The notes beneath the pieces are model-generated. The model did not search any database, was not told the origin of the DNA, and worked only from the letters and a program-made list of their open reading frames with translations. Both the position numbers and the translations under genes were made by a program. From Pseudomonas muyukensis (lineage in GTDB: Bacteria; Pseudomonadota; Gammaproteobacteria; Pseudomonadales; Pseudomonadaceae), in assembly GCF_019139535.1 (NCBI RefSeq), contig NZ_CP077073.1, positions 695,501-759,500 of the forward strand: 64,000 nucleotides of DNA, in the 5' to 3' direction. Of this stretch, positions 1-64,000 are shown in pieces (positions within the stretch are counted from its first letter, which is position 1; the number at the start of each line of letters is the position of its first letter).

Positions 1-719
1 TTGTGCCCACCGAGGAAACCCAGCAGGCCATCGACCACCACGATCTTGCGGTGGTTACGAAAGTTGACCTGGAAGCGGTTGAACCAGCCTCGGCGCGTGG
101 CAAAGGCCTGGATCTGCACTGCGCCATCGCGTAGCGCCTGGCTGTAGCTGGCCGGCAGGGCATGGCTGCCGACCCGGTCATACAGCACGAACACCCGCAC
201 CCCTTCGGCTGCCTTGCGCAGCAGCAGCTGTTGCAGCTCTCGCCCCAGGGCGTCGTCGTGGATGATGAAAAACTGCACCAGCACGGTGTCGCGGGCGGCG
301 CGGATCGCCGAGAAGATCGCCTCGAAGGTGGCCTCGCCGTCGATCAGCAGCTTCACCTCGTTGTTGGCCAGGCACGGCATGCGGCCCAGCTTGGGCATCG
401 CGCGCAGGGCCGCGTAGCTGTCCGACTCGCGGGCGGTGAGCGCTTCCTCCACCCAGGGCCGCCAGTTCAGGTTGGCCATGGCCACGTGCATTTCCTGGTT
501 GGCCTGGCGCCGCGCCTGGATGTAGGCATAGAAGGAACGGGCACCGAACACCAGGTAGGGGATCAGGGTGAAGTAGGGAATGAACAGCAAGGACATGGCC
601 CAGGCGATCGCACCCTGGGCGGTGCGCACGGTGAACACCGCATGCAGCGCGGCGGCAATGCCGAGCAGGTGAATCAGGCCGAGCACGTAACCGAAGAAGT
701 AGGGGCTGTGGTAATCCAT
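1..719 (-). CDS. cls: Cardiolipin synthase (phospholipase D superfamily), 5' part only
   Basis: Partial gene running off the left edge; 239 N-terminal residues are visible. The family joins two phosphatidylglycerols (or PG and PE) into cardiolipin at the inner membrane. The N-terminus has two hydrophobic segments (about residues 8-27 and 37-55), then the soluble PLD region. The first catalytic HxKxxxxD motif is visible near the cut (…NHRKIVVVD…, encoded near base 30-60), followed by the LGFLGG turn typical of PLD enzymes. The second HKD motif would lie outside the window. The ATG at 717-719 was chosen because it precedes the first membrane segment. The next gene, at 849, is divergent. Confidence 0.9.
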
Positions 720-810
720 ACGCATCCTGCTTGCCGTGAGCACTGCCGCTAACAGACCACGTTCCAGGGGGCTCCTGCAACCCGCAGGCGATTTTGGCGT
801 CTAACGGCTA

Positions 811-835
811 GTCCGGCCGGAGCCGGTATTTTTTT
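811..835 (+). terminator. Terminator-like hairpin just upstream of the DUF3617 gene
   Basis: CCGGC (813-817) and GCCGG (822-826) form a short GC stem with a CGGA loop, followed by a T-rich tract at 827-835. It ends 13 bases before the ATG at 849 and abuts that gene's GGAG ribosome site. It could be a weak attenuator, or chance in GC-rich DNA. Confidence 0.35.
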
Positions 836-848
836 GGAGCTTTGACCC

Positions 849-1376
849 ATGAAGATTCGCCTGCCACTGCTTGCCCTGATGTTCGGCCTGGGCAGCCCGC
901 TGGTTCACGCGCAGATGCTGCAACCTGGCTTGTGGGAGCTGACCACCAGCAACATGCAGGTCGATGGCAAGCCACTGCCGGACATGGCGTTCATGCTCGG
1001 GCAGTTGAAGAACCTGCCACCAGAGCAACGGGCGATGATGGAGGGCGCCTTGGCCAAGCAGGGCATCACCGTGGGCGGCAAGGGTGTGCGCTCCTGCCTG
1101 ACCCCAGAGCAGGTCAAGACCGATGACATTCCATTGCAGGACCCGCAGTCGGGCTGCACGCAGAAGATCACCGAGCGCACGGGCAATGTCTGGAAGTTCC
1201 AGTTCAGTTGCCCGAAAGCCCAGGGTCAAGGCCAAGCCACTTTCCTCAGTGATCGTGAGTTCCTGACCAAGGTCAATGGCACCTTCAATGCGTCCGGTGT
1301 GCAGCAGCAGGGCAGCATGGACACCCGTGCCGTGTGGTTGGGCAATGACTGCGGGGCCGTCAAACCCCGAAGCTGA
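849..1376 (+). CDS. DUF3617 family exported protein
   Basis: 175 aa. The N-terminus is a clear signal peptide (KIR, then a hydrophobic stretch to about residue 20 ending at VHA-Q), so the product is probably periplasmic. The mature part starts LQPGLWELTT, the conserved opening of DUF3617 proteins. It has cysteines near residues 78, 98, 117 and 167 that could form disulfides. The function of the family is unknown. A GGAG ribosome site lies 10 bases before the ATG. It is convergent with folE2, only 5 bases from that gene's stop, so the two genes share a termination zone. Confidence 0.8.
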   Translation: MKIRLPLLALMFGLGSPLVHAQMLQPGLWELTTSNMQVDGKPLPDMAFMLGQLKNLPPEQRAMMEGALAKQGITVGGKGVRSCLTPEQVKTDDIPLQDPQSGCTQKITERTGNVWKFQFSCPKAQGQGQATFLSDREFLTKVNGTFNASGVQQQGSMDTRAVWLGNDCGAVKPRS

Positions 1377-1381
1377 GTGGC

Positions 1382-2278
1382 CTACGCCGAGCCATCGAGC
1401 CAGGCATAACGACTCTCGGCCACCGCATCGTGGGCGTGCAGGCTCTCTGCATGTTCCACGCGCACGCTGAACCCCCGTACCCACTCCAGCTGGCGCAGCG
1501 CCTGGTGCAGGCGCCGCGCGGCATCCTCGCAGAACATCAGGTTCTGGCCGTTGGCCAGGGCGAAGGCTTGTTCATCGGCGCGCTTTACCGCCGTCTGCAC
1601 CGCAGTACCCAGTGCCGCCTCGGCTTGGTCGATCAGCTCCGCGAGCCCGATATCGTCCCCGGCAAGTCGCACCTGCAACTTGGCCAAGCTCCGCTGGCTA
1701 TGGGGCGTGGCGACAATTCCGCCACTGCTGCCGAGCCACTGGCGAACCTCGTCGCGGTTCAGCGGCTGATCGGCAAAGTCCTTGTCGAACTGTGCCTGAA
1801 TCAGTTGCCTGGCCAGTGCCGCCGAGCAAGGGCAGGTCGAGGAGTAGGGGATGTGCACCGATAGTTCCACGTGGAACATTTCATTTTCCAAACGGGCATC
1901 CAGGCTCACCGGATAGCGTTTCCAGCCAGCCAGTGGGCTGACCAGCGCCGGGCGCTTGAGCAGATGATCGAAGCTCAGGCGCAGGTAGGCCCTGTGCGAC
2001 AGGCCGGCATGGCTGGCCAGAAACTGCCCAAGGATGTCGTGCACGCCTCGTGCTGTCAGTGCTTGGTGTTCAAGCGCCTCCAAGGCCAGGTACAGCCGTG
2101 ACATATGTATGCCCCGCGAGGCGCCATCGTCGAGGCTTACCCCGGCATCGGCGTAGGCGGTCACGTTGCGCCCATCAATCAACAGCGGCAGGGCGATGCC
2201 GCACATGCCGACCCAGTCCAGGGGCAGGGCTTGCTGGCTGCTCTGGGCGGCGACATCGGGAAGGGTAAGGCTGGTCAT
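1382..2278 (-). CDS. folE2: GTP cyclohydrolase FolE2 (type IB)
   Basis: 298 aa. It catalyses the first step of folate/pterin synthesis, GTP to 7,8-dihydroneopterin triphosphate, and is the alternative to zinc-dependent FolE. Family features seen: the N-terminal DWVGM start, the central TCPCSAAL segment with the metal-binding/catalytic cysteines, and the C-terminal MFCEDAARR region. FolE2 uses other divalent metals and typically substitutes for FolE when zinc is scarce, which fits the Zur-type box at 2725-2739 upstream of this operon. The ATG at 2278 was chosen over an upstream in-frame ATG at 2308, which lies inside the preceding gene. An AGGA-type site precedes it, and the gap to the upstream gene is 20 bases. 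Confidence 0.93.
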   Translation of the reverse strand: MTSLTLPDVAAQSSQQALPLDWVGMCGIALPLLIDGRNVTAYADAGVSLDDGASRGIHMSRLYLALEALEHQALTARGVHDILGQFLASHAGLSHRAYLRLSFDHLLKRPALVSPLAGWKRYPVSLDARLENEMFHVELSVHIPYSSTCPCSAALARQLIQAQFDKDFADQPLNRDEVRQWLGSSGGIVATPHSQRSLAKLQVRLAGDDIGLAELIDQAEAALGTAVQTAVKRADEQAFALANGQNLMFCEDAARRLHQALRQLEWVRGFSVRVEHAESLHAHDAVAESRYAWLDGSA

Positions 2279-2298
2279 GGAAGCATCCTGTGGGTGGT

Positions 2299-2676
2299 TC
2301 AACGGCAACCGCCGATGAGGCTGCAGTGCAAATTGAAGCGTTCGCCGCTGGAGCTGGAGACCCGATTGCGCGTGGTCCAGCCGATGCGTTGGCTGTAACC
2401 GACCCAGGCTTCACCATCACTGGCCAGCCCGCTGAAGAAGGTCAGGCCGCCATAACGACTGTTGGTTTGTGTCCAGAGGCGTTTGCTCGCAGCCTCATAA
2501 CCGCGCAGGTAGAAGGTGCTGCCTTCGGTGCGCACACTGTAGTAGTTGCCCCTGCTGTCCTGGCAGGCGAGCAGGGTGGCGCTGCGTGTGCACAACGCCA
2601 GGTCACTGCGAGGCATGGCAGGGAGTTGCAGGGGCAATGCGAGCAACAGCAAGGCGACGGTGCCAGGTAGTTTCAT
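2299..2676 (-). CDS. Small secreted protein in the Zur-controlled folE2 operon
   Basis: 125 aa with an N-terminal signal peptide (MKLPGTVALLLLALPLQLP…A), so the product is probably periplasmic. The mature part is small and polar with four cysteines (CTRS, LLAC, LHC, GGC) that could make two disulfides; it is rich in Ser, Arg and Gly. I do not recognise a named family. It is the first gene of a leftward operon with folE2 (20-base gap), and the palindromic Zur box begins 48 bases upstream of its ATG. A GGAG site lies 6-9 bases before ATG 2676. A role in zinc limitation is inferred from position only. Confidence 0.75.
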   Translation of the reverse strand: MKLPGTVALLLLALPLQLPAMPRSDLALCTRSATLLACQDSRGNYYSVRTEGSTFYLRGYEAASKRLWTQTNSRYGGLTFFSGLASDGEAWVGYSQRIGWTTRNRVSSSSGERFNLHCSLIGGCR

Positions 2677-2724
2677 GACGCTCTCCAGTCGACCGTTCGG
2701 CAATACGGCTTGGCGAAATTGTAT

Positions 2725-2739
2725 TGTTATAATATAACA
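2725..2739. promoter_or_regulatory. Zur box between divergent zinc-starvation operons
   Basis: TGTTATAATATAACA is a perfect 7-1-7 palindrome and matches the gammaproteobacterial Zur core GTTATANTATAAC. The symmetry extends partly outwards (A/T pairs at 2723/2741 and 2722/2742). A TATAAT -10 element (2728-2733) is embedded, so a bound repressor would block the rightward promoter directly. The neighbours folE2, a CobW/ZigA GTPase and DUF1826 are typical Zur targets, which supports the call. Confidence 0.85.
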
Positions 2740-2785
2740 TTATGCAATGCATCGCTTCGAATGCGCCTGCCCGATGAGGTCCGTC

Positions 2786-3994
2786 ATGCCCAACCGTCTT
2801 CCTGTCACCGTGCTGTCCGGCTTCCTTGGCGCCGGCAAGAGCACGCTGCTCAACCATGTGCTGCGCAACCGTGACGACCTGCGCGTCGCGGTAATCGTCA
2901 ACGACATGAGCGAAATCAACATCGACGCCAGCGAGGTGCAGCGCAACGTCAGCCTTAACCGCGCCGAAGAGAAACTGGTGGAGATGAGCAACGGTTGCAT
3001 CTGCTGCACCCTGCGTGAAGACCTGCTGGAAGAAGTGGCCCGCTTGGCCGGTGAAGGTCGCTTCGACTACCTGCTGATCGAGTCGACCGGTATCTCCGAG
3101 CCGCTGCCGGTGGCCGAAACCTTCACCTTCCGTGACGAGCAGGGCCGCAGCCTGAGCGACATGGCGCGGCTGGACACCATGGTCACGGTGGTCGATGGCC
3201 TGAATTTCCTGCGCGACTATCAGGCCGCCGACAGCCTCGCCAGCCGTGGGGAAACCTTGGGTGAGGAAGACGAACGTTCGATCAGCGACCTGTTGATCGA
3301 GCAGGTCGAGTTCGCCGATGTGCTGCTGCTGAGCAAGATCGACCTGATCAGCCAGGCCGAGCGCGAGGAGTTGATCGCCATTTTGCGCAGCCTCAATGCC
3401 CGGGCGCAGATCGTGCCGATGGTGATGGGCCAGGTGGCGTTGTCGCGGATCCTCGACACCGGGCTGTTTGACTTCGACCAGGCGGCCCAGGCCCCAGGCT
3501 GGTTGCAGGAGCTGCGCGGCGAGCATGTGCCCGAAACCGAGGAGTACGGCATTGCCGCGAGCACCTGGCAGGCACGCCGGCCGTTCCATCCGCAGCGCTT
3601 CTTCGATTTTATCCACAGGCCCTGGAGCAATGGCCGGTTGCTGCGTTCCAAGGGCTTCTTCTGGCTGGCCAGCAAGTTCCAGGAGGCCGGCAGCTGGTCC
3701 CAGGCCGGCGGCATGATGCGCCATGGCCTGGCCGGGCGGTGGTGGCGGTTCGTGCCACGCGAGCAATGGCCGCAGGATGAAGAGAATACCGCGGCGATCC
3801 TCAAGCAGTGGACGGTGGAAGCCGGCGATTGCCGCCAGGAGCTGGTATTCATTGGGCAGAACATCGATTTTGCGCAGTTATCCACAGAGCTGGAGGCTTG
3901 CCTGTTGACTGATGCAGAAATGGACCTGGGGCCGATGGGCTGGTTGCGCCTGGCTGACCCGTTCGGTGCCTGGCATGAGGAAGCGGCGGCATGA
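2786..3994 (+). CDS. CobW/ZigA-family zinc metallochaperone GTPase
   Basis: 402 aa member of the COG0523 G3E GTPases, which are thought to deliver zinc to client enzymes during starvation. Walker A is GFLGAGKS (12-19), the metal-binding CxCC motif is CICC (71-74), the switch region ESTGISEP is near 99-106, and the G4-like LSKID is near 189-193. The CobW C-terminal domain follows (about 290-385). In-frame ATGs at 2747 and 2774 were rejected: the Zur box and -10 element end at about 2742, and GAGG (2776-2779) is ideally spaced for ATG 2786. The gene overlaps DUF1826 by 4 bases (ATGA), implying translational coupling. Two perfect DnaA-box 9-mers lie in the coding region (3609, 3878). Confidence 0.9.
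3609..3617 (+). other. Perfect DnaA-box 9-mer
   Basis: TTATCCACA, the consensus high-affinity DnaA box, lies inside the CobW/ZigA gene. It is one of four perfect boxes between 3609 and 5489. Whether DnaA binds here is not shown by the sequence. Confidence 0.5.
3878..3886 (+). other. Perfect DnaA-box 9-mer
   Basis: TTATCCACA within the 3' part of the CobW/ZigA gene, 260 bases after the box at 3609 and in the same orientation. It uses the rare leucine codon TTA in a GC-rich gene. Confidence 0.5.
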
Positions 3995-4611
3995 GCCCTA
4001 TGCTCAACCGCCAGGTGTTCGCGGACTCGCCGCGGGTGCTGACCGAGATCCTCGCCGATGACGTCAACCTGGCGACCTGGCAGCGCCGTCTGCCGGCCCA
4101 GGTGGAGGACTTTGCCGGGCTGGTGCTGAGCCAGGGCCAGATGCTGGCCGATGAGCGGGTGGTCGAGGTGGACGAACACCAGGTCCCGGTGCTGCCAGGG
4201 CTGCTCAGGGAGGCCTCGGACCTGCATGGCTATGCGGGTTTCGTCGCCGATGTGGTGTGGCTGGTCGAGGCCTTTACCTGCTTGCTCGGGGCGCGGCGTA
4301 TCGGCTTGCGTTTGCGCGTGCTGGAGGGCGCCATGTGCCCGCGTTTTCACGTGGACCATGTGCCGCTGCGGTTGTTGAGCACTTACGCCGGGGCTGGCAG
4401 CGAGTGGCTGGAGGAGGGGCGGTTGGATCGGTCACGGTTGCAGTTCGAGCCGCCGCCTGTGGATAACATTCAGCGGCTGGCAGCGGGAGAGGTGGCGCTG
4501 CTCAAAGGAGAGCGTTGGCTGGGCAATGAGGGCGGTGGGCTGATCCACCGTTCGCCACCGACGCCTGCCGGTGAGCGGCGCTTGTTGTTGAGCCTGGATT
4601 GGCTGGCGTGA
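3991..4611 (+). CDS. DUF1826 family protein
   Basis: 206 aa, no signal peptide or membrane segment, so probably cytoplasmic. The sequence matches the DUF1826 pattern: a [14 protein letters not shown] block (about 110-123) with Cys and two His residues that could bind metal, and a C-terminal IHRSPP…RRLLLSLDW segment. The C-x3-H-x2-H and later IHRS histidine are reminiscent of non-haem iron (cupin/dioxygenase-like) proteins, but no activity is established. Its start overlaps the CobW/ZigA stop, so it belongs to the same Zur-controlled operon. The family is often found beside zinc-starvation genes, which is the only clue to its role. Confidence 0.8.
4458..4466 (-). other. Perfect DnaA-box 9-mer (minus strand)
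   Basis: TGTGGATAA on the plus strand, i.e. TTATCCACA on the minus strand, inside the DUF1826 gene. Confidence 0.5.
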
Positions 4612-4681
4612 GTGCCATCGTGGGACCAGCCACCTTGCCAGCAGGTTAGACTGACGCAACCCTTCTCGCCGATAGCCAATC

Positions 4682-5650
4682 ATGCTGCGTAACATCCCCA
4701 CCCATGTGATCGCCGGCCCTCTGGGTGCCGGCAAGACCAGCCTGCTCCGCCAGCTGCTCGACCAGCGCCCGGCGAACGAGCGCTGGGCCGTGCTGGTCAA
4801 CGAGTTCGGCCAGATCGGCCTGGACGCCGCCTTGCTCAGTCGTGACGACGCCGGCATCGCCATTGGCGAGGTGGCCGGCGGTTGCCTGTGCTGCGTCAAC
4901 GGCGCGCCATTCCAGGTAGGCCTTGCCCGCCTGCTGCGCAAGGCCCGCCCCGATCGGCTGTTGATCGAGCCGTCCGGCCTTGGCCATCCGCTGCAACTGT
5001 TGGAACAACTGCGCCAGGCGCCATGGAGCGGGGTGCTGGCGGTACAGCCGCTGTTGATGGTGCTGGATGGCGCGGCGCTGGCGCGTGGGGAGGGTTTGCC
5101 GCCTGCCCAGCAACAGGCGCTGCAGCAGGCGGGGCTGCTGGTTATCAACAAGGCGGATGCTGTGGATGAGCCGACACGCTTGTTGATAACTGCCCAGTTG
5201 CCCGAGGTGCCGGCCATCTGGAGCGCGTTTGGCGCGCTTGCCCTCGAGGCGTTGCCAGCGTCGCTGGCGCAGGCTTGCGCAGCGCCGGCGACCTTGCCTG
5301 TGGACAACGGCACGGCGTCGCTACCTGCGCTGTGGGCAGATCCTCGCCAGCCCATCCGCCAGGCCCAGCAGGGTGATGGCGGCTGGAGCAGCGGCTGGCG
5401 CTGGCACCCCAGCCAGCGCTTCGATGACGCGGCATTGGGCCGGGTCCTTGAACAATGGCCGTGGCGTCGGGCCAAGGGGGTTATCCACAGCGCGGCTGGG
5501 TGGATGTCGTTCAACGGCCTGGACAGGGGAGCGCTGGACTGGCGCCCGAGCGAATGGCGCAACGACTCGCGGATCGAGCTGATCTTCGCTCAGCCACAAT
5601 CTTTGCAGGCCCTGCACGTTGCGATCGAGGCCTGCCGCCTGGACCACTGA
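4682..5650 (+). CDS. Second CobW/YjiA-type GTPase
   Basis: 322 aa COG0523 GTPase, shorter than the one at 2786. Walker A GPLGAGKT (12-19), CxCC metal motif CLCC (68-71), EPSGLGHP switch region and INKAD guanine-specificity motif are all present. The C-terminal CobW domain is compact, ending EACRLDH. It lies 70 bases after the DUF1826 gene on the same strand and probably belongs to the Zur operon, although the gap could hold its own promoter. Its paralogy with the first GTPase suggests different zinc-client proteins. One perfect (5481-5489) and three near DnaA boxes (5142, 5181, 5299) lie inside. Confidence 0.87.
   Translation: MLRNIPTHVIAGPLGAGKTSLLRQLLDQRPANERWAVLVNEFGQIGLDAALLSRDDAGIAIGEVAGGCLCCVNGAPFQVGLARLLRKARPDRLLIEPSGLGHPLQLLEQLRQAPWSGVLAVQPLLMVLDGAALARGEGLPPAQQQALQQAGLLVINKADAVDEPTRLLITAQLPEVPAIWSAFGALALEALPASLAQACAAPATLPVDNGTASLPALWADPRQPIRQAQQGDGGWSSGWRWHPSQRFDDAALGRVLEQWPWRRAKGVIHSAAGWMSFNGLDRGALDWRPSEWRNDSRIELIFAQPQSLQALHVAIEACRLDH
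5481..5489 (+). other. Perfect DnaA-box 9-mer
   Basis: TTATCCACA inside the second CobW gene. One-mismatch versions, TTATCAACA at 5142-5150 and its reverse complement at 5181-5189, lie just upstream. Confidence 0.5.
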
Positions 5651-6043
5651 TCAGTTGCGCCAGCGGTTATGCTCCTGGCGCCATTGCTGCATCTCGATGA
5701 CATTGTCGGTGCGTGGCGGGGTCTTGATCTCGAAGGGGTAGGGCGCCAGTTCGATCTGCATGGTGTGGGCACCGAACTGGGTGACGGTGCCGGGGTGGCG
5801 TTGTTCGCCGGTGACGGTGAACTCGAAGTTGTAGATGCGCGCCAGGCGCTTGCGGCCATTGGCATCACGCACCAGGCCGATGCGTTTGAGCGCCACGGCG
5901 TCGTCGAGCAGTTCCAGGTCGAGCTTGGCGCAATGCTGCTTGACCCGCGCCAGGGCCTTTTCGCGCAGCCCGTGGTTGTGCCACAGCCAGGCGCCCGCGG
6001 TCGCCACCAGCAGCAGGACGAAGAGGTTTTCCAGGGTCAGCAT
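5651..6043 (-). CDS. DUF3301 family membrane-anchored protein
   Basis: 130 aa. One N-terminal transmembrane segment (about residues 6-22, ending AWLWHNH) is followed by a soluble domain with the DUF3301 pattern: Cys-x-K/L around [11 protein letters not shown], the [11 protein letters not shown] strand and the RIYNFEFT strand, and a charged C-terminus. It is probably anchored in the inner membrane with a cytoplasmic domain. Function is unknown. It starts immediately next to the stop of the CobW gene (convergent, no gap). Confidence 0.8.
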
Positions 6044-6163
6044 TTGCGTAAGCTCCAGACAGGTCGATCCAGCTTAACTGCGTCTCTGGCCTGTCGTACA
6101 GATGGCAATCAGGTTCATACTGCGGGCCGCACACTTATTCACACAGTTTCGGAATTGCCCTGC

Positions 6164-7036
6164 ATGAAACGTACGCCGCACTTGCTCGCCATTCAGTCCC
6201 ATGTGGTCTTCGGACACGCTGGCAACAGCGCTGCGGTGTTTCCCATGCAGCGGGTCGGGGTCAATGTCTGGCCGCTCAATACCGTGCAGTTCTCCAACCA
6301 CACTCAGTATGGACAGTGGTCGGGTGAAGTGCTTGCCCCGGCGCAAATTCCAGCGTTGGTGGAAGGGATTTCCAATATCGGTGAGCTGGGCCACTGCGAT
6401 GCGGTGTTGTCGGGCTACCTGGGCAGCGCCGAACAAGGCCGGGCGATCCTGGCCGGGGTCGAGCGGATCAAGGCGGTCAACCCCAAGGCCCTGTACCTGT
6501 GCGACCCGGTCATGGGGCATGCCGAGAAAGGCTGCATCGTGCCGGCCGAGGTCAGCGAGTTCCTGCTCGGGCAGGCGGCCGCCAAGGCCGATATCCTGTG
6601 CCCCAACCAGCTGGAACTGGACAGTTTCTGTGGCCGTCGGGCGCAGTCACTGAACGATTGCGTGGGCATGGCCCGTGGGCTGCTTGAGCTTGGACCGCAG
6701 GTGGTGCTGGTCAAGCACCTTAACTACCCAGGCCGTGCGGACGATGCCTTCGAGATGCTGCTGGTGACCCGCGATGGCAGTTGGCATCTGCGCCGGCCCT
6801 TGCTGGCGTTCCCGCGCCAGCCGGTGGGCGTGGGCGATCTGACCTCTGGCCTGTTCCTCGCCCGGGTGCTGCTGGGCGACAGCTGGGTCGCGGCCTTCGA
6901 GTTCACTGCCGCCGCAGTGCACGAGGTGCTCCTGGAAACCCAGGCCTGCGCCAGCTACGAGCTGCAACTGGTGCGGGCCCAGGATCGCATTGCCCACCCG
7001 CGGGTGCGTTTCGAGGCGCAGCGGGTTCCCGGCTGA
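6164..7036 (+). CDS. pdxY: Pyridoxal kinase PdxY
   Basis: 290 aa, the usual length. A salvage kinase that phosphorylates pyridoxal to pyridoxal 5'-phosphate with ATP. Ribokinase-like fold features: N-terminal [19 protein letters not shown] substrate region (about 11-29), CDPVMGH (about 112-118), CPNQLELD, and the [20 protein letters not shown]/anion-hole motif with the catalytic Asp near residue 225. The ATG at 6164 was chosen because [15 protein letters not shown] is the conserved PdxY start; in-frame sequence upstream is not conserved in type. It appears monocistronic, with a degenerate REP downstream. Confidence 0.95.
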
Positions 7037-7074
7037 TTGACCGGCGCAGCCGGTGCCAGGCACCGCGTCGTCGG

Positions 7075-7106
7075 ATTCGCCAGCAAGGCTGGCGTCTACG
7101 GGAAGA
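7075..7106. repeat. Degenerate REP-like hairpin
   Basis: TTCGCCAGCAAGGCTGGCG followed by CTACGG resembles the arm of REP elements elsewhere in the window. It lies between convergent pdxY and thioesterase genes and may act as a transcript 3' end. Confidence 0.45.
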
Positions 7107-7120
7107 GCAACAACTCAGGG

Positions 7121-7657
7121 TCAGATCGAATCGGTCTTGAGGTTCTGGTAGCGCTGTTCCAGTTCCTGGCGAATCTGGCGGCGCTGCTGGCCCTGGAGGA
7201 AACGGCGCTTCTCTTCGCTGCTCTGCGGCTGGCGCGGCGGCACTTTCACCGGCCGGCGGTCGTCGTCCACCGCGACCATGGTGAAGAAGCAACTGTTGGA
7301 ATGGCGCACCGAGCGCTCGCGAATGTTCTCGGTGACCACCTTGATGCCCACTTCCATCGAGGTGTTGCCGGTGTAGTTGACCGATGCCAGGAAGGTGACC
7401 AGTTCACCGACATGCACCGGCTCGCGGAAGATCACCTGGTCCACCGACAGGGTCACCACATAGGTGCCGGCATAGCGGCTGGCGCAGGCATAGGCGACCT
7501 CGTCGAGGTACTTGAGCAGGGTGCCGCCGTGTACGTTGCCAGAGAAGTTGGCCATGTCCGGTGTCATCAGGACGGTCATGGTCAGCTGGGCGTTTCCAGG
7601 TTCCATAGAGAGCTCACGGTGAATTTGCGCTGAATCGGGGCGGGTATCTGCAGACAC
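7121..7657 (-). CDS. Acyl-CoA thioesterase (hotdog fold, YciA/BACH type)
   Basis: 178 aa. Hydrolyses acyl-CoA to free fatty acid and CoA. Signature NFSGNVHGGTLLKYLDEVAYACASRY (about 37-62) with the conserved Asn/His/Gly and catalytic acidic residue, then the VDQVIFREPVHVGELVTF strand pair typical of the 4HBT fold. The C-terminus is a charged helix rich in Arg/Gln/Glu. The start is a GTG at 7655-7657 with an AGAGGGG ribosome site 7 bases upstream; the internal ATG at 7606 lacks one. A second, unrelated-position thioesterase of this fold is at 37671. Confidence 0.87.
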   Translation of the reverse strand: MSADTRPDSAQIHRELSMEPGNAQLTMTVLMTPDMANFSGNVHGGTLLKYLDEVAYACASRYAGTYVVTLSVDQVIFREPVHVGELVTFLASVNYTGNTSMEVGIKVVTENIRERSVRHSNSCFFTMVAVDDDRRPVKVPPRQPQSSEEKRRFLQGQQRRQIRQELEQRYQNLKTDSI

Positions 7658-7743
7658 TTCTGTTCCCCTCTTTGAGGTTTCCCATCCTGGTACGGGACGT
7701 CGGCTGACGCTCCATCGTCACGCTGATCTTGCCATCGGCGGTG

Positions 7744-7908
7744 CTAGTGTGGTGTTTCACAAATAACGACCATAATTCACGGTGCTTTTTGCGCCCATGC
7801 TGCGTTGTCGCTCCTCGCCGTAGCTGGGCTACGACTCGTCGCGACGCCTTGCTTGGGCACAAAAATCACTCGCGAATTATTGGTCGTATTTGCAAAACAC
7901 CACACTAG
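7744..7908. repeat. 165-bp inverted-repeat element (MITE-like)
   Basis: The ends are imperfect inverted repeats of about 38 bp: CTAGTGTGGTGTTTCACAAA at the left pairs with the reverse complement of the right end (…ACCACACTAG). The interior has a second palindromic part around GTAGCTGGGCTAC (7820-7835). The element fills most of the gap between two divergent genes and contains no plausible ORF. It looks like a small non-autonomous mobile or structural repeat; I cannot name its family from sequence alone. Confidence 0.65.
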
Positions 7909-8092
7909 ATCTGCCGATCTGTTTCTGCATATTGCATCGGCAATTTGCGGCAAGGCGCGATGTTAACCTGACGGGGCCCACGCAATGTGGGCTTTATGCG
8001 TCTATCACAACAGTATGTGCCTGCTCCGCGCCCTGGCCCTTTCCAGGGGAGGAACGGTTCGTCCCCTGCACCCCGACAAGGAGTATCACGCC

Positions 8093-9850
8093 ATGCATGC
8101 CATCAGCTTCATCCAGGATCTGGCGGTGATCATGCTGGTCGCCGGGGTGGTCACCATCCTCTTTCACCGGCTCAAGCAGCCGGTGGTGCTGGGCTACATC
8201 GTCGCCGGTTTCATCATCGGCCCGCATACGCCGCCATTCGGCCTGATCCACGATGAAGACACGATCAAGACCCTCGCCGAACTGGGGGTGATCTTCCTGA
8301 TGTTCTGCCTGGGTCTGGAATTCAGCCTGCGCAAGTTGTTCAAGGTCGGTGCCACGGCGTTCATCGCCGCCTTCCTGGAAATCGTCCTGATGATCTGGAT
8401 CGGTTTCGAGATCGGTCGCTGGTTCGGCTGGAACACCATGGACTCGCTGTTCCTCGGCGCGATCCTGGCAATCTCCTCGACCACCATCATCGTCAAGGCA
8501 CTCAACGACCTGAAGATGAAGAACGAGCGCTTCGCCCAACTGATCTTCGGCGTGCTGATCGTCGAGGACATCCTCGGTATCGGCATCATCGCCCTGCTGT
8601 CGGGCATCGCGGTCAGCGGCACGGTGAGTTCCGGCGAGGTGTTCTCGACGGTGGGCAAGCTGTCGCTGTTCATGATCGTCGCGTTGGTCATCGGCATCCT
8701 GCTGGTGCCGCGGCTGCTGGCCTACGTGGCCAAGTTCGAAAGCAACGAGATGCTGCTGATCACCGTGCTGGGGCTGTGCTTCGGTTTCTGCCTGCTTGTG
8801 GTCAAGCTGGAGTACAGCATGGTGCTGGGTGCCTTCCTGATCGGCGCGATCATGGCTGAATCACGCCAGTTGCTGAAGATCGAGCGCCTGATCGAACCGG
8901 TTCGCGACCTGTTCAGCGCTATCTTCTTCGTTGCCATCGGCCTGATGATCGACCCTTCGATCCTGCTCGAATACGCCTGGCCAATCGTGGTGATTACCCT
9001 GGCGGTGGTATTGGGCAAGATGCTCTCGTGCGGCATGGGCGCGTTCATTGCCGGCAACGACGGGCGCACGTCGCTGCGGGTGGGCATGGGCCTTTCGCAG
9101 ATCGGCGAGTTCTCCTTCATCATCGCCGCCTTGGGCATGACCTTGCAGGTCACCAGTGACTTCCTCTACCCGGTGGCGGTCGCGGTGTCGGCCATCACCA
9201 CCTTGCTCACGCCGTACCTGATCCGCGCCGCCGACCCGCTGTCGCTGAAGCTTGGCAAGGTGGTGCCCAGTCGCCTGGCACGGGTGCTGTCGCTATATGG
9301 CGAGTGGCTGCGCAGCATTCAGCCCCAGGGCGAAGGGGCCATGCTGGCGGCGATGATCCGGCGCATTTTGCTGCAGGTGGGGGTCAACCTGGCGCTGGTC
9401 ATCGCGATCTTCTTCAGCGGTGGTTACTTCGCTGGGCGGATTGGCGCCTGGCTCAGCGAGTGGGTCGCTGATGCCGGTCAGCAGAAGGCGCTGATCTGGG
9501 GCGCGGCGTTGTTGCTGTCGCTGCCGTTCCTGATTGCCGCGTATCGCAAGCTCAAGGCATTGTCGATGCTGCTGGCAGAGATGGGGGTCAAGCCGGAGAT
9601 GGCCGGCCGGCACACCCAACGGGTCCGGCGGGTGATTGCCGAGGTGATTCCGCTGTTGTCGCTGCTGGTGATCTTCCTGCTGCTGTCGGCCTTGTCGGCG
9701 AGCATTCTGCCCACCAGCGAGTTGCTGCTGATCATCGTGGTGGTGGCGGCGGTGGTGGTGGCGGTGCTGTGGCGCTGGCTGATCCGCGTGCATACGCGCA
9801 TGCAGGTGGCCTTGCTGGAAACGCTGGAAAACAACCGCGAGCCGCACTGA
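8093..9850 (+). CDS. CPA2-family cation:proton antiporter without an RCK domain
   Basis: 585 aa membrane protein of the Kef/YbaL monovalent cation:proton antiporter family. Residues 1-385 are the Na+/H+-exchanger core, with repeated hydrophobic helices, the GPHTPP loop, the LGLEFS motif and the VEDILGI aspartate pair region used for ion exchange. KefB/C proteins end in a cytosolic TrkA-N/RCK domain. Here the C-terminal ~190 residues instead hold about four more membrane helices and a short charged tail. ATG 8093 is preceded by AAGGAG. The 5' leader has two hairpins (7976-7992 and 8044-8068). Confidence 0.85.
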   Translation: MHAISFIQDLAVIMLVAGVVTILFHRLKQPVVLGYIVAGFIIGPHTPPFGLIHDEDTIKTLAELGVIFLMFCLGLEFSLRKLFKVGATAFIAAFLEIVLMIWIGFEIGRWFGWNTMDSLFLGAILAISSTTIIVKALNDLKMKNERFAQLIFGVLIVEDILGIGIIALLSGIAVSGTVSSGEVFSTVGKLSLFMIVALVIGILLVPRLLAYVAKFESNEMLLITVLGLCFGFCLLVVKLEYSMVLGAFLIGAIMAESRQLLKIERLIEPVRDLFSAIFFVAIGLMIDPSILLEYAWPIVVITLAVVLGKMLSCGMGAFIAGNDGRTSLRVGMGLSQIGEFSFIIAALGMTLQVTSDFLYPVAVAVSAITTLLTPYLIRAADPLSLKLGKVVPSRLARVLSLYGEWLRSIQPQGEGAMLAAMIRRILLQVGVNLALVIAIFFSGGYFAGRIGAWLSEWVADAGQQKALIWGAALLLSLPFLIAAYRKLKALSMLLAEMGVKPEMAGRHTQRVRRVIAEVIPLLSLLVIFLLLSALSASILPTSELLLIIVVVAAVVVAVLWRWLIRVHTRMQVALLETLENNREPH

Positions 9851-9949
9851 GCGGTAATCGCTTTCTGCGCGAGTTTTCACCGTCGTCCGAGGGGATGGAG
9901 CGGTAGCGATGTCGCCAGGCGCAGAAAGCCCGGCGATAGTAGGCGCTTT

Positions 9950-9972
9950 AATGGCTATAAGCCATTATTTTT
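9950..9972 (+). terminator. Intrinsic terminator after the antiporter gene
   Basis: AATGGCT (9950-9956), loop ATA, AGCCATT (9960-9966), then ATTTTT. It ends the rightward antiporter transcript. An 11-bp perfect inverted repeat (9860-9870 with 9919-9929) lies between the gene's stop and this terminator. Confidence 0.8.
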
Positions 9973-10018
9973 CCTGTGTTTATTCTGTCGATGACATTCC
10001 ATTACACAGGGACAGCCA

Positions 10019-10426
10019 TCAGCTCTCCAGCCAGACATCCCGCACCCAGTGCCATACCGACTCCCAGCTTTCCTCGGTGACGATCTCTTCCTCAGCGGAC
10101 CACAGCACCACGGTGCCGTCTTCCTCGACGCAGTAGTAGTCGTCGCCGTCCTGGCAGATCGGGATCAGGTCGCGCGGCACGCCAGAGTCCCAGGCATTGG
10201 CTGCTACGTCCGGCAGGTAGGTGTGGGATTGCGGATCGGTGACGGTCACCGGTTCCAGGCTGCCATACACCACGTCACTGACGGTCAGCAGGTACTCCTT
10301 GAACACGAAGGGGATGTTGATGAACAGCTGTTCCTCGATCTCCACCAGTAGATCTTCGTCCGGCAGCTCCAGCGGCACCGGCACCGGCTCGTTGGCTTCA
10401 CGGAGTTGTTCGATCACTTCTTCCAC
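10019..10426 (-). CDS. SMI1/KNR4 (SUKH) family protein
   Basis: 135 aa, acidic, cytoplasmic. The SUKH fold pattern is seen: an N-terminal LPDEDLLVEIEEQLFINIPFVFKEYLL segment (about 21-47), then PICQDGDDYYCVEEDGTVVLW (about 89-109), which is the characteristic G-D-YY-V strand pair, and a terminal W-x3-W helix. SUKH proteins are often immunity proteins against contact-dependent toxins, but no toxin gene is nearby, so a house-keeping or orphan role is equally possible. The start is a GTG with an AGAGGA site 9 bases upstream. Confidence 0.82.
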   Translation of the reverse strand: MEEVIEQLREANEPVPVPLELPDEDLLVEIEEQLFINIPFVFKEYLLTVSDVVYGSLEPVTVTDPQSHTYLPDVAANAWDSGVPRDLIPICQDGDDYYCVEEDGTVVLWSAEEEIVTEESWESVWHWVRDVWLES

Positions 10427-10494
10427 GGTTCACATCCTCTGACCTTATGACAACGCTGCGCGTTATACCCTAGTAGGCCGCTCTGGCAAAAGCA

Positions 10495-10522
10495 AAAACC
10501 CCGGGACAGGCCCGGGGTTTTT
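10495..10522. terminator. Bidirectional intrinsic terminator
   Basis: AAAAACCCCGGGACAGGCCC then GGGGTTTTTT: a strong CCCCGGG/CCCGGGG stem flanked by an A-run and a T-run. On the minus strand it ends the Tim44-domain gene (stop at 10540). Confidence 0.85.
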
Positions 10523-10539
10523 TGTGCAACGTGCGATGG

Positions 10540-11388
10540 TTAACCGTTTTGACGGATACCGGCCAGCAGCCAAGGCTGGTTTTCGCCATGGGCGCGAACC
10601 ATGTGCCAGCTTTCGCTGAAGGCTTCGCCCTGGTCGAAGCGCGAGGTCTTCGATACGCCACGGAAGGTCAGGGTGGCGTCGGTTTGGTCGGTGCGCTCGT
10701 CGACGCCGTCCAGTTGCACATCGAGGTCGTCGATGTAGGTGGACTGGAAGCCTTCACCCTGCTCAGCGCGCTCGCGCTTGAGGAAATCGAGCATCTGCGG
10801 GGTGACGAACTCGGCGATCTTGTCCATTTCGTTGGCGTCCCAGTGCTGCTGCAGCGACTGGAAGTGCGAACGGGCGGCGGCCAGGAAGCTGGCTTCGTTG
10901 AACCAGGCCGGGGCGTTGATCGCCGGGGCGGCGGCCGGCGCGGCGGAACCACCGAAGATCGACTGCGGGGCGGCCTGCGGCTGGGCTTCGCGCTGGTACG
11001 GGGCGTGGCCGGCGGCAGCGTGTTGCGGCTGCTGTTGGCGACGGCGCGCGGCGATGAAGCGGAACACCAGGAAGGCGATCAGGCCCATGATCAGGAAGTC
11101 GAGGATCTGCATGCCCTGGAAGCCGTCGCCCATGAACATGGAGGCCAGCAGGCCGCCTGCGGCGAGGCCGGCCAGCGGGCCCAGCCAGCGCGAAGCGCCG
11201 CTGGCGGCAGCCGGTGCGCGGCCTGGGGCGGTAGGTGCGGCAGCAGGCGTGGTTGGGGTGGCCTGGCGAGTCTGGTGGATAGGCGCGGAGCCCGAGCTCT
11301 TGCCACCACCGAAGCGCTTGGCGTTGGCGTCGAGGCTCAGCGTCAGGCCGACGCAGAGCGCCAGAGCGATGCTAAGAAAACGTTGCAT
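10540..11388 (-). CDS. Tim44-like domain protein (membrane-anchored)
   Basis: 282 aa. Signal-like N-terminus (MQRFLSIALALCVGLTLSLDANA), a Gly/Ser/Ala/Pro-rich linker, then two hydrophobic segments (GPLAGLAAGGLLASMFMG and ILDFLIMGLIAFLVFRFIAARRR) and a Gln/Ala-rich spacer. The C-terminal ~120 residues form a Tim44/MRPL45-type α+β domain (WFNEASFLAAARSHFQSLQ… to the end). In mitochondria this domain binds membranes and import partners; the role of bacterial versions is unclear. ATG 11388 was chosen because it opens the signal sequence. Monocistronic, with a strong terminator 18 bases downstream. Confidence 0.82.
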   Translation of the reverse strand: MQRFLSIALALCVGLTLSLDANAKRFGGGKSSGSAPIHQTRQATPTTPAAAPTAPGRAPAAASGASRWLGPLAGLAAGGLLASMFMGDGFQGMQILDFLIMGLIAFLVFRFIAARRRQQQPQHAAAGHAPYQREAQPQAAPQSIFGGSAAPAAAPAINAPAWFNEASFLAAARSHFQSLQQHWDANEMDKIAEFVTPQMLDFLKRERAEQGEGFQSTYIDDLDVQLDGVDERTDQTDATLTFRGVSKTSRFDQGEAFSESWHMVRAHGENQPWLLAGIRQNG

Positions 11389-11549
11389 AAGATGGGGGTT
11401 CCCGTTTGTGTGGATTGCACGCGCGTCATGGTGCACATGAACTGGCAGACTTAGCCAGCGACAAGATGTTTCGAGCTTTTGCCTGATTGGCCGGATCTAC
11501 GCGTTCACCTGTAGGAGATCGCCCCGACCTTTGAGCTAGGGAACTGCCC

Positions 11550-11682
11550 CCTGTGGGAGCGGCCTTGCCGAGGCGTCGGACCGGTCGGAAAGGGGCGCGC
11601 AGCGGCCCCAGATTCCGAGCCACCATTGGAATTGCTGGGGCTGCTGCGCAGCCCTTTCGCGACGCAAGGCCGCTCCTACAGA
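11550..11682. repeat. Inverted pair of REP elements
   Basis: The left copy starts CTGTGGGAGCGGCCTTG (11551) and the right copy ends CAAGGCCGCTCCTACAG (about 11682), in head-to-head orientation with short stems (GGGGCTGC…GCAGCC). This is the P. putida-type REP arranged as a doublet. The rest of the 313-base gap between the Tim44 and uvrD genes holds nothing else obvious. Confidence 0.8.
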
Positions 11683-11701
11683 GGCGTGTCGTTCGATTCG
11701 C

Positions 11702-13885
11702 TCAGATCGCTTCCAGCTTGGCGTAACCGAGCATCAGCCACTTGCTGCCTTCGGAGAAATTCACCTGCACCCGGGCCTGGGCGCCGGACCCCTCGAAGTT
11801 GAGGATCACGCCCTCGCCGAATACCGCATGCTGCACCCGTTGGCCCAGGTTGAATGCGGTCTGCGGGATGTTGGCATTGGCGAACAGGCTGCTGGCGGGT
11901 GTCTTGGCGCCGCCGAACGGACGGCTGACAGTGTTCGACAGGCGTACTTCCTGCACCAGCCCGGCCGGGATCTCGCGGACGAAACGCGACACCTTGTTGT
12001 AGGTCTCGCTGCCATACAGGCGCCGGGTCTCGGCGTAGGTCATCACCAGCTGACGCATGGCCCGGGTGATGCCGACATAGGCCAGGCGGCGCTCCTCTTC
12101 GAGGCGCCCGGGCTCTTCCAGGCTCATCTTGTGCGGGAACAGGCCTTCTTCCATGCCCACCAGGAACACGTAGGGGAACTCCAGGCCCTTGGCGCTGTGC
12201 AGGGTCATCAGCTGGATGCTGTCCTCGTGCTCGTCGGCCTGGGTGTCGCCGGCCTCCAGCGAGGCGTGGCCGAGGAAGGCCGACAGCGGCGACAGGTCGG
12301 CGTCTTCGTCGCTGGTCTCGAAGTTGCGCGCGGCGCTGACCAGTTCCTCAAGGTTTTCCACCCGGGCCTGGCCTTTCTCGCCCTTTTCTTCCTGGTGGTA
12401 GATGATCAGCCCGGATTGCTCGATGACGGTCTGGGTCATCAGGTGCAGCGGCATGTCCAAGACCTTGGCGGCGAGGTTCTCGAGCAGCTCGATGAACGCG
12501 CCCAGGGCGCTGGCGGCACGGCCCTTGAGGGCCTTGGCGGCGAGCAGCTGGCACATGGCGTCCCACATCGACAGCTGGCTGTGGCGGGCGTGCTCGCGGA
12601 TCGCCTCGACGGTTTTCTCGCCGATGCCGCGTGGCGGCACGTTGATCACCCGTTCCAGCGCGGCGTCGTTGCCGCGGCCTTCGAGCAGGCGCAGGTAGGC
12701 CATGGCGTTCTTGATCTCGGCGCGCTCGAAGAAGCGCTGGCCGCCATAGATGCGGTAGGGCACGCGCTCGCGCAGCAGGGCTTCTTCCAGCACCCGCGAC
12801 TGGGCGTTGGAGCGGTACAGGATGGCGATCTCGTTGCGCGCGCTGCCCTGCTTGATGATGCTTTCGATGGTCTCGACCACGTAGCGCGCTTCGTCGTGCT
12901 CGTTGTACGCGGCATACAGCGTGAGCGGCTCGCCCTCGCCCATATCGGTCCACAGCTCCTTGCCCAGGCGCCCGCTGTTGTTGGCGATCAAGGCGTTGGC
13001 GGCCTTGAGGATGCCGCCGGTGGAGCGGTAGTTCTGCTCCAGGCGGATCAGCTCGGCGTCGGGGAAGTCGGCGGTGTACTGGTGGATGTTCTCGATCTTC
13101 GCCCCGCGCCAGCCGTAGATCGACTGGTCGTCGTCGCCCACCGCCATCAGGCTGTCGCCGCCGCTAGCGAGCAGGCGCAACCAGGCGTACTGCACGGCGT
13201 TGGTGTCCTGGAACTCGTCCACCAGGATGTGCCGGAAGCGGCGCTGGTAGTGGTGCAGCAGGTCTGGCTGGTCGCGCCACAGGTCGAGGGCGCGCAGCAG
13301 CAGTTCGGAGAAATCGATGACCCCGGCGCGATCACAGGCTTGTTCGTAGGCCACATAGATGTCGCGCATGGTGGCCAGGAACAGGTCGCCGCTGGCCTGG
13401 ATGTGGCGCGGGCGCAGGCCCTCGTCCTTCTGCCCGTTGATGAACCACTGGACCTGGCGCGCCGGCCACTTTTGCTCGTCCAGGCCCATCTCGCGGATTA
13501 CCCGCTTGATCAGGCGCTGCTGGTCGTCGCTGTCGAGGATCTGGAAGTTCTGCGCCAGGCCTGCTTCCTGCCAGTGGGCGCGCAGCAAGCGATGCGCCAG
13601 GCCGTGGAAGGTGCCCACCCACATGCCGGCTGGGTTGATACCCAGCAGTTGCTCGATACGCTGGCGCATTTCAGCCGCGGCCTTGTTGGTGAAGGTCACC
13701 GACAGGATCGAATGGGCCGAGGCCTGTTCGACCTGGATCAGCCAGGCGATACGGTGCACCAGTACCCGGGTCTTGCCCGAGCCGGCGCCGGCCAATACCA
13801 GTTGGCGCCCCTGCGAGGCGGCTACGGCCTGGCGTTGGGCGTCGTTGAGGGAGTTCAGCAGGAGGGAGAGGTCATCATTGTGCAT
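11702..13885 (-). CDS. uvrD: DNA helicase II UvrD
   Basis: 727 aa, the usual length. A 3'-5' SF1A helicase acting in nucleotide-excision repair (displacing UvrC and the excised strand) and in methyl-directed mismatch repair. Motif I AGAGSGKT (about 32-39), Ia SVTFTNKAAAEM, motif II VDEFQDTN (about 220-227), motif III GDDDQSIYGWRGA, motif IV RLEQNYRS, motif V LMTLHSAKGLEFPYVFL, motif VI EERRLAYVGITRA. The C-terminal ~60 residues form the Tudor-like domain that contacts RNA polymerase in this family (HAVFGEGVILNFEG). It is transcribed leftward, divergent from the GGDEF/EAL gene. Confidence 0.97.
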   Translation of the reverse strand: MHNDDLSLLLNSLNDAQRQAVAASQGRQLVLAGAGSGKTRVLVHRIAWLIQVEQASAHSILSVTFTNKAAAEMRQRIEQLLGINPAGMWVGTFHGLAHRLLRAHWQEAGLAQNFQILDSDDQQRLIKRVIREMGLDEQKWPARQVQWFINGQKDEGLRPRHIQASGDLFLATMRDIYVAYEQACDRAGVIDFSELLLRALDLWRDQPDLLHHYQRRFRHILVDEFQDTNAVQYAWLRLLASGGDSLMAVGDDDQSIYGWRGAKIENIHQYTADFPDAELIRLEQNYRSTGGILKAANALIANNSGRLGKELWTDMGEGEPLTLYAAYNEHDEARYVVETIESIIKQGSARNEIAILYRSNAQSRVLEEALLRERVPYRIYGGQRFFERAEIKNAMAYLRLLEGRGNDAALERVINVPPRGIGEKTVEAIREHARHSQLSMWDAMCQLLAAKALKGRAASALGAFIELLENLAAKVLDMPLHLMTQTVIEQSGLIIYHQEEKGEKGQARVENLEELVSAARNFETSDEDADLSPLSAFLGHASLEAGDTQADEHEDSIQLMTLHSAKGLEFPYVFLVGMEEGLFPHKMSLEEPGRLEEERRLAYVGITRAMRQLVMTYAETRRLYGSETYNKVSRFVREIPAGLVQEVRLSNTVSRPFGGAKTPASSLFANANIPQTAFNLGQRVQHAVFGEGVILNFEGSGAQARVQVNFSEGSKWLMLGYAKLEAI

Positions 13886-14124
13886 CCGGGCATTCTATGG
13901 CCGCGCGCAGGCAGGGGCAAACGCCGGCGGCGCAAATCGCCACGCGCGCGTCCAACCGTTCATCGGAGGCGCTGGCCAGGGCCCGTGGTTGAGCGGTCGC
14001 AGTTAGACGGACGGGACATTTTCGAAATCATGACGCAGAGCAGTTTGGTCCGGGGCGACGCTTGTGTATGCTCGCTGCACATTTGCGGTCAGCCATAACA
14101 AGAACACCACAAGAATCCAGCCAT

Positions 14125-17001
14125 ATGACCCAGGATTGCATGGCGATCGGAGCATCGCCGCAGACGACACGGAGCGTTCGCAGGCAATTCGCCACGCAGC
14201 TGTCGATCGAGCGTACCCGCCTGCTTTATCAGGGCTCCCTGCTGCCCACGCTGTTCATGCTGCTCAACGGCCTGCTGTGCGCCTGGTTGCTATGGAGCCC
14301 TGCGCGCTATCTGCTGGTGGGCGTGTGGCTGGCCTGGCTGCTGGCGCTGGTGGCGCTGCGGGTGATCCAGGTGGCGGCCTTCGAAGGTGCCACCCCGGCG
14401 CGCCAGGCCAAGCCGGCCTGGCGGCGCATGTTTTTGCTCGGTTCGGCCTTCAGTGGCCTGACCTTGGCCTGCGCGGCCATCGCCCTGGCGCCAGTGGACA
14501 ATTTCGTGCAACAGGCCTGGGTGTTCGGCCTGCTTGGCGCGGCGGCGCTGTCGGCCAGCGTCGCCTACGCCGTGAGCCTGCCGGCGTTTCTCAGCTTCGC
14601 CCTGCCTTGCCTGTTGCCGCCGATCGCCTTCCTGTTCGTCTACGACGCCGGCCACTTGCGTGGCTGGGGCTGGCTTGGCTTGATCCTGCTGGCGGCGTTC
14701 GTGGTGGTGGCCTGGCAGGTCAACCGGCTGATCGAGCGCGGCCTGCTGCGGCGCTTCCAGAACCAGGCGTTGATCGAGCACCTGCAAAGCGCCCAGCGCC
14801 ACGCCGAGGACCTCAACCACCAGCTCAGCGGCGAAGTGCGCCAGCGCCGCCAGGCCGAGGATGAACTGCGCCAGGCCCAGGCTGGCCTGGAGCAGCGGGT
14901 GGCCCAGCGCAGCCACGAGCTGGACCTGGCCAACCAGGCCCTGAGCAAGAGCGAGCAACGCCTGGCCCTGGCACTGCAAGCCAGTGAGCTGGGCCTGTGG
15001 GACTGGAACCTGGAGACCGACGAGGTCCACCACACCCAGTTGCACGCGCTGTTCGGCCTGGACGCCGAGCAGGTGCGCACGGTGGCCGCCGACCTCAAGC
15101 CGCGCCTGCACCCCGATGACCTGCCGCTGTTGCGCCGGACCCTGGTCGAACACCTCAAGGGCCGCACCGAGGACTACCGCGTCGAGTACCGCGTGCGCCA
15201 CGCCCAGGGCCACTGGTGCTGGATCGAGGACCGCGGCCGGGCGGTGGAGAGCGACGCCGCGGGCAAGGTCCTGCGCATGCTTGGCACGCGCCGCGACATC
15301 ACCGTGCAAAAAGATCAGGAAGAGCAACAACGCCTGGCCGCCACGGTGTTCGAGGCGGCCAGCGAAGGCATCGCCATCCTCGATGCCGAGTTCCAGTTGT
15401 TGGCGGTCAACCAGGCGTTCTGCGACGTCACCGGCTATGGCCGCGCCGAGCTGATCGCCCGCAACGCCCTGGAGCTGCCTTGCAGCCGCGATGCGCGGCG
15501 CCACAGCCAGGCCATCGACCAGGCGCTGGAGCAGCAGGGGCGCTGGCAGGGCGAGCTGGTCGAGGCGCGCAAGAACGGCGAGCTGTACCCGCAATGGCTG
15601 CAGCTCAACAGCGTGCGTGACGGCCGGGGCAAGATCGTCAATATCGTCGGCTTCTTCACCGACCTGTCGGTGCGCCGCGAGTCGGAAGAGCGGCTGCGCT
15701 ACCTGGCGCACTACGACGAGCTCACCGGCTTGGCCAACCGCGCGCTGTTCCGCCTGCGCCTGCATGAGGCGGCGCAGCGCATCCGCCTGAACGGCCGGAG
15801 CCTGGCGCTGCTGCACGTCGACCTGGACCGCTTCAAGCTGCTCAACGAAAGCCTGGGCCACGAGCTGGCCGACCAGTTGCTGAAGAAGATGGCCCAGCGC
15901 CTGGCCAACGCGGTACCCGAGGCCGACACCGTGGCGCGACTGTCCGGCGACGAGTTCGCGGTGCTGTTCGATGGCTACACCAACCTGTCCAGCCTGGTGC
16001 GCGTCACCACCCGCTTGCTGGACAAGCTGCGCGTGCCGCAACGGGTAGGCGGTCATGAGGTGGTGATCAGCGCCTCGGTGGGTATCAGCCTGCTGTCGGA
16101 CGCCAACTTCGACCTCAATGCACTGCTCAGCCAGGCCGACATGGCCAAGCAGCACGCCAAGCACCTGGGGGGCGACAGTTTCCAGTTCTACACCGAGAGC
16201 CTGCGCGCCAGCACCCTGGAGCGCTTGCAGCTGGAGAACCAGTTGCGCAAGGCGATCGACGAGGGGCAGTTGCTGGTCTACTACCAGCCCAAGCTGTGCT
16301 TGCGTACCGGCCAGCTGCATGCGGCCGAGGCGTTGGTGCGCTGGCAGCACCCGCAGTGGGGCATGGTGCCGCCCGGCGAGTTCATTGGCCTGGCCGAGGA
16401 AACCGGGCTGATCGCGCCGATGGGCGAGTTCGTCCTGCGCCAGGCCTGCTGGCAGGCTTGCGAATGGCTACGCGAGGGCATGGAGGTGCGGGTCTCGGTC
16501 AACCTGTCGGTGTACCAGCTGCGCCAGGGCAAGCTGGTCAGCCTGGTGCGCCAGGTGCTGCAGGAGTCGGGGCTGGCGCCGCATCTGCTGGAGCTGGAGC
16601 TGACCGAGAGCCAGCTGATCGATAGCGTCGAGCACATCATCGTCACCTTCGAGCAGCTGCATGCCCTGGGGGTGAAGCTGGCCATCGACGACTTCGGTAC
16701 CGGGTACTCGTCGTTGAGCTACCTCAAGCGCTTCCCGGTGGACTACGTGAAGATCGACCAGGCGTTCATCCGGGGGTTGCTCGAAGGCAGCCAGGACGCG
16801 GCCATTACCCGGGCGATCATTGCCATGGCCAAGAGCCTGCAACTGAAGGTGGTGGCCGAAGGCGTGGAGACCCGTGAGCAGCTGCAGTTCCTGCGTGAGC
16901 ACGGTTGTGACGAGGTACAGGGCTACCTGATCAGCCGGCCAGTGGATGCGACCGCGTTCCGCGCGCTGCTTGATCGTCCGATCCCCGACCTGCTGCGCTA
17001 G
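14125..17001 (+). CDS. Membrane GGDEF/EAL protein with two PAS domains
   Basis: 958 aa c-di-GMP enzyme. About six N-terminal membrane helices (33-195) are followed by a coiled coil (about 205-275), PAS1 (280-400) and PAS2 (405-520). The GGDEF domain (about 525-690) has SGDEF at 607-611, and the EAL domain (about 710-950) has EAL at 735-737 and DDFGTGYSS at 855 onwards, both intact. The EAL side should hydrolyse c-di-GMP. The cyclase motif has Ser for the first Gly, a substitution that can retain activity, so the net direction is unclear. ATG 14140 with a nearby AGGA is an alternative start. The stop overlaps the convergent zwf stop by 3 bases. Confidence 0.9.
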   Translation: MTQDCMAIGASPQTTRSVRRQFATQLSIERTRLLYQGSLLPTLFMLLNGLLCAWLLWSPARYLLVGVWLAWLLALVALRVIQVAAFEGATPARQAKPAWRRMFLLGSAFSGLTLACAAIALAPVDNFVQQAWVFGLLGAAALSASVAYAVSLPAFLSFALPCLLPPIAFLFVYDAGHLRGWGWLGLILLAAFVVVAWQVNRLIERGLLRRFQNQALIEHLQSAQRHAEDLNHQLSGEVRQRRQAEDELRQAQAGLEQRVAQRSHELDLANQALSKSEQRLALALQASELGLWDWNLETDEVHHTQLHALFGLDAEQVRTVAADLKPRLHPDDLPLLRRTLVEHLKGRTEDYRVEYRVRHAQGHWCWIEDRGRAVESDAAGKVLRMLGTRRDITVQKDQEEQQRLAATVFEAASEGIAILDAEFQLLAVNQAFCDVTGYGRAELIARNALELPCSRDARRHSQAIDQALEQQGRWQGELVEARKNGELYPQWLQLNSVRDGRGKIVNIVGFFTDLSVRRESEERLRYLAHYDELTGLANRALFRLRLHEAAQRIRLNGRSLALLHVDLDRFKLLNESLGHELADQLLKKMAQRLANAVPEADTVARLSGDEFAVLFDGYTNLSSLVRVTTRLLDKLRVPQRVGGHEVVISASVGISLLSDANFDLNALLSQADMAKQHAKHLGGDSFQFYTESLRASTLERLQLENQLRKAIDEGQLLVYYQPKLCLRTGQLHAAEALVRWQHPQWGMVPPGEFIGLAEETGLIAPMGEFVLRQACWQACEWLREGMEVRVSVNLSVYQLRQGKLVSLVRQVLQESGLAPHLLELELTESQLIDSVEHIIVTFEQLHALGVKLAIDDFGTGYSSLSYLKRFPVDYVKIDQAFIRGLLEGSQDAAITRAIIAMAKSLQLKVVAEGVETREQLQFLREHGCDEVQGYLISRPVDATAFRALLDRPIPDLLR

Positions 17002-18440
17002 AGGTGCCAGGCCTGGCCCTGGCGCGCCAGCAGGCTGTTGGCCTGTTCCGGGCCATTGCTGCCGGCGGGGTAGGGGCGCGGCGCCTGGAAGTGCTCTGCC
17101 CAGCCCTGCAGGATCGGGTCGATCCAGGCCCAGGCCGCCTCGACTTCATCACGGCGCATGAACAAGGTCGAATCGCCCTCCAGCACATCCAGCAGCAGGC
17201 GTTCGTAGGCCTCCCAGCGGCGGGTCTGGGCGAAGGCCTGGGCCAGGTTGAGGTCCAGCTCCACCGGCGCCAGGCGCATGCCCTTGCCTGGGCTCTTGGT
17301 CATCATGCGCAGGCTGATGTGCTCGTCCGGCTGCAACTGGATCAGCAACTGGTTGACCTGCCCGCCACTGAACAGCTCGTGGGGCACGGGCTTGAACTGG
17401 ATGACGATCTGCGACGAACGCCGCGCCATGCGCTTGCCGGTGCGCAGGTAGAACGGCACCCCGGCCCAGCGCCAGTTCTCGACGTGCGCCTGCACCGCGA
17501 CGAAGGTCTCGGTATCGCTGTCGTTGTCCACATCCTTCTCGAAGTAGTAGGCCGGGACTTCCTGGCCGCCGATCTTGCCGGCGGCGTACTGGCCGCGCAC
17601 GGTCTTGTCCTGCACGTCCTGGCCGGTAATGGGCTTGAGCGCGCGGAGGATCTTCACCTTCTCGTCACGCACCGCCTCGGCCTCGAACTGCGCCGGCGGC
17701 TCCATGGCCACCAGGCACAGCAGCTGCAGCAGGTGGTTCTGCAGCATGTCGCGGGTGGCGCCGGCGCGGTCGTAGTAGGCGCCGCGGTTCTCCACGCCGA
17801 GGGTCTCGCACACGCTGATCTGCACATGATCGACCTGGCTGTTGCGCCACACCGGCTCCAACAGGGCGTTGGCGAAGCGCAGGGCCATGAGGTTCTGCAC
17901 GGTCTCCTTGCCCAGGTAGTGGTCGATGCGGAACACCTGGGACTCGTCGAATACCGCGCCGATCGCTTCGTTGATGGCGGTGGCCGATTCCAGCGAATGG
18001 CCGATGGGCTTCTCCAGCACGATGCGCGCCTCGCTGTCGGCCAGGCCGGCGATGCGCAGGTGGGTGGCGATGGGCACGAACAGCTTGGGCGCGGTGGCCA
18101 GGTAGTAGATGCGGGTCAGCCCGCCGGGCTCGCCCAGGTAGCGGGCCAGGCGACCGAAGTCGGCGCTTTGCGCGGCATCCATGGGGAAGTAGTCCAGCCG
18201 CGCCGAGAAGCGCTGCCAGACATCCTCGTCGAAATCCTGGCGGGCGATCTGCGCCCGGCAATGGCGCTCGGCGAGCTTGACGTAGTCGTTGCGCGGCAGT
18301 GGCCGCCGGGCCAGGGCGATGATCCGCACGGCATTGTGTAGACGGGCCTCGCGATACAGGTGGTAGAGCGCTGGCAGGAGCTTGTGCAGGGCCAGGTCGC
18401 CCGTACCGCCGAAAACCAGGATGTCGCAAGGAATAGTCAA
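16998..18440 (-). CDS. zwf: Glucose-6-phosphate 1-dehydrogenase
   Basis: 480 aa. Oxidises glucose-6-phosphate to 6-phosphogluconolactone with NAD(P)+. Rossmann motif FGGTGDLALHKLLPALY (about 10-26), EKPIGHSLESA, and the active-site signature RIDHYLGKE (about 172-180) with the catalytic His. I place the start at a TTG (18438-18440) because GGAGAG lies 8-13 bases upstream and the product then begins TIPCDILVFGG; a GTG at 18455 has no ribosome site. No pgl or eda follows, unlike the usual zwf-pgl-eda operon, so this is probably one of several zwf paralogues. It is divergent from an RpiR regulator. Confidence 0.93.
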   Translation of the reverse strand: MTIPCDILVFGGTGDLALHKLLPALYHLYREARLHNAVRIIALARRPLPRNDYVKLAERHCRAQIARQDFDEDVWQRFSARLDYFPMDAAQSADFGRLARYLGEPGGLTRIYYLATAPKLFVPIATHLRIAGLADSEARIVLEKPIGHSLESATAINEAIGAVFDESQVFRIDHYLGKETVQNLMALRFANALLEPVWRNSQVDHVQISVCETLGVENRGAYYDRAGATRDMLQNHLLQLLCLVAMEPPAQFEAEAVRDEKVKILRALKPITGQDVQDKTVRGQYAAGKIGGQEVPAYYFEKDVDNDSDTETFVAVQAHVENWRWAGVPFYLRTGKRMARRSSQIVIQFKPVPHELFSGGQVNQLLIQLQPDEHISLRMMTKSPGKGMRLAPVELDLNLAQAFAQTRRWEAYERLLLDVLEGDSTLFMRRDEVEAAWAWIDPILQGWAEHFQAPRPYPAGSNGPEQANSLLARQGQAWHL

Positions 18441-18484
18441 ACCACCACTCTCCACGTTCGTTTAGCTGGGCGGGTTGGCAAGCA

Positions 18485-18499
18485 TGTAGTATAACTACA
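18485..18499. promoter_or_regulatory. Palindromic operator between zwf and the RpiR gene
   Basis: TGTAGTATAACTACA is a perfect 6-3-6 inverted repeat, followed 7 bases later by an extra half-site GCTACA (18505-18510). Its place between zwf and an RpiR/HexR-type gene makes it the likely binding site of that regulator, controlling both promoters. Confidence 0.75.
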
Positions 18500-18543
18500 A
18501 GAAAGCTACATCCCGGCACGCCGATCATAACCGAGTCCAGCCC

Positions 18544-19410
18544 GTGAATCTGTTGCAACATATCGACCAATCGCGGCACCTGCTGCGCAAATCGGAACTC
18601 AAAGTGGCCGACCACGTGCTGCTCGATCCGGCTGCCGTCATGCACAGCTCGATGGCCGACCTGGCGCACAGCGTGGGGATCAGCGAGCCGACCATCGTGC
18701 GTTTCTGCCGGGCGATCGGTTGCTCGGGCTTCCAGGACCTCAAGCTCAAGCTGGCGCAGAGCCTGGCCGCCGGAGCCAGTTTCGGCCAGTTCGCCATCCA
18801 TGAAGACGACTCGGTCGCCGACTACAGCCTGAAGATCTTCGACACCACCCTGCACACGCTGATGGAAGTGCGCGAGCACCTCGATCCACAGGCCTTGCAG
18901 CAGGCGGTGACGGCCATGGCCCAGGCCCAGCGCGTGGAGTTCTACGGGTTCGGTGCGTCCGGGGCGGTGGCGGCCGATGCCCAGCACAAGTTCTTCCGCC
19001 TGTTGCTCAGCGCCGCGGCCTATTCCGACCCGCACATGCAGGCGATGTCGGCGGTGACCTTGAAACCGGGCGACGTGGCCGTGTGTATCTCGCAGTCGGG
19101 GCGTTCGAAGGATCTGCTGATCACCGCCAACCTGGTGCGCGAGAGCGGCGCCAACCTGATCACCCTGTGCCCGAGCCAGACGCCGCTGGCCGAACTGTCG
19201 ACGGTCAACCTGGCCATCGACGTGCACGAAGACACCGAGATCTACACCCCGCTGACCTCGCGCATCGCCCACCTGGTGGTGATCGACGTGCTGGCCATGG
19301 GCGTGGCCATGGCCCGCGGGCCGAGCCTGGTCAACCACCTCAAGAGCGTGAAGCGCAGCTTGCGCAGCCTGCGCCTGTCGCCCAAGTCGATCAAGGCCAC
19401 CGACGACTGA
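18544..19410 (+). CDS. RpiR-family (HexR-like) transcriptional regulator
   Basis: 288 aa. N-terminal helix-turn-helix of the RpiR class (about 1-77, core SMADLAHSVGISEPTIVRFCRAIGC) and a C-terminal SIS sugar-phosphate isomerase-like domain (about 125-255, with GFGASGAVAADAQHKFFRL and ISQSGRSKDLL). HexR proteins repress Entner-Doudoroff/zwf genes and release DNA when they bind 2-keto-3-deoxy-6-phosphogluconate. This copy should control the divergent zwf, and perhaps itself, through the 18485-18499 palindrome. The start is GTG. It may be a paralogue of the main HexR, so I give no symbol. Confidence 0.88.
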   Translation: MNLLQHIDQSRHLLRKSELKVADHVLLDPAAVMHSSMADLAHSVGISEPTIVRFCRAIGCSGFQDLKLKLAQSLAAGASFGQFAIHEDDSVADYSLKIFDTTLHTLMEVREHLDPQALQQAVTAMAQAQRVEFYGFGASGAVAADAQHKFFRLLLSAAAYSDPHMQAMSAVTLKPGDVAVCISQSGRSKDLLITANLVRESGANLITLCPSQTPLAELSTVNLAIDVHEDTEIYTPLTSRIAHLVVIDVLAMGVAMARGPSLVNHLKSVKRSLRSLRLSPKSIKATDD

Positions 19411-19494
19411 CCTGCACGCTGTTCGTGCAGGCGACTGGCGTGGGAGCGGGCTTGCCCTGCGATAGCCTCATCGCGGGGCAAGCCCGCTCCCACG
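19411..19494. repeat. Hairpin plus REP-type palindrome after the RpiR gene
   Basis: CCTGCACG…CGTGCAGG (19411-19431) is followed by a long palindrome, GTGGGAGCGGGCTTGCCC… to …GGGCAAGCCCGCTCCCAC (19440-19493). There is no T-run; it probably stabilises or ends the upstream transcript. Confidence 0.7.
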
Positions 19495-19598
19495 TTGCCT
19501 TCTCCTCAAGCTTCACGGTTTTGTCACCCTTTCACCACGAAACCGTAAACCCCAAGGCCCACCCTGAAACTCCCCGCATCCTATCTGGGAGACAGGCA

Positions 19599-19817
19599 AT
19601 GGCACGTGAACACGATGGCTCGTACCAACCCAACGCCAAGGCTCGCAAGCAGCAGGAAAAGGACCAGCGCCGCATGGAGTTTCGCCGCGCGATCGAAAGC
19701 TACTGCGACCGTCGCGAACTGCTGCGCTCGCTGGCCGACTACCCCGAACTGCAGGACATCACGGTGTGGCAGGTATCGGCGGCAACTTCCCCGAAAAACG
19801 CTCAACAAGCCCGCTGA
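19599..19817 (+). CDS. Small PA3496-family protein
   Basis: 72 aa, highly charged, with a QQEKDQRRMEFRRAIESY segment and a YPELQDITVWQ end, the pattern of the small pseudomonad PA3496 family (described as putative envelope-integrity proteins). No signal peptide or membrane helix is seen. GGAG (about 19588) is well spaced for ATG 19599. The last 59 bases overlap, tail to tail, the 3' end of the LysR gene pycR on the other strand; both readings look genuine. Confidence 0.75.
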   Translation: MAREHDGSYQPNAKARKQQEKDQRRMEFRRAIESYCDRRELLRSLADYPELQDITVWQVSAATSPKNAQQAR

Positions 19818-20721
19818 TCTGCGCACGTTCGCTGCGGATGAACGCCTGGAAGGCCAAGGCCACCGGTGACTGGCGCTTGGCTTTGGCCTGCACGATGCAC
19901 CAACTGCGGTACAGCGGCAGCTCCTCCACCGGCAGCTCCTTGAGCACCCCGGTGGCCAGTTCCAGGTTCACCGCATGGCGGGTCAGCAGGGCGATGCCCA
20001 GCCCGGCCACCACGCATTCGCGCTGCGAATCGGTGGAGGCCACCTCCAGGGTCTGGCTGAAGTGCACGCGCTTGTCCTTGAAGTATTCCTCGCAGGCCTT
20101 GCGGGTCCCCGAGCCTTGTTCGCGGACCAGCAAGGTATGAGGCTCGAGGTCTTGCAGGCGCAGGCTTGGCAGTTGGCACAGCGGATGCGCCGGCGGCGCC
20201 ACCGCGATGATCGGGTTGTTGAGGAAGGGCAGGAACTCCAGGCCCATGTCCTGGGGCACCATCGACATGATGATCAGGTCGTCGCGGTTGTCCGACAGCC
20301 GCCGGATCGCCTGGGCCCGGTTGACCACGGTCAGGGTCAGGTTGACCTCCGGGTGGCGTTGCTTGAAGGCGGCGAACAGGTGTGGCACGAAGTACTTGGC
20401 GCTGGACTCGATCGCCAGTTTCAGCTGACCCTGCAGTGAGCCCTGCAGGTCCGACAGCTGCATGTCGAGGTTCTCCAGGCGCCCGAAGATATCGCGGCTG
20501 GCGCGTTGCAGCGCTTCGGCGGCCTCGGTCAGGTAGAGCTTCTTGCCGACGTACTCGAACAGCGGCTGGCCCACCAGTTCCTCGAGCTGGCGGATCTGTA
20601 GACTTACGGCGGGTTGCGTCAGCGCCATCTCTTCGGCGGCCCGGCTGTAGGAACGCAGATCACACACCTCGTTGAAGATCTGCAATTGACGCAAAGTCAT
20701 ACGCATCAAGGACTTACGCAT
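19759..20721 (-). CDS. pycR: LysR-family regulator PycR
   Basis: 320 aa. N-terminal winged HTH (MTLRQLQIFNEVCDLRSYSRAAEEMALTQPAVSLQIRQLEE) and a C-terminal type-2 periplasmic-binding effector domain (about 95-300). Sequence style is CbbR-like, and the divergent position next to the two-subunit pyruvate carboxylase matches PycR of P. aeruginosa. It should activate or modulate pycAB from the 189-base AT-rich gap (20722-20910). The first ATG (20721) has an AGGGGA site; ATGs at 20706 and 20700 are alternatives. Confidence 0.85.
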   Translation of the reverse strand: MRKSLMRMTLRQLQIFNEVCDLRSYSRAAEEMALTQPAVSLQIRQLEELVGQPLFEYVGKKLYLTEAAEALQRASRDIFGRLENLDMQLSDLQGSLQGQLKLAIESSAKYFVPHLFAAFKQRHPEVNLTLTVVNRAQAIRRLSDNRDDLIIMSMVPQDMGLEFLPFLNNPIIAVAPPAHPLCQLPSLRLQDLEPHTLLVREQGSGTRKACEEYFKDKRVHFSQTLEVASTDSQRECVVAGLGIALLTRHAVNLELATGVLKELPVEELPLYRSWCIVQAKAKRQSPVALAFQAFIRSERAQISGLVERFSGKLPPIPATP

Positions 20722-20910
20722 TTTCCCCTGGGCTCCGGCAAAACCTTGTTACCTAACTATAAGCTTTTGCTAATACTGCCTCTAACAAATATTGATTTTT
20801 GTTTATCGACCTTCAGCGCTAGGGTGAATACGCGACTGGCCAGCGACGTCTGGTCACGCGCCGACCGGTAGAACCGGATCGTCTGTTCCTACGGCTTTGG
20901 GAAGACTCCA
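20722..20910. promoter_or_regulatory. pycR-pycA divergent promoter region
   Basis: A strikingly AT-rich stretch (about 20745-20810) in a GC-rich neighbourhood, with T-N11-A style half-sites such as CTAACTATAAG and TGCTAATACTG, as expected for LysR binding. No precise operator can be fixed by eye. Confidence 0.5.
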
Positions 20911-22326
20911 GTGATAAAAAAAATCCTGATCGCCAACCGGGGTGAAATCGCAGTTCGGATCGTGCGTGCCTGCGCCGAAATGGGCATTCGCTCTGTGGCG
21001 ATCTATTCCGACGCCGACCGTCACGCCTTGCACGTCAAGCGCGCCGACGAGGCCTACAGCATCGGTGCCGAGCCGCTGGCCGGCTACCTGAACCCGCGCA
21101 AGCTGGTGAACCTTGCTGTCGAGACCGGCTGCGATGCCCTGCATCCAGGCTATGGTTTCCTGTCGGAAAACGCCGAACTGGCGGAGATCTGCGCCGAACG
21201 CGGAATCAAGTTCATCGGCCCGGCCGCCGACGTCATTCGCCGCATGGGCGACAAGACCGAGGCACGCCGCACCATGATCGCGGCCGGGGTGCCAGTTACC
21301 CCAGGCACCGAAGGCAACGTCGCCGATATCCATGAGGCCCTGCGCGAGGGCGAGCGCATCGGTTACCCGGTGATGCTCAAGGCCACCTCCGGTGGTGGCG
21401 GGCGTGGCATCCGCCGCTGCAACAGCCGTGAAGAGCTGGAACAGAACTTTCCCCGTGTCATTTCCGAGGCCACCAAGGCGTTCGGCTCGGCGGAAGTGTT
21501 CCTGGAAAAATGCATCGTCAATCCCAAGCACATCGAGGCGCAGATCCTCGGTGACAGCTTCGGCAACGTGGTGCACCTGTTCGAGCGCGACTGCTCGATC
21601 CAGCGGCGCAACCAGAAGCTCATCGAAATCGCCCCGAGCCCGCAGCTGACCCCAGAACAGCGCGCCTACATCGGCGACCTGGCGGTGCGCGCGGCCAAGG
21701 CGGTGGACTACGAGAACGCCGGTACCGTGGAGTTCCTGCTCGCCGATGGCGAGGTGTACTTCATGGAGATGAACACCCGGGTGCAGGTGGAACACACCAT
21801 CACCGAGGAAATCACCGGTATCGATATCGTCCGTGAGCAGATTCGCATCGCTTCCGGCCTGCCGCTGTCGATCAAGCAGGAAGACATTCAGCACCGCGGC
21901 TACGCCCTGCAGTTTCGCATCAACGCCGAAGACCCGAAGAACAACTTCCTGCCCAGCTTCGGCAAGATCACCCGCTACTACGCCCCGGGCGGTCCGGGCG
22001 TGCGCACCGATACCGCGATCTACACCGGCTACACCATCCCGCCGTTCTACGACTCCATGTGCCTGAAGCTGGTGGTCTGGGCGTTGACCTGGGAAGAAGC
22101 CATGGACCGCGGCCTGCGAGCTCTGGACGACATGCGCGTGCAAGGGGTGAAGACCACCGCCGCGTACTACCAGGAAATCCTGCGCAATCCGGAATTCCGT
22201 AGTGGTCAGTTCAACACCAGCTTCGTCGAAAGCCACCCCGAACTGACCAACTACTCGATCAAGCGCAAACCCGAAGAGCTGGCCCTGGCCATCGCCGCCG
22301 CCATCGCCGCCCACGCAGGCCTGTGA
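20911..22326 (+). CDS. pycA: Pyruvate carboxylase subunit A (biotin carboxylase)
   Basis: 471 aa, close to AccC length. ATP- and bicarbonate-dependent carboxylation of the biotin carried on subunit B. ATP-grasp features: KATSGGGGRGIRR (about 156-168), the HPGYGFLSENAE block (about 76-87), EKCIVNPKHIEAQILGD, and EMNTRVQVEHTITEEITGID (about 287-306), with the catalytic Arg/Glu cluster intact. The start is GTG with GGGAAG upstream. The partner gene follows 11 bases later, and PycR is divergent, which identifies this as the anaplerotic pyruvate carboxylase rather than AccC. Confidence 0.93.
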   Translation: MIKKILIANRGEIAVRIVRACAEMGIRSVAIYSDADRHALHVKRADEAYSIGAEPLAGYLNPRKLVNLAVETGCDALHPGYGFLSENAELAEICAERGIKFIGPAADVIRRMGDKTEARRTMIAAGVPVTPGTEGNVADIHEALREGERIGYPVMLKATSGGGGRGIRRCNSREELEQNFPRVISEATKAFGSAEVFLEKCIVNPKHIEAQILGDSFGNVVHLFERDCSIQRRNQKLIEIAPSPQLTPEQRAYIGDLAVRAAKAVDYENAGTVEFLLADGEVYFMEMNTRVQVEHTITEEITGIDIVREQIRIASGLPLSIKQEDIQHRGYALQFRINAEDPKNNFLPSFGKITRYYAPGGPGVRTDTAIYTGYTIPPFYDSMCLKLVVWALTWEEAMDRGLRALDDMRVQGVKTTAAYYQEILRNPEFRSGQFNTSFVESHPELTNYSIKRKPEELALAIAAAIAAHAGL

Positions 22327-22337
22327 GGAACCGAATA

Positions 22338-24146
22338 ATGTCCAAGAAAATCTTTGTTACCGACACGATCCTGCGCGACGCCCACCAGTCCTTGCTGGCC
22401 ACCCGCATGCGCACCGAAGACATGCTGCCGATCTGCGACAAGCTCGACAAGGTCGGCTACTGGTCGCTGGAAGTCTGGGGTGGCGCCACCTTCGACGCCT
22501 GCGTGCGTTTCCTCAAGGAAGACCCGTGGGAACGCCTGCGCAAGTTGCGCAACGCGCTGCCCAACACCCGCCTGCAGATGCTCCTGCGTGGGCAGAACCT
22601 GCTGGGCTACCGTCATTACAGCGACGACGTGGTCAAGGCCTTCGTCGCCAAGGCCGCGGTCAACGGCATCGATGTGTTCCGCATCTTCGACGCCATGAAC
22701 GACGTGCGTAACCTGCGCGTGGCCATCGAGGCGGTCAAGGCTGCTGGCAAGCACGCCCAGGGCACCATCGCCTACACCACCAGCCCGGTGCACACCATCG
22801 ACGCCTTCGTGAAGCAGGCCAAGCAGATGGAAGCCATGGGCTGCGACTCGGTGGCGATCAAGGACATGGCCGGCCTGCTGACCCCGTTCGCCACCGGCGA
22901 GCTGGTCAAGGCGCTGAAGGCCGAGCAGTCGCTGCCGGTGTTCATCCACTCCCATGACACCGCCGGCCTGGCCGCCATGTGCCAGCTCAAGGCGGTGGAA
23001 AACGGCGCCGACCATATCGACACGGCCATCTCCAGCTTCGCCTGGGGCACCAGCCATCCGGGCACCGAGTCGATGGTCGCCGCGCTCAAGGGCAGCGAGT
23101 TCGACACCGGCCTGGACCTGGAGCTGCTGCAGGAGATCGGCCTGTACTTCTACGCCGTGCGCAAGAAGTACCATCAGTTCGAGAGCGAATTCACCGCCGT
23201 GGACACCCGCGTGCAGGTCAACCAGGTGCCGGGCGGGATGATTTCCAACCTGGCCAACCAGCTCAAGGAGCAGGGCGCGCTCAACCGCATGAACGAAGTG
23301 CTGGCGGAGATCCCGCGGGTGCGCGAAGACCTCGGCTTCCCGCCGCTGGTGACCCCGACCTCGCAGATCGTCGGCACCCAGGCGTTCTTCAACGTGCTGG
23401 CCGGCGAGCGCTACAAGACCATCACCAACGAAGTGAAGCTGTACCTGCAGGGTGGCTATGGCAAGGCCCCGGGTGTGGTCAACGAGCAACTGCGGCGTCA
23501 GGCCATCGGCAGCGAGGAAGTGATCGATGTGCGCCCGGCCGACTTGCTCAAGCCGGAAATGGCCAAGCTGCGCGCCGATATCGGCGCCCTGGCCCACAAC
23601 GAAGAAGACGTGCTGACCTTCGCCATGTTCCCCGACATCGGGCGCAAGTTCCTCGAAGAGCGCGAAGCCGGCACCCTGACCCCCGAAGCGCTGCTGCCGA
23701 TCCCCGAAGCCGGTGCCGCCGCTGCGGTGGGTGGCGAGGGCGTGCCCACCGAGTTCGTCATCGACGTGCACGGTGAGACCTACCGCGTCGACATCACCGG
23801 CGTCGGCGTCAAGGCCGAAGGCAAGCGCCACTTCTACCTGTCCATCGACGGCATGCCCGAAGAAGTGGTGTTCGAGCCGCTCAACGAGTTCGTCGGCGGT
23901 GGCGGCAGCAAGCGCAAGCAAGCCAGCGCGCCGGGCCATGTCAGTACCAGCATGCCGGGCAACATCGTCGATGTGCTGGTCAAGGAAGGCGATGTGGTCA
24001 AGGCCGGCCAGGCGGTGCTGATCACCGAGGCGATGAAGATGGAGACCGAAGTGCAGGCGGCTATCGCCGGCAAGGTCGTGGCGATCCATGTGGCCAAGGG
24101 CGACCGGGTGACGCCGGGCGAGATCCTGATCGAGATCGAAGGCTGA
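22338..24146 (+). CDS. pycB: Pyruvate carboxylase subunit B (carboxyltransferase + biotin carrier; OadA-like)
   Basis: 602 aa. The N-terminal HMGL-like TIM barrel starts TDTILRDAHQSLLATRMR and includes IKDMAGLLTP and the HSHDTAG metal site. The conserved carboxylase domain follows (about 300-460). The C-terminal biotinyl domain (about 530-602) has EAMKME with the biotin-accepting Lys at 567. It transfers CO2 from biotin to pyruvate to give oxaloacetate. OadA family members also occur in Na+ pumps, but no OadB/OadG is present, which supports the pyruvate carboxylase role. ATG 22338 has GAGGA upstream. A strong terminator lies 33 bases downstream. Confidence 0.94.
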   Translation: MSKKIFVTDTILRDAHQSLLATRMRTEDMLPICDKLDKVGYWSLEVWGGATFDACVRFLKEDPWERLRKLRNALPNTRLQMLLRGQNLLGYRHYSDDVVKAFVAKAAVNGIDVFRIFDAMNDVRNLRVAIEAVKAAGKHAQGTIAYTTSPVHTIDAFVKQAKQMEAMGCDSVAIKDMAGLLTPFATGELVKALKAEQSLPVFIHSHDTAGLAAMCQLKAVENGADHIDTAISSFAWGTSHPGTESMVAALKGSEFDTGLDLELLQEIGLYFYAVRKKYHQFESEFTAVDTRVQVNQVPGGMISNLANQLKEQGALNRMNEVLAEIPRVREDLGFPPLVTPTSQIVGTQAFFNVLAGERYKTITNEVKLYLQGGYGKAPGVVNEQLRRQAIGSEEVIDVRPADLLKPEMAKLRADIGALAHNEEDVLTFAMFPDIGRKFLEEREAGTLTPEALLPIPEAGAAAAVGGEGVPTEFVIDVHGETYRVDITGVGVKAEGKRHFYLSIDGMPEEVVFEPLNEFVGGGGSKRKQASAPGHVSTSMPGNIVDVLVKEGDVVKAGQAVLITEAMKMETEVQAAIAGKVVAIHVAKGDRVTPGEILIEIEG

Positions 24147-24178
24147 CAGACGCCTTCATCTGCAAGCGGTTAACCTCT

Positions 24179-24203
24179 GGGGAGCTAAGGCTCCCCTTTT
24201 TTT
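24179..24203 (+). terminator. Intrinsic terminator of pycAB
   Basis: GGGGAGC (24179-24185), loop TAAG, GCTCCCC (24190-24196), then seven T residues. Confidence 0.93.
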
Positions 24204-24231
24204 GCTCGAAGATATCGCCTCCGTTGGCAAA

Positions 24232-24304
24232 CCGTAGGAGCCAGCCTTGCTGGCGAAACAGACACCGCGGTGCAGGTGTTCGCCGGCAAGGCCGGCTCCT
24301 ACAG
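24232..24304. repeat. REP doublet
   Basis: GTAGGAGCCAGCCTTGCTGG (24234) and the inverted copy …GCCGGCAAGGCCGGCTCCTA (to 24301) form a head-to-head pair between convergent genes. Confidence 0.75.
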
Positions 24305-24329
24305 GGGACGCCGCATGCCTGGTGTGGCA

Positions 24330-25001
24330 TTAGCCCAGGCGACACGACTCCAGCGTGCGCAGCTGCCCGCCCGGCTGCTGGTTCTCCTCGCTCAACCAGC
24401 ACTCGAACCCCGCCGCCACCGCCGGCCATTGTGCATCGATGATCGAATACCACGCCGTGTCCCGATTGCGATCCTTGACCACCATGTGATTGCGAAATAC
24501 CCCTTCGAAGACAAAGCCAAAGCGTTCGGCCGCGCGCTTGGACCGGGCGTTGGCGTCGTTGCACTTCCACTCCAGCCGGCGGTTGCCCAGCGCGAAGCCC
24601 AGCTTGCTCAGCAGGTAGACCGCTTCGGTGCCTTTGGGCGAGCGCTGCATGGCCGCGCCGAAGGCGATGTGGCCGATCTCGAAGCGGCCCTGCTCGGGCA
24701 CGATCGACATGTAGCTGAGGATGCCCTGCACCTGGCCGCTGGCACGGTCGATCACGCTGTAGAACAGCGGATCGCGGCTGGCGGCGTTGTTGTCGAGCCA
24801 GCGCTGGAAGCTGGCGCGTTCGGCGAACGGGCCATAGGGCAGGTAGTCCCACAGCAGCGGGTCCGAGCCCGGCCCTTGCAGCACGTCCCAGAGGTCGTCG
24901 CCATGGCGCGCCGGGTCGAGCTTCTCCAGGCGGATGAAACGGCCTGCGAGGGGCTCGGCCTTGGGTGTACCGGCAGGTGTCCAGTTCAATGCATCGCTCA
25001 T
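24330..25001 (-). CDS. GNAT N-acetyltransferase (RimJ/RimL type)
   Basis: 223 aa. The RimL-like acetyltransferase domain spans about 20-195: GRFIRLEKLDPARHGDDLWD, IGHIAFGAAMQRSPKGTEAVYLLSKLGF (acetyl-CoA pyrophosphate-binding region, about 110-137), and ERFGFVFEGVFRNHMVVKDRNRDT. The substrate is unknown; relatives acetylate protein N-termini or small amines. ATG 25001 was chosen, since an in-frame ATG at 25052 lies inside the upstream gene. It is the last gene of a leftward trio with another GNAT and a PaiB-like protein (gap 7 bases). Confidence 0.85.
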   Translation of the reverse strand: MSDALNWTPAGTPKAEPLAGRFIRLEKLDPARHGDDLWDVLQGPGSDPLLWDYLPYGPFAERASFQRWLDNNAASRDPLFYSVIDRASGQVQGILSYMSIVPEQGRFEIGHIAFGAAMQRSPKGTEAVYLLSKLGFALGNRRLEWKCNDANARSKRAAERFGFVFEGVFRNHMVVKDRNRDTAWYSIIDAQWPAVAAGFECWLSEENQQPGGQLRTLESCRLG

Positions 25002-25008
25002 GGTCGGC

Positions 25009-25455
25009 CTACAGTGCCTTGCGAAATTGGATGAAGCCCGGGCGCTCGGCAACCTGCTCGTACAGGCTGATGGCGGTGGCGTTGGTTTCGTGGGTCAGCC
25101 AGTGCACTTTGCTGCAGCCGGCGGCCTTGGCCGTGGCGTACACCTGCTCGATCAGTTGGCGGCCGATGCCCAGGCCGCGCTGCGTACTGTCGACGTAGAG
25201 GTCCTGCAGGTAGCAGGAAGGCTCGATGCTCCAGTTGGAACGATGGTAGATGAAGTTGACCATGCCCACCGCCTTGCCATCGACCCAGGCGAGTGTCGAG
25301 TGGGTCGGCTCGTTGGGGTCGAGCAGGCGCTGCCAGGTACTGGCGCTGACGCTGTCGGCCAGTTCGGTCTGGTAGAAGCGCAGGTAGGCCTGCCACAGGG
25401 GCAGCCAGGCTGGGTGGTCGTCGGCGCCGACCGGGCGCAAGGTAACGCGGGTCAT
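25009..25455 (-). CDS. GNAT N-acetyltransferase
   Basis: 148 aa, single GNAT domain. The acetyl-CoA motif is LYVDSTQRGLGIGRQLIEQVYATAKAAGC (about 86-114), matching R/Q-x-x-G-x-G/A. Substrate unknown. AAGGAA lies 8 bases before ATG 25455. It sits between the PaiB-like gene (gap 12) and a second GNAT gene (gap 7), so the three are probably co-transcribed. In Bacillus, PaiA (a GNAT polyamine acetyltransferase) and PaiB are paired, so a polyamine or amine substrate is a reasonable guess. Confidence 0.86.
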   Translation of the reverse strand: MTRVTLRPVGADDHPAWLPLWQAYLRFYQTELADSVSASTWQRLLDPNEPTHSTLAWVDGKAVGMVNFIYHRSNWSIEPSCYLQDLYVDSTQRGLGIGRQLIEQVYATAKAAGCSKVHWLTHETNATAISLYEQVAERPGFIQFRKAL

Positions 25456-25467
25456 GGGGCTTTTCCT

Positions 25468-26097
25468 TCAGAGATCGCGCATCTGCGCGGCGAGTTGGTT
25501 GTCCAGGTAGTCGGTGCTGGCCGCCAGGCCCGCGCGCACGCCGGCGATATCCTCGGCCGAACGGTTCTGGCTGAGTTTGCGCGCGCCTTGCAGGCGGGTG
25601 ATGGGCAGGCGGATGCCGACGATGGCGCGGAGCATGCCGTCGAGGTAGTCGGCAGGGGCGTCGGTGGTTTTCCAGGGGGTGTCGCGCCCCCGTTCGTGGC
25701 GATCGGTCAGGCGGCTGACGATCGCCAGCAACGCTGTGGCGTCGTGGATGACTTCGACCGGGCCATGGGCGTGAACCGCCGTGTAGTTCCAGGTAGGCAC
25801 CGTTCTGGGGTTGTCGTGCTTGCTTGGGTAGTAGCCTGGGCTGACATAGGCATCGGCACCGGGAAACACCAGCAGCGCTTCACCGCCTTGCGCCAGGTCC
25901 TGCCACTGGCGATTGGCGCGGGCCAGATGGCCGTAGACGGTGCCGAACTCACCTTCGTCCGGGGCCAGCAGCACCGGCAAGTGGCTGGCCAGCAGGCCCT
26001 GTTCGCCGTGGCTGACCAGCATGGCCAGGCGGGTCTGCTGCATGTGCAGGTGCAGCCGGCAGAGGTCGTGTTCCTGGTGGGCTTTGCTGTTGTACAT
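25468..26097 (-). CDS. FMN-binding PaiB-like negative regulator
   Basis: 209 aa. Matches the FMN-binding split-barrel PaiB family: YNSKAHQEHDLCRLHLHMQQTRLAMLVSHGEQGLLASHLPVLL at the N-terminus, YVSPGYYPSKHD…VPTWNYTAVHAHGPVEVI in the middle (about 85-117), and the ARKLSQNRSAEDIAGV segment near 168-183. In Bacillus, PaiB represses protease and sporulation genes; elsewhere its function is unclear, and it may be a flavin oxidoreductase. It is first in a leftward operon with two GNAT genes and divergent from the MocR regulator, its likely controller. Confidence 0.86.
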   Translation of the reverse strand: MYNSKAHQEHDLCRLHLHMQQTRLAMLVSHGEQGLLASHLPVLLAPDEGEFGTVYGHLARANRQWQDLAQGGEALLVFPGADAYVSPGYYPSKHDNPRTVPTWNYTAVHAHGPVEVIHDATALLAIVSRLTDRHERGRDTPWKTTDAPADYLDGMLRAIVGIRLPITRLQGARKLSQNRSAEDIAGVRAGLAASTDYLDNQLAAQMRDL

Positions 26098-26187
26098 GGG
26101 ATGGGTCCTTGTCGAATGACCTCATGCTAGGCAGGCTATTGGTTCTGTGTAAGAGCCATTTACGGTAGTTCTCATAGGTCCAATACC

Positions 26188-27705
26188 ATGCGCGAAGCGT
26201 CCCATGCCTTGCCGTTCGATCCTGCCGGCATCATCCTCGACCGGCGCCGTGGCCTTAGCCAGCAGCTGTACCAGGCCTTGCGCGCGCGGGTGCTGGACGG
26301 TCGCCTCGGCAGTGGTACCCGCTTGCCCGCCACCCGTGACCTGGCGGCGATCCTGGGGTTGTCGCGCAATAGCGTGGTGCGGGCCTACGACCAGTTGTAC
26401 GCCGAAGGTTTCATTGAAAGTCGGGTGGGCGACGGCACCTATGTCAGCCAGCTGGAAAAACTATCCACACAACTGTCCACAGGGTTATCCCTGGGTTTAT
26501 CAACAGGTTTATCCACATTTTCGCCTTCTGATACTGAGGATTTATCCAGCTTGGCAGCTGTCAGCGTGCCCTTGCAGCGTCTGAAAGAACACCATTTGCC
26601 GCCGCCGAAAAGTGGGGCTCCACGTGCATTCCGGGTGGGCGTGCCGGCCTACGATCTGTTCCCGTTCGATGTGTGGGCCAAGCTGCATGCGGGTTTCTGG
26701 CGAAACCCCGATCCTTCGGCGCTCGGCTACGGCGACCCGGCGGGGGAGCTGGCGCTGCGTGAGCTGATTGCCACTTACTTGCGCCGTTCGCGGGGGCTCT
26801 CCTGCACGGCTGAACAAATTTTGATCACCCATGGCGCCCAGGAGGCCATCAGCCTTTGTGCACAGTTGCTGTTGCAGTCGGGCGACGCCGTGGCTGTGGA
26901 AAACCCTGGGTACCGCGCGGCGGGGCACGCGTTTGCCCTGGCCGGGGCACAGCTCAGGGGCATGCCGGTGGACGACGAGGGCATGGATTGCACGGGCCTG
27001 GCGGACTGCCGCTTGGCCTATGTGACGCCGGCCCACCAGTACCCGACGGGGGTCACCATGAGCCTGGCTAGGCGCCTGGCGCTGCTGGCCTGGGCCGAGC
27101 GGGAACAGGCCTGGATCATCGAGGACGACTATGACGGCGAGTACCGCTACAGCGGCGCGCCACTGGCACCGCTGGCGACCTTGGATCGGCAAGGCCGGGT
27201 GCTGTATGTCGGCACCTTCGGCAAGATTGCCTTCCCCGCGCTGCGCCTGGGCTACCTGGTACTGCCCAGGCACCTGGTGCAGGCATTCAGCCGTGGTCGG
27301 GCCTTGGCGGTGCGCCACTCGGAGGTGGGCACCCAGTGGGTGATGGCGCAGTTCATGGCCCTGGGGCATTTCCAGCGGCACATCCGGCGGATGCGGCGGG
27401 CGGCGTTGGCGCGGCGCGATGTGCTGATGGCCGGCTGGCCGCTGGATGTGCCGGGGTTGGGGGCGATGCCGGAGGTGGCGGCGGGGCTGCATGTGAAAGT
27501 GGATGTGGATAACTTTGCGCGGGAGCAGGCCCTGGTAGCCCAGGCGCAGGCGGTCGGGGTGGAGGTGAATCCGCTGAGCTCATTCTGGCTGGAGGACAGC
27601 CAGGTGCCTGTGGATAAACGCGCGGGGCTGGTGCTGGGGTTTGCCGCAGTGCCGCAAGCCCAGGTGGCGGACGCGTTGATGCGCCTGCGCAAGGCCTGGA
27701 GATAG
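26188..27705 (+). CDS. MocR/PdxR-type regulator (GntR HTH + aminotransferase fold)
   Basis: 505 aa. An N-terminal GntR winged HTH (about 16-88: LSQQLYQALRARVLDGRLGSGTRLPATRDLAAILGLSRNSV) is joined by an unusual linker (92-125) to a class-I aminotransferase-like domain (about 130-500). The PLP lysine is predicted at 346 (GTFGKIAFPALRLGY), and the EDDYDGEYRY motif is intact. Linker residues 92-111 are five tetrads of LSTx/LSLG type encoded by an exact 12-bp repeat of DnaA-box-like sequence. It probably binds PLP or an amino-compound aldimine and regulates the divergent PaiB-GNAT operon from 26098-26187, and perhaps itself. Confidence 0.9.
   Translation: MREASHALPFDPAGIILDRRRGLSQQLYQALRARVLDGRLGSGTRLPATRDLAAILGLSRNSVVRAYDQLYAEGFIESRVGDGTYVSQLEKLSTQLSTGLSLGLSTGLSTFSPSDTEDLSSLAAVSVPLQRLKEHHLPPPKSGAPRAFRVGVPAYDLFPFDVWAKLHAGFWRNPDPSALGYGDPAGELALRELIATYLRRSRGLSCTAEQILITHGAQEAISLCAQLLLQSGDAVAVENPGYRAAGHAFALAGAQLRGMPVDDEGMDCTGLADCRLAYVTPAHQYPTGVTMSLARRLALLAWAEREQAWIIEDDYDGEYRYSGAPLAPLATLDRQGRVLYVGTFGKIAFPALRLGYLVLPRHLVQAFSRGRALAVRHSEVGTQWVMAQFMALGHFQRHIRRMRRAALARRDVLMAGWPLDVPGLGAMPEVAAGLHVKVDVDNFAREQALVAQAQAVGVEVNPLSSFWLEDSQVPVDKRAGLVLGFAAVPQAQVADALMRLRKAWR
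26461..26520 (+). repeat. Five 12-bp tandem units of DnaA-box-like sequence inside the MocR gene
   Basis: Units start at 26461, 26473, 26485, 26497 and 26509, each exactly 12 bases apart. Their first nine bases are CTATCCACA, CTGTCCACA, TTATCCCTG, TTATCAACA and TTATCCACA. The last is a perfect DnaA box, the first and fourth have one mismatch, the second two, and the third three. A sixth partial match, TTATCCAGC, lies at 26542. All are on the plus strand and in frame, encoding LSTQ-LSTG-LSLG-LSTG-LSTF, with repeated use of the rare codon TTA. The repeat is plain in the sequence; DnaA binding is a hypothesis. Confidence 0.85.
27504..27512 (-). other. Perfect DnaA-box 9-mer (minus strand)
   Basis: TGTGGATAA on the plus strand in the 3' part of the MocR gene. 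A related TGTGGAAAA (TTTTCCACA on the minus strand) lies at 26895-26903. Confidence 0.5.
27609..27617 (-). other. Perfect DnaA-box 9-mer (minus strand)
   Basis: TGTGGATAA on the plus strand, 105 bases after the box at 27504 and about 90 bases before the MocR stop codon. Confidence 0.5.
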
Positions 27706-27770
27706 CGATCGCGGGGGCAAGCCCGCTGCCACGCATGCCATGCACAGGAGCAGGCTTGCCCCCGCGATGC
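27706..27770. repeat. REP-type palindrome
   Basis: ATCGCGGGGGCAAGCCCG… pairs with …CAGGCTTGCCCCCGCGAT, filling the whole 68-base gap between the convergent MocR and substrate-binding-protein genes. It probably serves as a shared transcript end. Confidence 0.75.
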
Positions 27771-27773
27771 TTT

Positions 27774-28877
27774 TCAGGTCCCGGACTTGATCTTGGTCCA
27801 GGCCCTGGTCCGCGCCCGTTCGGCATCCCGCGGCAACGGCTTGAGGGTGTACAGCTTGGCCATCGCCTCTGCCGTCGGGTACAGGTTGGAGTTGTTGCGG
27901 ATCGCCGGGCTGACCTTGTCGGTGGCGTCCTTGTTCGGGTTGGGGTAACCGACGAAATCGCTGATCGGGGCGATGACCTCGGGGCGTAGCAGGTAATTGA
28001 TGAAGGCGTGGGCATCCTGCGGGTTGGCCGCGTTCTTCGGGATCGCCAGCATGTCGAACCAGATCGGCGCGCCTTCCCTGGGCAGGCGCATGTCCACCAC
28101 CACGCCGTTGTTCGCCTCGCGCGCCCGGTTGGCGGCCTGGGAGAAACTGCCCGAATAACCCACCGCCACGCAGATGTCGCCATTGGCCATGTCGGCCATG
28201 TACTTGGAAGAGTGGAAGTAGGTGATGTACGGGCGAATCTTCAGCAGCAGATCCTGGGCCTTCTGGTAGTCCGCCGGCTTGCCGCTGTTGGGGTCCAGGC
28301 CCAGGTAGGCGAGGGCCAGCGGCAGGATCTCCGAAGGGGAGTCGAGCAGCGCCACGCCGCACTGCTTGAGCTTGGCGATGTTCTGTTCCTTGAAGATCAG
28401 CTCCCAGCTGTCCAGCGGCGCGTCATCGCCCAGCGCCGCCTTGACCTTGGCGGGGTTGAAGCCGATCAGCACGGTGCCGTACATGTAGGGCACCGCGTGC
28501 TGGTTGCCGGGGTCGTTGCTCTCGATCAGCTTCATCAGCGCCGGGTCCAAATGCTGCCAGTTGGGCAGCTTGGCGCGGTCCAGCGGCTGGAACACACCGG
28601 CTTCGATCTGTTTGGCAAGGAACACGTTGGAGGGCACCACCACGTCATAGCCGGAGTTGCCGGTGAGCAGCTTGGCCTCCAGTGCCTCGTTGGTGTCGAA
28701 GATGTCGTAGACCAGTTTCACGCCGCTGTCTTGCTGGAAACCGGTGAGGGTCTGCGGAGTGATGTAGTCAAACCAGTTGAAGACCCGCAAGGTGCGCTGG
28801 TCGGCATGGGCCTGGAGCGCGCCGGCGAGCAGGCCGGTGGCGATGAGCGGGGCGAGCAGACGCTTGAGTCGGACCAT
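27774..28877 (-). CDS. Polyamine ABC transporter periplasmic binding protein (PotF-like)
   Basis: 367 aa. Signal peptide 1-25 (…LLAGALQAHA-D), then the PotD/PotF fold starting LRVFNWFDYITPQTLTGFQQDSGVKLVYDIFDTNEALEAKLL. Typical family blocks follow: PYMYGTVLIGFN, LDSWELIF, CVAVGYSGS and the C-terminal lobe. It would bind putrescine, spermidine or an acetylated polyamine in the periplasm. It is second in a leftward operon behind an acetylpolyamine amidohydrolase (2-base gap, AGGAG site within the upstream gene). No permease or ATPase gene is nearby, so it must share a transporter encoded elsewhere. Confidence 0.9.
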   Translation of the reverse strand: MVRLKRLLAPLIATGLLAGALQAHADQRTLRVFNWFDYITPQTLTGFQQDSGVKLVYDIFDTNEALEAKLLTGNSGYDVVVPSNVFLAKQIEAGVFQPLDRAKLPNWQHLDPALMKLIESNDPGNQHAVPYMYGTVLIGFNPAKVKAALGDDAPLDSWELIFKEQNIAKLKQCGVALLDSPSEILPLALAYLGLDPNSGKPADYQKAQDLLLKIRPYITYFHSSKYMADMANGDICVAVGYSGSFSQAANRAREANNGVVVDMRLPREGAPIWFDMLAIPKNAANPQDAHAFINYLLRPEVIAPISDFVGYPNPNKDATDKVSPAIRNNSNLYPTAEAMAKLYTLKPLPRDAERARTRAWTKIKSGT

Positions 28878-28879
28878 GT

Positions 28880-29920
<1,041 letters not shown>

Positions 29921-30070
29921 TTATTGTTCTCCGGTAGGGCTGGCGTGGAGCAATTGTGCTGGGCTGCCAGGTGAGGGAGAACGATGGGAACGGCCAAAAG
30001 GGGATCGATGTGGCCAAGCCATCCTGGCCGACCCAATCACGGGCTTGCCCCGCGATGAGGCCGGTACCGG

Positions 30071-31072
30071 TCAACCGCGAAAATGGCTGGGCGCCACGCC
30101 GCTCCAGCGCTGGAAGGCATGGCGAAAACTCGCGGTTTCGCTGAAGCCGAGGCTTTCGGCGATACGGTAGATCGGCATCTGGTCCTCGGCCAGCAATTGC
30201 TTGGCCCGTTCGAAGCGCAGCTCGTCGAGCAGCTGTTGATAACTGCTGCCCAACGCCTGCAAGTGCCGGCGCAAGGTGCGCGACGAGCAGTTCATCTGCC
30301 GCGCCAGGCCCTCCAGCCCGGGCGCCGCCTCCAGCTGCTGGAGCAGCAGCTGGCGAATCCGCCCCAACCAGGCCTGGCGCCCGGTGAACTCCAGGTTCAA
30401 ACGCCGGCAGCGTTCACTCATCGCCTTGTGGGTGATCGGGTCGGCCAGCGGCAGCGGCATGTCCAGCCAGCGCCGTTCGAAGGCGAAGGCGTTGTCGCCC
30501 GCATCGAAACCCTGCGGGCAGGCGAATGCACCGGCGTAGAGCGCGTGGTAACCGGGGCGGGGGTGTTCGAAGCGCGCCGCCAGCAACGGCAGCGGGCGCC
30601 CCAGCAGGTCGTCGCAGATCACCTTGAGCGACCCCAGGCAGAACTCGGCATTGAACGCGGCCAGGCCCGGCGCGTCGTAGTGCTCGCTGGCGCTGAGCCA
30701 GATGCGCTGGCCATCGTCCACCAGGCGCAGCTGGAAGACTGTTCCCAGCAGTGCCGGAAAGCGCAGCGCCAGGCGCAGGGCGTCACCCAAAGTGGCACTG
30801 GAGAGCAGGGCGTAACCGAGCATGCCGTAGCACGACACATGCATGCGCCGGCCCAGCTCCAGGCCGATGTCCGCGCGGCGGGCCACGGCGTTGGCGCAGA
30901 CCTGCAGTTCCTGCTGGGTGGTGATGCGGGCGTCGGCGTGGCCCAGGTCGGCCGGGCCAATGCCGCTGCCGGCGAGCATCTGCTGCGGGTCGACGCCGTC
31001 CTCCTGGAACACCTTGAGGATCAGCGAAACCGCGTTGAGGGTGGTGAGGTGGCTGTGCAGCATGCTCGGCAT
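30071..31072 (-). CDS. AraC-family regulator with arabinose-binding-like N-domain (OruR type)
   Basis: 333 aa. The N-terminal 'Arabinose_bd' domain (about 10-200; LILKVFQEDGVDPQQMLAGSGI…) and the C-terminal AraC double HTH (about 235-330) with LARQMNCSSRTLRRHLQALGSSYQQLLDELRFERAKQLL and IAESLGFSETASFRHAFQRWSGVAPSHFR are complete. The ligand is unknown; the relatives OruR/ArgR respond to ornithine or other amines, which fits its place next to the polyamine genes. The reading frame extends upstream into a REP, so ATG 31072 (or 31063) is the likely start. Confidence 0.86.
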   Translation of the reverse strand: MPSMLHSHLTTLNAVSLILKVFQEDGVDPQQMLAGSGIGPADLGHADARITTQQELQVCANAVARRADIGLELGRRMHVSCYGMLGYALLSSATLGDALRLALRFPALLGTVFQLRLVDDGQRIWLSASEHYDAPGLAAFNAEFCLGSLKVICDDLLGRPLPLLAARFEHPRPGYHALYAGAFACPQGFDAGDNAFAFERRWLDMPLPLADPITHKAMSERCRRLNLEFTGRQAWLGRIRQLLLQQLEAAPGLEGLARQMNCSSRTLRRHLQALGSSYQQLLDELRFERAKQLLAEDQMPIYRIAESLGFSETASFRHAFQRWSGVAPSHFRG

Positions 31073-31129
31073 CCCGTTGGGCTGAGAAGCTTCAGAGAGC
31101 AAGTTATATGCCGCTCGAGACGCACAACC

Positions 31130-31248
31130 CCTGTAGGAGCGGCCTTGTGTCGCGAAAGGGCCGCAAAGCGGCCCCGACGATCGTTGCGTCAATGCTGAAA
31201 TCCCGGGGCTGCTATGCAGCCCTTTCGCGACACAAGGCCGCTCCTACA
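31130..31248. repeat. Inverted pair of REP elements
   Basis: CTGTAGGAGCGGCCTTGTGT (31131) with a GGGCCGC…GCGGCCC hairpin faces an inverted copy ending ACAAGGCCGCTCCTAC (31247). Spacer about 30 bases. It lies between the AraC gene and the aspA terminator. Confidence 0.85.
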
Positions 31249-31277
31249 AGGATCGCGCAGGAGTTGAAGTGCAGGCA

Positions 31278-31313
31278 TAAAAAAAAGGGCCCGGAGCGTG
31301 CGCTCGGGCCCTT
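31278..31313 (-). terminator. Intrinsic terminator of aspA
   Basis: On the minus strand, AAGGGCCCGAGCG…CGCTCCGGGCCC is followed by a run of eight T (31279-31286 are A on the plus strand). It ends the leftward aspA transcript. Confidence 0.92.
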
Positions 31314-31371
31314 GAAAGGTTGAGAGGTGTCTAGTCCCTCGACCTGGTGAGACTGTTTGCAGCGGCCTGGG

Positions 31372-32796
31372 TTACGCCTTCAGCGGAACCAGACGGGGAG
31401 CGATCATGTTTTCCGGACGCAGGATGTCGTTGAGCATCGCTTCGTCCAGCAGCTTCTCTTCGCGCACCAGTTCCAGCACGCCGCGGCCGGTTTCCAGGGC
31501 GACGCGGGCGATACGGGTGGCGTTTTCGTAGCCGATGTACGGGTTCAGGGCGGTGACCAGGCCGATCGAGTGCTCGACCAGTTCACGGCAGCGCTGTTCG
31601 TTGGCGGTGATGCCGACGATGCAGTGTTCGCGCAGCATGTCCATGGCGCGTTGCAGCAGGCGGATCGAGTCGAAGATCTTGTAGGCGATCAGCGGTTCCA
31701 TCACGTTCAGCTGCAGCTGGCCACCTTCGGCGGCGACGGTCAGGGCCAGGTCGTTGCCCATGATGGCGAAGGCCACCTGGTTGACGGCCTCGGGGATCAC
31801 CGGGTTGACCTTGCCTGGCATGATCGAGCTGCCTGGCTGGCGCGCCGGCAGGTTGATCTCGTTGATGCCGGTGCGTGGGCCGCTGGACAGCAGGCGCAGG
31901 TCGTTGCAGATCTTCGACAGCTTGACCGCGGTGCGCTTGAGCATGCCGGAGAACAGCACGAAGGCGCCCATGTCGGAGGTGGCTTCGATCAGGTCGGCGG
32001 CCGGGACCAGCGGCTGGCCGCTGATGGTCGCCAGGCGCTGCACGGCCAGGGCCTGGTAGCCAGGGTCGGCGTTGATGCCGGTGCCGATGGCGGTGCCGCC
32101 CAGGTTGATTTCGGTCAGCAGTTCCGGGGCCAGCGAGCGCAGGCGCTGCAGGTCTTCGGTCATGGTGGTGGCGAAGGCGCGGAATTCCTGGCCCAGGGTC
32201 ATCGGCACGGCGTCTTGCAGCTGGGTACGGCCCATCTTCAGGACGTGGTCGAACTCTTTACCCTTGGCAGCGAAGGCCTGGATCAGGCTGTCGAGGCTGG
32301 CCAGCAGGGCGTCGTGGCCCAGCAGCAGGCCCAGACGGATTGCGGTCGGGTAGGCGTCGTTGGTCGACTGCGCCATGTTCACGTCGTTGTTCGGGTGCAG
32401 GTACTGGTACTCACCTTTCTGGTGGCCCATGTGCTCCAGCGCGACGTTGGCGATGACTTCGTTGGCGTTCATGTTGGTGGAGGTGCCGGCACCGCCCTGG
32501 ATCATGTCCACCACGAACTGTTCGTGGAAGTCACCCTTGATCAGGCGGGCACAGGCTGCGCTGATGGCAGCGTGCTTGGCATCGCTCAGGTGCCCCAGCT
32601 CACGGTTGGCGTCAGCAGCGGCCTGCTTGACCATCGCCAGGCCGACTACCAGTTTCGGGTAGTGCGACAGCGGAACGCCGGAGAGGTGGAAGTTGTTGGC
32701 AGCGCGCAGGGTCTGGATGCCGTAGTAGGCATCGGCAGGGACTTCAAGGGTACCAAGCAGATCTTTTTCGACGCGGAACGATGCAGCGGAAGACAT
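31372..32796 (-). CDS. aspA: Aspartate ammonia-lyase
   Basis: 474 aa. Converts aspartate to fumarate and ammonia. Fumarase/aspartase superfamily signature GSSIMPGKVNP (about residues 317-327) with the catalytic Ser; other blocks are YYGIQTLRAANNFHLSG (about 24-40), TSTNMNANEVIAN, and QSTNDAYPTAIRL (about 139-151). ATG 32796 (MSSAAS) is preferred; an in-frame ATG four codons upstream (32808) is possible. It has its own terminator and is divergent from a LysR gene, which may control it. Confidence 0.95.
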   Translation of the reverse strand: MSSAASFRVEKDLLGTLEVPADAYYGIQTLRAANNFHLSGVPLSHYPKLVVGLAMVKQAAADANRELGHLSDAKHAAISAACARLIKGDFHEQFVVDMIQGGAGTSTNMNANEVIANVALEHMGHQKGEYQYLHPNNDVNMAQSTNDAYPTAIRLGLLLGHDALLASLDSLIQAFAAKGKEFDHVLKMGRTQLQDAVPMTLGQEFRAFATTMTEDLQRLRSLAPELLTEINLGGTAIGTGINADPGYQALAVQRLATISGQPLVPAADLIEATSDMGAFVLFSGMLKRTAVKLSKICNDLRLLSSGPRTGINEINLPARQPGSSIMPGKVNPVIPEAVNQVAFAIMGNDLALTVAAEGGQLQLNVMEPLIAYKIFDSIRLLQRAMDMLREHCIVGITANEQRCRELVEHSIGLVTALNPYIGYENATRIARVALETGRGVLELVREEKLLDEAMLNDILRPENMIAPRLVPLKA

Positions 32797-32977
32797 GATA
32801 GATATCATCTCGATTTTGACCCGGCACCTGCCGGAATGGCGCCAATCCTAGGGCTGCGCAGATTTTGCGGCCAATGCTGTTGCACGCTAACCTATGCGCA
32901 AACGGCATACGGTTTGATGTGACGCCGATTGACAATCGAGCGTGTTCCATTTTGGTGCACGCGTTGCGGAGTAGTCG

Positions 32978-33907
32978 ATGAACCTCGAAAGCAAGTGGCT
33001 GGAAGACTTCAGTGCCCTGGCCTCTACCCGTAGTTTTTCGCAGGCGGCCGAGCGCCGCTTCGTCACCCAGCCGGCCTTCAGCCGGCGCATTCGCAGCCTG
33101 GAGGCGGCGCTGGGGCTGACCTTGGTGAATCGTTCCCGCACCCCCATCGAATTGACCGAGGCCGGGCAGCTGTTTCTGGTTACCGCGCGCACCGTTGTCG
33201 ACCAGTTGAGCGAAGTGCTTCGCCACTTGCACCACCTCGAAGGTGGCCAGGGCGAGGTGATCCAGGTGGCCGCTGCGCATTCGCTGGCATCGGGTTTTTT
33301 CCCCCGTTGGGTGGCGCAGCTGCGCAACGATGGGTTGAACATCGCCACCCGCCTGGTTGCGACTAACGTCGGAGATGCGGTGCATGCCCTGCGCGAGGGT
33401 GGCTGCGACCTGATGCTGGCGTTCTACGACCCGGACGCGGCGCTGCAGATGGACGCCGAGATCTTCCCTTCCTTGCATATGGGCAACACCGAAATGCTTC
33501 CGGTGTGCGCGGTGGGCGCCGACGGCAAGCCGTTGTTCGACCTGGAGGGTGACGGCAGCGTGCCGCTGCTGGCCTATAGTGCCGGCGCCTTCCTCGGCCG
33601 TTCGGTCAACCTGCTGCTGCGCCAGCGCAACCTGCGCTATACCACTGTCTATGAGACTGCCATGGCCGACAGCCTCAAGAGCATGGCCCTGGAAGGCATG
33701 GGCATCGCCTGGGTACCGAAGCTGTCGATGCGCGGCGAACTGGAGCGGGGCGAGCTGGCGATCTGTGGTGGCAGCCAGTGGCATGTGCCGCTGGAAATCC
33801 GCCTGTACCGCTGCGCCCTGGTGCGCAAGGCCAACGTGCGCTTGCTGTGGCGCAAGCTGGAGGGTGGTTCAGTTGACCCGAAAGTCAGCCAAACCCCCGA
33901 AAAATAA
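32978..33907 (+). CDS. LysR-family transcriptional regulator
   Basis: 309 aa. N-terminal winged HTH (MNLESKWLEDFSALASTRSFSQAAERRFVTQPAFSRRIRSLEAALG, about 1-46) and a substrate-binding-like effector domain (about 90-295). The start and HTH resemble the YjiE/HypT subgroup, but I cannot confirm hypochlorite sensing. A cysteine is seen near residue 140 (GGCDLMLAF), and others lie further on. It is divergent from aspA across 181 bases, so aspartate/fumarate metabolism is its most likely target. It runs towards purEK but is separated from it by a promoter and terminator-like leader. Confidence 0.85.
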   Translation: MNLESKWLEDFSALASTRSFSQAAERRFVTQPAFSRRIRSLEAALGLTLVNRSRTPIELTEAGQLFLVTARTVVDQLSEVLRHLHHLEGGQGEVIQVAAAHSLASGFFPRWVAQLRNDGLNIATRLVATNVGDAVHALREGGCDLMLAFYDPDAALQMDAEIFPSLHMGNTEMLPVCAVGADGKPLFDLEGDGSVPLLAYSAGAFLGRSVNLLLRQRNLRYTTVYETAMADSLKSMALEGMGIAWVPKLSMRGELERGELAICGGSQWHVPLEIRLYRCALVRKANVRLLWRKLEGGSVDPKVSQTPEK

Positions 33908-33949
33908 GGGCGACAGTTGGTCGCCGGGGGTGCCGTGATCGTCCATCGT

Positions 33950-34041
33950 TACGCTATACTGCGCGGCCCCTCGACCGGATAGATCCGGTCATGATCAGCA
34001 AACAAGCCACGCCGGTCGTCCCGCGTGGCTTGTTGTTTTTT
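33950..34041 (+). promoter_or_regulatory. purE leader: -10 element, hairpin and intrinsic terminator
   Basis: A -10-like TATACT (about 33954-33959) precedes a perfect hairpin, GACCGGAT-AG-ATCCGGTC (33973-33990). A terminator follows: ACAAGCCACGC (34002-34012), loop, GCGTGGCTTGT (34023-34033) and six T (34036-34041). A third copy of CCGGTC (34012-34017) lies at the terminator loop and could compete for pairing with the first hairpin's 5' arm. The ATG of purE is 38 bases beyond. This could be an attenuator, a small RNA, or the LysR gene's terminator plus an unrelated promoter. Confidence 0.6.
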
Positions 34042-34078
34042 GACGCGCCTGCGGGCGCACAAGCGAAGAGGCTCGACG

Positions 34079-34570
34079 ATGAGTGCACTGGTTGGCGTGA
34101 TCATGGGCTCCAAGTCCGATTGGTCCACCCTTAGCCACACCGCCGATATGCTGGAAAAACTCGGCATTCCCTACGAAGTGAAGGTGGTTTCCGCCCACCG
34201 CACGCCGGACCTGCTGTTCCAGTACGCCGAGGAGGCCGAGGGCCGCGGCATCGAGGTGATCATCGCCGGTGCCGGTGGCGCTGCCCACCTGCCAGGCATG
34301 TGCGCCGCCAAGACCCACTTGCCAGTGCTGGGCGTGCCGGTGCAGTCGTCGATGCTGTCGGGTGTCGACTCGCTGCTGTCGATCGTGCAGATGCCGGCCG
34401 GCGTACCGGTCGCCACCCTGGCCATCGGCAAGGCCGGCGCGATCAACGCGGCGTTGCTCTCGGCGAGCATCCTCGGCGCCAAGCACCCGCAGTTCCACGC
34501 GGCGCTCAAGCAGTTCCGCACCGAGCAGACCGACACCGTGCTGGACAATCCAGACCCGCGTCAGGCTTGA
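34079..34570 (+). CDS. purE: N5-carboxyaminoimidazole ribonucleotide mutase
   Basis: 163 aa, typical. Converts N5-CAIR to CAIR in purine biosynthesis. The class I PurE signature is visible: [20 protein letters not shown] (about 6-25), [18 protein letters not shown] (about 37-54, with the catalytic His), and [49 protein letters not shown] precedes ATG 34079. purK follows after 10 bases. Confidence 0.96.
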
Positions 34571-34580
34571 GGCTGAAGAT

Positions 34581-35663
34581 ATGAAGATCGGTGTAATCGG
34601 TGGTGGCCAGCTGGGCCGCATGCTGGCCCTGGCGGGCACCCCGCTGGGCATGAACTTCGCCTTCCTCGACCCGGCGCCGGACGCCTGCGCCGCACCGCTG
34701 GGCGAGCACCTGCGCGCCGACTACGGCGACCAGGACCACCTGCGCCAGCTGGCCGACGAAGTCGACCTGGTGACCTTCGAGTTCGAGAGCGTGCCGGCCG
34801 AAACCGTCGCCTTCCTCTCGCAGTTCGTGCCGGTGTACCCGAGCGCCGAAGCGCTGCGGATCGCCCGCGACCGCCTGTTCGAAAAGAGCCTGTTCCGCGA
34901 CCTGGGCATCCCGACCCCGGCGTTCGCCGACATCCTTTCGCAAGCCGATCTCGACGCCGCCGTGGCCAGCATCGGCCTGCCGGCCGTGCTCAAGACCCGT
35001 ACCCTGGGCTATGACGGCAAGGGCCAGAAAGTCCTGCGCAAGCCCGAGGACGTGATCGACACCTTCGCCGAGCTGGGCAGCGTGCCGTGCCTGCTGGAAG
35101 GCTTCGTGCCGTTCACCGGCGAGGTCTCGCTGGTGGCTGTGCGTGCCCGTGATGGCGAAACGCGGTTCTACCCGCTGGTGCACAACACCCACGACAGCGG
35201 CATCCTCAAACTGTCGGTGGCCAGTGAGGCGCACCCGCTGCAGGCCCTGGCCGAGGACTATGTCGGCCGTGTGCTGCAAAAGCTCGACTATGTCGGCGTG
35301 ATGGCCTTCGAGTTCTTCGAGGTCGACGGCGGCCTGAAGGCCAACGAGATCGCCCCGCGCGTGCACAACTCCGGGCACTGGACCATCGAAGGCAGCGAGT
35401 GCAGCCAGTTCGAGAACCACCTGCGCGCCGTGGCCGGCCTGCCGCTGGGCTCGACCGCCAAGGTCGGCGAAAGCGCCATGCTCAACTTCATCGGCGCAGT
35501 ACCGGCGGTGGACAAGGTCATCGCCATCGACGACTGCCACCTGCACCACTATGGCAAGGCGTTCAAGGTCGGTCGCAAGGTCGGCCATGCCACCCTGCGC
35601 TGCGCCGACATGGCCACGCTCAAGGCCAAGATTGCCGAAGTAGAGGCGTTGATCGCCGGCTGA
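34581..35663 (+). CDS. purK: N5-carboxyaminoimidazole ribonucleotide synthase
   Basis: 360 aa, typical. ATP-grasp enzyme making N5-CAIR from AIR, bicarbonate and ATP; its product passes to PurE. N-terminal IGVIGGGQLGRMLALAG (about 3-19), TFEFESVPAE, LKTRTLGYDGKGQKVLR (about 138-154) and NEIAPRVHNSGHWTIEG (about 256-272) are all present. It overlaps no other gene, and GAGG lies just after the purE stop. It ends the purEK operon; no clear terminator is visible before the next gene. Confidence 0.96.
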   Translation: MKIGVIGGGQLGRMLALAGTPLGMNFAFLDPAPDACAAPLGEHLRADYGDQDHLRQLADEVDLVTFEFESVPAETVAFLSQFVPVYPSAEALRIARDRLFEKSLFRDLGIPTPAFADILSQADLDAAVASIGLPAVLKTRTLGYDGKGQKVLRKPEDVIDTFAELGSVPCLLEGFVPFTGEVSLVAVRARDGETRFYPLVHNTHDSGILKLSVASEAHPLQALAEDYVGRVLQKLDYVGVMAFEFFEVDGGLKANEIAPRVHNSGHWTIEGSECSQFENHLRAVAGLPLGSTAKVGESAMLNFIGAVPAVDKVIAIDDCHLHHYGKAFKVGRKVGHATLRCADMATLKAKIAEVEALIAG

Positions 35664-35759
35664 TCGAACTTCTGCCAGGCAATGCCGCTCTGAGATGGCA
35701 ACAAGCCAAAGCGCTGACTAGGCTTTGGCTTGTTCCATCTTCACCACAGAGGGATTGCC

Positions 35760-36005
35760 ATGGGCATCATTGGAACCATCTTCATCGGCCTGATCGTCGG
35801 CCTGCTGGCGCGCTTCCTGAAACCCGGGGACGACAGCATGGGCTGGATCATGACCATCCTCCTCGGCATTGCCGGCTCGCTGGCCGCCACCTATGGCGGG
35901 CAGGCACTGGGCATCTACCAGGCCGGGCAGGCCGCAGGCTTCTTCGGCGCCCTGGTCGGCGCGATCATCCTGCTGGTGATCTACGGCTTCATCAAGAAAC
36001 GCTGA
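35760..36005 (+). CDS. GlsB/YeaQ/YmgE family small membrane protein
   Basis: 81 aa. Three hydrophobic segments with the family pattern GLIVGLLARFLKPGDDSMGWIMTILLGIAGSLAATYGG and a C-terminal GFFGALVGAIILLVIYGFIKKR; Gly-rich helices like those of transglycosylase-associated proteins. Inner-membrane, general-stress-associated in other bacteria, exact function unknown. AGAGGGA is well placed before ATG 35760. Confidence 0.88.
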   Translation: MGIIGTIFIGLIVGLLARFLKPGDDSMGWIMTILLGIAGSLAATYGGQALGIYQAGQAAGFFGALVGAIILLVIYGFIKKR

Positions 36006-36048
36006 ATTGCCGCTAGAATGCCCGGCAATTCATCCTGAGTTGCCGAGC

Positions 36049-36582
36049 ATGCGTGCGCTTTTTCTCCTTCCCCTGCTGCTGGCCAGTACCCTGGCCCATG
36101 CCGAACTGCCCGAGACCGACTGGCTGGAGCTGATGCCCAAGTCGGACCAGAAGGCCCTCGAGCAGATGCCCGAGATCGACCACAACTCCCCCGAAGCCCT
36201 GGGTACCTTCACCGCCAAGGGCGGCTTGAAGCAGAGCAAGGGTTTGCCCGCGGTGATGTATTCGACCAAGACCGTGGCCGCGATGAACGACAGGCAGATT
36301 CGCCTGGGCGGCTATCCGGTGCCGTTGGAAAGCGATGCCAAGGGCAACAGCACGCTGTTCTTCCTGGTGCCCTACCCAGGGGCGTGCATCCACGTACCGC
36401 CGCCGCCGCCGAACCAGCTGGTGCTGGTGCGTTATCCGAAAGGGTTGAAGATCGACGATATCTACACGCCGTTGTGGGTGACCGGCCTGTTGAAGGTGGA
36501 GAAGGTCAGCAATGACCTGGCGGATGCGGCGTATGCGCTGGAGGCAGGGCAGGTGAGGGTGGTGGCGGATGCCGACCTGTAA
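36049..36582 (+). CDS. DUF3299 family exported protein
   Basis: 177 aa. Signal peptide MRALFLLPLLLASTLAHA-E, so the product is probably periplasmic. The mature part begins LPETDWLELMPKSDQKALEQMP and carries the DUF3299 core RLGGYPVPLE…TLFFLVPYPGACIHVPPPPPNQLVLV, with one conserved Cys and a poly-Pro turn. Its role is unknown; relatives occur beside ABC exporters. In-frame codons upstream of ATG 36049 overlap the previous stop and were not used. A REP pair follows directly. Confidence 0.82.
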   Translation: MRALFLLPLLLASTLAHAELPETDWLELMPKSDQKALEQMPEIDHNSPEALGTFTAKGGLKQSKGLPAVMYSTKTVAAMNDRQIRLGGYPVPLESDAKGNSTLFFLVPYPGACIHVPPPPPNQLVLVRYPKGLKIDDIYTPLWVTGLLKVEKVSNDLADAAYALEAGQVRVVADADL

Positions 36583-36590
36583 CGCATTCC

Positions 36591-36694
36591 GGGGCTGCTT
36601 TGCAGCCCATGGCGAAACAAGGCCGCTCCCACAGGGATCACGCGAATCCTGTGGGAGCGGCCTTGTGTCGCGAAAGGACCGCGTAGCGGTCCCG
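36591..36694. repeat. Inverted pair of REP elements
   Basis: GGGGCTGCTTTGCAGCCC… ending CAAGGCCGCTCCCACAG (36633) faces CTGTGGGAGCGGCCTTGTGT… ending GACCGCGTAGCGGTCC (36692). It lies between convergent genes. Confidence 0.82.
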
Positions 36695-36700
36695 GAAACC

Positions 36701-37597
36701 TCAGAGCACTTCGCTACCGATCGCCACGCTCATCGCATGGCTCGCCCCCGGCTTGAGCACCACCACATCATCCAGCACATTCGCCGTCTCGATGCACAGC
36801 ATGCGCTGCCAGCCGTCGTCGGCCATGTCCGGCAGGTCGCGGGCGCGGTCGGTCCAGGGGTTCCAGATCACCGCGGTGCGTGAACCGCCGGCCTGCAGGG
36901 TGATGCGTCGGTTCCAGTGCGGGTCGACGATGGCCAGGCGCTCGGGGGTATTGAGGTAGATGCGGTCGGTCTCGCCCGCGAAACCCAGGTTGCCCTGCTG
37001 CTTGCGCTGCTCCCAGTTGGCCAGGGTTTCGATATAGGCCAACCCGTCCACGCCTTCCACCTGCACCTGGCGTACATCGCTTACCGCGAAGTAGCTGTGC
37101 AGGGCTTGGCTCAGGGTGACATCGGTATTGCCAAGGTTATAGCTGGTGAGGGTCAGCTGCAGTTGCTGGCCCAGCTCCACCACCAGCTTGAGCTCGACTT
37201 CGTGGGGCCAACCCGGCAGATCGCCCAGGGCTTCGGGCAGCGCGAATTCGATGCGCAGGGTGGCGCCGCTTTCCTCGATGTTCAGTAATTTCCAGTCGCG
37301 CCCGCGCACCAGGCCGTGGGCCGGTGCTTGCCCGCCTTGGTACAGGGCTTTGACCGAGTCGGGGTTTCGCTCGAAGATGCCGAACCAGGGCCAGCACACC
37401 GGGGCGCCGGCGCGCACCGACTTGCCCTGGCGGAAGATGGCCTGGTCGCTCAGCCACAGCAGCGGCGGTTCGCCGATTTGCTGGTAGCTGAGGACTTGCG
37501 CGCCCTGCTGGGCGATCAGTAGTTCGGCGTGCTCGCTGGTGATGCGCCAGCAGTTGAGTTCGCCGTGTAGCTCGGTGTCGACCTGGAAGTTAGCCAT
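36701..37597 (-). CDS. D-hexose-6-phosphate mutarotase (YeaD-type aldose-1-epimerase)
   Basis: 298 aa. Interconverts α and β anomers of glucose-6-phosphate and similar sugars. Galactose-mutarotase-like fold: GAQVLSYQQIGEPPLLWLSD (about 32-51), VRAGAPVCWPWFG (about 61-73), APAHGLVRGRDW with a catalytic His (about 91-102), LHSYFAVSDV with the second His (about 167-176) and FAGETDRIYLN with the catalytic Glu region. Single gene, convergent with the DUF3299 gene. Confidence 0.9.
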   Translation of the reverse strand: MANFQVDTELHGELNCWRITSEHAELLIAQQGAQVLSYQQIGEPPLLWLSDQAIFRQGKSVRAGAPVCWPWFGIFERNPDSVKALYQGGQAPAHGLVRGRDWKLLNIEESGATLRIEFALPEALGDLPGWPHEVELKLVVELGQQLQLTLTSYNLGNTDVTLSQALHSYFAVSDVRQVQVEGVDGLAYIETLANWEQRKQQGNLGFAGETDRIYLNTPERLAIVDPHWNRRITLQAGGSRTAVIWNPWTDRARDLPDMADDGWQRMLCIETANVLDDVVVLKPGASHAMSVAIGSEVL

Positions 37598-37670
37598 TGC
37601 GCTCGTCTCATGGATTGCCTGTCGGGTCGTTGGACCCGGTGACGTGCAATGAGTTTACCGCTCGCTCGGC

Positions 37671-38069
37671 TTAGCGACGAGGCACCGAACGGGTACGGCC
37701 ACTGCCGTCGATGGCGACGAACACGAACACCGCTTCGGTGACCTTGCGCCATTCGCTGGACAGTGGGTCGTCGCTCCACACCTCGACCATCATCTGGATC
37801 GAGCTGCGGCCGATTTCCAGGGTCTGGGTATAGAAGGAAAGCTGCGCGCCCACCGCCACCGGCACCAGGAAGGCCATGCGGTCGATGGCCACCGTGGCCA
37901 CTCGGCCACCGGCGACGCGGCTGGCCATGGCGGTACCGGCCAGGTCCATCTGGGCGACCAGCCAGCCGCCGAAGATATCGCCGAAACCGTTGGTTTCGCG
38001 TGGCAGCGCGGTGATCTGCAAGGCCAGGTCGCCCTGCGGGATAGGATCTTCTTGTTCGAGCTCAATCAT
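37671..38069 (-). CDS. Acyl-CoA thioesterase (hotdog fold)
   Basis: 132 aa, YciA type. NGFGDIFGGWLVAQMDLAGTAMASRVA (about 27-53) holds the conserved Gly-rich turn and catalytic Asp; VDRM-like VAIDRMAFLVPVAVGAQLSFYT and a C-terminal VTEAVFVFVAIDGSGRTR follow. Hydrolyses acyl-CoA; chain preference unknown. It is shorter than the 178-aa thioesterase at 7121, lacking the charged tail. Its promoter lies in the 360-base gap shared with the MFS gene. Confidence 0.87.
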   Translation of the reverse strand: MIELEQEDPIPQGDLALQITALPRETNGFGDIFGGWLVAQMDLAGTAMASRVAGGRVATVAIDRMAFLVPVAVGAQLSFYTQTLEIGRSSIQMMVEVWSDDPLSSEWRKVTEAVFVFVAIDGSGRTRSVPRR

Positions 38070-38429
38070 GCGGTGGGGCCTCTGACCCGTGACGCTTCGT
38101 TGGTGGCGCAGTAATGGACGCCGTAAAAACGATTCAGCAACACGCATACTACGCTGATTTCGCTTCGGGAGGCGGCCGAAGGGAGACTCTGCGAAACAGT
38201 CCGACGATACTGACCGACGTTTTCGCACAATATCCCTCAGTAGAAGCAACCTTTTCCTACGAGCGGGCAGTATATATACCCGCACAGCCAGCGACGACCG
38301 CGCATTCATGAATATCTGTAGGGATTTTGTACCGCTATGAGCGCGGCTCGGCAATTTGCTATCTTCGCTGCCTGACCTCCGAGAGCCGCATGCCAAGCGG
38401 TCCGCAGACCTATAAGAGAAACAACAGCG
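38070..38429. other. 360-base intergenic region between divergent thioesterase and MFS genes
   Basis: It contains a locally AT-rich palindromic site, GCGGG (38263-38267), TATATATA (38271-38278), CCCGC (38279-38283), and probably both divergent promoters. A 65-codon frame at 38114-38311 has no ribosome site or recognisable product and is not called. Nothing else is seen. Confidence 0.4.
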
Positions 38430-39719
38430 ATGACCTCCGTGCAGACCCGTATCGAGCAGCCATCCCGGCCGCTGTCCCGCAGTGACTACAAGACCCTCTC
38501 GCTGTCCGCCCTGGGCGGTGCCCTGGAGTTCTACGACTTCATCATCTTCGTGTTCTTCGCCACGGTGGTGGGCAAGCTGTTCTTCCCGGCCGACATGCCC
38601 GAGTGGCTGCGCCTGATGCAGACCTTCGGCATCTTCGCCGCCGGCTACCTGGCGCGGCCGCTGGGCGGCATCGTCATGGCCCACTTCGGCGACCTGCTCG
38701 GGCGCAAGAAGATGTTCACCCTGAGCATTTTCCTGATGGCGGTGCCGACCCTGGTGATGGGCCTGCTGCCGACTTATGCACAGATCGGCCTGTGGGCGCC
38801 GATCCTGCTGCTGTTGATGCGGGTGATCCAGGGCGCGGCCATCGGCGGCGAGGTGCCGGGAGCCTGGGTGTTCGTGTCCGAGCACGTGCCGGCGCGCAAC
38901 ACCGGCTACGCCTGCGGCACCCTGACCGCCGGGCTGACCTCGGGCATCCTGCTCGGCTCGTTGGTGGCGACGCTGATCAACACCCTGTACAGCCCAGATG
39001 AAGTGGCGGACTACGCCTGGCGTATCCCCTTCCTGCTGGGTGGCGTGTTCGGCTTCTTCGCGGTCTACCTGCGCCGTTGGTTGCACGAAACCCCGGTGTT
39101 CGCCGAGATGCAGGCGCGCAAGGCGCTGGCCGAAGAGCTGCCGCTGCGCGCGGTGCTGCGCGACCATCGTGGCGCGATCATCCTGTCGATGTTGCTCACC
39201 TGGCTGCTGTCGGCCGGCATCGTGGTGGTGATCCTGATGACCCCGGCGCTGCTGCAGAGCCTGTACCACGTCAGCCCCACCGATTCGCTCAAGGCCAACA
39301 GCCTGGCCATCGTCCTGCTCAGCGTCGGCTGCATCGGCGCCGGCAGCCTGGCCGACCGCTTTGGCGCCGGGCGGGTGTTCATCGTCGGCAGCCTGGCGTT
39401 GCTGGCCTCGTCCTGGGCCTTCTACCACAGCCTGGCGACCCGTCCGGACCTGCTGTTCCCGCTGTATGCCCTGACCGGCCTGTGCGTGGGCATCGTCGGT
39501 GCGGTGCCCTATGTAATGGTCAAGGCGTTCCCACCGGTGGTGCGTTTCAGTGGGTTGTCGTTCTCCTACAACCTGGCCTACGCGATTTTTGGCGGGCTGA
39601 CGCCGATGGTGGTGACCGCGCTGCTCAAGTTCAGCCCGATGGCGCCGGCCTACTACGTGGCGTGCCTGTGTGCCGTTGGTCTGCTGGTGGGCCTGTATCT
39701 GCTCGCCAACAAACGCTGA
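38430..39719 (+). CDS. MFS transporter, metabolite:H+ symporter (MHS) family
   Basis: 429 aa with about 12 membrane helices. The start SALGGALEFYDFIIFVFFATVVGKLFFP is typical of MHS carriers (ProP/KgtP/citrate). The loop 2-3 motif GDLLGRKKMFTLSIFLMAVPT, RVIQGAAIGGEVPGAWVFVSEH (helix 4-5), and the second-half repeat GSLADRFGAGRVF are present. The substrate is probably an organic acid or amino-acid derivative and cannot be named. The gene precedes pstS but is separated from it by a terminator. Confidence 0.88.
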   Translation: MTSVQTRIEQPSRPLSRSDYKTLSLSALGGALEFYDFIIFVFFATVVGKLFFPADMPEWLRLMQTFGIFAAGYLARPLGGIVMAHFGDLLGRKKMFTLSIFLMAVPTLVMGLLPTYAQIGLWAPILLLLMRVIQGAAIGGEVPGAWVFVSEHVPARNTGYACGTLTAGLTSGILLGSLVATLINTLYSPDEVADYAWRIPFLLGGVFGFFAVYLRRWLHETPVFAEMQARKALAEELPLRAVLRDHRGAIILSMLLTWLLSAGIVVVILMTPALLQSLYHVSPTDSLKANSLAIVLLSVGCIGAGSLADRFGAGRVFIVGSLALLASSWAFYHSLATRPDLLFPLYALTGLCVGIVGAVPYVMVKAFPPVVRFSGLSFSYNLAYAIFGGLTPMVVTALLKFSPMAPAYYVACLCAVGLLVGLYLLANKR

Positions 39720-39812
39720 GCCGAGCGAATCACGCGGACCTGTAGGAGCGGTGTACTTCAGAGCCTGACTCTCCGCGTAAAAGCGCAGGTAATCCCTTCC
39801 GAAACATCCTGA

Positions 39813-39845
39813 AAAGGCCATCCCCGACTACCGGTGATGGCCTTT
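39813..39845. terminator. Intrinsic terminator between the MFS gene and pstS
   Basis: AAAGGCCATC (39813-39822) and GATGGCCTTT (39836-39845) form a 10-bp stem with T/A ends. It insulates pstS from the MFS transcript. Confidence 0.82.
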
Positions 39846-39852
39846 CATCCAA

Positions 39853-39870
39853 TTGTCATATTCGAGTCAT
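39853..39870 (+). promoter_or_regulatory. PhoB (Pho) box upstream of pstS
   Basis: TTGTCAT-ATTC-GAGTCAT: two direct repeats 11 bases apart matching the Pho-box half-site CTGTCAT. It starts 94 bases before the pstS ATG, as expected for PhoB activation under phosphate limitation. Confidence 0.85.
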
Positions 39871-39946
39871 AGAGTGTTCATGCGGCCTGCAGATACTTGG
39901 GCCCGTTCCATCACAAACCCCACGATATTCCTGCTAGGAGCAAGGC

Positions 39947-40945
39947 ATGAAACTGAAGCGTTTGATGGCGGCCCTGACCTTTGCCGCCGCTGGCGTCGCT
40001 GCCGCCAATGCGGTCGCCGCTGTCGACCCAGCCATCCCGACCTACACCAAGACTACCGGTGTGTCGGGCAACCTCTCCAGCGTCGGTTCCGACACCCTCG
40101 CGAACCTGATGACCCTGTGGGCCGAGGCCTACAAGAAGGAATATCCGAACGTAAACATCCAGATCCAGGCCGCCGGCTCCTCCACCGCGCCACCCGCGCT
40201 GACCGAAGGCACCGCCAACCTGGGCCCGATGAGCCGCAAGATGAAGGACGTCGAGCTGCAGGCCTTCGAGCAGAAGTACGGCTACAAGCCGACCGCCATT
40301 CCGGTTGCCGTCGACGCCCTGGCCGTGTTCGTGCACAAGGACAACCCGATCAAGGGCCTGACCATGGCTCAGGTCGACGCCATCTTCTCCTCCACCCGCC
40401 TGTGCGGTGGCAAGGCTGACGTGAAGACCTGGGGCGACGTGGGCGTGACCGGCGACCTGGCCAACAAGCCAGTGCAGCTGTTCGGCCGCAACTCGGTATC
40501 GGGCACCTACGGCTACTTCAAGGAAGAAGCCCTGTGCAAAGGCGACTTCAAGCCTAACGTCAACGAACAACCCGGCTCGGCTTCGGTCGTGCAGTCGATC
40601 AGCTCCTCGCTGAACGGCATCGGCTACTCGGGCATCGGCTACAAGACCGCCAGCGTCAAGACCGTGCCACTGGCCAAGAAAGAAGGCGGCGCCTTCGTCG
40701 AAGACAACGAAGCCAACGCCCTGAACGGCACCTACCCGCTGTCGCGCTTCCTGTACGTCTACGTCAACAAGGCGCCGAACAAGCCGCTGGCCCCGCTGGA
40801 AGCCGAGTTCGTCAAGCTGGTGCTGTCGCAAGCCGGCCAGCAGGTGGTGGTCAAGGACGGCTACATCCCGCTGCCTGCCAAGGTGGTCGACAAGACCCTG
40901 GCTGACCTGGGCCTGTCCCACGCTGGCAACGTTGCAAAGAAGTAA
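39947..40945 (+). CDS. pstS: Phosphate ABC transporter periplasmic binding protein
   Basis: 332 aa. Signal peptide about 1-24 ([26 protein letters not shown]). PstS-like fold with [23 protein letters not shown] (about 45-67), [26 protein letters not shown] (about 74-99, phosphate-binding Ser/Thr loop) and [15 protein letters not shown] (about 183-197). It captures phosphate in the periplasm and delivers it to PstCA. AGGAGC lies 7 bases before the ATG. A Pho box is upstream and a terminator-like hairpin follows, so pstS can be made in excess of pstCAB. Confidence 0.95.
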
Positions 40946-40960
40946 TTAGGCAGTAACCGG

Positions 40961-40992
40961 AAGAGGTCGGCAGCGAATGCGCCGGCCTCTTT
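40961..40992 (+). terminator. Hairpin between pstS and pstC
   Basis: AAGAGGTCGGC (40961-40971) pairs with GCCGGCCTCTT (40981-40991, one G-U). It could end or attenuate the pstS transcript before the second Pho box. Confidence 0.7.
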
Positions 40993-41053
40993 CCATGAAT
41001 TCGTCAGTCCGAGGCCAGGGCTCCTGCGCGTCGGGCTTTGTTGCGTCACTGCA

Positions 41054-41071
41054 CTGTCATGTTTTTGTCAT
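41054..41071 (+). promoter_or_regulatory. PhoB (Pho) box upstream of pstC
   Basis: CTGTCATGTTTTTGTCAT: CTGTCAT, four bases, TTGTCAT. An almost perfect Pho box, 40 bases before ATG 41094, giving pstCAB-phoU its own PhoB-controlled promoter. Confidence 0.88.
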
Positions 41072-41093
41072 ACGGGACCGCTAGGGTGTGCGC

Positions 41094-43382
41094 ATGAATG
41101 ATCTGGCCAACTCCACCATGACCCAAAATTCTCCTCCCGTGCGGATTGACTTCAATACGCCCGAGTTGCAACGCAAGCGCCGCCTGCGCGCCCTCAAGGA
41201 TCGCCTGACCCGCTGGTACGTCCTGGTGGGCGGGCTGGCCGTGCTGGCGGCGATCACGCTGATCTTCTTCTACCTGGCCTACGTGGTGCTGCCGCTGTTC
41301 CAGGGCGCCGAACTGACCAGCAAGAAAGCCCTGGAGCCGACCTGGCTGCAGCAGGATGCCGGCAAGCCACTGCTGATCGCCCTCGAGGAGCAGAACCTCG
41401 TGGGCATGCGCGTTTCCGACAAGGGCCAGGCGCTGTTCTTCGACACCAAGACCGGTGCCGAGGTGAAGCGCGTCGACCTGCCGCTGCCGGCCGGTGCCCA
41501 GGTCAGTTCGATCAGTACCGACCAACCGGGTAGCCCGCTGGTGGTGCTGGGCCTGTCCAACGGCCAGGCGATCGTGTTCCACCACACCTACAAGATCACC
41601 TACCCGGACAACAAGAAGACCATCGAGGCGGGCATCGACTTCCCCTATGGTCAGGACGCCTTCACCCTCGACGAGCAGGGCCGTGCGCTGGAGCACGTGA
41701 GCGTCAACGTCAATGGCGAGACCTTGCTGCTGGCCGGCTCCACCGGTTCGCACCTGCAGGTCATCGAGCTGGCGCGTACCGAGAACATGATGACCGGCGA
41801 GGTCACCACCGAGCAGAACCGCATCGAGCTGCCGCAGATGACCGAGACGGTGAAGAACATCTTCATCGACCCGCGCCAGCAGTGGCTGTACGTGGTCAAC
41901 GGCCGGGCCACCGCCGATGTTTTCAACCTGCGCGACAAGAGCCTCAACGGGCGCTACAAGCTGTCCGAGAACGGCGACACCGAAATCACCGCGACCGCCC
42001 AGCTGGTCGGCGGCATCTCGCTGATCTTCGGCGATTCCAAGGGTGGCCTGAGCCAGTGGTTCATGGCCCGCGACCCGGACGGCGAGTCGCGCTTCAAGCT
42101 GATTCGCAGCTTCCAGCTGGGCAAGGCGCCGGTGGTGCAGATCGACGCCGAAGAGCGCCGCAAGGGCTTCATCGCCCTGGACAGCGACGGCAAGCTTGGC
42201 GTATTCCACAGCACCGCGCACCGTACCCTGCTGGTCGAGCCGGTGGCTGAGGGCGCGGGTGTCCTCGCCCTGTCGCCGCGCGCCAACCGCGTCATCATCG
42301 AAGCGGGTGGCAAGCTGCTGCCCCTGAGCCTGCGCAACCCGCACCCTGAGATCTCCTTCAGCGCGCTGTGGGGCAAGGTCTGGTACGAGAACTACGACGA
42401 GCCCAAGTATGTCTGGCAGTCGACCGCCTCGAACACCGACTTCGAACCCAAGCTGAGCCTGTCGCCACTGACCTTCGGTACGCTCAAGGCCGCGTTCTAC
42501 GCGATGATCCTGGCCGCGCCGCTGGCCATCGCCGCGGCGATCTACACCGCCTACTTCATGGCCCCGGGCATGCGCCGCAAGGTCAAGCCGGTGATCGAGC
42601 TGATGGAAGCGATGCCGACGGTGATCCTCGGCTTCTTCGCCGGCCTGTTCCTGGCGCCGTACCTCGAAGGCCACCTGCCGGGGGTGTTCAGCCTGTTGCT
42701 GATCCTGCCGATCGGCATCCTGGTCGCCGGTTTCGCCTGGAGCCGCCTGCCGGAGTCGATCCGCCTGCGCATCCCGGATGGCTGGGAAGCGGCGATCCTG
42801 ATCCCGGTCATTCTCGCGATCGGCTGGTTCGCCCTGTCCATGAGCCCGTTCCTCGAGAGCTGGTTCTTCGGCGGCGACATGCGCCTGTGGATCACCAACG
42901 ACCTCGGCATCACCTACGACCAGCGCAACGCCCTGGTGGTCGGTATCGCCATGGGCTTCGCGGTCATCCCGAACATCTACTCCATCGCCGAAGACGCCGT
43001 GTTCAGCGTGCCGCGCAGCCTGACCCTGGGCTCCCTGGCCCTGGGCGCGACGCCGTGGCAGACCCTGACCCGCGTGGTCATCCTCACCGCCAGCCCGGGT
43101 ATCTTCTCGGCGCTGATGATCGGCATGGGCCGCGCGGTGGGCGAGACCATGATCGTGCTCATGGCCACCGGCAACACCCCGGTGATGGAACTGAACCTGT
43201 TCGAGGGCATGCGCACCCTGGCCGCCAACGTGGCCGTGGAAATGCCTGAATCGGAAGTCGGCGGCAGCCACTATCGTGTGCTGTTCCTCGCCGCCCTCGT
43301 GCTGCTGATGTTCACCTTCGTGATGAACACCTTGGCCGAGCTGATTCGCCAGCGCCTGCGCAAGAAATACTCGTCGCTTTGA
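41094..43382 (+). CDS. pstC: Phosphate ABC transporter permease PstC, enlarged form
   Basis: 762 aa, more than twice the classic ~320-aa PstC. One membrane helix (about 47-69) is followed by a ~380-residue periplasmic region with repeated β-strand/turn blocks resembling a WD40/propeller (for example IFIDPRQQWLYVVNGRATAD and VLALSPRANRVIIEAG). The permease domain begins near residue 460 (LSPLTFGTLKAAFYAMILAAPLAIAAAIY), with the EMPTVILG-like EAMPTVILGFFAG block and the LGATPWQTLTRVVILTASPGI coupling (EAA-type) loop. Large PstC proteins of this kind are known in pseudomonads. ATG 41094 is preferred; GTG 41088 and ATG 41118 are alternatives. Confidence 0.92.
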   Translation: MNDLANSTMTQNSPPVRIDFNTPELQRKRRLRALKDRLTRWYVLVGGLAVLAAITLIFFYLAYVVLPLFQGAELTSKKALEPTWLQQDAGKPLLIALEEQNLVGMRVSDKGQALFFDTKTGAEVKRVDLPLPAGAQVSSISTDQPGSPLVVLGLSNGQAIVFHHTYKITYPDNKKTIEAGIDFPYGQDAFTLDEQGRALEHVSVNVNGETLLLAGSTGSHLQVIELARTENMMTGEVTTEQNRIELPQMTETVKNIFIDPRQQWLYVVNGRATADVFNLRDKSLNGRYKLSENGDTEITATAQLVGGISLIFGDSKGGLSQWFMARDPDGESRFKLIRSFQLGKAPVVQIDAEERRKGFIALDSDGKLGVFHSTAHRTLLVEPVAEGAGVLALSPRANRVIIEAGGKLLPLSLRNPHPEISFSALWGKVWYENYDEPKYVWQSTASNTDFEPKLSLSPLTFGTLKAAFYAMILAAPLAIAAAIYTAYFMAPGMRRKVKPVIELMEAMPTVILGFFAGLFLAPYLEGHLPGVFSLLLILPIGILVAGFAWSRLPESIRLRIPDGWEAAILIPVILAIGWFALSMSPFLESWFFGGDMRLWITNDLGITYDQRNALVVGIAMGFAVIPNIYSIAEDAVFSVPRSLTLGSLALGATPWQTLTRVVILTASPGIFSALMIGMGRAVGETMIVLMATGNTPVMELNLFEGMRTLAANVAVEMPESEVGGSHYRVLFLAALVLLMFTFVMNTLAELIRQRLRKKYSSL

Positions 43383-43399
43383 TAGAAAGGTAGAGATCC

Positions 43400-45070
43400 G
43401 TGAAAAAGGATTCCCTCAAAGGCTGGTTCAAGAGCGGCGCCCCAGGCGTCTGGATCAGCGGTGGCGCGGTCGCCATGGCGGTGATCATGACCGTCGGCCT
43501 GCTGGCCGTGATCGCCGTGCGCGGCCTGGGCCACTTCTGGCCGGCCGACCTGATTCAGGCCACCTACAAGGTGCCGGGCCAGGCCGACCATGTGATCATC
43601 GGTGAAGTGGTCCAGAAAGAAGAAGTACCCCGTGAACGCCTCAAGGGCGCCGGTTTGCCGGTGCCCGACCAGGGCCCGGAGTTCATGACCCGTGAGCTGG
43701 TCAAGATCGGCAACCGCGACCTCAACGGCAGCGACTTCACCTGGCTGGTCGGCGATTGGCTGGTGGACCAGCAAAAGCCGGCCGACCTGATCGCCCTGGA
43801 ACGCCGCGAGTGGGGCAACTTCTACGGCTACCTGGTCAGCGTCAAGGAAGAAGGCCGCGTGGTCGCCCAGGGCCCCGAGGCCTGGAACGAGCTGCAGGCC
43901 CGTCTCAAGCGCGCCAGCGAGCTCAACGACCAGCTGGTGAAACTGGAGAAGAAGGACATCGGCGCCATCAACCATGGCCTCGAACGCCTGCGCCTGCACA
44001 GCCGCAAGCTGGAGCTGGATGGCAAGCTGGATGCCGCCGCCCAGGCCGACATGGATGCCGAACGCGCCGAGCTGAACAACCGCTACAAGGCCATCGAAGA
44101 GCGCCTGACCGGCCTGCACCAGGCCTTCGCCCGCGACAGCCTGGTGGCCCGCGACGGCAATGGCCGCGAAGTGGAGATCAACCTGAGCAAGGTGGTCCAC
44201 GCGATCCAGCCGAACGCCATGTCCGGCATGACCAAGATGGGCGCCTACTTCGCCAAGGTGTGGGAGTTCCTCAGCGACGACCCGCGTGAGGCCAACACCG
44301 AAGGCGGGATCTTCCCGGCCATCTTCGGCACCGTGATGATGACCCTGATCATGGCCGTGATCGTTACCCCGTTCGGCGTGCTGGCCGCGGTGTACCTGCG
44401 CGAATACGCCAAGCAGGGCCCGGTGACCCGGCTGATTCGCATCGCGGTGAACAACCTGGCCGGTGTACCGGCGATCGTCTACGGCGTGTTCGGCCTGGGC
44501 TTCTTCGTCTACGTGCTGGGCGGCTCGATCGACCGGCTGTTCTTCCCCGAGTCGCTGCCGGCGCCGACCCTGGGCACCCCCGGCCTGCTGTGGGCCTCGC
44601 TGACCCTGGCGCTGCTGGCGGTGCCGGTGGTGATCGTGGCCACCGAGGAAGGCCTGGCGCGCATCCCGCGTACCGTGCGCGAGGGCTCGCTGGCCCTGGG
44701 CGCGACCAAGGCCGAGACCCTGTGGAAGATCGTCCTGCCGATGGCCAGCCCGGCCATGATGACCGGCATGATCCTCGCCGTGGCCCGTGCTGCCGGCGAA
44801 GTGGCGCCGTTGATGCTGGTGGGCGTGGTCAAGCTGGCGCCGTCGTTGCCGCTGGATGGCAACTACCCGTACCTGCACCTGGACCAGAAGATCATGCACC
44901 TGGGCTTCCACATCTATGACGTCGGCTTCCAGAGCCCCAACGTCGAGGCCGCGCGGCCGCTGGTGTATGCCACCGCGCTGCTGCTGGTGCTGGTGATCGC
45001 CACCCTCAACCTCTCGGCGGTGTGGATCCGTAACCACCTGCGCGAGAAGTACAAGGCCCTGGACCACTGA
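43400..45070 (+). CDS. pstA: Phosphate ABC transporter permease PstA, enlarged form
   Basis: 556 aa, versus ~290 for classic PstA. After a first helix (about 18-40) comes a ~250-residue extracytoplasmic region of DUF3333 type. This contains a predicted coiled coil (about 165-240: LQARLKRASELNDQLVKLEKKD… to AERAELNNRYKAIEERL). The permease core (about 305-550) has helices from GGIFPAIFGTVMMTLIMAVIVTPFGVLAAVYL onwards and the coupling loop LGATKAETLWKIVLPMASPAMM. It pairs with the enlarged PstC. The start is GTG at 43400, 17 bases after pstC. Confidence 0.92.
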   Translation: MKKDSLKGWFKSGAPGVWISGGAVAMAVIMTVGLLAVIAVRGLGHFWPADLIQATYKVPGQADHVIIGEVVQKEEVPRERLKGAGLPVPDQGPEFMTRELVKIGNRDLNGSDFTWLVGDWLVDQQKPADLIALERREWGNFYGYLVSVKEEGRVVAQGPEAWNELQARLKRASELNDQLVKLEKKDIGAINHGLERLRLHSRKLELDGKLDAAAQADMDAERAELNNRYKAIEERLTGLHQAFARDSLVARDGNGREVEINLSKVVHAIQPNAMSGMTKMGAYFAKVWEFLSDDPREANTEGGIFPAIFGTVMMTLIMAVIVTPFGVLAAVYLREYAKQGPVTRLIRIAVNNLAGVPAIVYGVFGLGFFVYVLGGSIDRLFFPESLPAPTLGTPGLLWASLTLALLAVPVVIVATEEGLARIPRTVREGSLALGATKAETLWKIVLPMASPAMMTGMILAVARAAGEVAPLMLVGVVKLAPSLPLDGNYPYLHLDQKIMHLGFHIYDVGFQSPNVEAARPLVYATALLLVLVIATLNLSAVWIRNHLREKYKALDH

Positions 45071-45086
45071 TCCTGATTGCAAGCGT

Positions 45087-45107
45087 GCCGCCCGAACAAC
45101 GGGCGGC
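45087..45107 (+). terminator. Intra-operon hairpin between pstA and pstB
   Basis: GCCGCCCG-AACAA-CGGGCGGC, a strong 8-bp GC stem followed by CCTTTG. It could attenuate or process the transcript between pstA and pstB. Confidence 0.6.
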
Positions 45108-45142
45108 CCTTTGAAACGAATTGATAGCGTATGGAGTTGACC

Positions 45143-45976
45143 ATGCAGCATGAATCCCACGCCCACGGCATCGACATGTCGGCCCTGGGCCGCGACAAGC
45201 AGAGCCTGCGCCTGGCCGAAGAGACCGTGGCCATCGAAGTTCCCGGCCTGTCCCTGTTCTACGGCGACAAGCAAGCGCTGTTCGACGTCAGCATGAACAT
45301 TCCCAAGCAGCGCGTGACCGCCTTCATCGGCCCGTCCGGCTGCGGCAAGTCGACGCTGCTGCGCACCTTCAACCGCATGAACGACCTGGTCGACGGTTGC
45401 CGCGTCGAGGGCGCCATCAACCTGTACGGCAACAACATCTACCGCAAGGGCGAGGACGTGGCCGAGCTGCGCCGCCGCGTGGGCATGGTGTTCCAGAAGC
45501 CCAACCCGTTCCCCAAGACCATCTACGAGAACGTGGTCTACGGCCTGCGCATCCAGGGCATCAACAAGAAGCGCGTGCTCGACGAGGCCGTGGAATGGGC
45601 GCTCAAGGGCGCCGCGCTGTGGGATGAAGTGAAGGATCGCCTGCACGACTCGGCCCTGGGCCTGTCCGGCGGCCAGCAGCAGCGTCTGGTGATCGCCCGG
45701 ACCATTGCCGTGGAGCCGGAAGTGCTGCTGCTCGACGAACCGTGCTCGGCGCTGGACCCGATCTCGACGCTGAAGGTCGAAGAACTGATCTACGAATTGA
45801 AATCCAAGTACACCATCGTCATCGTGACCCACAACATGCAACAGGCGGCCCGCGTTTCGGACTACACCGCGTTCATGTACATGGGCAAACTGGTCGAATT
45901 CGGTGATACCGACACCCTGTTCACCAACCCGGCGAAGAAGCAGACCGAAGACTACATCACCGGTCGCTACGGCTAA
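45143..45976 (+). CDS. pstB: Phosphate ABC transporter ATPase PstB
   Basis: 277 aa. Walker [10 protein letters not shown] (63-71), Q-loop QKPNPFP, ABC signature LSGGQQQR, Walker B LLLDEP and the H-loop THNMQQ are all present. It energises phosphate import through PstCA and takes part with PhoU in signalling to PhoR. ATG 45143 has GGAG six bases upstream; ATG 45131 lacks a site. The N-terminal ~30-residue extension ([14 protein letters not shown]…) is typical of pseudomonad PstB. Confidence 0.96.
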
Positions 45977-46049
45977 GACCGACAAGGTAGGAACGCCAGG
46001 GAACGACACGAACGACTTGAAGCCTGCAGCTGCTTCGCGGAGCGAAACG

Positions 46050-46820
46050 ATGATCAACAAAGAAAGCCTTACCCACCACATCTCCCAGCAGTTCAACGCC
46101 GAGCTCGAAGAGGTGCGCAGCCACCTCCTGGCCATGGGCGGCCTGGTCGAGAAACAGGTGAACGACGCCGTCACCGCGCTGATCGAGGCCGACTCGGGCC
46201 TGGCCCAGCAGGTGCGCGAGGTCGACGAACAGATCAACCAGATGGAGCGCAATATCGACGAGGAGTGCGTGCGCATCCTCGCTCGTCGCCAGCCGGCGGC
46301 CTCCGACCTGCGCCTGATCATCAGCATCTCCAAGTCGGTGATCGACCTCGAGCGCATTGGCGACGAGTCGACCAAGATCGCCCGCCGCGCCATCCAGCTG
46401 TGCGAGGAAGGCGAGTCGCCACGCGGCTACGTCGAGGTGCGCCACATCGGCGACCAGGTACGCAACATGGTCCGCGACGCGCTGGACGCCTTCGCCCGCT
46501 TCGACGCCGACCTGGCGCTGTCGGTGGCCCAGTACGACAAGACCATCGACCGCGAGTACAAGACCGCGCTGCGCGAACTGGTCACCTACATGATGGAAGA
46601 TCCGCGCTCGATCTCCCGCGTGCTCAGCGTGATCTGGGCCCTGCGTTCGCTGGAGCGCATCGGCGACCACGCGCGCAACATCTCGGAACTGGTGATCTAC
46701 CTGGTGCGCGGCACCGACGTGCGCCACATGGGCCTCAAGCGCATGAAGGCCGAGGTGCAGGGCGAAGCGTTCGATGACGGCGAAATCGCTAATGTTCCGG
46801 CTGAACCGGACGATAAATAA
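46050..46820 (+). CDS. phoU: Phosphate signalling protein PhoU
   Basis: 256 aa. Two PhoU three-helix repeats (about 20-110 and 125-215). Metal-binding E/D-rich motifs are conserved: SVIDLERIGDESTKIAR in the first repeat and RSLERIGDHARNISE in the second. It represses PhoR signalling when phosphate is plentiful and limits PstSCAB activity. GGAG precedes ATG 46050. It is the last gene of the pst operon, with a terminator immediately after. Confidence 0.96.
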   Translation: MINKESLTHHISQQFNAELEEVRSHLLAMGGLVEKQVNDAVTALIEADSGLAQQVREVDEQINQMERNIDEECVRILARRQPAASDLRLIISISKSVIDLERIGDESTKIARRAIQLCEEGESPRGYVEVRHIGDQVRNMVRDALDAFARFDADLALSVAQYDKTIDREYKTALRELVTYMMEDPRSISRVLSVIWALRSLERIGDHARNISELVIYLVRGTDVRHMGLKRMKAEVQGEAFDDGEIANVPAEPDDK

Positions 46821-46837
46821 GGTTGCTCCCGAGCATG

Positions 46838-46868
46838 AACGCCCGGCACTCGCCGGGCGTTTTCGTTT
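46838..46868 (+). terminator. Intrinsic terminator of the pst-phoU operon
   Basis: ACGCCCGGC-ACTC-GCCGGGCGT (46839-46860), followed by TTTCGTTT. Confidence 0.87.
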
Positions 46869-46983
46869 GCGGTCGAGCACCAGCAGGCACCCGCGAACCG
46901 TGTGAGAAGTCCCGGCGTGACCAGTGGTTTGGCAAATGGCCATCAGTCGGCGGTATGCTAGTCGGGATTCAAGAGGAGTATCG

Positions 46984-47892
46984 ATGAGTAAAGTCAATGT
47001 ACTGGTTGTGGATGACGCGCCGTTCATCCGCGATCTGGTGAGGAAGTGCCTGCGAAATGCCTTCCCGGGCATGGTGATCGAGGACGCGGTCAACGGCCGC
47101 AAGGCCATGGCCATGCTGAGCAAGGAACGTTTCGACCTGGTCCTGTGCGACTGGGAAATGCCGGAGATGTCCGGCCTCGAACTGCTGACCTGGTGCCGCC
47201 AGCAGGAAGAGATGAAGACCATGCAGTTCATCATGGTGACCAGCCGTGGTGACAAGGAAAACGTGATCCAGGCCATCCAGGCCGGTGTTTCCGATTTCGT
47301 CGGCAAGCCGTTCACCAACGAGCAGCTGTTGACCAAGGTGAAGAAGTCGCTGACCAAGATCGGCAAGCTCGACAGCCTGATGGCCAGCGCGCCGGCGCGG
47401 GTCAACTCGGCGTTCGCCAACGACTCGCTGAGCGCCCTGACCGGCGGTCGCCCGGAAGCGGCCAAGGTCGCCGCGCCGGCCGTGGCAGCAGCGCCGGCGG
47501 CCAAGCCGCTGATCAACGCGCCGACGCCCAAGAGCGCCGCCGCTTCGGCGCAGAGCGGCCGTGGCCAAGGCCAGTTGCGCCTGGCCAGCGGCACCCAGCC
47601 GTGCGTGATCAAGGCCCTGAGCCTCAAGGAGGCGCTGCTGGTGGTGCGCCGCAGCGCCAACCTGCCACAGGTGCTCGAAGGTGCGGTACTGGACCTGGAG
47701 CAGGGCGAGAACGCCGAGACCGCGCGGCTGAACGGCTACCTGCACGCCATCGCGGCGCTGGAGCCCAAGCCTGAGAGCGACTGGCTGCAACTGACCTTCA
47801 AGTTCGTCGACCAGGATGCGCAGAAGCTCGACTACCTATCGCGGCTGATCGCCCGGGGCACCGCGCAGAAGCACTTCACCCCAGGCGCCTGA
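46984..47892 (+). CDS. Response regulator with uncharacterised C-terminal domain
   Basis: 302 aa. The receiver domain (about 3-125) has D10/D11, phosphoacceptor D56 (LVLCDWEMPEMSG), Thr/Ser TSRGDK and the KPF lysine. It is closest in style to CheY-like receivers. An Ala/Pro-rich linker (about 140-200) leads to a ~95-residue domain (GTQPCVIKALSLKEALLVVRRSA… to the end) with alternating strands that I cannot assign; a divergent PilZ-type fold is possible. No kinase lies alongside. It has its own ribosome site (GAGGAG) and is separated from phoU by a terminator. Confidence 0.85.
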   Translation: MSKVNVLVVDDAPFIRDLVRKCLRNAFPGMVIEDAVNGRKAMAMLSKERFDLVLCDWEMPEMSGLELLTWCRQQEEMKTMQFIMVTSRGDKENVIQAIQAGVSDFVGKPFTNEQLLTKVKKSLTKIGKLDSLMASAPARVNSAFANDSLSALTGGRPEAAKVAAPAVAAAPAAKPLINAPTPKSAAASAQSGRGQGQLRLASGTQPCVIKALSLKEALLVVRRSANLPQVLEGAVLDLEQGENAETARLNGYLHAIAALEPKPESDWLQLTFKFVDQDAQKLDYLSRLIARGTAQKHFTPGA

Positions 47893-47910
47893 TCGCCTGG
47901 CTGCACACTC

Positions 47911-47995
47911 TGTAGGAGCGGCTTTAGCCGCGATCACCCGCGAAGCGGGTGCCAGACCGCGTTGTCTGCATCGCGGCTGAAGCCGCTCCTACAGC
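47911..47995. repeat. REP-type palindrome
   Basis: CTGTAGGAGCGGCTTTAGCC faces GGCTGAAGCCGCTCCTACAG across an inner hairpin (CACCCGCGAAGCGGGTG). Confidence 0.82.
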
Positions 47996-48086
47996 AGGCT
48001 CTAAAAACTTCCGACCAGCTGTCACAACTTGTCTTTATTCGGGCTGCTAGGCTTCGACAGACCATACCTGTCAAAAAGCCACCATC

Positions 48087-48986
48087 ATGCCGCCCGTCCG
48101 CCTGCTGCTGTTCTGTGCCTTGCTCACGGCCTCGGCGTCGAGCCTGGGCATGACCATCTACAAGACCACCGATACCTTTGGCGTGGTCTCCTATTCCGAC
48201 CGCCCCAGCCCGGGTGCCAGGGCCTTCGTGTTCCGCGAGCCGATGGTCGAGCGCCTTGACGGCCAGGTGCGCCTGAAGACCGAAGTCCTGGCCAGTGGCG
48301 TGCGCTTTGTCGCACGCAACGAGCTGTTCGTGGCAATGGAAGTGGAGCTGCGGGTCGAGCGCCTTGCCAACGCCCAGGGCGGTAATGCGCCACGCATCGT
48401 CCGGCGCCTGGTGCCGCCGCGCTCGACCCAGGTGCTCAGCGTGGTGCAGGCCCGCCAGGGCGGGCGGCTCAGGTACGCCACCAAGTTCCGCTACGCCATG
48501 GGCGATCCGGGCCAGCGCCCGCAGGGCTACCGCTACCCGTTTCCGTGGAAGGGCGGGCCGTTCCGCCTGAGCCAAGGGCCCAATGGCCGTTTCAGCCATT
48601 TCGGGCCCAAGGGCCGCTACGCCATGGACATCGCCATGCCCGAAGGCACGCCGATCATTGCCGCCCGCGGCGGGGTGGTGGTGAAGATCGAGAACAACCA
48701 GAGCGGGCGTGGCACCAACCCGTCGGGCAATTTCGTCAGGATCCTGCACCCAGACGGCACCATGGGCGTGTACCTGCACCTGATGCGCGGTTCGGTGGTG
48801 GTGGGCGAGGGGCAGCGCGTCGCCCAGGGGCAGGCGTTGGCCAAGTCGGGCAATACCGGCAACAGCAGTGGGCCGCACCTGCATTTCGTGGTGCAGCGCA
48901 ACGTGGGCTTGGCGCTGGAGTCGATACCGTATCAGTTCGACCGACCGATTGGCGGGTTGCCGGACTTTACCGCAGGCAACCCCTAA
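48087..48986 (+). CDS. Periplasmic M23 (LytM-type) peptidase
   Basis: 299 aa. Signal peptide about 1-21 (…LLTASASSLG). A short region resembling DUF4124 (MTIYKTTDTFGVVSYSDRP) and a β-rich stretch precede the M23 domain (about 165-285). Zinc-site features: GRFSHFGPKGRYAMDIAMPEG with His and Asp (about 170-190), and the HLHF motif near 270 (SSGPHLHFVV). It probably cleaves peptidoglycan cross-bridges or activates amidases; both metal motifs are present, so it is likely active. Confidence 0.9.
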   Translation: MPPVRLLLFCALLTASASSLGMTIYKTTDTFGVVSYSDRPSPGARAFVFREPMVERLDGQVRLKTEVLASGVRFVARNELFVAMEVELRVERLANAQGGNAPRIVRRLVPPRSTQVLSVVQARQGGRLRYATKFRYAMGDPGQRPQGYRYPFPWKGGPFRLSQGPNGRFSHFGPKGRYAMDIAMPEGTPIIAARGGVVVKIENNQSGRGTNPSGNFVRILHPDGTMGVYLHLMRGSVVVGEGQRVAQGQALAKSGNTGNSSGPHLHFVVQRNVGLALESIPYQFDRPIGGLPDFTAGNP

Positions 48987-49047
48987 GCACTCTGTCGCTG
49001 TGGGAGCGCTAGCCAGAGCAAGCGCTACGCCAGTCTGAAGAAGGGAC

Positions 49048-50388
49048 TCAATCCAGCTTGAGCACCTTGGCCAGCACGATCTTCGGCCCTTTCATCTTCT
49101 TGATGATGATGCGCAGGCCTTCGACCTCCAGCACTTCCTCTTCCTCAGGCACCCGCTTGAGCGTCTCATAGACCAGCCCGGCCAGGGTTTCCGCCTCGAT
49201 ATGGTCCAGGTCCACGCCCAGCAGGCGCTCGACCTTGAACAGCGGCGTGTCGCCACGCACCAGCAGCTTGCCCGGCTGGTAGGCGAGGATGCCGCGCTCG
49301 GTCTTGCGGTGCTCGTCCTGGATATCGCCGACCAGCACTTCCAGCACGTCTTCCATGGTCAGGTAGCCGATCACCTTGCCGTCGGCTTCCTCGACCAGCA
49401 CGAAGTGTGCGCCGCCCTTGCGGAACTGCTCCAGCAGCTGGGACAGCGGCATGTGCCGGGAAACGCGCTCAAGCGGGCGCGCGAGGTCTTCGAGGTCGAT
49501 GGTCTCGGGCAGGTGATCCAGCTCGGCCAACTCCAGCAGCAGGTCCTTGATGTGCAGCAGGCCGGTGAACTCCTCGCGCTCGGCGTCGTACACCGGGTAG
49601 CGGCTGAACTTGTGCCGGCGCAGCAGCGCGAGGATCTCCTTGAGCGGCGCGCGGGCATCGATGCTGACCATGTCCTCGCGCGAGTTGGCCCAGTCGACCA
49701 CCTCCAGCTCGCCCATCTCCACCGCCGAGGCCAGCACGCGCATGCCCTGGTCGCTCGGGTCCTGGCCGCGGCTGGAGTGCAGGATCAGCTTGAGCTCCTC
49801 GCGGCTGTAGTGGTGCTCGTGGTGCGGGCCCGGCTCGCCTTGCCCGGCGATGCGCAGGATGGTGTTGGCGCTGGCGTTGAGCAGGTAGATGGCCGGGTAC
49901 ATCGCCCAGTAGAACAGGTACAGCGGCACGGCGGTCCACAGCGACAGCAGCTCGGGCTTGCGGATTGCCCACGACTTGGGCGCCAGCTCGCCGACCACGA
50001 TATGCAGGTAGGAGATCACGAAGAAGGCGACGAAGAACGAGATCGCCTTGATCAGCTCGGGGGTGTCGACGCCGACATAGGCCAGCAGCGGCTCGAGCAG
50101 GTGGGCGAACGCCGGTTCGCCGACCCAGCCCAGGCCCAGCGAGGCCAGGGTGATACCCAGCTGGCAGGCCGAGAGATAGGCATCGAGTTGGTTGTGCACC
50201 TTGCGCAGGATGCTGCCGCGCCAGCCATGCAGCTCGGCGATGGACTCGACGCGGGTGGCGCGCAGCTTGACCATGGCGAACTCGGCGGCAACGAAGAAGC
50301 CGTTGAGCAGCACCAGGAACAAGGCGAAGAGAATCATGCCGAAATCGGCGAACAACGAGGTGAGGCTGATACCAGGGGAAGGGTCCAT
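49048..50388 (-). CDS. CNNM/CorC-family membrane protein with CBS domains
   Basis: 446 aa. An N-terminal CNNM (DUF21) membrane domain with about four helices (10-150; FGMILFALFLVLLNGFFVAAEFAMVKLRATRVESI is the hallmark start). A CBS pair (about 210-335) and a C-terminal transporter-associated CorC_HlyC domain (about 350-430; YLTMEDVLEVLVGDIQDEH joins the two) follow. The family is linked to Mg2+/divalent cation efflux; the old label is 'hemolysin'. It lies between the M23 gene (convergent) and phoR (same strand, 140-base gap). Confidence 0.9.
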   Translation of the reverse strand: MDPSPGISLTSLFADFGMILFALFLVLLNGFFVAAEFAMVKLRATRVESIAELHGWRGSILRKVHNQLDAYLSACQLGITLASLGLGWVGEPAFAHLLEPLLAYVGVDTPELIKAISFFVAFFVISYLHIVVGELAPKSWAIRKPELLSLWTAVPLYLFYWAMYPAIYLLNASANTILRIAGQGEPGPHHEHHYSREELKLILHSSRGQDPSDQGMRVLASAVEMGELEVVDWANSREDMVSIDARAPLKEILALLRRHKFSRYPVYDAEREEFTGLLHIKDLLLELAELDHLPETIDLEDLARPLERVSRHMPLSQLLEQFRKGGAHFVLVEEADGKVIGYLTMEDVLEVLVGDIQDEHRKTERGILAYQPGKLLVRGDTPLFKVERLLGVDLDHIEAETLAGLVYETLKRVPEEEEVLEVEGLRIIIKKMKGPKIVLAKVLKLD

Positions 50389-50528
50389 GATGGGGTTTTT
50401 ACGGGGGCCGTCTTTGAGAATGGGAGAAAAAAAGTGCCAGCGATGGCTGGCACGGGGGATCCAATGTAGCGGTTGGAGGCGCAAAAGCAAAGGGGAGGCG
50501 TCCTGTCGCGGGGCACGCCCGCCAACGT

Positions 50529-51836
50529 TCATCCCCGGTTCGTGACCAATTGCGCTGGCGCGAAGTGACAGGTGAAGGTGCTGCCATGCCCCGGCACGCT
50601 GCTGATTTCCAGGCGGCCGCGGTGGCGCATCAGCACGTGCTTGACGATCGCCAGGCCAAGCCCGGTGCCACCGGTGTTGGAGGCGCGGCTGGAGTCGACT
50701 CGGTAGAACCGCTCGGTCAGGCGTGGCAGGTGCTTGGCGTCGATGCCCACCCCCGAGTCCTGCACGCTCAGGTGCGCGCCCTGTTCGTCGGCCCACCAGC
50801 GGATGCGGATATTGCCTTGGTCCTGGGTGTACTTGACCGCGTTGAACACCAGGTTGGAGAAGGCGCTGCGCAGTTCCGACTCACTGCCTTTGAGACGAAT
50901 GCCGGGGGTCGCTTCCAGGGTGATGCGCTGGTTGCGCGGGCCGGACAGCGCCTGGGCGTCGTTCTTGATGGCGCCGAGCAAGGTATCGACCAGCACCGGC
51001 TGGTTGTCCGACGGGTAGTCGGTGGCTTCGAGCTTGGCCAGCAGCAGCAGGTCGTTGAGCAGGGTCTGCATGCGCGCGCCTTGCTGGTTCATTTGCTGCA
51101 GGGCGCGGCTCCAGCGTGGGTTCACCTCCTCGACATTGTCCAGCAGGGTCTCCAGGTAACCGGTGATCACCGTCAGCGGCGTGCGCAGCTCGTGGGAGAC
51201 GTTGGCGACGAAGTCCTTGCGCATCTGCTCGAGCTGGTGGATGCGGGTGACATCGCGCACCAGCATCAGGTGTTCGTTGTTGCCATAGCGGGTGAGGTGC
51301 AGTTGCACGCGCAGGCGATCGTTGATCGGCGAGGGGATTTCCAGCGGCTCGGCGTAGTTCTGCGACTCGAAGTACTCCTTGAACCGGGGGTGGCGGACCA
51401 GGTTGGTCACCGGTTGGCCACCGTCCTGCGGGGTCTTGAAGCCCAGTAGGGTCTCGGCGGCGCGGTTCCACCATTCAAGGTTGCCGTCGCTGTCGAGCAT
51501 GATCACCGCGTCGCGCAGCGCGGCGGTGGACTCCTGGACCCGGTCGATCACCGCCTGCAGGCGGCCGCGCACGCGTTGGTCGCGGCGTTGCAGGTGGTAG
51601 ATGCTGTCGAACACCTCGCCCCACAAGCCGTAGCCGTCGGGTGGTGCTTCGTCGGGTTGGTGGTTGCGCAGCCAATCGTGCAGGCGCAGCAGTTGCTTGA
51701 GCGTCCAGGCCAGGTAGAGCGCCAGGCCGATGGCCAGGCACCAGCCGTAATAGCCGCTGACCAGGCCGCCGATCAGGCAGGCGGTGATCAGCAGCAACAT
51801 GTGGCGAATCAGGGTCGCGTGCCAGTTCTGGTTCAA
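50529..51836 (-). CDS. phoR: Phosphate-regulon sensor histidine kinase PhoR
   Basis: 435 aa. Two N-terminal membrane helices (about 10-45), a PAS domain (about 98-195) and HisKA with the phosphoacceptor His near 215 (FVANVSHELRTPLTV). The HATPase_c domain has N (FSNLVFNAVKYTQ), G1 (VQDSGVGID), F and G2 (NTGGTGLGLAIVKHV) boxes. It phosphorylates PhoB when PstSCAB-PhoU signals low phosphate. The start is taken as TTG 51836, with AAGGA 8-12 bases upstream; no ATG is suitable. It follows phoB with a 37-base gap. Confidence 0.95.
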   Translation of the reverse strand: MNQNWHATLIRHMLLLITACLIGGLVSGYYGWCLAIGLALYLAWTLKQLLRLHDWLRNHQPDEAPPDGYGLWGEVFDSIYHLQRRDQRVRGRLQAVIDRVQESTAALRDAVIMLDSDGNLEWWNRAAETLLGFKTPQDGGQPVTNLVRHPRFKEYFESQNYAEPLEIPSPINDRLRVQLHLTRYGNNEHLMLVRDVTRIHQLEQMRKDFVANVSHELRTPLTVITGYLETLLDNVEEVNPRWSRALQQMNQQGARMQTLLNDLLLLAKLEATDYPSDNQPVLVDTLLGAIKNDAQALSGPRNQRITLEATPGIRLKGSESELRSAFSNLVFNAVKYTQDQGNIRIRWWADEQGAHLSVQDSGVGIDAKHLPRLTERFYRVDSSRASNTGGTGLGLAIVKHVLMRHRGRLEISSVPGHGSTFTCHFAPAQLVTNRG

Positions 51837-51873
51837 TTGACAGTCCTTGTACAGCGGGTGCCAGGGGCTTCGC

Positions 51874-52563
51874 TCAGCTTTTGGTCGAGAAGCGATAGCC
51901 GGTGCCGCGGACGGTTTGTACCAGATTTTCGTAGGCTTCACCCAGTGCCTTGCGCAGGCGCCGGATGTGCACGTCGACAGTGCGCTCCTCGACGTAGACG
52001 TTGCCGCCCCAGACCTGGTCGAGCAGCTGGCCGCGGGTGTAGGCACGCTCCTGGTGGGTCATGAAGAACTGCAACAGGCGGTATTCGGTGGGGCCCATCT
52101 CGGCGGGCTTGCCGTCGATGGTCACGCGATGGCTGATCGGGTCGAGCAGCAGGCCGCCCACCTCGATGGGTGCCTCGCTGTCGCTCGGGCCGGTGCGGCG
52201 CAGCACGGCCTTGAGGCGCGCGACCAGTTCGCGGGGCGAGAACGGCTTGGTGATGTAGTCGTCGGCGCCGACTTCCAGGCCCTGGATCTTGTTGTCCTCT
52301 TCGCCCTTGGCGGTGAGCATGATGATCGGGATGTCGCCGGTCAGCTCGTCGCGCTTGAGGCGCCGGGCCAGTTCGATGCCCGAGGTGCCCGGCAGCATCC
52401 AGTCGAGCAGGATCAGGTCCGGCTTGCGGTCGACGATGATGGCGTGGGCCTGCTGCGAGTTCTCCGCCTCGAGGCAGTCATAGCCGGCCATTTCCAATGC
52501 AACGGCGATCATCTCGCGGATAGGCGCTTCGTCGTCGACGATCAGAATGTTTCTGCCAACCAT
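51874..52563 (-). CDS. phoB: Phosphate-regulon response regulator PhoB
   Basis: 229 aa. Receiver with D10/D11, phosphoacceptor D54 ([13 protein letters not shown]), Thr ([10 protein letters not shown]) and Lys ([10 protein letters not shown]); OmpR-type winged helix (about 130-227) ending [11 protein letters not shown]. It binds Pho boxes such as those at 39853 and 41054. ATG 52563 has GAGAGG eight bases upstream and was preferred to a TTG two codons earlier. It is first in the phoBR operon; a Pho-box-like site upstream suggests autoregulation. Confidence 0.97.
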
Positions 52564-52617
52564 GCTCAATTACCTCTCCCAGGAACGATGTCTTGGCCCG
52601 CATTAGATAACGGAATT

Positions 52618-52635
52618 ATTGCAGCTGTGTGACAG
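52618..52635 (-). promoter_or_regulatory. Candidate Pho box upstream of phoB
   Basis: On the minus strand, CTGTCAC-ACAG-CTGCAAT: a good first half and a weaker second half with the correct 11-base spacing, 55 bases before the phoB ATG. Confidence 0.5.
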
Positions 52636-52738
52636 CTCATGGGCGGTTCTGGCGACATTGCGTGACTGGACTAGGCTTCTAGGGGCCGCCACGGCGGCGG
52701 GCAACACTTCTTCAACCCCCGAAACGATGGTGATTCCA

Positions 52739-53110
52739 ATGACACGACATACGCTGAGCTGGATGGCCCTTTGCGCTGCGCTGGCAGTGCCGGGGGTGGC
52801 GTCGGCTCATCACGCCATGGAGAAGGACGGCATGTGGGTCGATCACGACGGCATGACCCTGTACACCTTCGACAAGGATGCTGGCGGCAAGTCCATGTGC
52901 AGCGGCGAATGTGCCAAGAATTGGCCGCCGCTGATGGTCAAGAAGGACGACGAGGCGCCGAAGGACAAGTGGAGCCACGTCACCCGCGACGACGGCTCGA
53001 TGCAGTGGGCCTACGATGGCAAGCCGCTGTACACCTTCGTCAAGGACAAGAAGGCTGGGGATACCACCGGCGATGGCATGAAGGACGTCTGGCATATCGC
53101 CAAGCCCTGA
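52739..53110 (+). CDS. Secreted 'lipoprotein_15'-repeat protein (COG4315 type)
   Basis: 123 aa. Signal peptide about 1-22 (…ALAVPGVASA-HH). The mature part has two copies of the GxxLYTFDKD…KS/AGD repeat: GMTLYTFDKDAGGKSMCSGECAKNWPPL (about 37-64) and GKPLYTFVKDKKAGDTTGDGM (about 92-112). This is the pattern of PF03640-like secreted proteins. There is no lipobox Cys at the cleavage site, so it should be a soluble periplasmic protein. Function is unknown. It is divergent from phoB across 175 bases. An in-frame ATG at 52727 is an alternative start. Confidence 0.85.
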   Translation: MTRHTLSWMALCAALAVPGVASAHHAMEKDGMWVDHDGMTLYTFDKDAGGKSMCSGECAKNWPPLMVKKDDEAPKDKWSHVTRDDGSMQWAYDGKPLYTFVKDKKAGDTTGDGMKDVWHIAKP

Positions 53111-53122
53111 GCCTGTGATGCC

Positions 53123-53185
53123 CTGTTCGCCGGCAAGCCGGCTCCTGCAACGTCACCCTGTAGGGGCCGGCTTGCCGGCGAACGA
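53123..53185. repeat. REP-type palindrome
   Basis: GTTCGCCGGCAAGCCGGCTC (53126) faces GGCCGGCTTGCCGGCGAAC (to 53184). It lies between convergent genes and probably serves as a shared 3' end. Confidence 0.78.
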
Positions 53186-53196
53186 GGCCGGCGGCG

Positions 53197-54087
53197 TCAG
53201 CGCAAGGCGTAGTCCAATACCACCCCGATGAAGATCAGCATCCCCGCCCAATGGTTGTGCAGGAACGCCTTGAAGCACGAATCGCGGTCCAGGTTGCGCG
53301 TGGACCAGTACTCCCAGGCAAAGCATGCCGCCGCCGCCAGCAGCCCCAGGTGGAACCAGCCGCCCAGCTCGAAACGGTTGCCGGCCAGCAACAGGCAGCC
53401 CAGCGACAGCAGCTGCAGGGTCAGGATGATCACCCGGTCGGCCTCGCCGAACAGGATCGCGGTGGATTTCACCCCGATCTTCAGGTCGTCGTCACGGTCG
53501 ACCATGGCGTAATAGGTGTCGTAGCCCACCGTCCACAGCAGGTTGGCCAGGTACAGCAGCCAGGCACTGGCCGGCAGCTCGCCGCCAGCAGCGGTGAAGG
53601 CCATGGGGATGCCCCAAGAGTAGGCTGCGCCCAGCACCACCTGTGGGTAGTAGGTGTAGCGCTTCATGAACGGGTAGCAGAACGCCAGGGCCACCGCGCC
53701 GAACGACAGCCAGACGGTGCTGGCGTTGGTGCACAGCACCAGCAGGAAGCTCACCGCCACCAGCACCGCGAACAATGCCAGGGCCTCACGCGGCTTGACC
53801 CGGCCGCTGGCCAGTGGCCGGTCGGCGGTGCGCTTGACGTGGCCATCGACCTTGCGGTCGGCGAAATCGTTGATGCAGCAGCCTGCGGCGCGCATCAGTA
53901 CCACGCCGAGGGCGAAGATCAGCACGTTCTTCAGGCTCGGCCCGCCGTTGCCGGCGATCCACACCGCGACCAAGGTAGGCCACAGCAGCAGGTAGATACC
54001 GATGGGGCGGTCCATGCGGCTGAGCTGGATGAAGTCCCAGGCCCTGGGGTGCAGGCGATTGAGCGACTTGAGCAGGTTCAGGTACAT
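53197..54087 (-). CDS. ubiA: 4-hydroxybenzoate octaprenyltransferase
   Basis: 296 aa integral membrane prenyltransferase of ubiquinone synthesis with 8-9 helices. The two Asp-rich motifs are present: [23 protein letters not shown] (about 73-95) and [26 protein letters not shown] (about 193-218), which bind Mg-prenyl diphosphate. The ATG overlaps the ubiC stop by one base (TGATG), giving a translationally coupled ubiC-ubiA operon. Confidence 0.96.
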
Positions 54088-54644
54088 CAGCGGTTCGCCT
54101 CCTGGGCCGCAGCCCACAGGGTCGGCAGGAAGATCTCGGCCACCAGCAGGTCGAGGCCGGCGCGCTCGAAGCGTGAGCGCCGGCCCCAGAGCCCGGCCTG
54201 GGCGGCCTCGGCGGGGAGCCAGGCCTGTGGATAACGGCAGGCTTCGATGGGATGGCGGACGAACGCCTGATCGCAGAACAGCAGCTCACCGAGCGAGCGA
54301 CTGCCCAGGGTTTCCAGGTCGAGGCCACCGCGCTCCAGGACGCTGCGCCCGGCCACGCTGCGGGCGAACACCCACGGCTGGCCATGGCCACGCAGGTACA
54401 CCTCGCGCACCCAGCCTTGTGCACCGGGCGCCAGGCCCAGGGCGGCGCATTCGTCGTCGCGCAGCGCCTGCCAGCCCTCGAACAGGGGCGTGACGCTGAA
54501 GTGGTCGTGGGAGAGGCGGGTCAGGCGGCGGGTCAGGGAGCCTTCGTCGAACAGCCAGTCCAAAGTCGGCTGGTCGAGCGCGCTCGCCAGCTGTGGATAC
54601 GGCAGCCACGCGACAGCGGCTGCTTGCGGGGTTTCGTACGGCAC
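54087..54644 (-). CDS. ubiC: Chorismate pyruvate-lyase
   Basis: 185 aa. Converts chorismate to 4-hydroxybenzoate, the substrate of UbiA. UbiC features: [14 protein letters not shown] [14 protein letters not shown] (about 31-44), [20 protein letters not shown] (about 79-98, active-site Arg) and [11 protein letters not shown] (about 111-121). The C-terminus carries [25 protein letters not shown] with the catalytic Glu. The start is read as GTG 54644, though no clear ribosome site is seen. A DnaA-type 9-mer lies at 54226-54234. Confidence 0.92.
54226..54234 (-). other. Perfect DnaA-box 9-mer (minus strand)
   Basis: TGTGGATAA on the plus strand within ubiC. It is isolated from the two clusters at 3.6-5.5 kb and 26.4-27.6 kb; a near match, TGTGGATAC, lies at about 54592. 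Confidence 0.45.
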
Positions 54645-54829
54645 GTCGGTATGCTTGATACAGGCCAGAGAGGCGGCGAGCTTAGCATGTTTGCCCTTGT
54701 GGCTTGCATCCTGCCAGCAGGGCCAGTAAAAAAGCCCACCAAAGATTGCGCGATGGTCTTGCAGCGGGTTGTCCCGCGCCCACCATCAGCGGCAACGCAC
54801 CCCCGAGCCTGACCAAGGAACAGCATCGA

Positions 54830-54997
54830 ATGAAGAAGTGGCAATGTATTGTCTGCGGCCTGATCTACGACGAAGCCCAAGGCTGGCCGGATGACGGCAT
54901 CGCCCCCGGCACCCGCTGGGAAGATGTGCCGGAAGATTGGCTGTGCCCCGACTGCGGCGTGGGCAAGAGCGACTTCGAAATGATCGCCATCGGCTGA
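54830..54997 (+). CDS. rubA: Rubredoxin
   Basis: 55 aa, complete. The Fe(SCys)4 site is formed by CIVCG (Cys 6 and 9) and CPDCG (Cys 39 and 42). Small cytoplasmic electron carrier that receives electrons from the reductase encoded 35 bases downstream; partners may include alkane hydroxylases or oxidative-stress enzymes. Only one rubredoxin gene is present here; some pseudomonads have two in tandem. Confidence 0.95.
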
Positions 54998-55032
54998 TCG
55001 AACCCTCAAGTTCTGAATAAGGAATGCACGAC

Positions 55033-56181
55033 ATGACGTCCCCTGTGGTGATCATTGGCACCGGCCTGGCCGGCTACAACCTGGCGCGCGAGTTTCGCAA
55101 GCTCGACGGCGACACGCCGCTGCTGCTGATCACCGCCGACGACGGTCGTTCCTACTCCAAGCCCATGCTCTCCACCGGCTTCGCCAAGCACAAGGACGCC
55201 GACGGCCTGTGCATGGCCGAGCCAGGCGCCATGGCCGAGCAGCTCAAGGCCGAGATCCGCACCCACACCCGCATCAGCGGTATCGACCCCGGCCACAAGC
55301 GCCTGTGGATTGGCGAGGAAGCGGTCGACTACCGTGATCTGGTGCTGGCCTGGGGGGCGCAGACCGTGCAGGTGCCGGTCGAAGGCGATGCGGGCGAGCT
55401 GATCTTCCCGATCAATGATCTTGAAGATTACGCGCGCTTTCGCGCCGCGGCGGCAGGCAAGCAGCGGGTGCTGATCCTCGGCGCCGGCCTGATCGGCTGC
55501 GAGTTCGCCAATGACCTCAGCCAGGGCGGCCTGCACTGCGAGGTGGTGGCGCCGTGCGAGCAGGTCATGCCGACCCTGCTGCACCCGGCTGCCGCCGCCG
55601 CGGTACAGGCTGGCCTGGAAGGGCTGGGCGTGCGCTTTCACCTTGGTCCGGTGCTGACCCGCCTGCTACGTGCAGGGGAGGCGCTCGAGGCGCACCTGTC
55701 CGATGGCAGCGTGATCCCCTGCGACTTGGTGGTGTCGGCCATCGGCTTGCGTCCACGCACCGACCTGGCGGCGGCGGCGGGCTTGCAGGTCAACCGTGGC
55801 GTGATGGTCGACCGCCAGTTGCGCACTTCCCACGCCAATATCTTCGCCCTGGGCGACTGCGCCGAGGTCGACGGCATCAACCTGCTGTACGTGATGCCCT
55901 TGATGACCTGCGCCCGCGCCTTGGCCCAGACCCTGGCTGGCAATCCGACCACGGTCAGCTACGGGCCGATGCCGATCACGGTGAAGACCCCGGCTTGTCC
56001 CTTGGTAGTCTCGCCACCGCCTGTCGGCCATGAGGGTACCTGGGTGGTCGAAGGTAGCGGCGCCGACCTCAAAGTGCTCTGCCACGGCGCGGATGGGCAG
56101 TTGCTGGGCTATGCCCTGACCGGCGGCGCGGTCATGGAAAAACTGGCTTTGAATCGGCAGTTACCCGCCCTCATGGCGTAA
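55033..56181 (+). CDS. rubB: Rubredoxin-NAD(+) reductase
   Basis: 382 aa FAD flavoprotein passing electrons from NADH to rubredoxin. The N-terminal FAD motif is [21 protein letters not shown] (about 5-25), the NAD motif is [21 protein letters not shown] (about 144-164), and the second FAD motif is [14 protein letters not shown] (about 266-279). ATG 55033 is preferred, because AAGGA is well spaced for it and abuts the alternative ATG 55024. It forms an operon with rubA. Confidence 0.94.
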
Positions 56182-56280
56182 ATAGCGGGCGTTCTGTCGG
56201 AATTATCCTGTTCTTGCCGCGACAATGGCCGCCCAGATACTGGCGCGGCCCTGGCCGGCGTGCCATCCTCACTGACGTCT

Positions 56281-56302
56281 ACCGCAGGCTAGAGCCTGCG
56301 GT
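56281..56302 (+). terminator. Strong palindrome between rubB and hupA
   Basis: ACCGCAGGC-TAGA-GCCTGCGGT, a perfect 9-bp stem, followed by GCCTTG rather than a T-run, and then a second small hairpin (GCTGC…GCAGC, about 56312-56330). Either the rubB transcript end or part of the hupA leader. Confidence 0.5.
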
Positions 56303-56369
56303 GCCTTGAGCGCTGCTCGATTCGGCAGCACGGCATAACAACAAGAAATCCCGTCAAAGAGGCTTCACT

Positions 56370-56666
56370 ATGCGTAAACCAGAACTCGCCGCTGTCATCG
56401 CCGAAAAGGCCGATCTGACCAAGGAAAAGGCCAATATTGTCCTCAACGCGATTCTCGACAGCATCACCGGCGCGCTCGACAAGGACACCGTCACCCTGGT
56501 TGGTTTCGGCACCTTCGAAAAACGCCACCGTGGCGCCCGCACCGGCAAGAACCCGCAGACCGGCGAGCCGGTGAAGATCAAGGCCAGCAACACCGTCGCC
56601 TTCAAGCCGGGCAAGAACCTGCGTGACAGTGTCAACGCACCGGCCAAGCCTGCCAAGAAAAAGTGA
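56370..56666 (+). CDS. hupA: Histone-like DNA-binding protein HU
   Basis: 98 aa, slightly longer than the usual 90 because of a Lys/Ala/Pro-rich tail (NAPAKPAKKK). HU/IHF fold: KPELAAVIAEKADLTKEKANIVLNAILDSI (helices), GFGTFEKRHRGARTGKNPQTGEPVKIKASNTVAFKPGKNLRDSV with the DNA-bending arm and its Pro. It compacts the nucleoid as a dimer. The Lys-rich tail may add nonspecific DNA affinity. Confidence 0.95.
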   Translation: MRKPELAAVIAEKADLTKEKANIVLNAILDSITGALDKDTVTLVGFGTFEKRHRGARTGKNPQTGEPVKIKASNTVAFKPGKNLRDSVNAPAKPAKKK

Positions 56667-56682
56667 TCGACAAGCCATCGAG

Positions 56683-56711
56683 ACGGGCGCCTTAAGGCGC
56701 CCGTTGCGTTT
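56683..56711 (+). terminator. Terminator of hupA
   Basis: ACGGGCGCCTTAAGGCGCCCGT (56683-56704) forms an almost continuous palindrome, followed by a weak TGCGTTT tract. Confidence 0.72.
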
Positions 56712-56799
56712 CTGGTAAGCAAATGCGGCGAACTTGCATAAACAGGGCGAGAAACGGATAAACTGCGCGACTCAGTCACTTTTCATTCGAGGCGTGTTG

Positions 56800-57174
56800 A
56801 TGAAGTTTCGCTTTCTTCTCTGGGCCATGGGCTTGCTGATGGCCAAGGCCAGCCGCAACAACCCGGCGTTCCAGCAGCAGTTGCAGGACAAGGACCTGGT
56901 GTTCCAGATGCAGACCCTCGACGGCAAGGTGGCCCGGCACTTCATCGTCAAGGACTTGCGCATCACCAGCCAGGGTGGCCTGCACCCGCAGCCGGCTTTC
57001 GCCATCGCCTTCAAGGACGCCGCTTACGGGTTCGCCACGCTGCAGGCCGGTAACAAGCAGTTGGCGTTCATGCAGGGGGTTCAGGACAAGAGCATCCAGA
57101 TCAAAGGCAATCCGGCGCTGGTGATCTGGTTCCAGGGCTTGATGAAGTACCTGAAGCCGAAGAAGAAGACCTGA
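56800..57174 (+). CDS. SCP2-like small protein
   Basis: 124 aa. The first ~15 residues are hydrophobic (MKFRFLLWAMGLLMA), which may be a membrane anchor or part of the fold. The rest has the pattern of an SCP2 (sterol carrier-like) domain: VFQMQTLDGKVARHFIVKDLRITSQGG, FAIAFKDAAYGFATLQAG, and IKGNPALVIWFQGLMKYLKPKKK. The ligand is unknown. ATG 56800 has GAGG eight bases upstream. Confidence 0.72.
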   Translation: MKFRFLLWAMGLLMAKASRNNPAFQQQLQDKDLVFQMQTLDGKVARHFIVKDLRITSQGGLHPQPAFAIAFKDAAYGFATLQAGNKQLAFMQGVQDKSIQIKGNPALVIWFQGLMKYLKPKKKT

Positions 57175-57194
57175 AATTTCAGGTGCAGGGCTTC

Positions 57195-57376
57195 TCTGTA
57201 GGCGCGGCCTTGTGCAGCGAATGGGCCGCTTCTACAGGGATATGACTGCTCCAATGCAAGATTGCCGGGGTCGCTTTGCGACCCTTTCGCGACACAAGGC
57301 CGCTCCTACAGGAGGGCACGGTCGCCTGTAGGCGCGGCCTTGTGTCGCGAAAGGGCTGCAAAGCAGCCCCGGCAAG
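57195..57376. repeat. Three clustered REP elements
   Basis: Copies begin at CTGTAGGCGCGGCCTTGTG (57196), run inverted to CACAAGGCCGCTCCTACAGG (57312), and restart as CTGTAGGCGCGGCCTTGTGT (57326), with GGGGTCGC/GCAAAGC hairpins between. This odd-numbered cluster fills the gap between convergent genes. Confidence 0.85.
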
Positions 57377-57420
57377 TCCAAGTCGGACGCCAATTATCAA
57401 TACCTTGTAAGGGCTGGGCC

Positions 57421-58830
57421 TTAATGCGAATGCGGCGCGTGGAACTGCGACGCCAGCTCGCGCAGCAGCGCCTCGGCCTCCAGCACCTTGTTCACCACCT
57501 CTTCGGCCTTGTCCCGGGTCAGCCCCAGGCGCTCGAGCAGGGCGTCCGGAATCTCGTCCTGCGGCCCGGAGCCGATCCCCCGGGCGCGCAGCAGGCGCGT
57601 CGCCAGGCACACCAGGTTGGGGAACGCCGCATAATCACCGTCGTACGCCGGGTCGTGCTGGAAGCGCAGGGCCGTGGACAGTTCGTCCGGCATGTCCCAC
57701 AGCTTCATCAGCCAGGCGCCGATCTGTTCGCGGCTGATACCCAGCAGGTGCTGCTCCACATAGCTGTGGCACAGGTGCGGGTTGACCTCAAGGTGTCGGC
57801 AGATCAGCGAGAAGTGCGGTGGAAAGACGTGGGCCAGCAGCAGGTAGCCGAAGTTGTGCAGCAGGCCGGCCAGGTAGGTCAGGCCGGCCTCCGGGCGTTC
57901 GGCGCGCGGCATGGCGCGGGTCAGGCCCTCGATTATCGCGGCGGTGTAGATCGACTGCTGCCAGTACGGCGTGGCCTGCTGCGGGTGGTCCTTGGGCAGG
58001 CTCAGGGTCTTGCCCAGGGCCAGGCCCAGCGCCAGGTTGATCACCAGGTCAAAGCCCAGCACGCGCACGATGGCGTCTTCCACCGAGCGGATCTTGCCGG
58101 GCGAGGCGTAGTAGGGCGATGCCGCCCAGCTGACCACCTGCGCGGCCAGGGCCGGATCGGTTTCGACTACGCCGGTGATGTCGTCGATGCTGGCATTGGG
58201 GTCGACACGCAACTTGATGATCTTCTGCGCGGTGTCGGCCAGCGGCGGGATTTCGATGGTCTGCTCCAGGCGTTGCTGGATGCGCCGGGCGGTGAAGGCC
58301 TGGACCGCGCGAATGACTTCCTTGGGTGGGCCGTCCAACTGCTCGAAACTCAGGCGAATATCGCTGATCGGCTGGCCGAAGGTGCTGGCGCTGGCCTTGG
58401 CCAGCATCTTCTTGAAGGCGGTGCGGCCGATTTCCAGGAGCAGCCCAGCTTCACCGGACTGGATCAGCAGGGTTTCGTTGTCCAGCAGGCTCTTCTCGTA
58501 CTGGCACGGCGAGCTGGTCAGCGCCGGGATGGCGGGCAGGGTCTTGAGGTGATGCTTGTCGAGCATCTGTTTGAGGCGCGCCAGTGGCACGGCGGTCAGT
58601 TTGCGGCCGGTCAGCTCTTCGAGGCGCTTGAGGTCCAGCAGCTGGCTGTGCGGGAACAGCACCATCAGTGCGCCGATCTCGTCGTCGAGCAGCACCGCCT
58701 GCACCCGCGAGGCGGCTTTCAGCCCAGGGTGCTCGGCGACCTCGCGGTAGGTCACGCCGAGTTTGTCGAGCAACAGCCGGATGACAGACGGTGCGTGTGG
58801 GGTTGCGGTATCCAGGGCAACTTCAGTCAT
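57421..58830 (-). CDS. YbaK-like / HDOD domain fusion protein
   Basis: 469 aa. The N-terminal ~155 residues resemble the YbaK/aminoacyl-tRNA deacylase fold (VIRLLLDKLGVTYREVAEHPG…AVLLDDEIGALMVLFPHSQLLDLKRLEELTGRKLTAVP). The C-terminal part (about 190-400) is an HDOD domain (IEIPPLADTAQKIIKLRVDPNASIDDITGVVETDPALAAQVVSWAAS…AGLLHNFGYLLLAHVFP). HDOD domains lack the catalytic HD residues and act in signalling. Whether the YbaK half deacylates tRNA is doubtful. The gene is monocistronic, upstream of the REP cluster. Confidence 0.85.
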   Translation of the reverse strand: MTEVALDTATPHAPSVIRLLLDKLGVTYREVAEHPGLKAASRVQAVLLDDEIGALMVLFPHSQLLDLKRLEELTGRKLTAVPLARLKQMLDKHHLKTLPAIPALTSSPCQYEKSLLDNETLLIQSGEAGLLLEIGRTAFKKMLAKASASTFGQPISDIRLSFEQLDGPPKEVIRAVQAFTARRIQQRLEQTIEIPPLADTAQKIIKLRVDPNASIDDITGVVETDPALAAQVVSWAASPYYASPGKIRSVEDAIVRVLGFDLVINLALGLALGKTLSLPKDHPQQATPYWQQSIYTAAIIEGLTRAMPRAERPEAGLTYLAGLLHNFGYLLLAHVFPPHFSLICRHLEVNPHLCHSYVEQHLLGISREQIGAWLMKLWDMPDELSTALRFQHDPAYDGDYAAFPNLVCLATRLLRARGIGSGPQDEIPDALLERLGLTRDKAEEVVNKVLEAEALLRELASQFHAPHSH

Positions 58831-58908
58831 GGTCTGTATCCATTGATTCTTTTAAACGCGAAGTATAACCAGCCTGACCGGCAAGCTGGATCCATAATGG
58901 GACGGGCG

Positions 58909-60987
58909 TCACACCTGGCCATATTGCTGGCCGTGGCGCAGCCAGCGGTCGAGCAGCGGGCTGACGTGCGCCGGCCAACGCGCCAGCAGGGCCTGGGCGG
59001 CGTCGCGCACGGCCGGCAGCAGGTCGGCGTCGCGCATCAGGTCGGCGACCTTGAACTGCAGCAGGCCGGTCTGGCGGGTCCCGAGCATCTCGCCGGGGCC
59101 GCGCAGCTCCAGGTCTTTTTCGGCGATGACGAAACCGTCGTTGGTTTCGCGCATGATGCCCAGGCGTTCCCGGCCGATCTGCGACAGCGGCGGGTGATAG
59201 AGCAGCACGCAGTGGCTCACCGCGCTACCCCGGCCCACGCGCCCGCGCAGCTGGTGCAATTGGGCCAGGCCCAGGCGCTCGGGGTTCTCGATGATCATCA
59301 GGCTGGCGTTGGGCACGTCCACGCCAACCTCGATCACCGTGGTGGCCACCAGCAGTTGCAGCGCGCCGGCCTTGAACTCGGCCATCACCGCGGCTTTTTC
59401 TGCCGGCTTCATGCGGCCGTGGATCAGGCCCACGCGCAGCTCGCCCAGGGCGCTGCCCAACTCTTCGAAGGTGCTTTCGGCGGCCTGGCAGGTGAGCTCT
59501 TCGGACTCTTCGATCAGGGTACACACCCAGTAGGCCTGGCGCCCTTCGGCGCAGGCAGCGCGGACCCGCTCGACCACTTCGAAGCGGCGGCTGTCGGCAA
59601 CCAGCACGGTGTTCACCGGGGTGCGGCCAGGCGGCAGCTCGTCGAGAATCGAAGTGTCGAGGTCGGCATAGGCGCTCATGGCCAGGGTGCGCGGGATCGG
59701 CGTGGCGGTCATGATCAGCTGGTGCGGGCACAGCTGTCCCATCACGCCCTTCTTGCGCAGGGCCAGGCGCTGCTGCACGCCAAAGCGGTGCTGTTCGTCG
59801 ATGATCGCCAGGGCCAGGTGCTTGAACTGCACTTCGTCCTGGAACAGTGCGTGGGTGCCGACCACCATCGGCGCCCCCCCGGCGATCTGTTCCAGGGCGC
59901 TGGCGCGGGCCTTGCCCTTGAGCTTGCCGGCCAGCCAGGCGACTTCGATGCCCAGCGGTTCGAGCCAGCGCTTGAAGGTGATGAAGTGCTGCTCGGCGAG
60001 AATCTCGGTGGGTGCCATCAGCGCCACCTGGTAGCCGGCCTCCAGGGCCTGCAGCGCGGCGAGCGCGGCGACCACGGTCTTGCCGGCGCCGACATCGCCC
60101 TGTACCAGGCGCATCATCGGCTCTGGCTGGCTGAGGTCGTAGGCGATCTCGTTGCCGACCCGTTGCTGTGCGCCGGTCGGCTTGAAACCGAGGTTGGCCA
60201 GGTATTGCGCGGGCAGGCGGCTGGCCTTGGGCAGCACGGGCGCGCGCAGGCTGCGCAGGCTTTCGCGCAGGCGCTGCTGGGACAGCTGATGGGTCAGCAG
60301 CTCTTCGAAGGCCAGCCGGTGCTGGGCCCAGTGATGCCCTTCGGCCAGTTCGTCGAGGTCGGCATCGGCCGGCGGGTTGTGCAGATAGCGAATGGCATCG
60401 CTCAAGGGTGCCAACTGGTAGTCACGGGCCAGCTCGTCGGGCAGCCAGTCGGGCAGGCTGCGCGGGCCGAGCAGGCCGAGGCTTTGCTGGCACAACAGGC
60501 GCAAGCGCTGTTGGGTCAGGCCCTCGGTGGTCGGGTAGATCGGCGTCAGGGTCTGTTCCACCGGCGGTGGCGCTTCGTCACCGTTTAGCGCGCGGTACTC
60601 CGGGTGGTAGATCTCCAGGCCCGAGGCGCCGGGACGGGCTTCGCCGTAGCAGCGCAGGTGGGTACCCCGCTTCAGGCCTTCCTTCTGCGCGTTGCTGAAG
60701 TGGTAGAAGCGCAGGCTCAGCGAGCCGCTGCCGTCGCCCAGGCGTACCACCAGGCTGCGGCGCTTGCCCATGGTCACGTCGGCGCCGCTGACCACGCCCT
60801 CGATCACGGCGTCCTGGCCTGGGCGCAACTGGCCGATGGGCACTACCCGGGTGCGGTCCTGGTAGCGCAACGGTAGATGGAACAGCAGGTCCTGCAGGTT
60901 CTCCAGGCCAACCTTGGCGAGTTTTTCCGCCATGGCATCGCCTACGCCCTTGAGCGTGGTGACCGGGACGTTCGACAGCTCGGTCAT
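58909..60987 (-). CDS. recG: ATP-dependent DNA helicase RecG
   Basis: 692 aa, typical. Reverses stalled replication forks and branch-migrates Holliday junctions. N-terminal wedge/OB domain (about 1-250), Walker A QGDVGAGKT (about 296-304), DEQH box (IIDEQHRFGV), motif III TATPIPRT, motif VI QLRGRVGRG. The ATG at 60987 is 4 bases from the oxyR stop, so oxyR-recG form an operon; upstream in-frame codons overlap oxyR and were not used. Confidence 0.97.
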   Translation of the reverse strand: MTELSNVPVTTLKGVGDAMAEKLAKVGLENLQDLLFHLPLRYQDRTRVVPIGQLRPGQDAVIEGVVSGADVTMGKRRSLVVRLGDGSGSLSLRFYHFSNAQKEGLKRGTHLRCYGEARPGASGLEIYHPEYRALNGDEAPPPVEQTLTPIYPTTEGLTQQRLRLLCQQSLGLLGPRSLPDWLPDELARDYQLAPLSDAIRYLHNPPADADLDELAEGHHWAQHRLAFEELLTHQLSQQRLRESLRSLRAPVLPKASRLPAQYLANLGFKPTGAQQRVGNEIAYDLSQPEPMMRLVQGDVGAGKTVVAALAALQALEAGYQVALMAPTEILAEQHFITFKRWLEPLGIEVAWLAGKLKGKARASALEQIAGGAPMVVGTHALFQDEVQFKHLALAIIDEQHRFGVQQRLALRKKGVMGQLCPHQLIMTATPIPRTLAMSAYADLDTSILDELPPGRTPVNTVLVADSRRFEVVERVRAACAEGRQAYWVCTLIEESEELTCQAAESTFEELGSALGELRVGLIHGRMKPAEKAAVMAEFKAGALQLLVATTVIEVGVDVPNASLMIIENPERLGLAQLHQLRGRVGRGSAVSHCVLLYHPPLSQIGRERLGIMRETNDGFVIAEKDLELRGPGEMLGTRQTGLLQFKVADLMRDADLLPAVRDAAQALLARWPAHVSPLLDRWLRHGQQYGQV

Positions 60988-60991
60988 GGGC

Positions 60992-61918
60992 TCAGGCCGG
61001 TTGTTCCACGGGCGGCTTGGCCACTGAGCAGAGGCGGATCGAGTCGGCGAGGATCTCGATGGCCTTCGGCCGCGGGAAGCTGGCGCGCCAGGCGATGGCA
61101 ACGGTACGGAATGGTGCGGGCGCAGTCAGCGGGCGCACTTCGATCACCCCCGGCGCGTAATGATGGCTGTGCACCGCCGACAGCGGCAGGATCGACACGC
61201 CCAGGCCCGAGGCGACCATGTGGCGGATGGTTTCCAGCGAGCTGGATTCGACCGTGGTGTGCTTGGCGCCTTCGCCACCCTTGTTCAGGGTCGGGCAGGC
61301 TTCGAGCACCTGGTCGCGGAAGCAGTGCCCCTCGCCGAGCAGCAGCAGGCTCTTGTCGTTGAGCAGCGCAGTGTCGATGGTGTCCTTGGCGGTCCATGGG
61401 TGGTCGGCCGGCATCAGCGCACAGAACGGCTCGTCGTACAGCGGCAGGGTCAGCACGTCGGCCTCGTTGAACGGCAGGGCGATGATCACCGCGTCCAGTT
61501 CGCCATTGCGCAGCTTTTCGCGCAGCACGTGGGTGAAGTTTTCCTCGATGTACAGCGGCATCTGCGGTGCGACCCGGTGCAGCTGCGGAATCAGGTGCGG
61601 GAACAGGTACGGGCCAACGGTATAGATGGCGCCGACCTTGAGCGGGGCGGTGAGCTGGTTCTTGCCGGCCTGGGCCAGTTCGCGGATGCCCTGGGCCTGC
61701 TCGAGGACCTTCTGCGCCTGGGCGACGATGCTCTCGCCGACCGGGGTCAGGCGTACCGCGCTCTTGCTGCGCTCGAAGATCAGCACGCCGAGTTCATCCT
61801 CGAGCTTCTTCACGCCGACCGACAGGGTCGGCTGGCTGACGTGGCAACGCTCGGCGGCATGGCCGAAGTGCTGCTCTTGCGCAAGGGTGACGATGTAGCG
61901 GAGTTCGGTGAGGGTCAT
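60992..61918 (-). CDS. oxyR: Hydrogen-peroxide-sensing LysR regulator OxyR
   Basis: 308 aa. Winged HTH 1-60 (MTLTELRYIVTLAQEQHFGHAAERCHVSQPTLSVGVKKLE) and regulatory domain with the redox pair Cys199 and Cys208 (EGHCFRDQVLEAC), the same positions as in E. coli. Oxidation to the disulfide switches on catalase and peroxiredoxin genes. It is followed by recG, and tonB lies upstream on the same strand (94-base gap). The start codon lies within a 12-bp inverted repeat (61917-61928 with 61968-61979) that may fold in the mRNA. Confidence 0.97.
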   Translation of the reverse strand: MTLTELRYIVTLAQEQHFGHAAERCHVSQPTLSVGVKKLEDELGVLIFERSKSAVRLTPVGESIVAQAQKVLEQAQGIRELAQAGKNQLTAPLKVGAIYTVGPYLFPHLIPQLHRVAPQMPLYIEENFTHVLREKLRNGELDAVIIALPFNEADVLTLPLYDEPFCALMPADHPWTAKDTIDTALLNDKSLLLLGEGHCFRDQVLEACPTLNKGGEGAKHTTVESSSLETIRHMVASGLGVSILPLSAVHSHHYAPGVIEVRPLTAPAPFRTVAIAWRASFPRPKAIEILADSIRLCSVAKPPVEQPA

Positions 61919-61979
61919 AACGTGCGTCCATGAAGTTGCGGCCCCAGCATAGCGGCTGCAATCGATAGACGCACGTTAT
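61917..61979 (-). promoter_or_regulatory. Inverted repeat enclosing the oxyR translation start
   Basis: ATAACGTGCGTC (61917-61928) and GACGCACGTTAT (61968-61979) are perfect 12-base complements separated by 39 bases. In the oxyR transcript the 3' arm covers the last bases of the leader and the first two bases of the ATG, so the stem could hide the start. A DNA operator is the alternative reading. Confidence 0.6.
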
Positions 61980-62012
61980 CAGACTTGCCGTTTTGTGACA
62001 GAAACAAAAACG

Positions 62013-62747
62013 TCAGCGTCGGTCCAGCGAGTAGACGAACGGCGCGACCACCTCGATCGTGCCATTGTTCAGCAGCTCTGCTGGCGGCTTGGGTACCGTG
62101 CCGGCGCGGCGGATCATCTCCAGCGTCGCCCGGTCCAGGGCTGCGCTGCCGGAACCACCGGCCAGCGAGTACGACACCACCTTGCCCTCGGCATCGACCA
62201 CGAAGCGCAGGCGGTTGATGCCCTGCAGCCCGCGACGGCGAGCATCCTCGGGGTACTTCTTGTACTTGGCCAGGTGGCGCAGCAGGTCGCTTTGCCAGCT
62301 CGGCAGGGCGTTGCTGTTCGACGCGATGCTTGGCTGTGGCGCCGCCGACTTCTGCGGTGGCGAGTTGCTCGGTGGCGTGTCCGCGACATCGTCCTTGGCC
62401 GGTGGCTCGTCCTTCGGTGGCTCAGGCTTTTTCTCAGGCTTGGGCGGCTGTGGCTTGGCCTTGGGCTTGGGCGGCTTGGGGATGGCGATCTTCGGCTTGG
62501 GCGCCTCGGCCAGTTTCGGCAGCGGCGGTTCCTCGACCGGCGTCGGTGGTTTCGGGGCGGCCTTTGGTGGCGGCGGCGGCGCGGGCTCGGGCAGCGGTGC
62601 CAGCTCGACCATCATTGCTGCCGGTGGCAGCTCGATGGCCTGGGGCACCGACCAGTTGAGCGTCAGCAGCACGGCGACCGCGTGCACACCCAGCACGAGT
62701 GCCAGGCTGCCACCGTAGCGCGCCATGTTAGAGCGCGTTTTCGTCAT
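62013..62747 (-). CDS. tonB: TonB energy-transducing protein
   Basis: 244 aa. A short basic N-terminus and one membrane helix (about 13-31) with the functional His/Ser pattern (LGVHAVAVLLTLNWS). A long Pro/Lys/Glu-rich periplasmic spacer (about 45-130) leads to the C-terminal TonB domain (about 150-240; YPEDARRRGLQGINRLRFVVDAEGKVVSYSLAGGSGSAALDRATLEMIRRA). It couples ExbBD proton flow to outer-membrane receptors. ATG overlaps the exbD stop by 4 bases. Confidence 0.95.
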   Translation of the reverse strand: MTKTRSNMARYGGSLALVLGVHAVAVLLTLNWSVPQAIELPPAAMMVELAPLPEPAPPPPPKAAPKPPTPVEEPPLPKLAEAPKPKIAIPKPPKPKAKPQPPKPEKKPEPPKDEPPAKDDVADTPPSNSPPQKSAAPQPSIASNSNALPSWQSDLLRHLAKYKKYPEDARRRGLQGINRLRFVVDAEGKVVSYSLAGGSGSAALDRATLEMIRRAGTVPKPPAELLNNGTIEVVAPFVYSLDRR

Positions 62748-63172
62748 TTCTTGGCTGCCGTCTCGAGTCCGACCAGGCCGACCTTCAGGTAACCGGCGGC
62801 ACGCATGGTGTTCATCACTTCCATCAGGTCGCCGTAGTCGACGCCCTTGTCAGCCTGGAAGAAGATGGTGGTTTCCTTGTCGCCCTTGGTCTTGGCGTCG
62901 AGCATGCTGCCAAGCTGATCGGGCTGGGCCACCTGGTCATCGCCGACATACAGCTTCTTGTCGGCCTTGACGCTGACGAACACCGGCTTCTCGGGCCTCG
63001 GCGCCGGCTTGGCGGTCGAGGCGGGCAGGTCGACCTTGATGTCGACCGTGGCCAGAGGGGCGGCGACCATGAAGATGATCAGCAGCACCAGCATCACGTC
63101 GATGAACGGCGTGACGTTGATTTCGTGGTTTTCGGCGAGGTCGTCGCCACCTTCGTTGAGATGCAGGCCCAT
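62744..63172 (-). CDS. exbD: TonB-system proton-channel protein ExbD
   Basis: 142 aa. One N-terminal helix with the essential Asp (INVTPFIDVMLVLLIIFMVAAPL, Asp near residue 25), then a periplasmic domain (QADKGVDYGDLMEVMNTMRAAGYLKVGLVGLE). It works with ExbB to energise TonB. The gap to exbB is 3 bases and it overlaps tonB, so the order exbB-exbD-tonB is a tight operon. Confidence 0.95.
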   Translation of the reverse strand: MGLHLNEGGDDLAENHEINVTPFIDVMLVLLIIFMVAAPLATVDIKVDLPASTAKPAPRPEKPVFVSVKADKKLYVGDDQVAQPDQLGSMLDAKTKGDKETTIFFQADKGVDYGDLMEVMNTMRAAGYLKVGLVGLETAAKK

Positions 63173-63175
63173 GGC

Positions 63176-64000
63176 TTACCCCACTTTCACCATGTGCGGG
63201 GCGGCGCGCTCGCTGCCCTGGTGGTCGAGGTCGCGGCTGACCAGCAGCAGGACTTGGGCCGACGCGTCGGACACCTGGGCCTTGTAGCCGGCGATGGAGC
63301 GCGCGAAGACGTTGTAGATGACCACGGCGGGAATCGCCGCGACCAGGCCCAGGGCGGTGGCCAACAGGGCTTCGGCGATACCCGGGGCGACCACGGCCAG
63401 GTTGGTGGTCTGGGTCTTGGCGATGCCGATGAAGCTGTTCATGATGCCCCACACGGTGCCGAACAGACCGACGAATGGCGCGGTGGAGCCGATGGTGGCC
63501 AGCACGCCGGTGCCGCTGCTCATGGTGCGACCGCTGGCGGCGACCAGGCGCTCGAGGCGGAAGCTGACGCGCTCCTTGATACCTTCTTTTTCGCGGGCAT
63601 TGGCCGACAGGCGCATTTCTTCAAGGGCGTCATGCACCAGGGTGTGGGCCAGGGTGCCCGGCTTGTTGGAAAGGTCGCTGGCGTCCTTCAGGCTCACGGC
63701 CTTCTTCAGGGCGGCGATCTCGCCACGCAGGCGGCGCTTGGCGCCCATCAGCTCGAAGCCCTTGGCGATCCAGATGGTCCAGGTGATGATCGAGGCGATG
63801 GCCAGGCCGATCATCACGGCCTTCACCACCACGTCGGCGTTCTTGTACATGCCCCATGGGGACAGGTCGTGGGCCATGCCCAGCGAAGTGTCCTCGACCA
63901 TGGCCTGGACGTTTTCGTCAGTGGCGGCCGGGGCCTGGCCCTCGGCGGCAGCGTTGGCATCGACCGGCGCGCCGATAGGCGCCTGGCCTTCGCTGGCCGG
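63176..64000 (-). CDS. exbB: TonB-system proton-channel protein ExbB, 3' part
   Basis: 274 C-terminal residues are visible; the start lies beyond the right edge. MotA/TolQ/ExbB domain with three helices: AVMIGLAIASIITWTIWIAKGFEL, GVLATIGSTAPFVGLFGTVWGIMNSF and AEALLATALGLVAAIPAVVIYNVFA. The visible N-terminal part is a ~30-residue Ala/Gly/Pro-rich segment (PASEGQAPIGAPVDANAAAE…) before an amphipathic MVEDTSLGMAHDLSPWGMYKNA stretch. This shows the long periplasmic N-terminus of the pseudomonad ExbB type. An internal ATG at 63901 is not the true start. Confidence 0.93.
   Translation of the reverse strand, partial: PASEGQAPIGAPVDANAAAEGQAPAATDENVQAMVEDTSLGMAHDLSPWGMYKNADVVVKAVMIGLAIASIITWTIWIAKGFELMGAKRRLRGEIAALKKAVSLKDASDLSNKPGTLAHTLVHDALEEMRLSANAREKEGIKERVSFRLERLVAASGRTMSSGTGVLATIGSTAPFVGLFGTVWGIMNSFIGIAKTQTTNLAVVAPGIAEALLATALGLVAAIPAVVIYNVFARSIAGYKAQVSDASAQVLLLVSRDLDHQGSERAAPHMVKVG

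Follow-up and report, generated by a model that had tools for sequence, protein, structure and literature searches.

The gene for a PdxR-like MocR regulator in Pseudomonas muyukensis carries, in the part that encodes the linker between its two domains, five DnaA-box-like 9-mers in regular array, and codon choice among its orthologues leaves little doubt that this DNA is itself under selection for the binding of a protein, very probably DnaA. The array occupies 26461-26517 (57 bp) of the window, i.e., of the whole 64,000-nucleotide stretch analysed, and all of its sites lie on the + strand with a 12-bp period and 3-bp gaps. With mismatches counted against TTATCCACA, the DnaA consensus box, the sequence reads from 5' to 3' as site 1, CTATCCACA (26461-26469, one mismatch); site 2, CTGTCCACA (26473-26481, two); site 3, TTATCCCTG (26485-26493, three, the weakest match); site 4, TTATCAACA (26497-26505, one); and site 5, TTATCCACA itself (26509-26517, none), the strong anchor. 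A preliminary description had reported five units 12 bp apart on one strand with 1, 2, 3, 1 and 0 mismatches, together with a partial sixth at 26542, and reading of the sequence confirms all of this; the partial site is TTATCCAGC (26542-26550, + strand), with two mismatches, 33 bp beyond site 5. A further position, 46 bp beyond site 5 (26555-26563, + strand), is in frame +1 and codes for V-I-H; P. muyukensis has no box there, and most of its relatives do. A search for plasmid relatives of 26430-26580 gave no match at E 1e-5.

The host gene (26188-27705, + strand) is an ORF of 505 aa whose product scores 419.6 bits in a profile search with NCBIfam NF052282 (cut-off 320), the PdxR-like MocR family. 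The linker with the array lies between the Pfam domains GntR (wHTH) and Aminotran_1_2 (aminotransferase-like); the array starts 273 bp into the ORF and is translated in the MocR frame as LSTQ-LSTG-LSLG-LSTG-LSTF, as had been proposed. The accompanying remark that the codon TTA is used repeatedly holds for three of the five units, the other two having CTA and CTG. On the 5.53-Mb chromosome, dnaA is found at 665.8-667.3 kb (- strand) and the MocR gene at 721.7-723.2 kb (+ strand), transcribed away from dnaA at a distance of ~55 kb; a dense box cluster adjoining dnaA, at ~667.4 kb, is likely to be oriC.

A protein search of 149 Pseudomonas genomes yielded a MocR match in 141, from which 140 orthologues were fetched (G145 was left out). 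Each was scored for sites 1, 2, 4 and 5 at their fixed 12-bp offsets, 36 bases in all, and the 138 parsed rows split cleanly into 117 with 2-6 mismatches and 21 with at least 18; with L141 (array) and L216 (none), which were scored separately, the array is present in 118 of the 140 orthologues and absent from 22. Carriers, by record title, include P. putida HAI-2 and W15Oct28, P. fulva, P. parafulva, P. syringae PA-4-7F, P. fragi, P. lundensis and P. frederiksbergensis AS1, while P. alcaligenes, P. indoloxydans, P. marincola and Stutzerimonas stutzeri are without it. The 12-bp offsets of the five sites are unchanged in all 117 array rows. The linker 5' of site 1 is 15 to 117 bp long (116 rows measured), and 147 bp separate site 5 from the LFPF motif in 114 of the 117, versus 135 or 159 bp in the rest. 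On a FastTree tree of the protein part after the linker (138 rows, of which L223 is only 10% filled; 37 of 135 inner branches starred), the label of array presence or absence needs two changes. One of these is read as a loss in G128, because the G128 row falls within a starred set with 65 array rows; the other is taken to separate the two main groups.

The preliminary description had taken the choice of codons as a sign of selection on the DNA, and this is borne out in the 111 array rows used for codon tests, in which the codons of the LST-type motifs were compared with those in the rest of the same genes. Thr is encoded by ACA in 95% of the array codons versus 9% elsewhere, Ser by TCC or TCA in 97% versus 20%, Leu by TTA or CTA in 76% versus 6%, and Val by GTA in 87% versus 7%. 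When the linker codons were redrawn synonymously from each gene's own usage, 200 times per row, the mean number of sites with at most one mismatch was 0.18 and the maximum 3, compared with 4.58 observed; in 0 of the 111 rows did the redraws equal the observed box count. Furthermore, the residues vary (LSTK, VSTG, FSTG, LPTA, LSTN) while the DNA letters remain: substitutions among L, V, I and F and between S and P occur, and letters of the TATCCACA type stay. Alignment of orthologues had been proposed as a check, and in it the linkers of the array group keep their 9-mers, with no switch to CTG, AGC or ACC codons; this conservation in array-bearing orthologues supports the suggestion that the gene doubles as a DnaA-binding locus. 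It had also been suggested that the array might simply be an expanded 12-bp microsatellite, and one could equally imagine a need of the protein for LST repeats. The units are indeed tandem and in frame, and three rows (L140, L161 and L168) have one extra box 15-30 bp 5' of site 1, in an alignment that parsed 127 of the 140 rows and in which L141, being empty, was counted as zero. However, the same five positions recur across the clade with site-specific mismatches, the synonymous positions are frozen, and an additional box lies in another frame. A microsatellite or protein-only origin is accordingly rejected by the codon redraws and by the five constant offsets with their site-specific mismatches in 117 rows, and we give it almost no credence.

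The sites differ from one another in a consistent manner. Of the 117 array rows, 115 have a perfect site 5. In 109, site 4 deviates by exactly one mismatch (it is perfect in three and has two mismatches in five), its commonest forms being TTACCCACA (51 rows), TTATCAACA (26) and TTATCCCCA (20). Site 1 is perfect in 23, with one mismatch in 84 and two in 10; site 2 is never perfect, with one mismatch in 83 and two in 34; and site 3 is perfect in a single row, with one mismatch in 12, two in 79, three in 22 and more in three. On the tree, site 4 has undergone at least 27 changes and site 2 at least 44. The weak sites are apparently kept weak, because variants with one mismatch should pass through the perfect box as they interconvert, and yet perfect boxes are rare; these patterns of change suggest that the sub-consensus sites are maintained as such. 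At the +33 position, orthologues have TCATCCAGT (20 rows), TTATCCAGC (15), TTATCCAGT (8) and similar forms. The sixth box at +46, in its different frame, is present with at most one mismatch in 93 of the 117 rows (perfect in 87), and in two other rows it is shifted by minus or plus 12 bp, to +34 in one and +58 in the other. This other-frame site, the graded strengths and a second codon-frozen element, considered below, are additions to the preliminary description. Two perfect boxes later in the gene, at 27504-27512 and 27609-27617, to which that description had also drawn attention, are present in a box scan, on the - strand, but they are rejected as parts of the element: - strand boxes with at most one mismatch near the equivalent distances from the gene end occur in at most ~18 and ~33 of the 117 rows, respectively.

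A close architectural parallel is the right half of E. coli oriC, in which the strong site stands at the 3' end of the array. Four weak sites (C3-C2-I3-C1) point in one direction there with 2-bp gaps beside R4, the R4-C1 gap is 3 bp, and the region also has a Fis site, according to extracts of PMC4451416. Judged by its letters, the Pseudomonas array likewise combines four sub-consensus sites of one direction with one consensus site across a 3-bp gap; in contrast to oriC, its gaps are all 3 bp, and it lies ~55 kb from dnaA in coding DNA that is read through. E. coli DnaA prefers pairs of boxes 2-3 bp apart, and the double boxes of E. coli at purH, polA and mutH/DARS2 have 3-bp spacing, with the weaker box of purH 5' of the perfect one (PMC11317965, in part). 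These, however, are two boxes located 5' of genes, whereas the Pseudomonas array has five sites in a coding linker.

DnaA boxes are also abundant in the surroundings of the array. The window contains 8 perfect boxes, with 0.13 expected from shuffles, and 23 with at most one mismatch, with 3.58 expected; the whole P. muyukensis genome has 108 perfect boxes versus 10 for a reversed-pattern control. Forty of the 108 fall within 620-760 kb around dnaA (140 kb, 2.5% of the chromosome), and the density drops steeply outside. Enrichment of DnaA boxes near oriC has been described for E. coli strains and one Salmonella genome (PMC12371093, as far as its extracts go). In the 280 kb around dnaA, there are five clusters of at least three boxes within 150 bp, including the likely oriC and the array; head-to-tail pairs at 11 or 12 bp with at most two mismatches occur there in two places, the array and 640252. 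In 400 kb of G107, which belongs to another Pseudomonas group, such pairs are found only at the same array and at 26552, and ordinary box clusters number six, the array among them. Across 8 Pseudomonas genomes, head-to-tail double boxes with a 3-bp gap and at most three mismatches number 126, a count that includes the array's own pairs, versus 7 for the reversed control, and in many of them a perfect box comes after a weaker one.

The number of boxes varies strongly within the genus. G013, G027, G028 and G054 have 16-26 perfect boxes, compared with 66-165 in array-bearing genomes of the same search. Total box number was tried as an explanation of array presence and discarded, array-negative genomes spanning 16-127 perfect boxes (59 genomes). 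Other concentrations of boxes were also encountered. In the window, 3609-6143 has nine further boxes with at most one mismatch (four perfect) in and around CobW-type and DUF1826 genes, and the CobW gene (4682-5650) contains an inverted pair, at gene positions ~603 and ~800, that is perfect in 18 of 30 relatives. Several same-strand boxes lie between genes named by eye as livF-like and SDR-like at L242:3399-3798 (1263399-1263798 of its own genome) and are conserved in the four genomes examined (L242, L317, L318 and L319); this intergenic region is a candidate for a non-coding datA/DARS-like locus of Pseudomonas. In the array-negative genome G041, 13 boxes with at most one mismatch lie within 6 kb (L323, G041:C1:1111000-1117000), possibly as that genome's own DnaA-binding locus or as repeat DNA.

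The array is nearly always close to the origin. The distance between gene and dnaA could be placed on one contig for 109 of 141 pairs, 7 of which are without an array score. Of 91 scored array genes, 89 lie <200 kb from dnaA (49-175 kb), with a median of 91 kb over the 91, and six of the 7 unscored there were shown separately to carry the array as well, at 48-148 kb. Ten scored array-negative genes belong outside the array-bearing group; nine of them lie at 65-126 kb, and the tenth, in G041, at 1.36 Mb. Since nine of these ten are so placed, the position of the MocR gene near the origin probably predates the array; and because 22 of 140 orthologues lack the array although most of them, too, have the gene close to the origin, the array is dispensable in the genus. 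Within the array-bearing group, two of the three genomes with the gene >0.8 Mb from dnaA have lost the array, although one of the two, L066, comes from another sample. In G128, the gene is 2.11 Mb from dnaA and 94% identical after the linker to that of an array-bearing relative; in L066, dnaA is on another contig, at a distance of at least ~0.8 Mb as calculated from contig ends. Array loss after relocation away from the origin is thus suggestive. That loss always follows relocation is not claimed, since G029 keeps the array at 1.34 Mb; as G094 also keeps it, at 275 kb, closeness to dnaA is not strictly required.

These same genomes bear on a local explanation, in which array-bound DnaA would act as a roadblock or switch for transcription of the MocR gene or of the divergent FMN_bind_2 gene and so couple the regulator to the replication cycle, with no role in replication control. 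DnaA is known as a transcription factor (PMC8203912, in part), and the array does lie inside the regulator gene. However, a regulatory site would normally be expected at the promoter, i.e., in the intergenic gap 5' of the MocR gene (26098-26187), and the array is mid-gene; G128 retains the gene together with its neighbours from pycB to araC as an intact block, and L066 the gene with three neighbours, both without the array; and the graded weak sites with a sixth at +46 resemble an assembly platform. Local regulation is consequently considered rather unlikely.

Selection on codons is not restricted to the array. A scan of 7-codon windows was made over 103 of 138 rows (83 with the array and 20 without; the consensus comparison used the same rows, L170 apart, and one codon-freezing comparison used 113 and 7 rows). 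The lowest codon variation was found at 26491-26517 (z -3.5), inside the array, and at 26851-26871 (z -3.2). In array rows, it is also low in a second element of the GCTGARCAAATTKTGATCACC type (26809-26829, + strand, z -2.4) and in a third stretch, ATYAGCCTTTGTGCACAG (26848-26865, + strand). At 26677-26703, too, array-bearing genes vary little in their codons (z -2.9), without a recognised motif. The second and third stretches are each matched with at most two mismatches in 116 of 117 array rows, none of which has two in both, the exception being L223, whose downstream sequence is scant; in array-negative rows, the mismatches number 2-8 and 1-4, respectively. In the two genomes that lost the array, the mismatches are 2 and 2 (G128) and 4 and 2 (L066), so the second element is mildly eroded there. 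The third stretch includes a weak DnaA-like sequence, TTGTGCACA (26856-26864), within CTTTGTGCACAG, which is found in 113 of 117 array rows.

Frozen DNA might instead reflect a DNA-binding protein other than DnaA, or a function at the RNA level. For the latter, a hairpin over ~26809-26865 has an alifold energy of -7.8 (z -3.1 versus column shuffles), and its pairs are mostly kept, some by one-sided changes, with no compensatory double changes; an RNA hairpin is thus possible in that frozen stretch. However, the array itself has no consensus RNA fold, and Rfam gave no family above the gathering score in 25400-28000, the one sub-threshold match (27704-27771) being outside the array. A protein other than DnaA is difficult to reconcile with sites that correspond to the DnaA consensus, in a box-rich origin region and at a spacing that E. 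coli DnaA prefers. We consider both variants very improbable.

The second element also contains, at 26812-26826, a match to the Fis consensus GnnYAnnnnnTRnnC (taken from extracts of PMC10380432), which raises the question of whether the locus resembles a DARS and, with Fis, helps to turn ADP-DnaA into ATP-DnaA. E. coli DARS2 needs Fis and IHF, ATP-DnaA forms head-to-tail oligomers on it (PMC10380432, in part), and it is located at 64 min, not adjoining oriC (PMC5295017, in part). DARS loci have a core of boxes I-III in fixed arrangement. Compared by the presence of boxes, the Fis pattern and IHF sites, the Pseudomonas locus shares with DARS2 its DnaA boxes, and its Fis-type match has a constant offset of +303 bp relative to site 5 in 114 of the 117 array rows. 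However, the encoded residues account for most of the fixed Fis bases, and the bare Fis pattern is matched by the consensus of array-negative genes as well. Of the IHF sites that DARS2 requires, none was found conserved in the Pseudomonas locus, and DARS2 is not origin-adjacent. With WATCARNNNNTTR as the IHF consensus, at most 11 of the 117 array rows have a perfect match at any one position and at most 37 a match with one mismatch, i.e., no IHF site is conserved among them. A role in DnaA reactivation therefore seems improbable, and the array is not classed as a DARS.

Nor is it classed as datA, because the IHF feature was looked for and not found. Both nevertheless have boxes clustered away from oriC, on the chromosome's origin side, in Pseudomonas as judged at the level of sequence. 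A datA locus promotes the hydrolysis of DnaA-ATP. The E. coli datA is intergenic, needs IHF and boxes 2, 3 and 7, and is weakened by relocation (PMC10380432, in part), whereas the Pseudomonas array is coding and without a conserved IHF consensus. Initiation in E. coli is controlled by loci outside oriC. Clusters outside oriC (DBCs) are also found in B. subtilis, where deleting all six leads to early initiation (Okumura 2012, cited in PMC5295017) and where the title of the same work calls them oriC-proximal, although the review rates their role in initiation as not significant (PMC5295017). B. subtilis belongs to another phylum, and a 12-bp-phased graded array is not described for its DBCs in extracts of that review (PMC5295017).

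Taken together, these findings have led us to a model in which 26461-26517 would be an assembly site for a DnaA oligomer, maintained by DNA-level selection and accommodated in the protein by a flexible linker. The strong site 5 would hold DnaA, and the four sub-consensus sites upstream, of one direction and with 3-bp gaps, would fill cooperatively when DnaA, probably as DnaA-ATP, is plentiful; in most relatives, the sixth box 46 bp downstream would join the complex. Since nearly all of the scored genomes place it at ~49-175 kb from dnaA, the locus should be duplicated soon after initiation, and, by analogy with datA, the copies would then most likely bind or inactivate DnaA and thereby help to prevent a second start. 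We infer from the DNA that DnaA is the protein bound, that it would oligomerise on the array, that a weak site would mean weak binding, and that the outcome would be titration or inactivation. The preliminary description had listed titration, reactivation and control of the regulator as equals; the DnaA type of the sites stands, but position and architecture favour the first, and we consider it probable, if by no means assured, that the main role of the array is to titrate or inactivate DnaA near the origin by means of an oligomer. A single array among ~108 perfect boxes may titrate little, and there are other clusters of three or more boxes near oriC. The lack of a conserved IHF consensus, the slight extent of erosion of the second element in G128 and the hairpin alternative for that element also speak against the model.

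A more specific form of this model is put forward tentatively, with rather less than even confidence. The linker DNA would be a DnaA-ATP platform resembling one half of oriC and tuned site by site, with one strong site, four deliberately weak ones and, mostly, one more in another frame. Together with the Fis-like second element, it would constitute a cryptic DnaA control locus dependent on origin position, on the putida/fluorescens/syringae side of Pseudomonas, that tends to decay after the gene moves far from the origin; the protein linker would then be a by-product of the DNA. No Pseudomonas locus of this kind was found among the titles and abstract openings listed from the open PMC literature on DnaA boxes, and MocR regulators combined with DnaA boxes yielded no paper there. 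As far as searched, what is new within that literature is the coding location, the conserved graded geometry of five sites and the presence of such a locus in Pseudomonas.

What is known of DnaA-box loci outside oriC (datA, DARS and the clusters of Bacillus) comes mainly from two model species, and among them datA and DARS lie in non-coding DNA. An array that spans a clade and is hidden in a coding linker implies that such control loci can be overlooked if only intergenic DNA is searched. For Pseudomonas, the array represents a concrete candidate for initiation control, and synonymous recoding at this one locus makes DnaA titration testable without the removal of a gene; natural copies with a decayed array, distant from the origin, are likewise offered for study.
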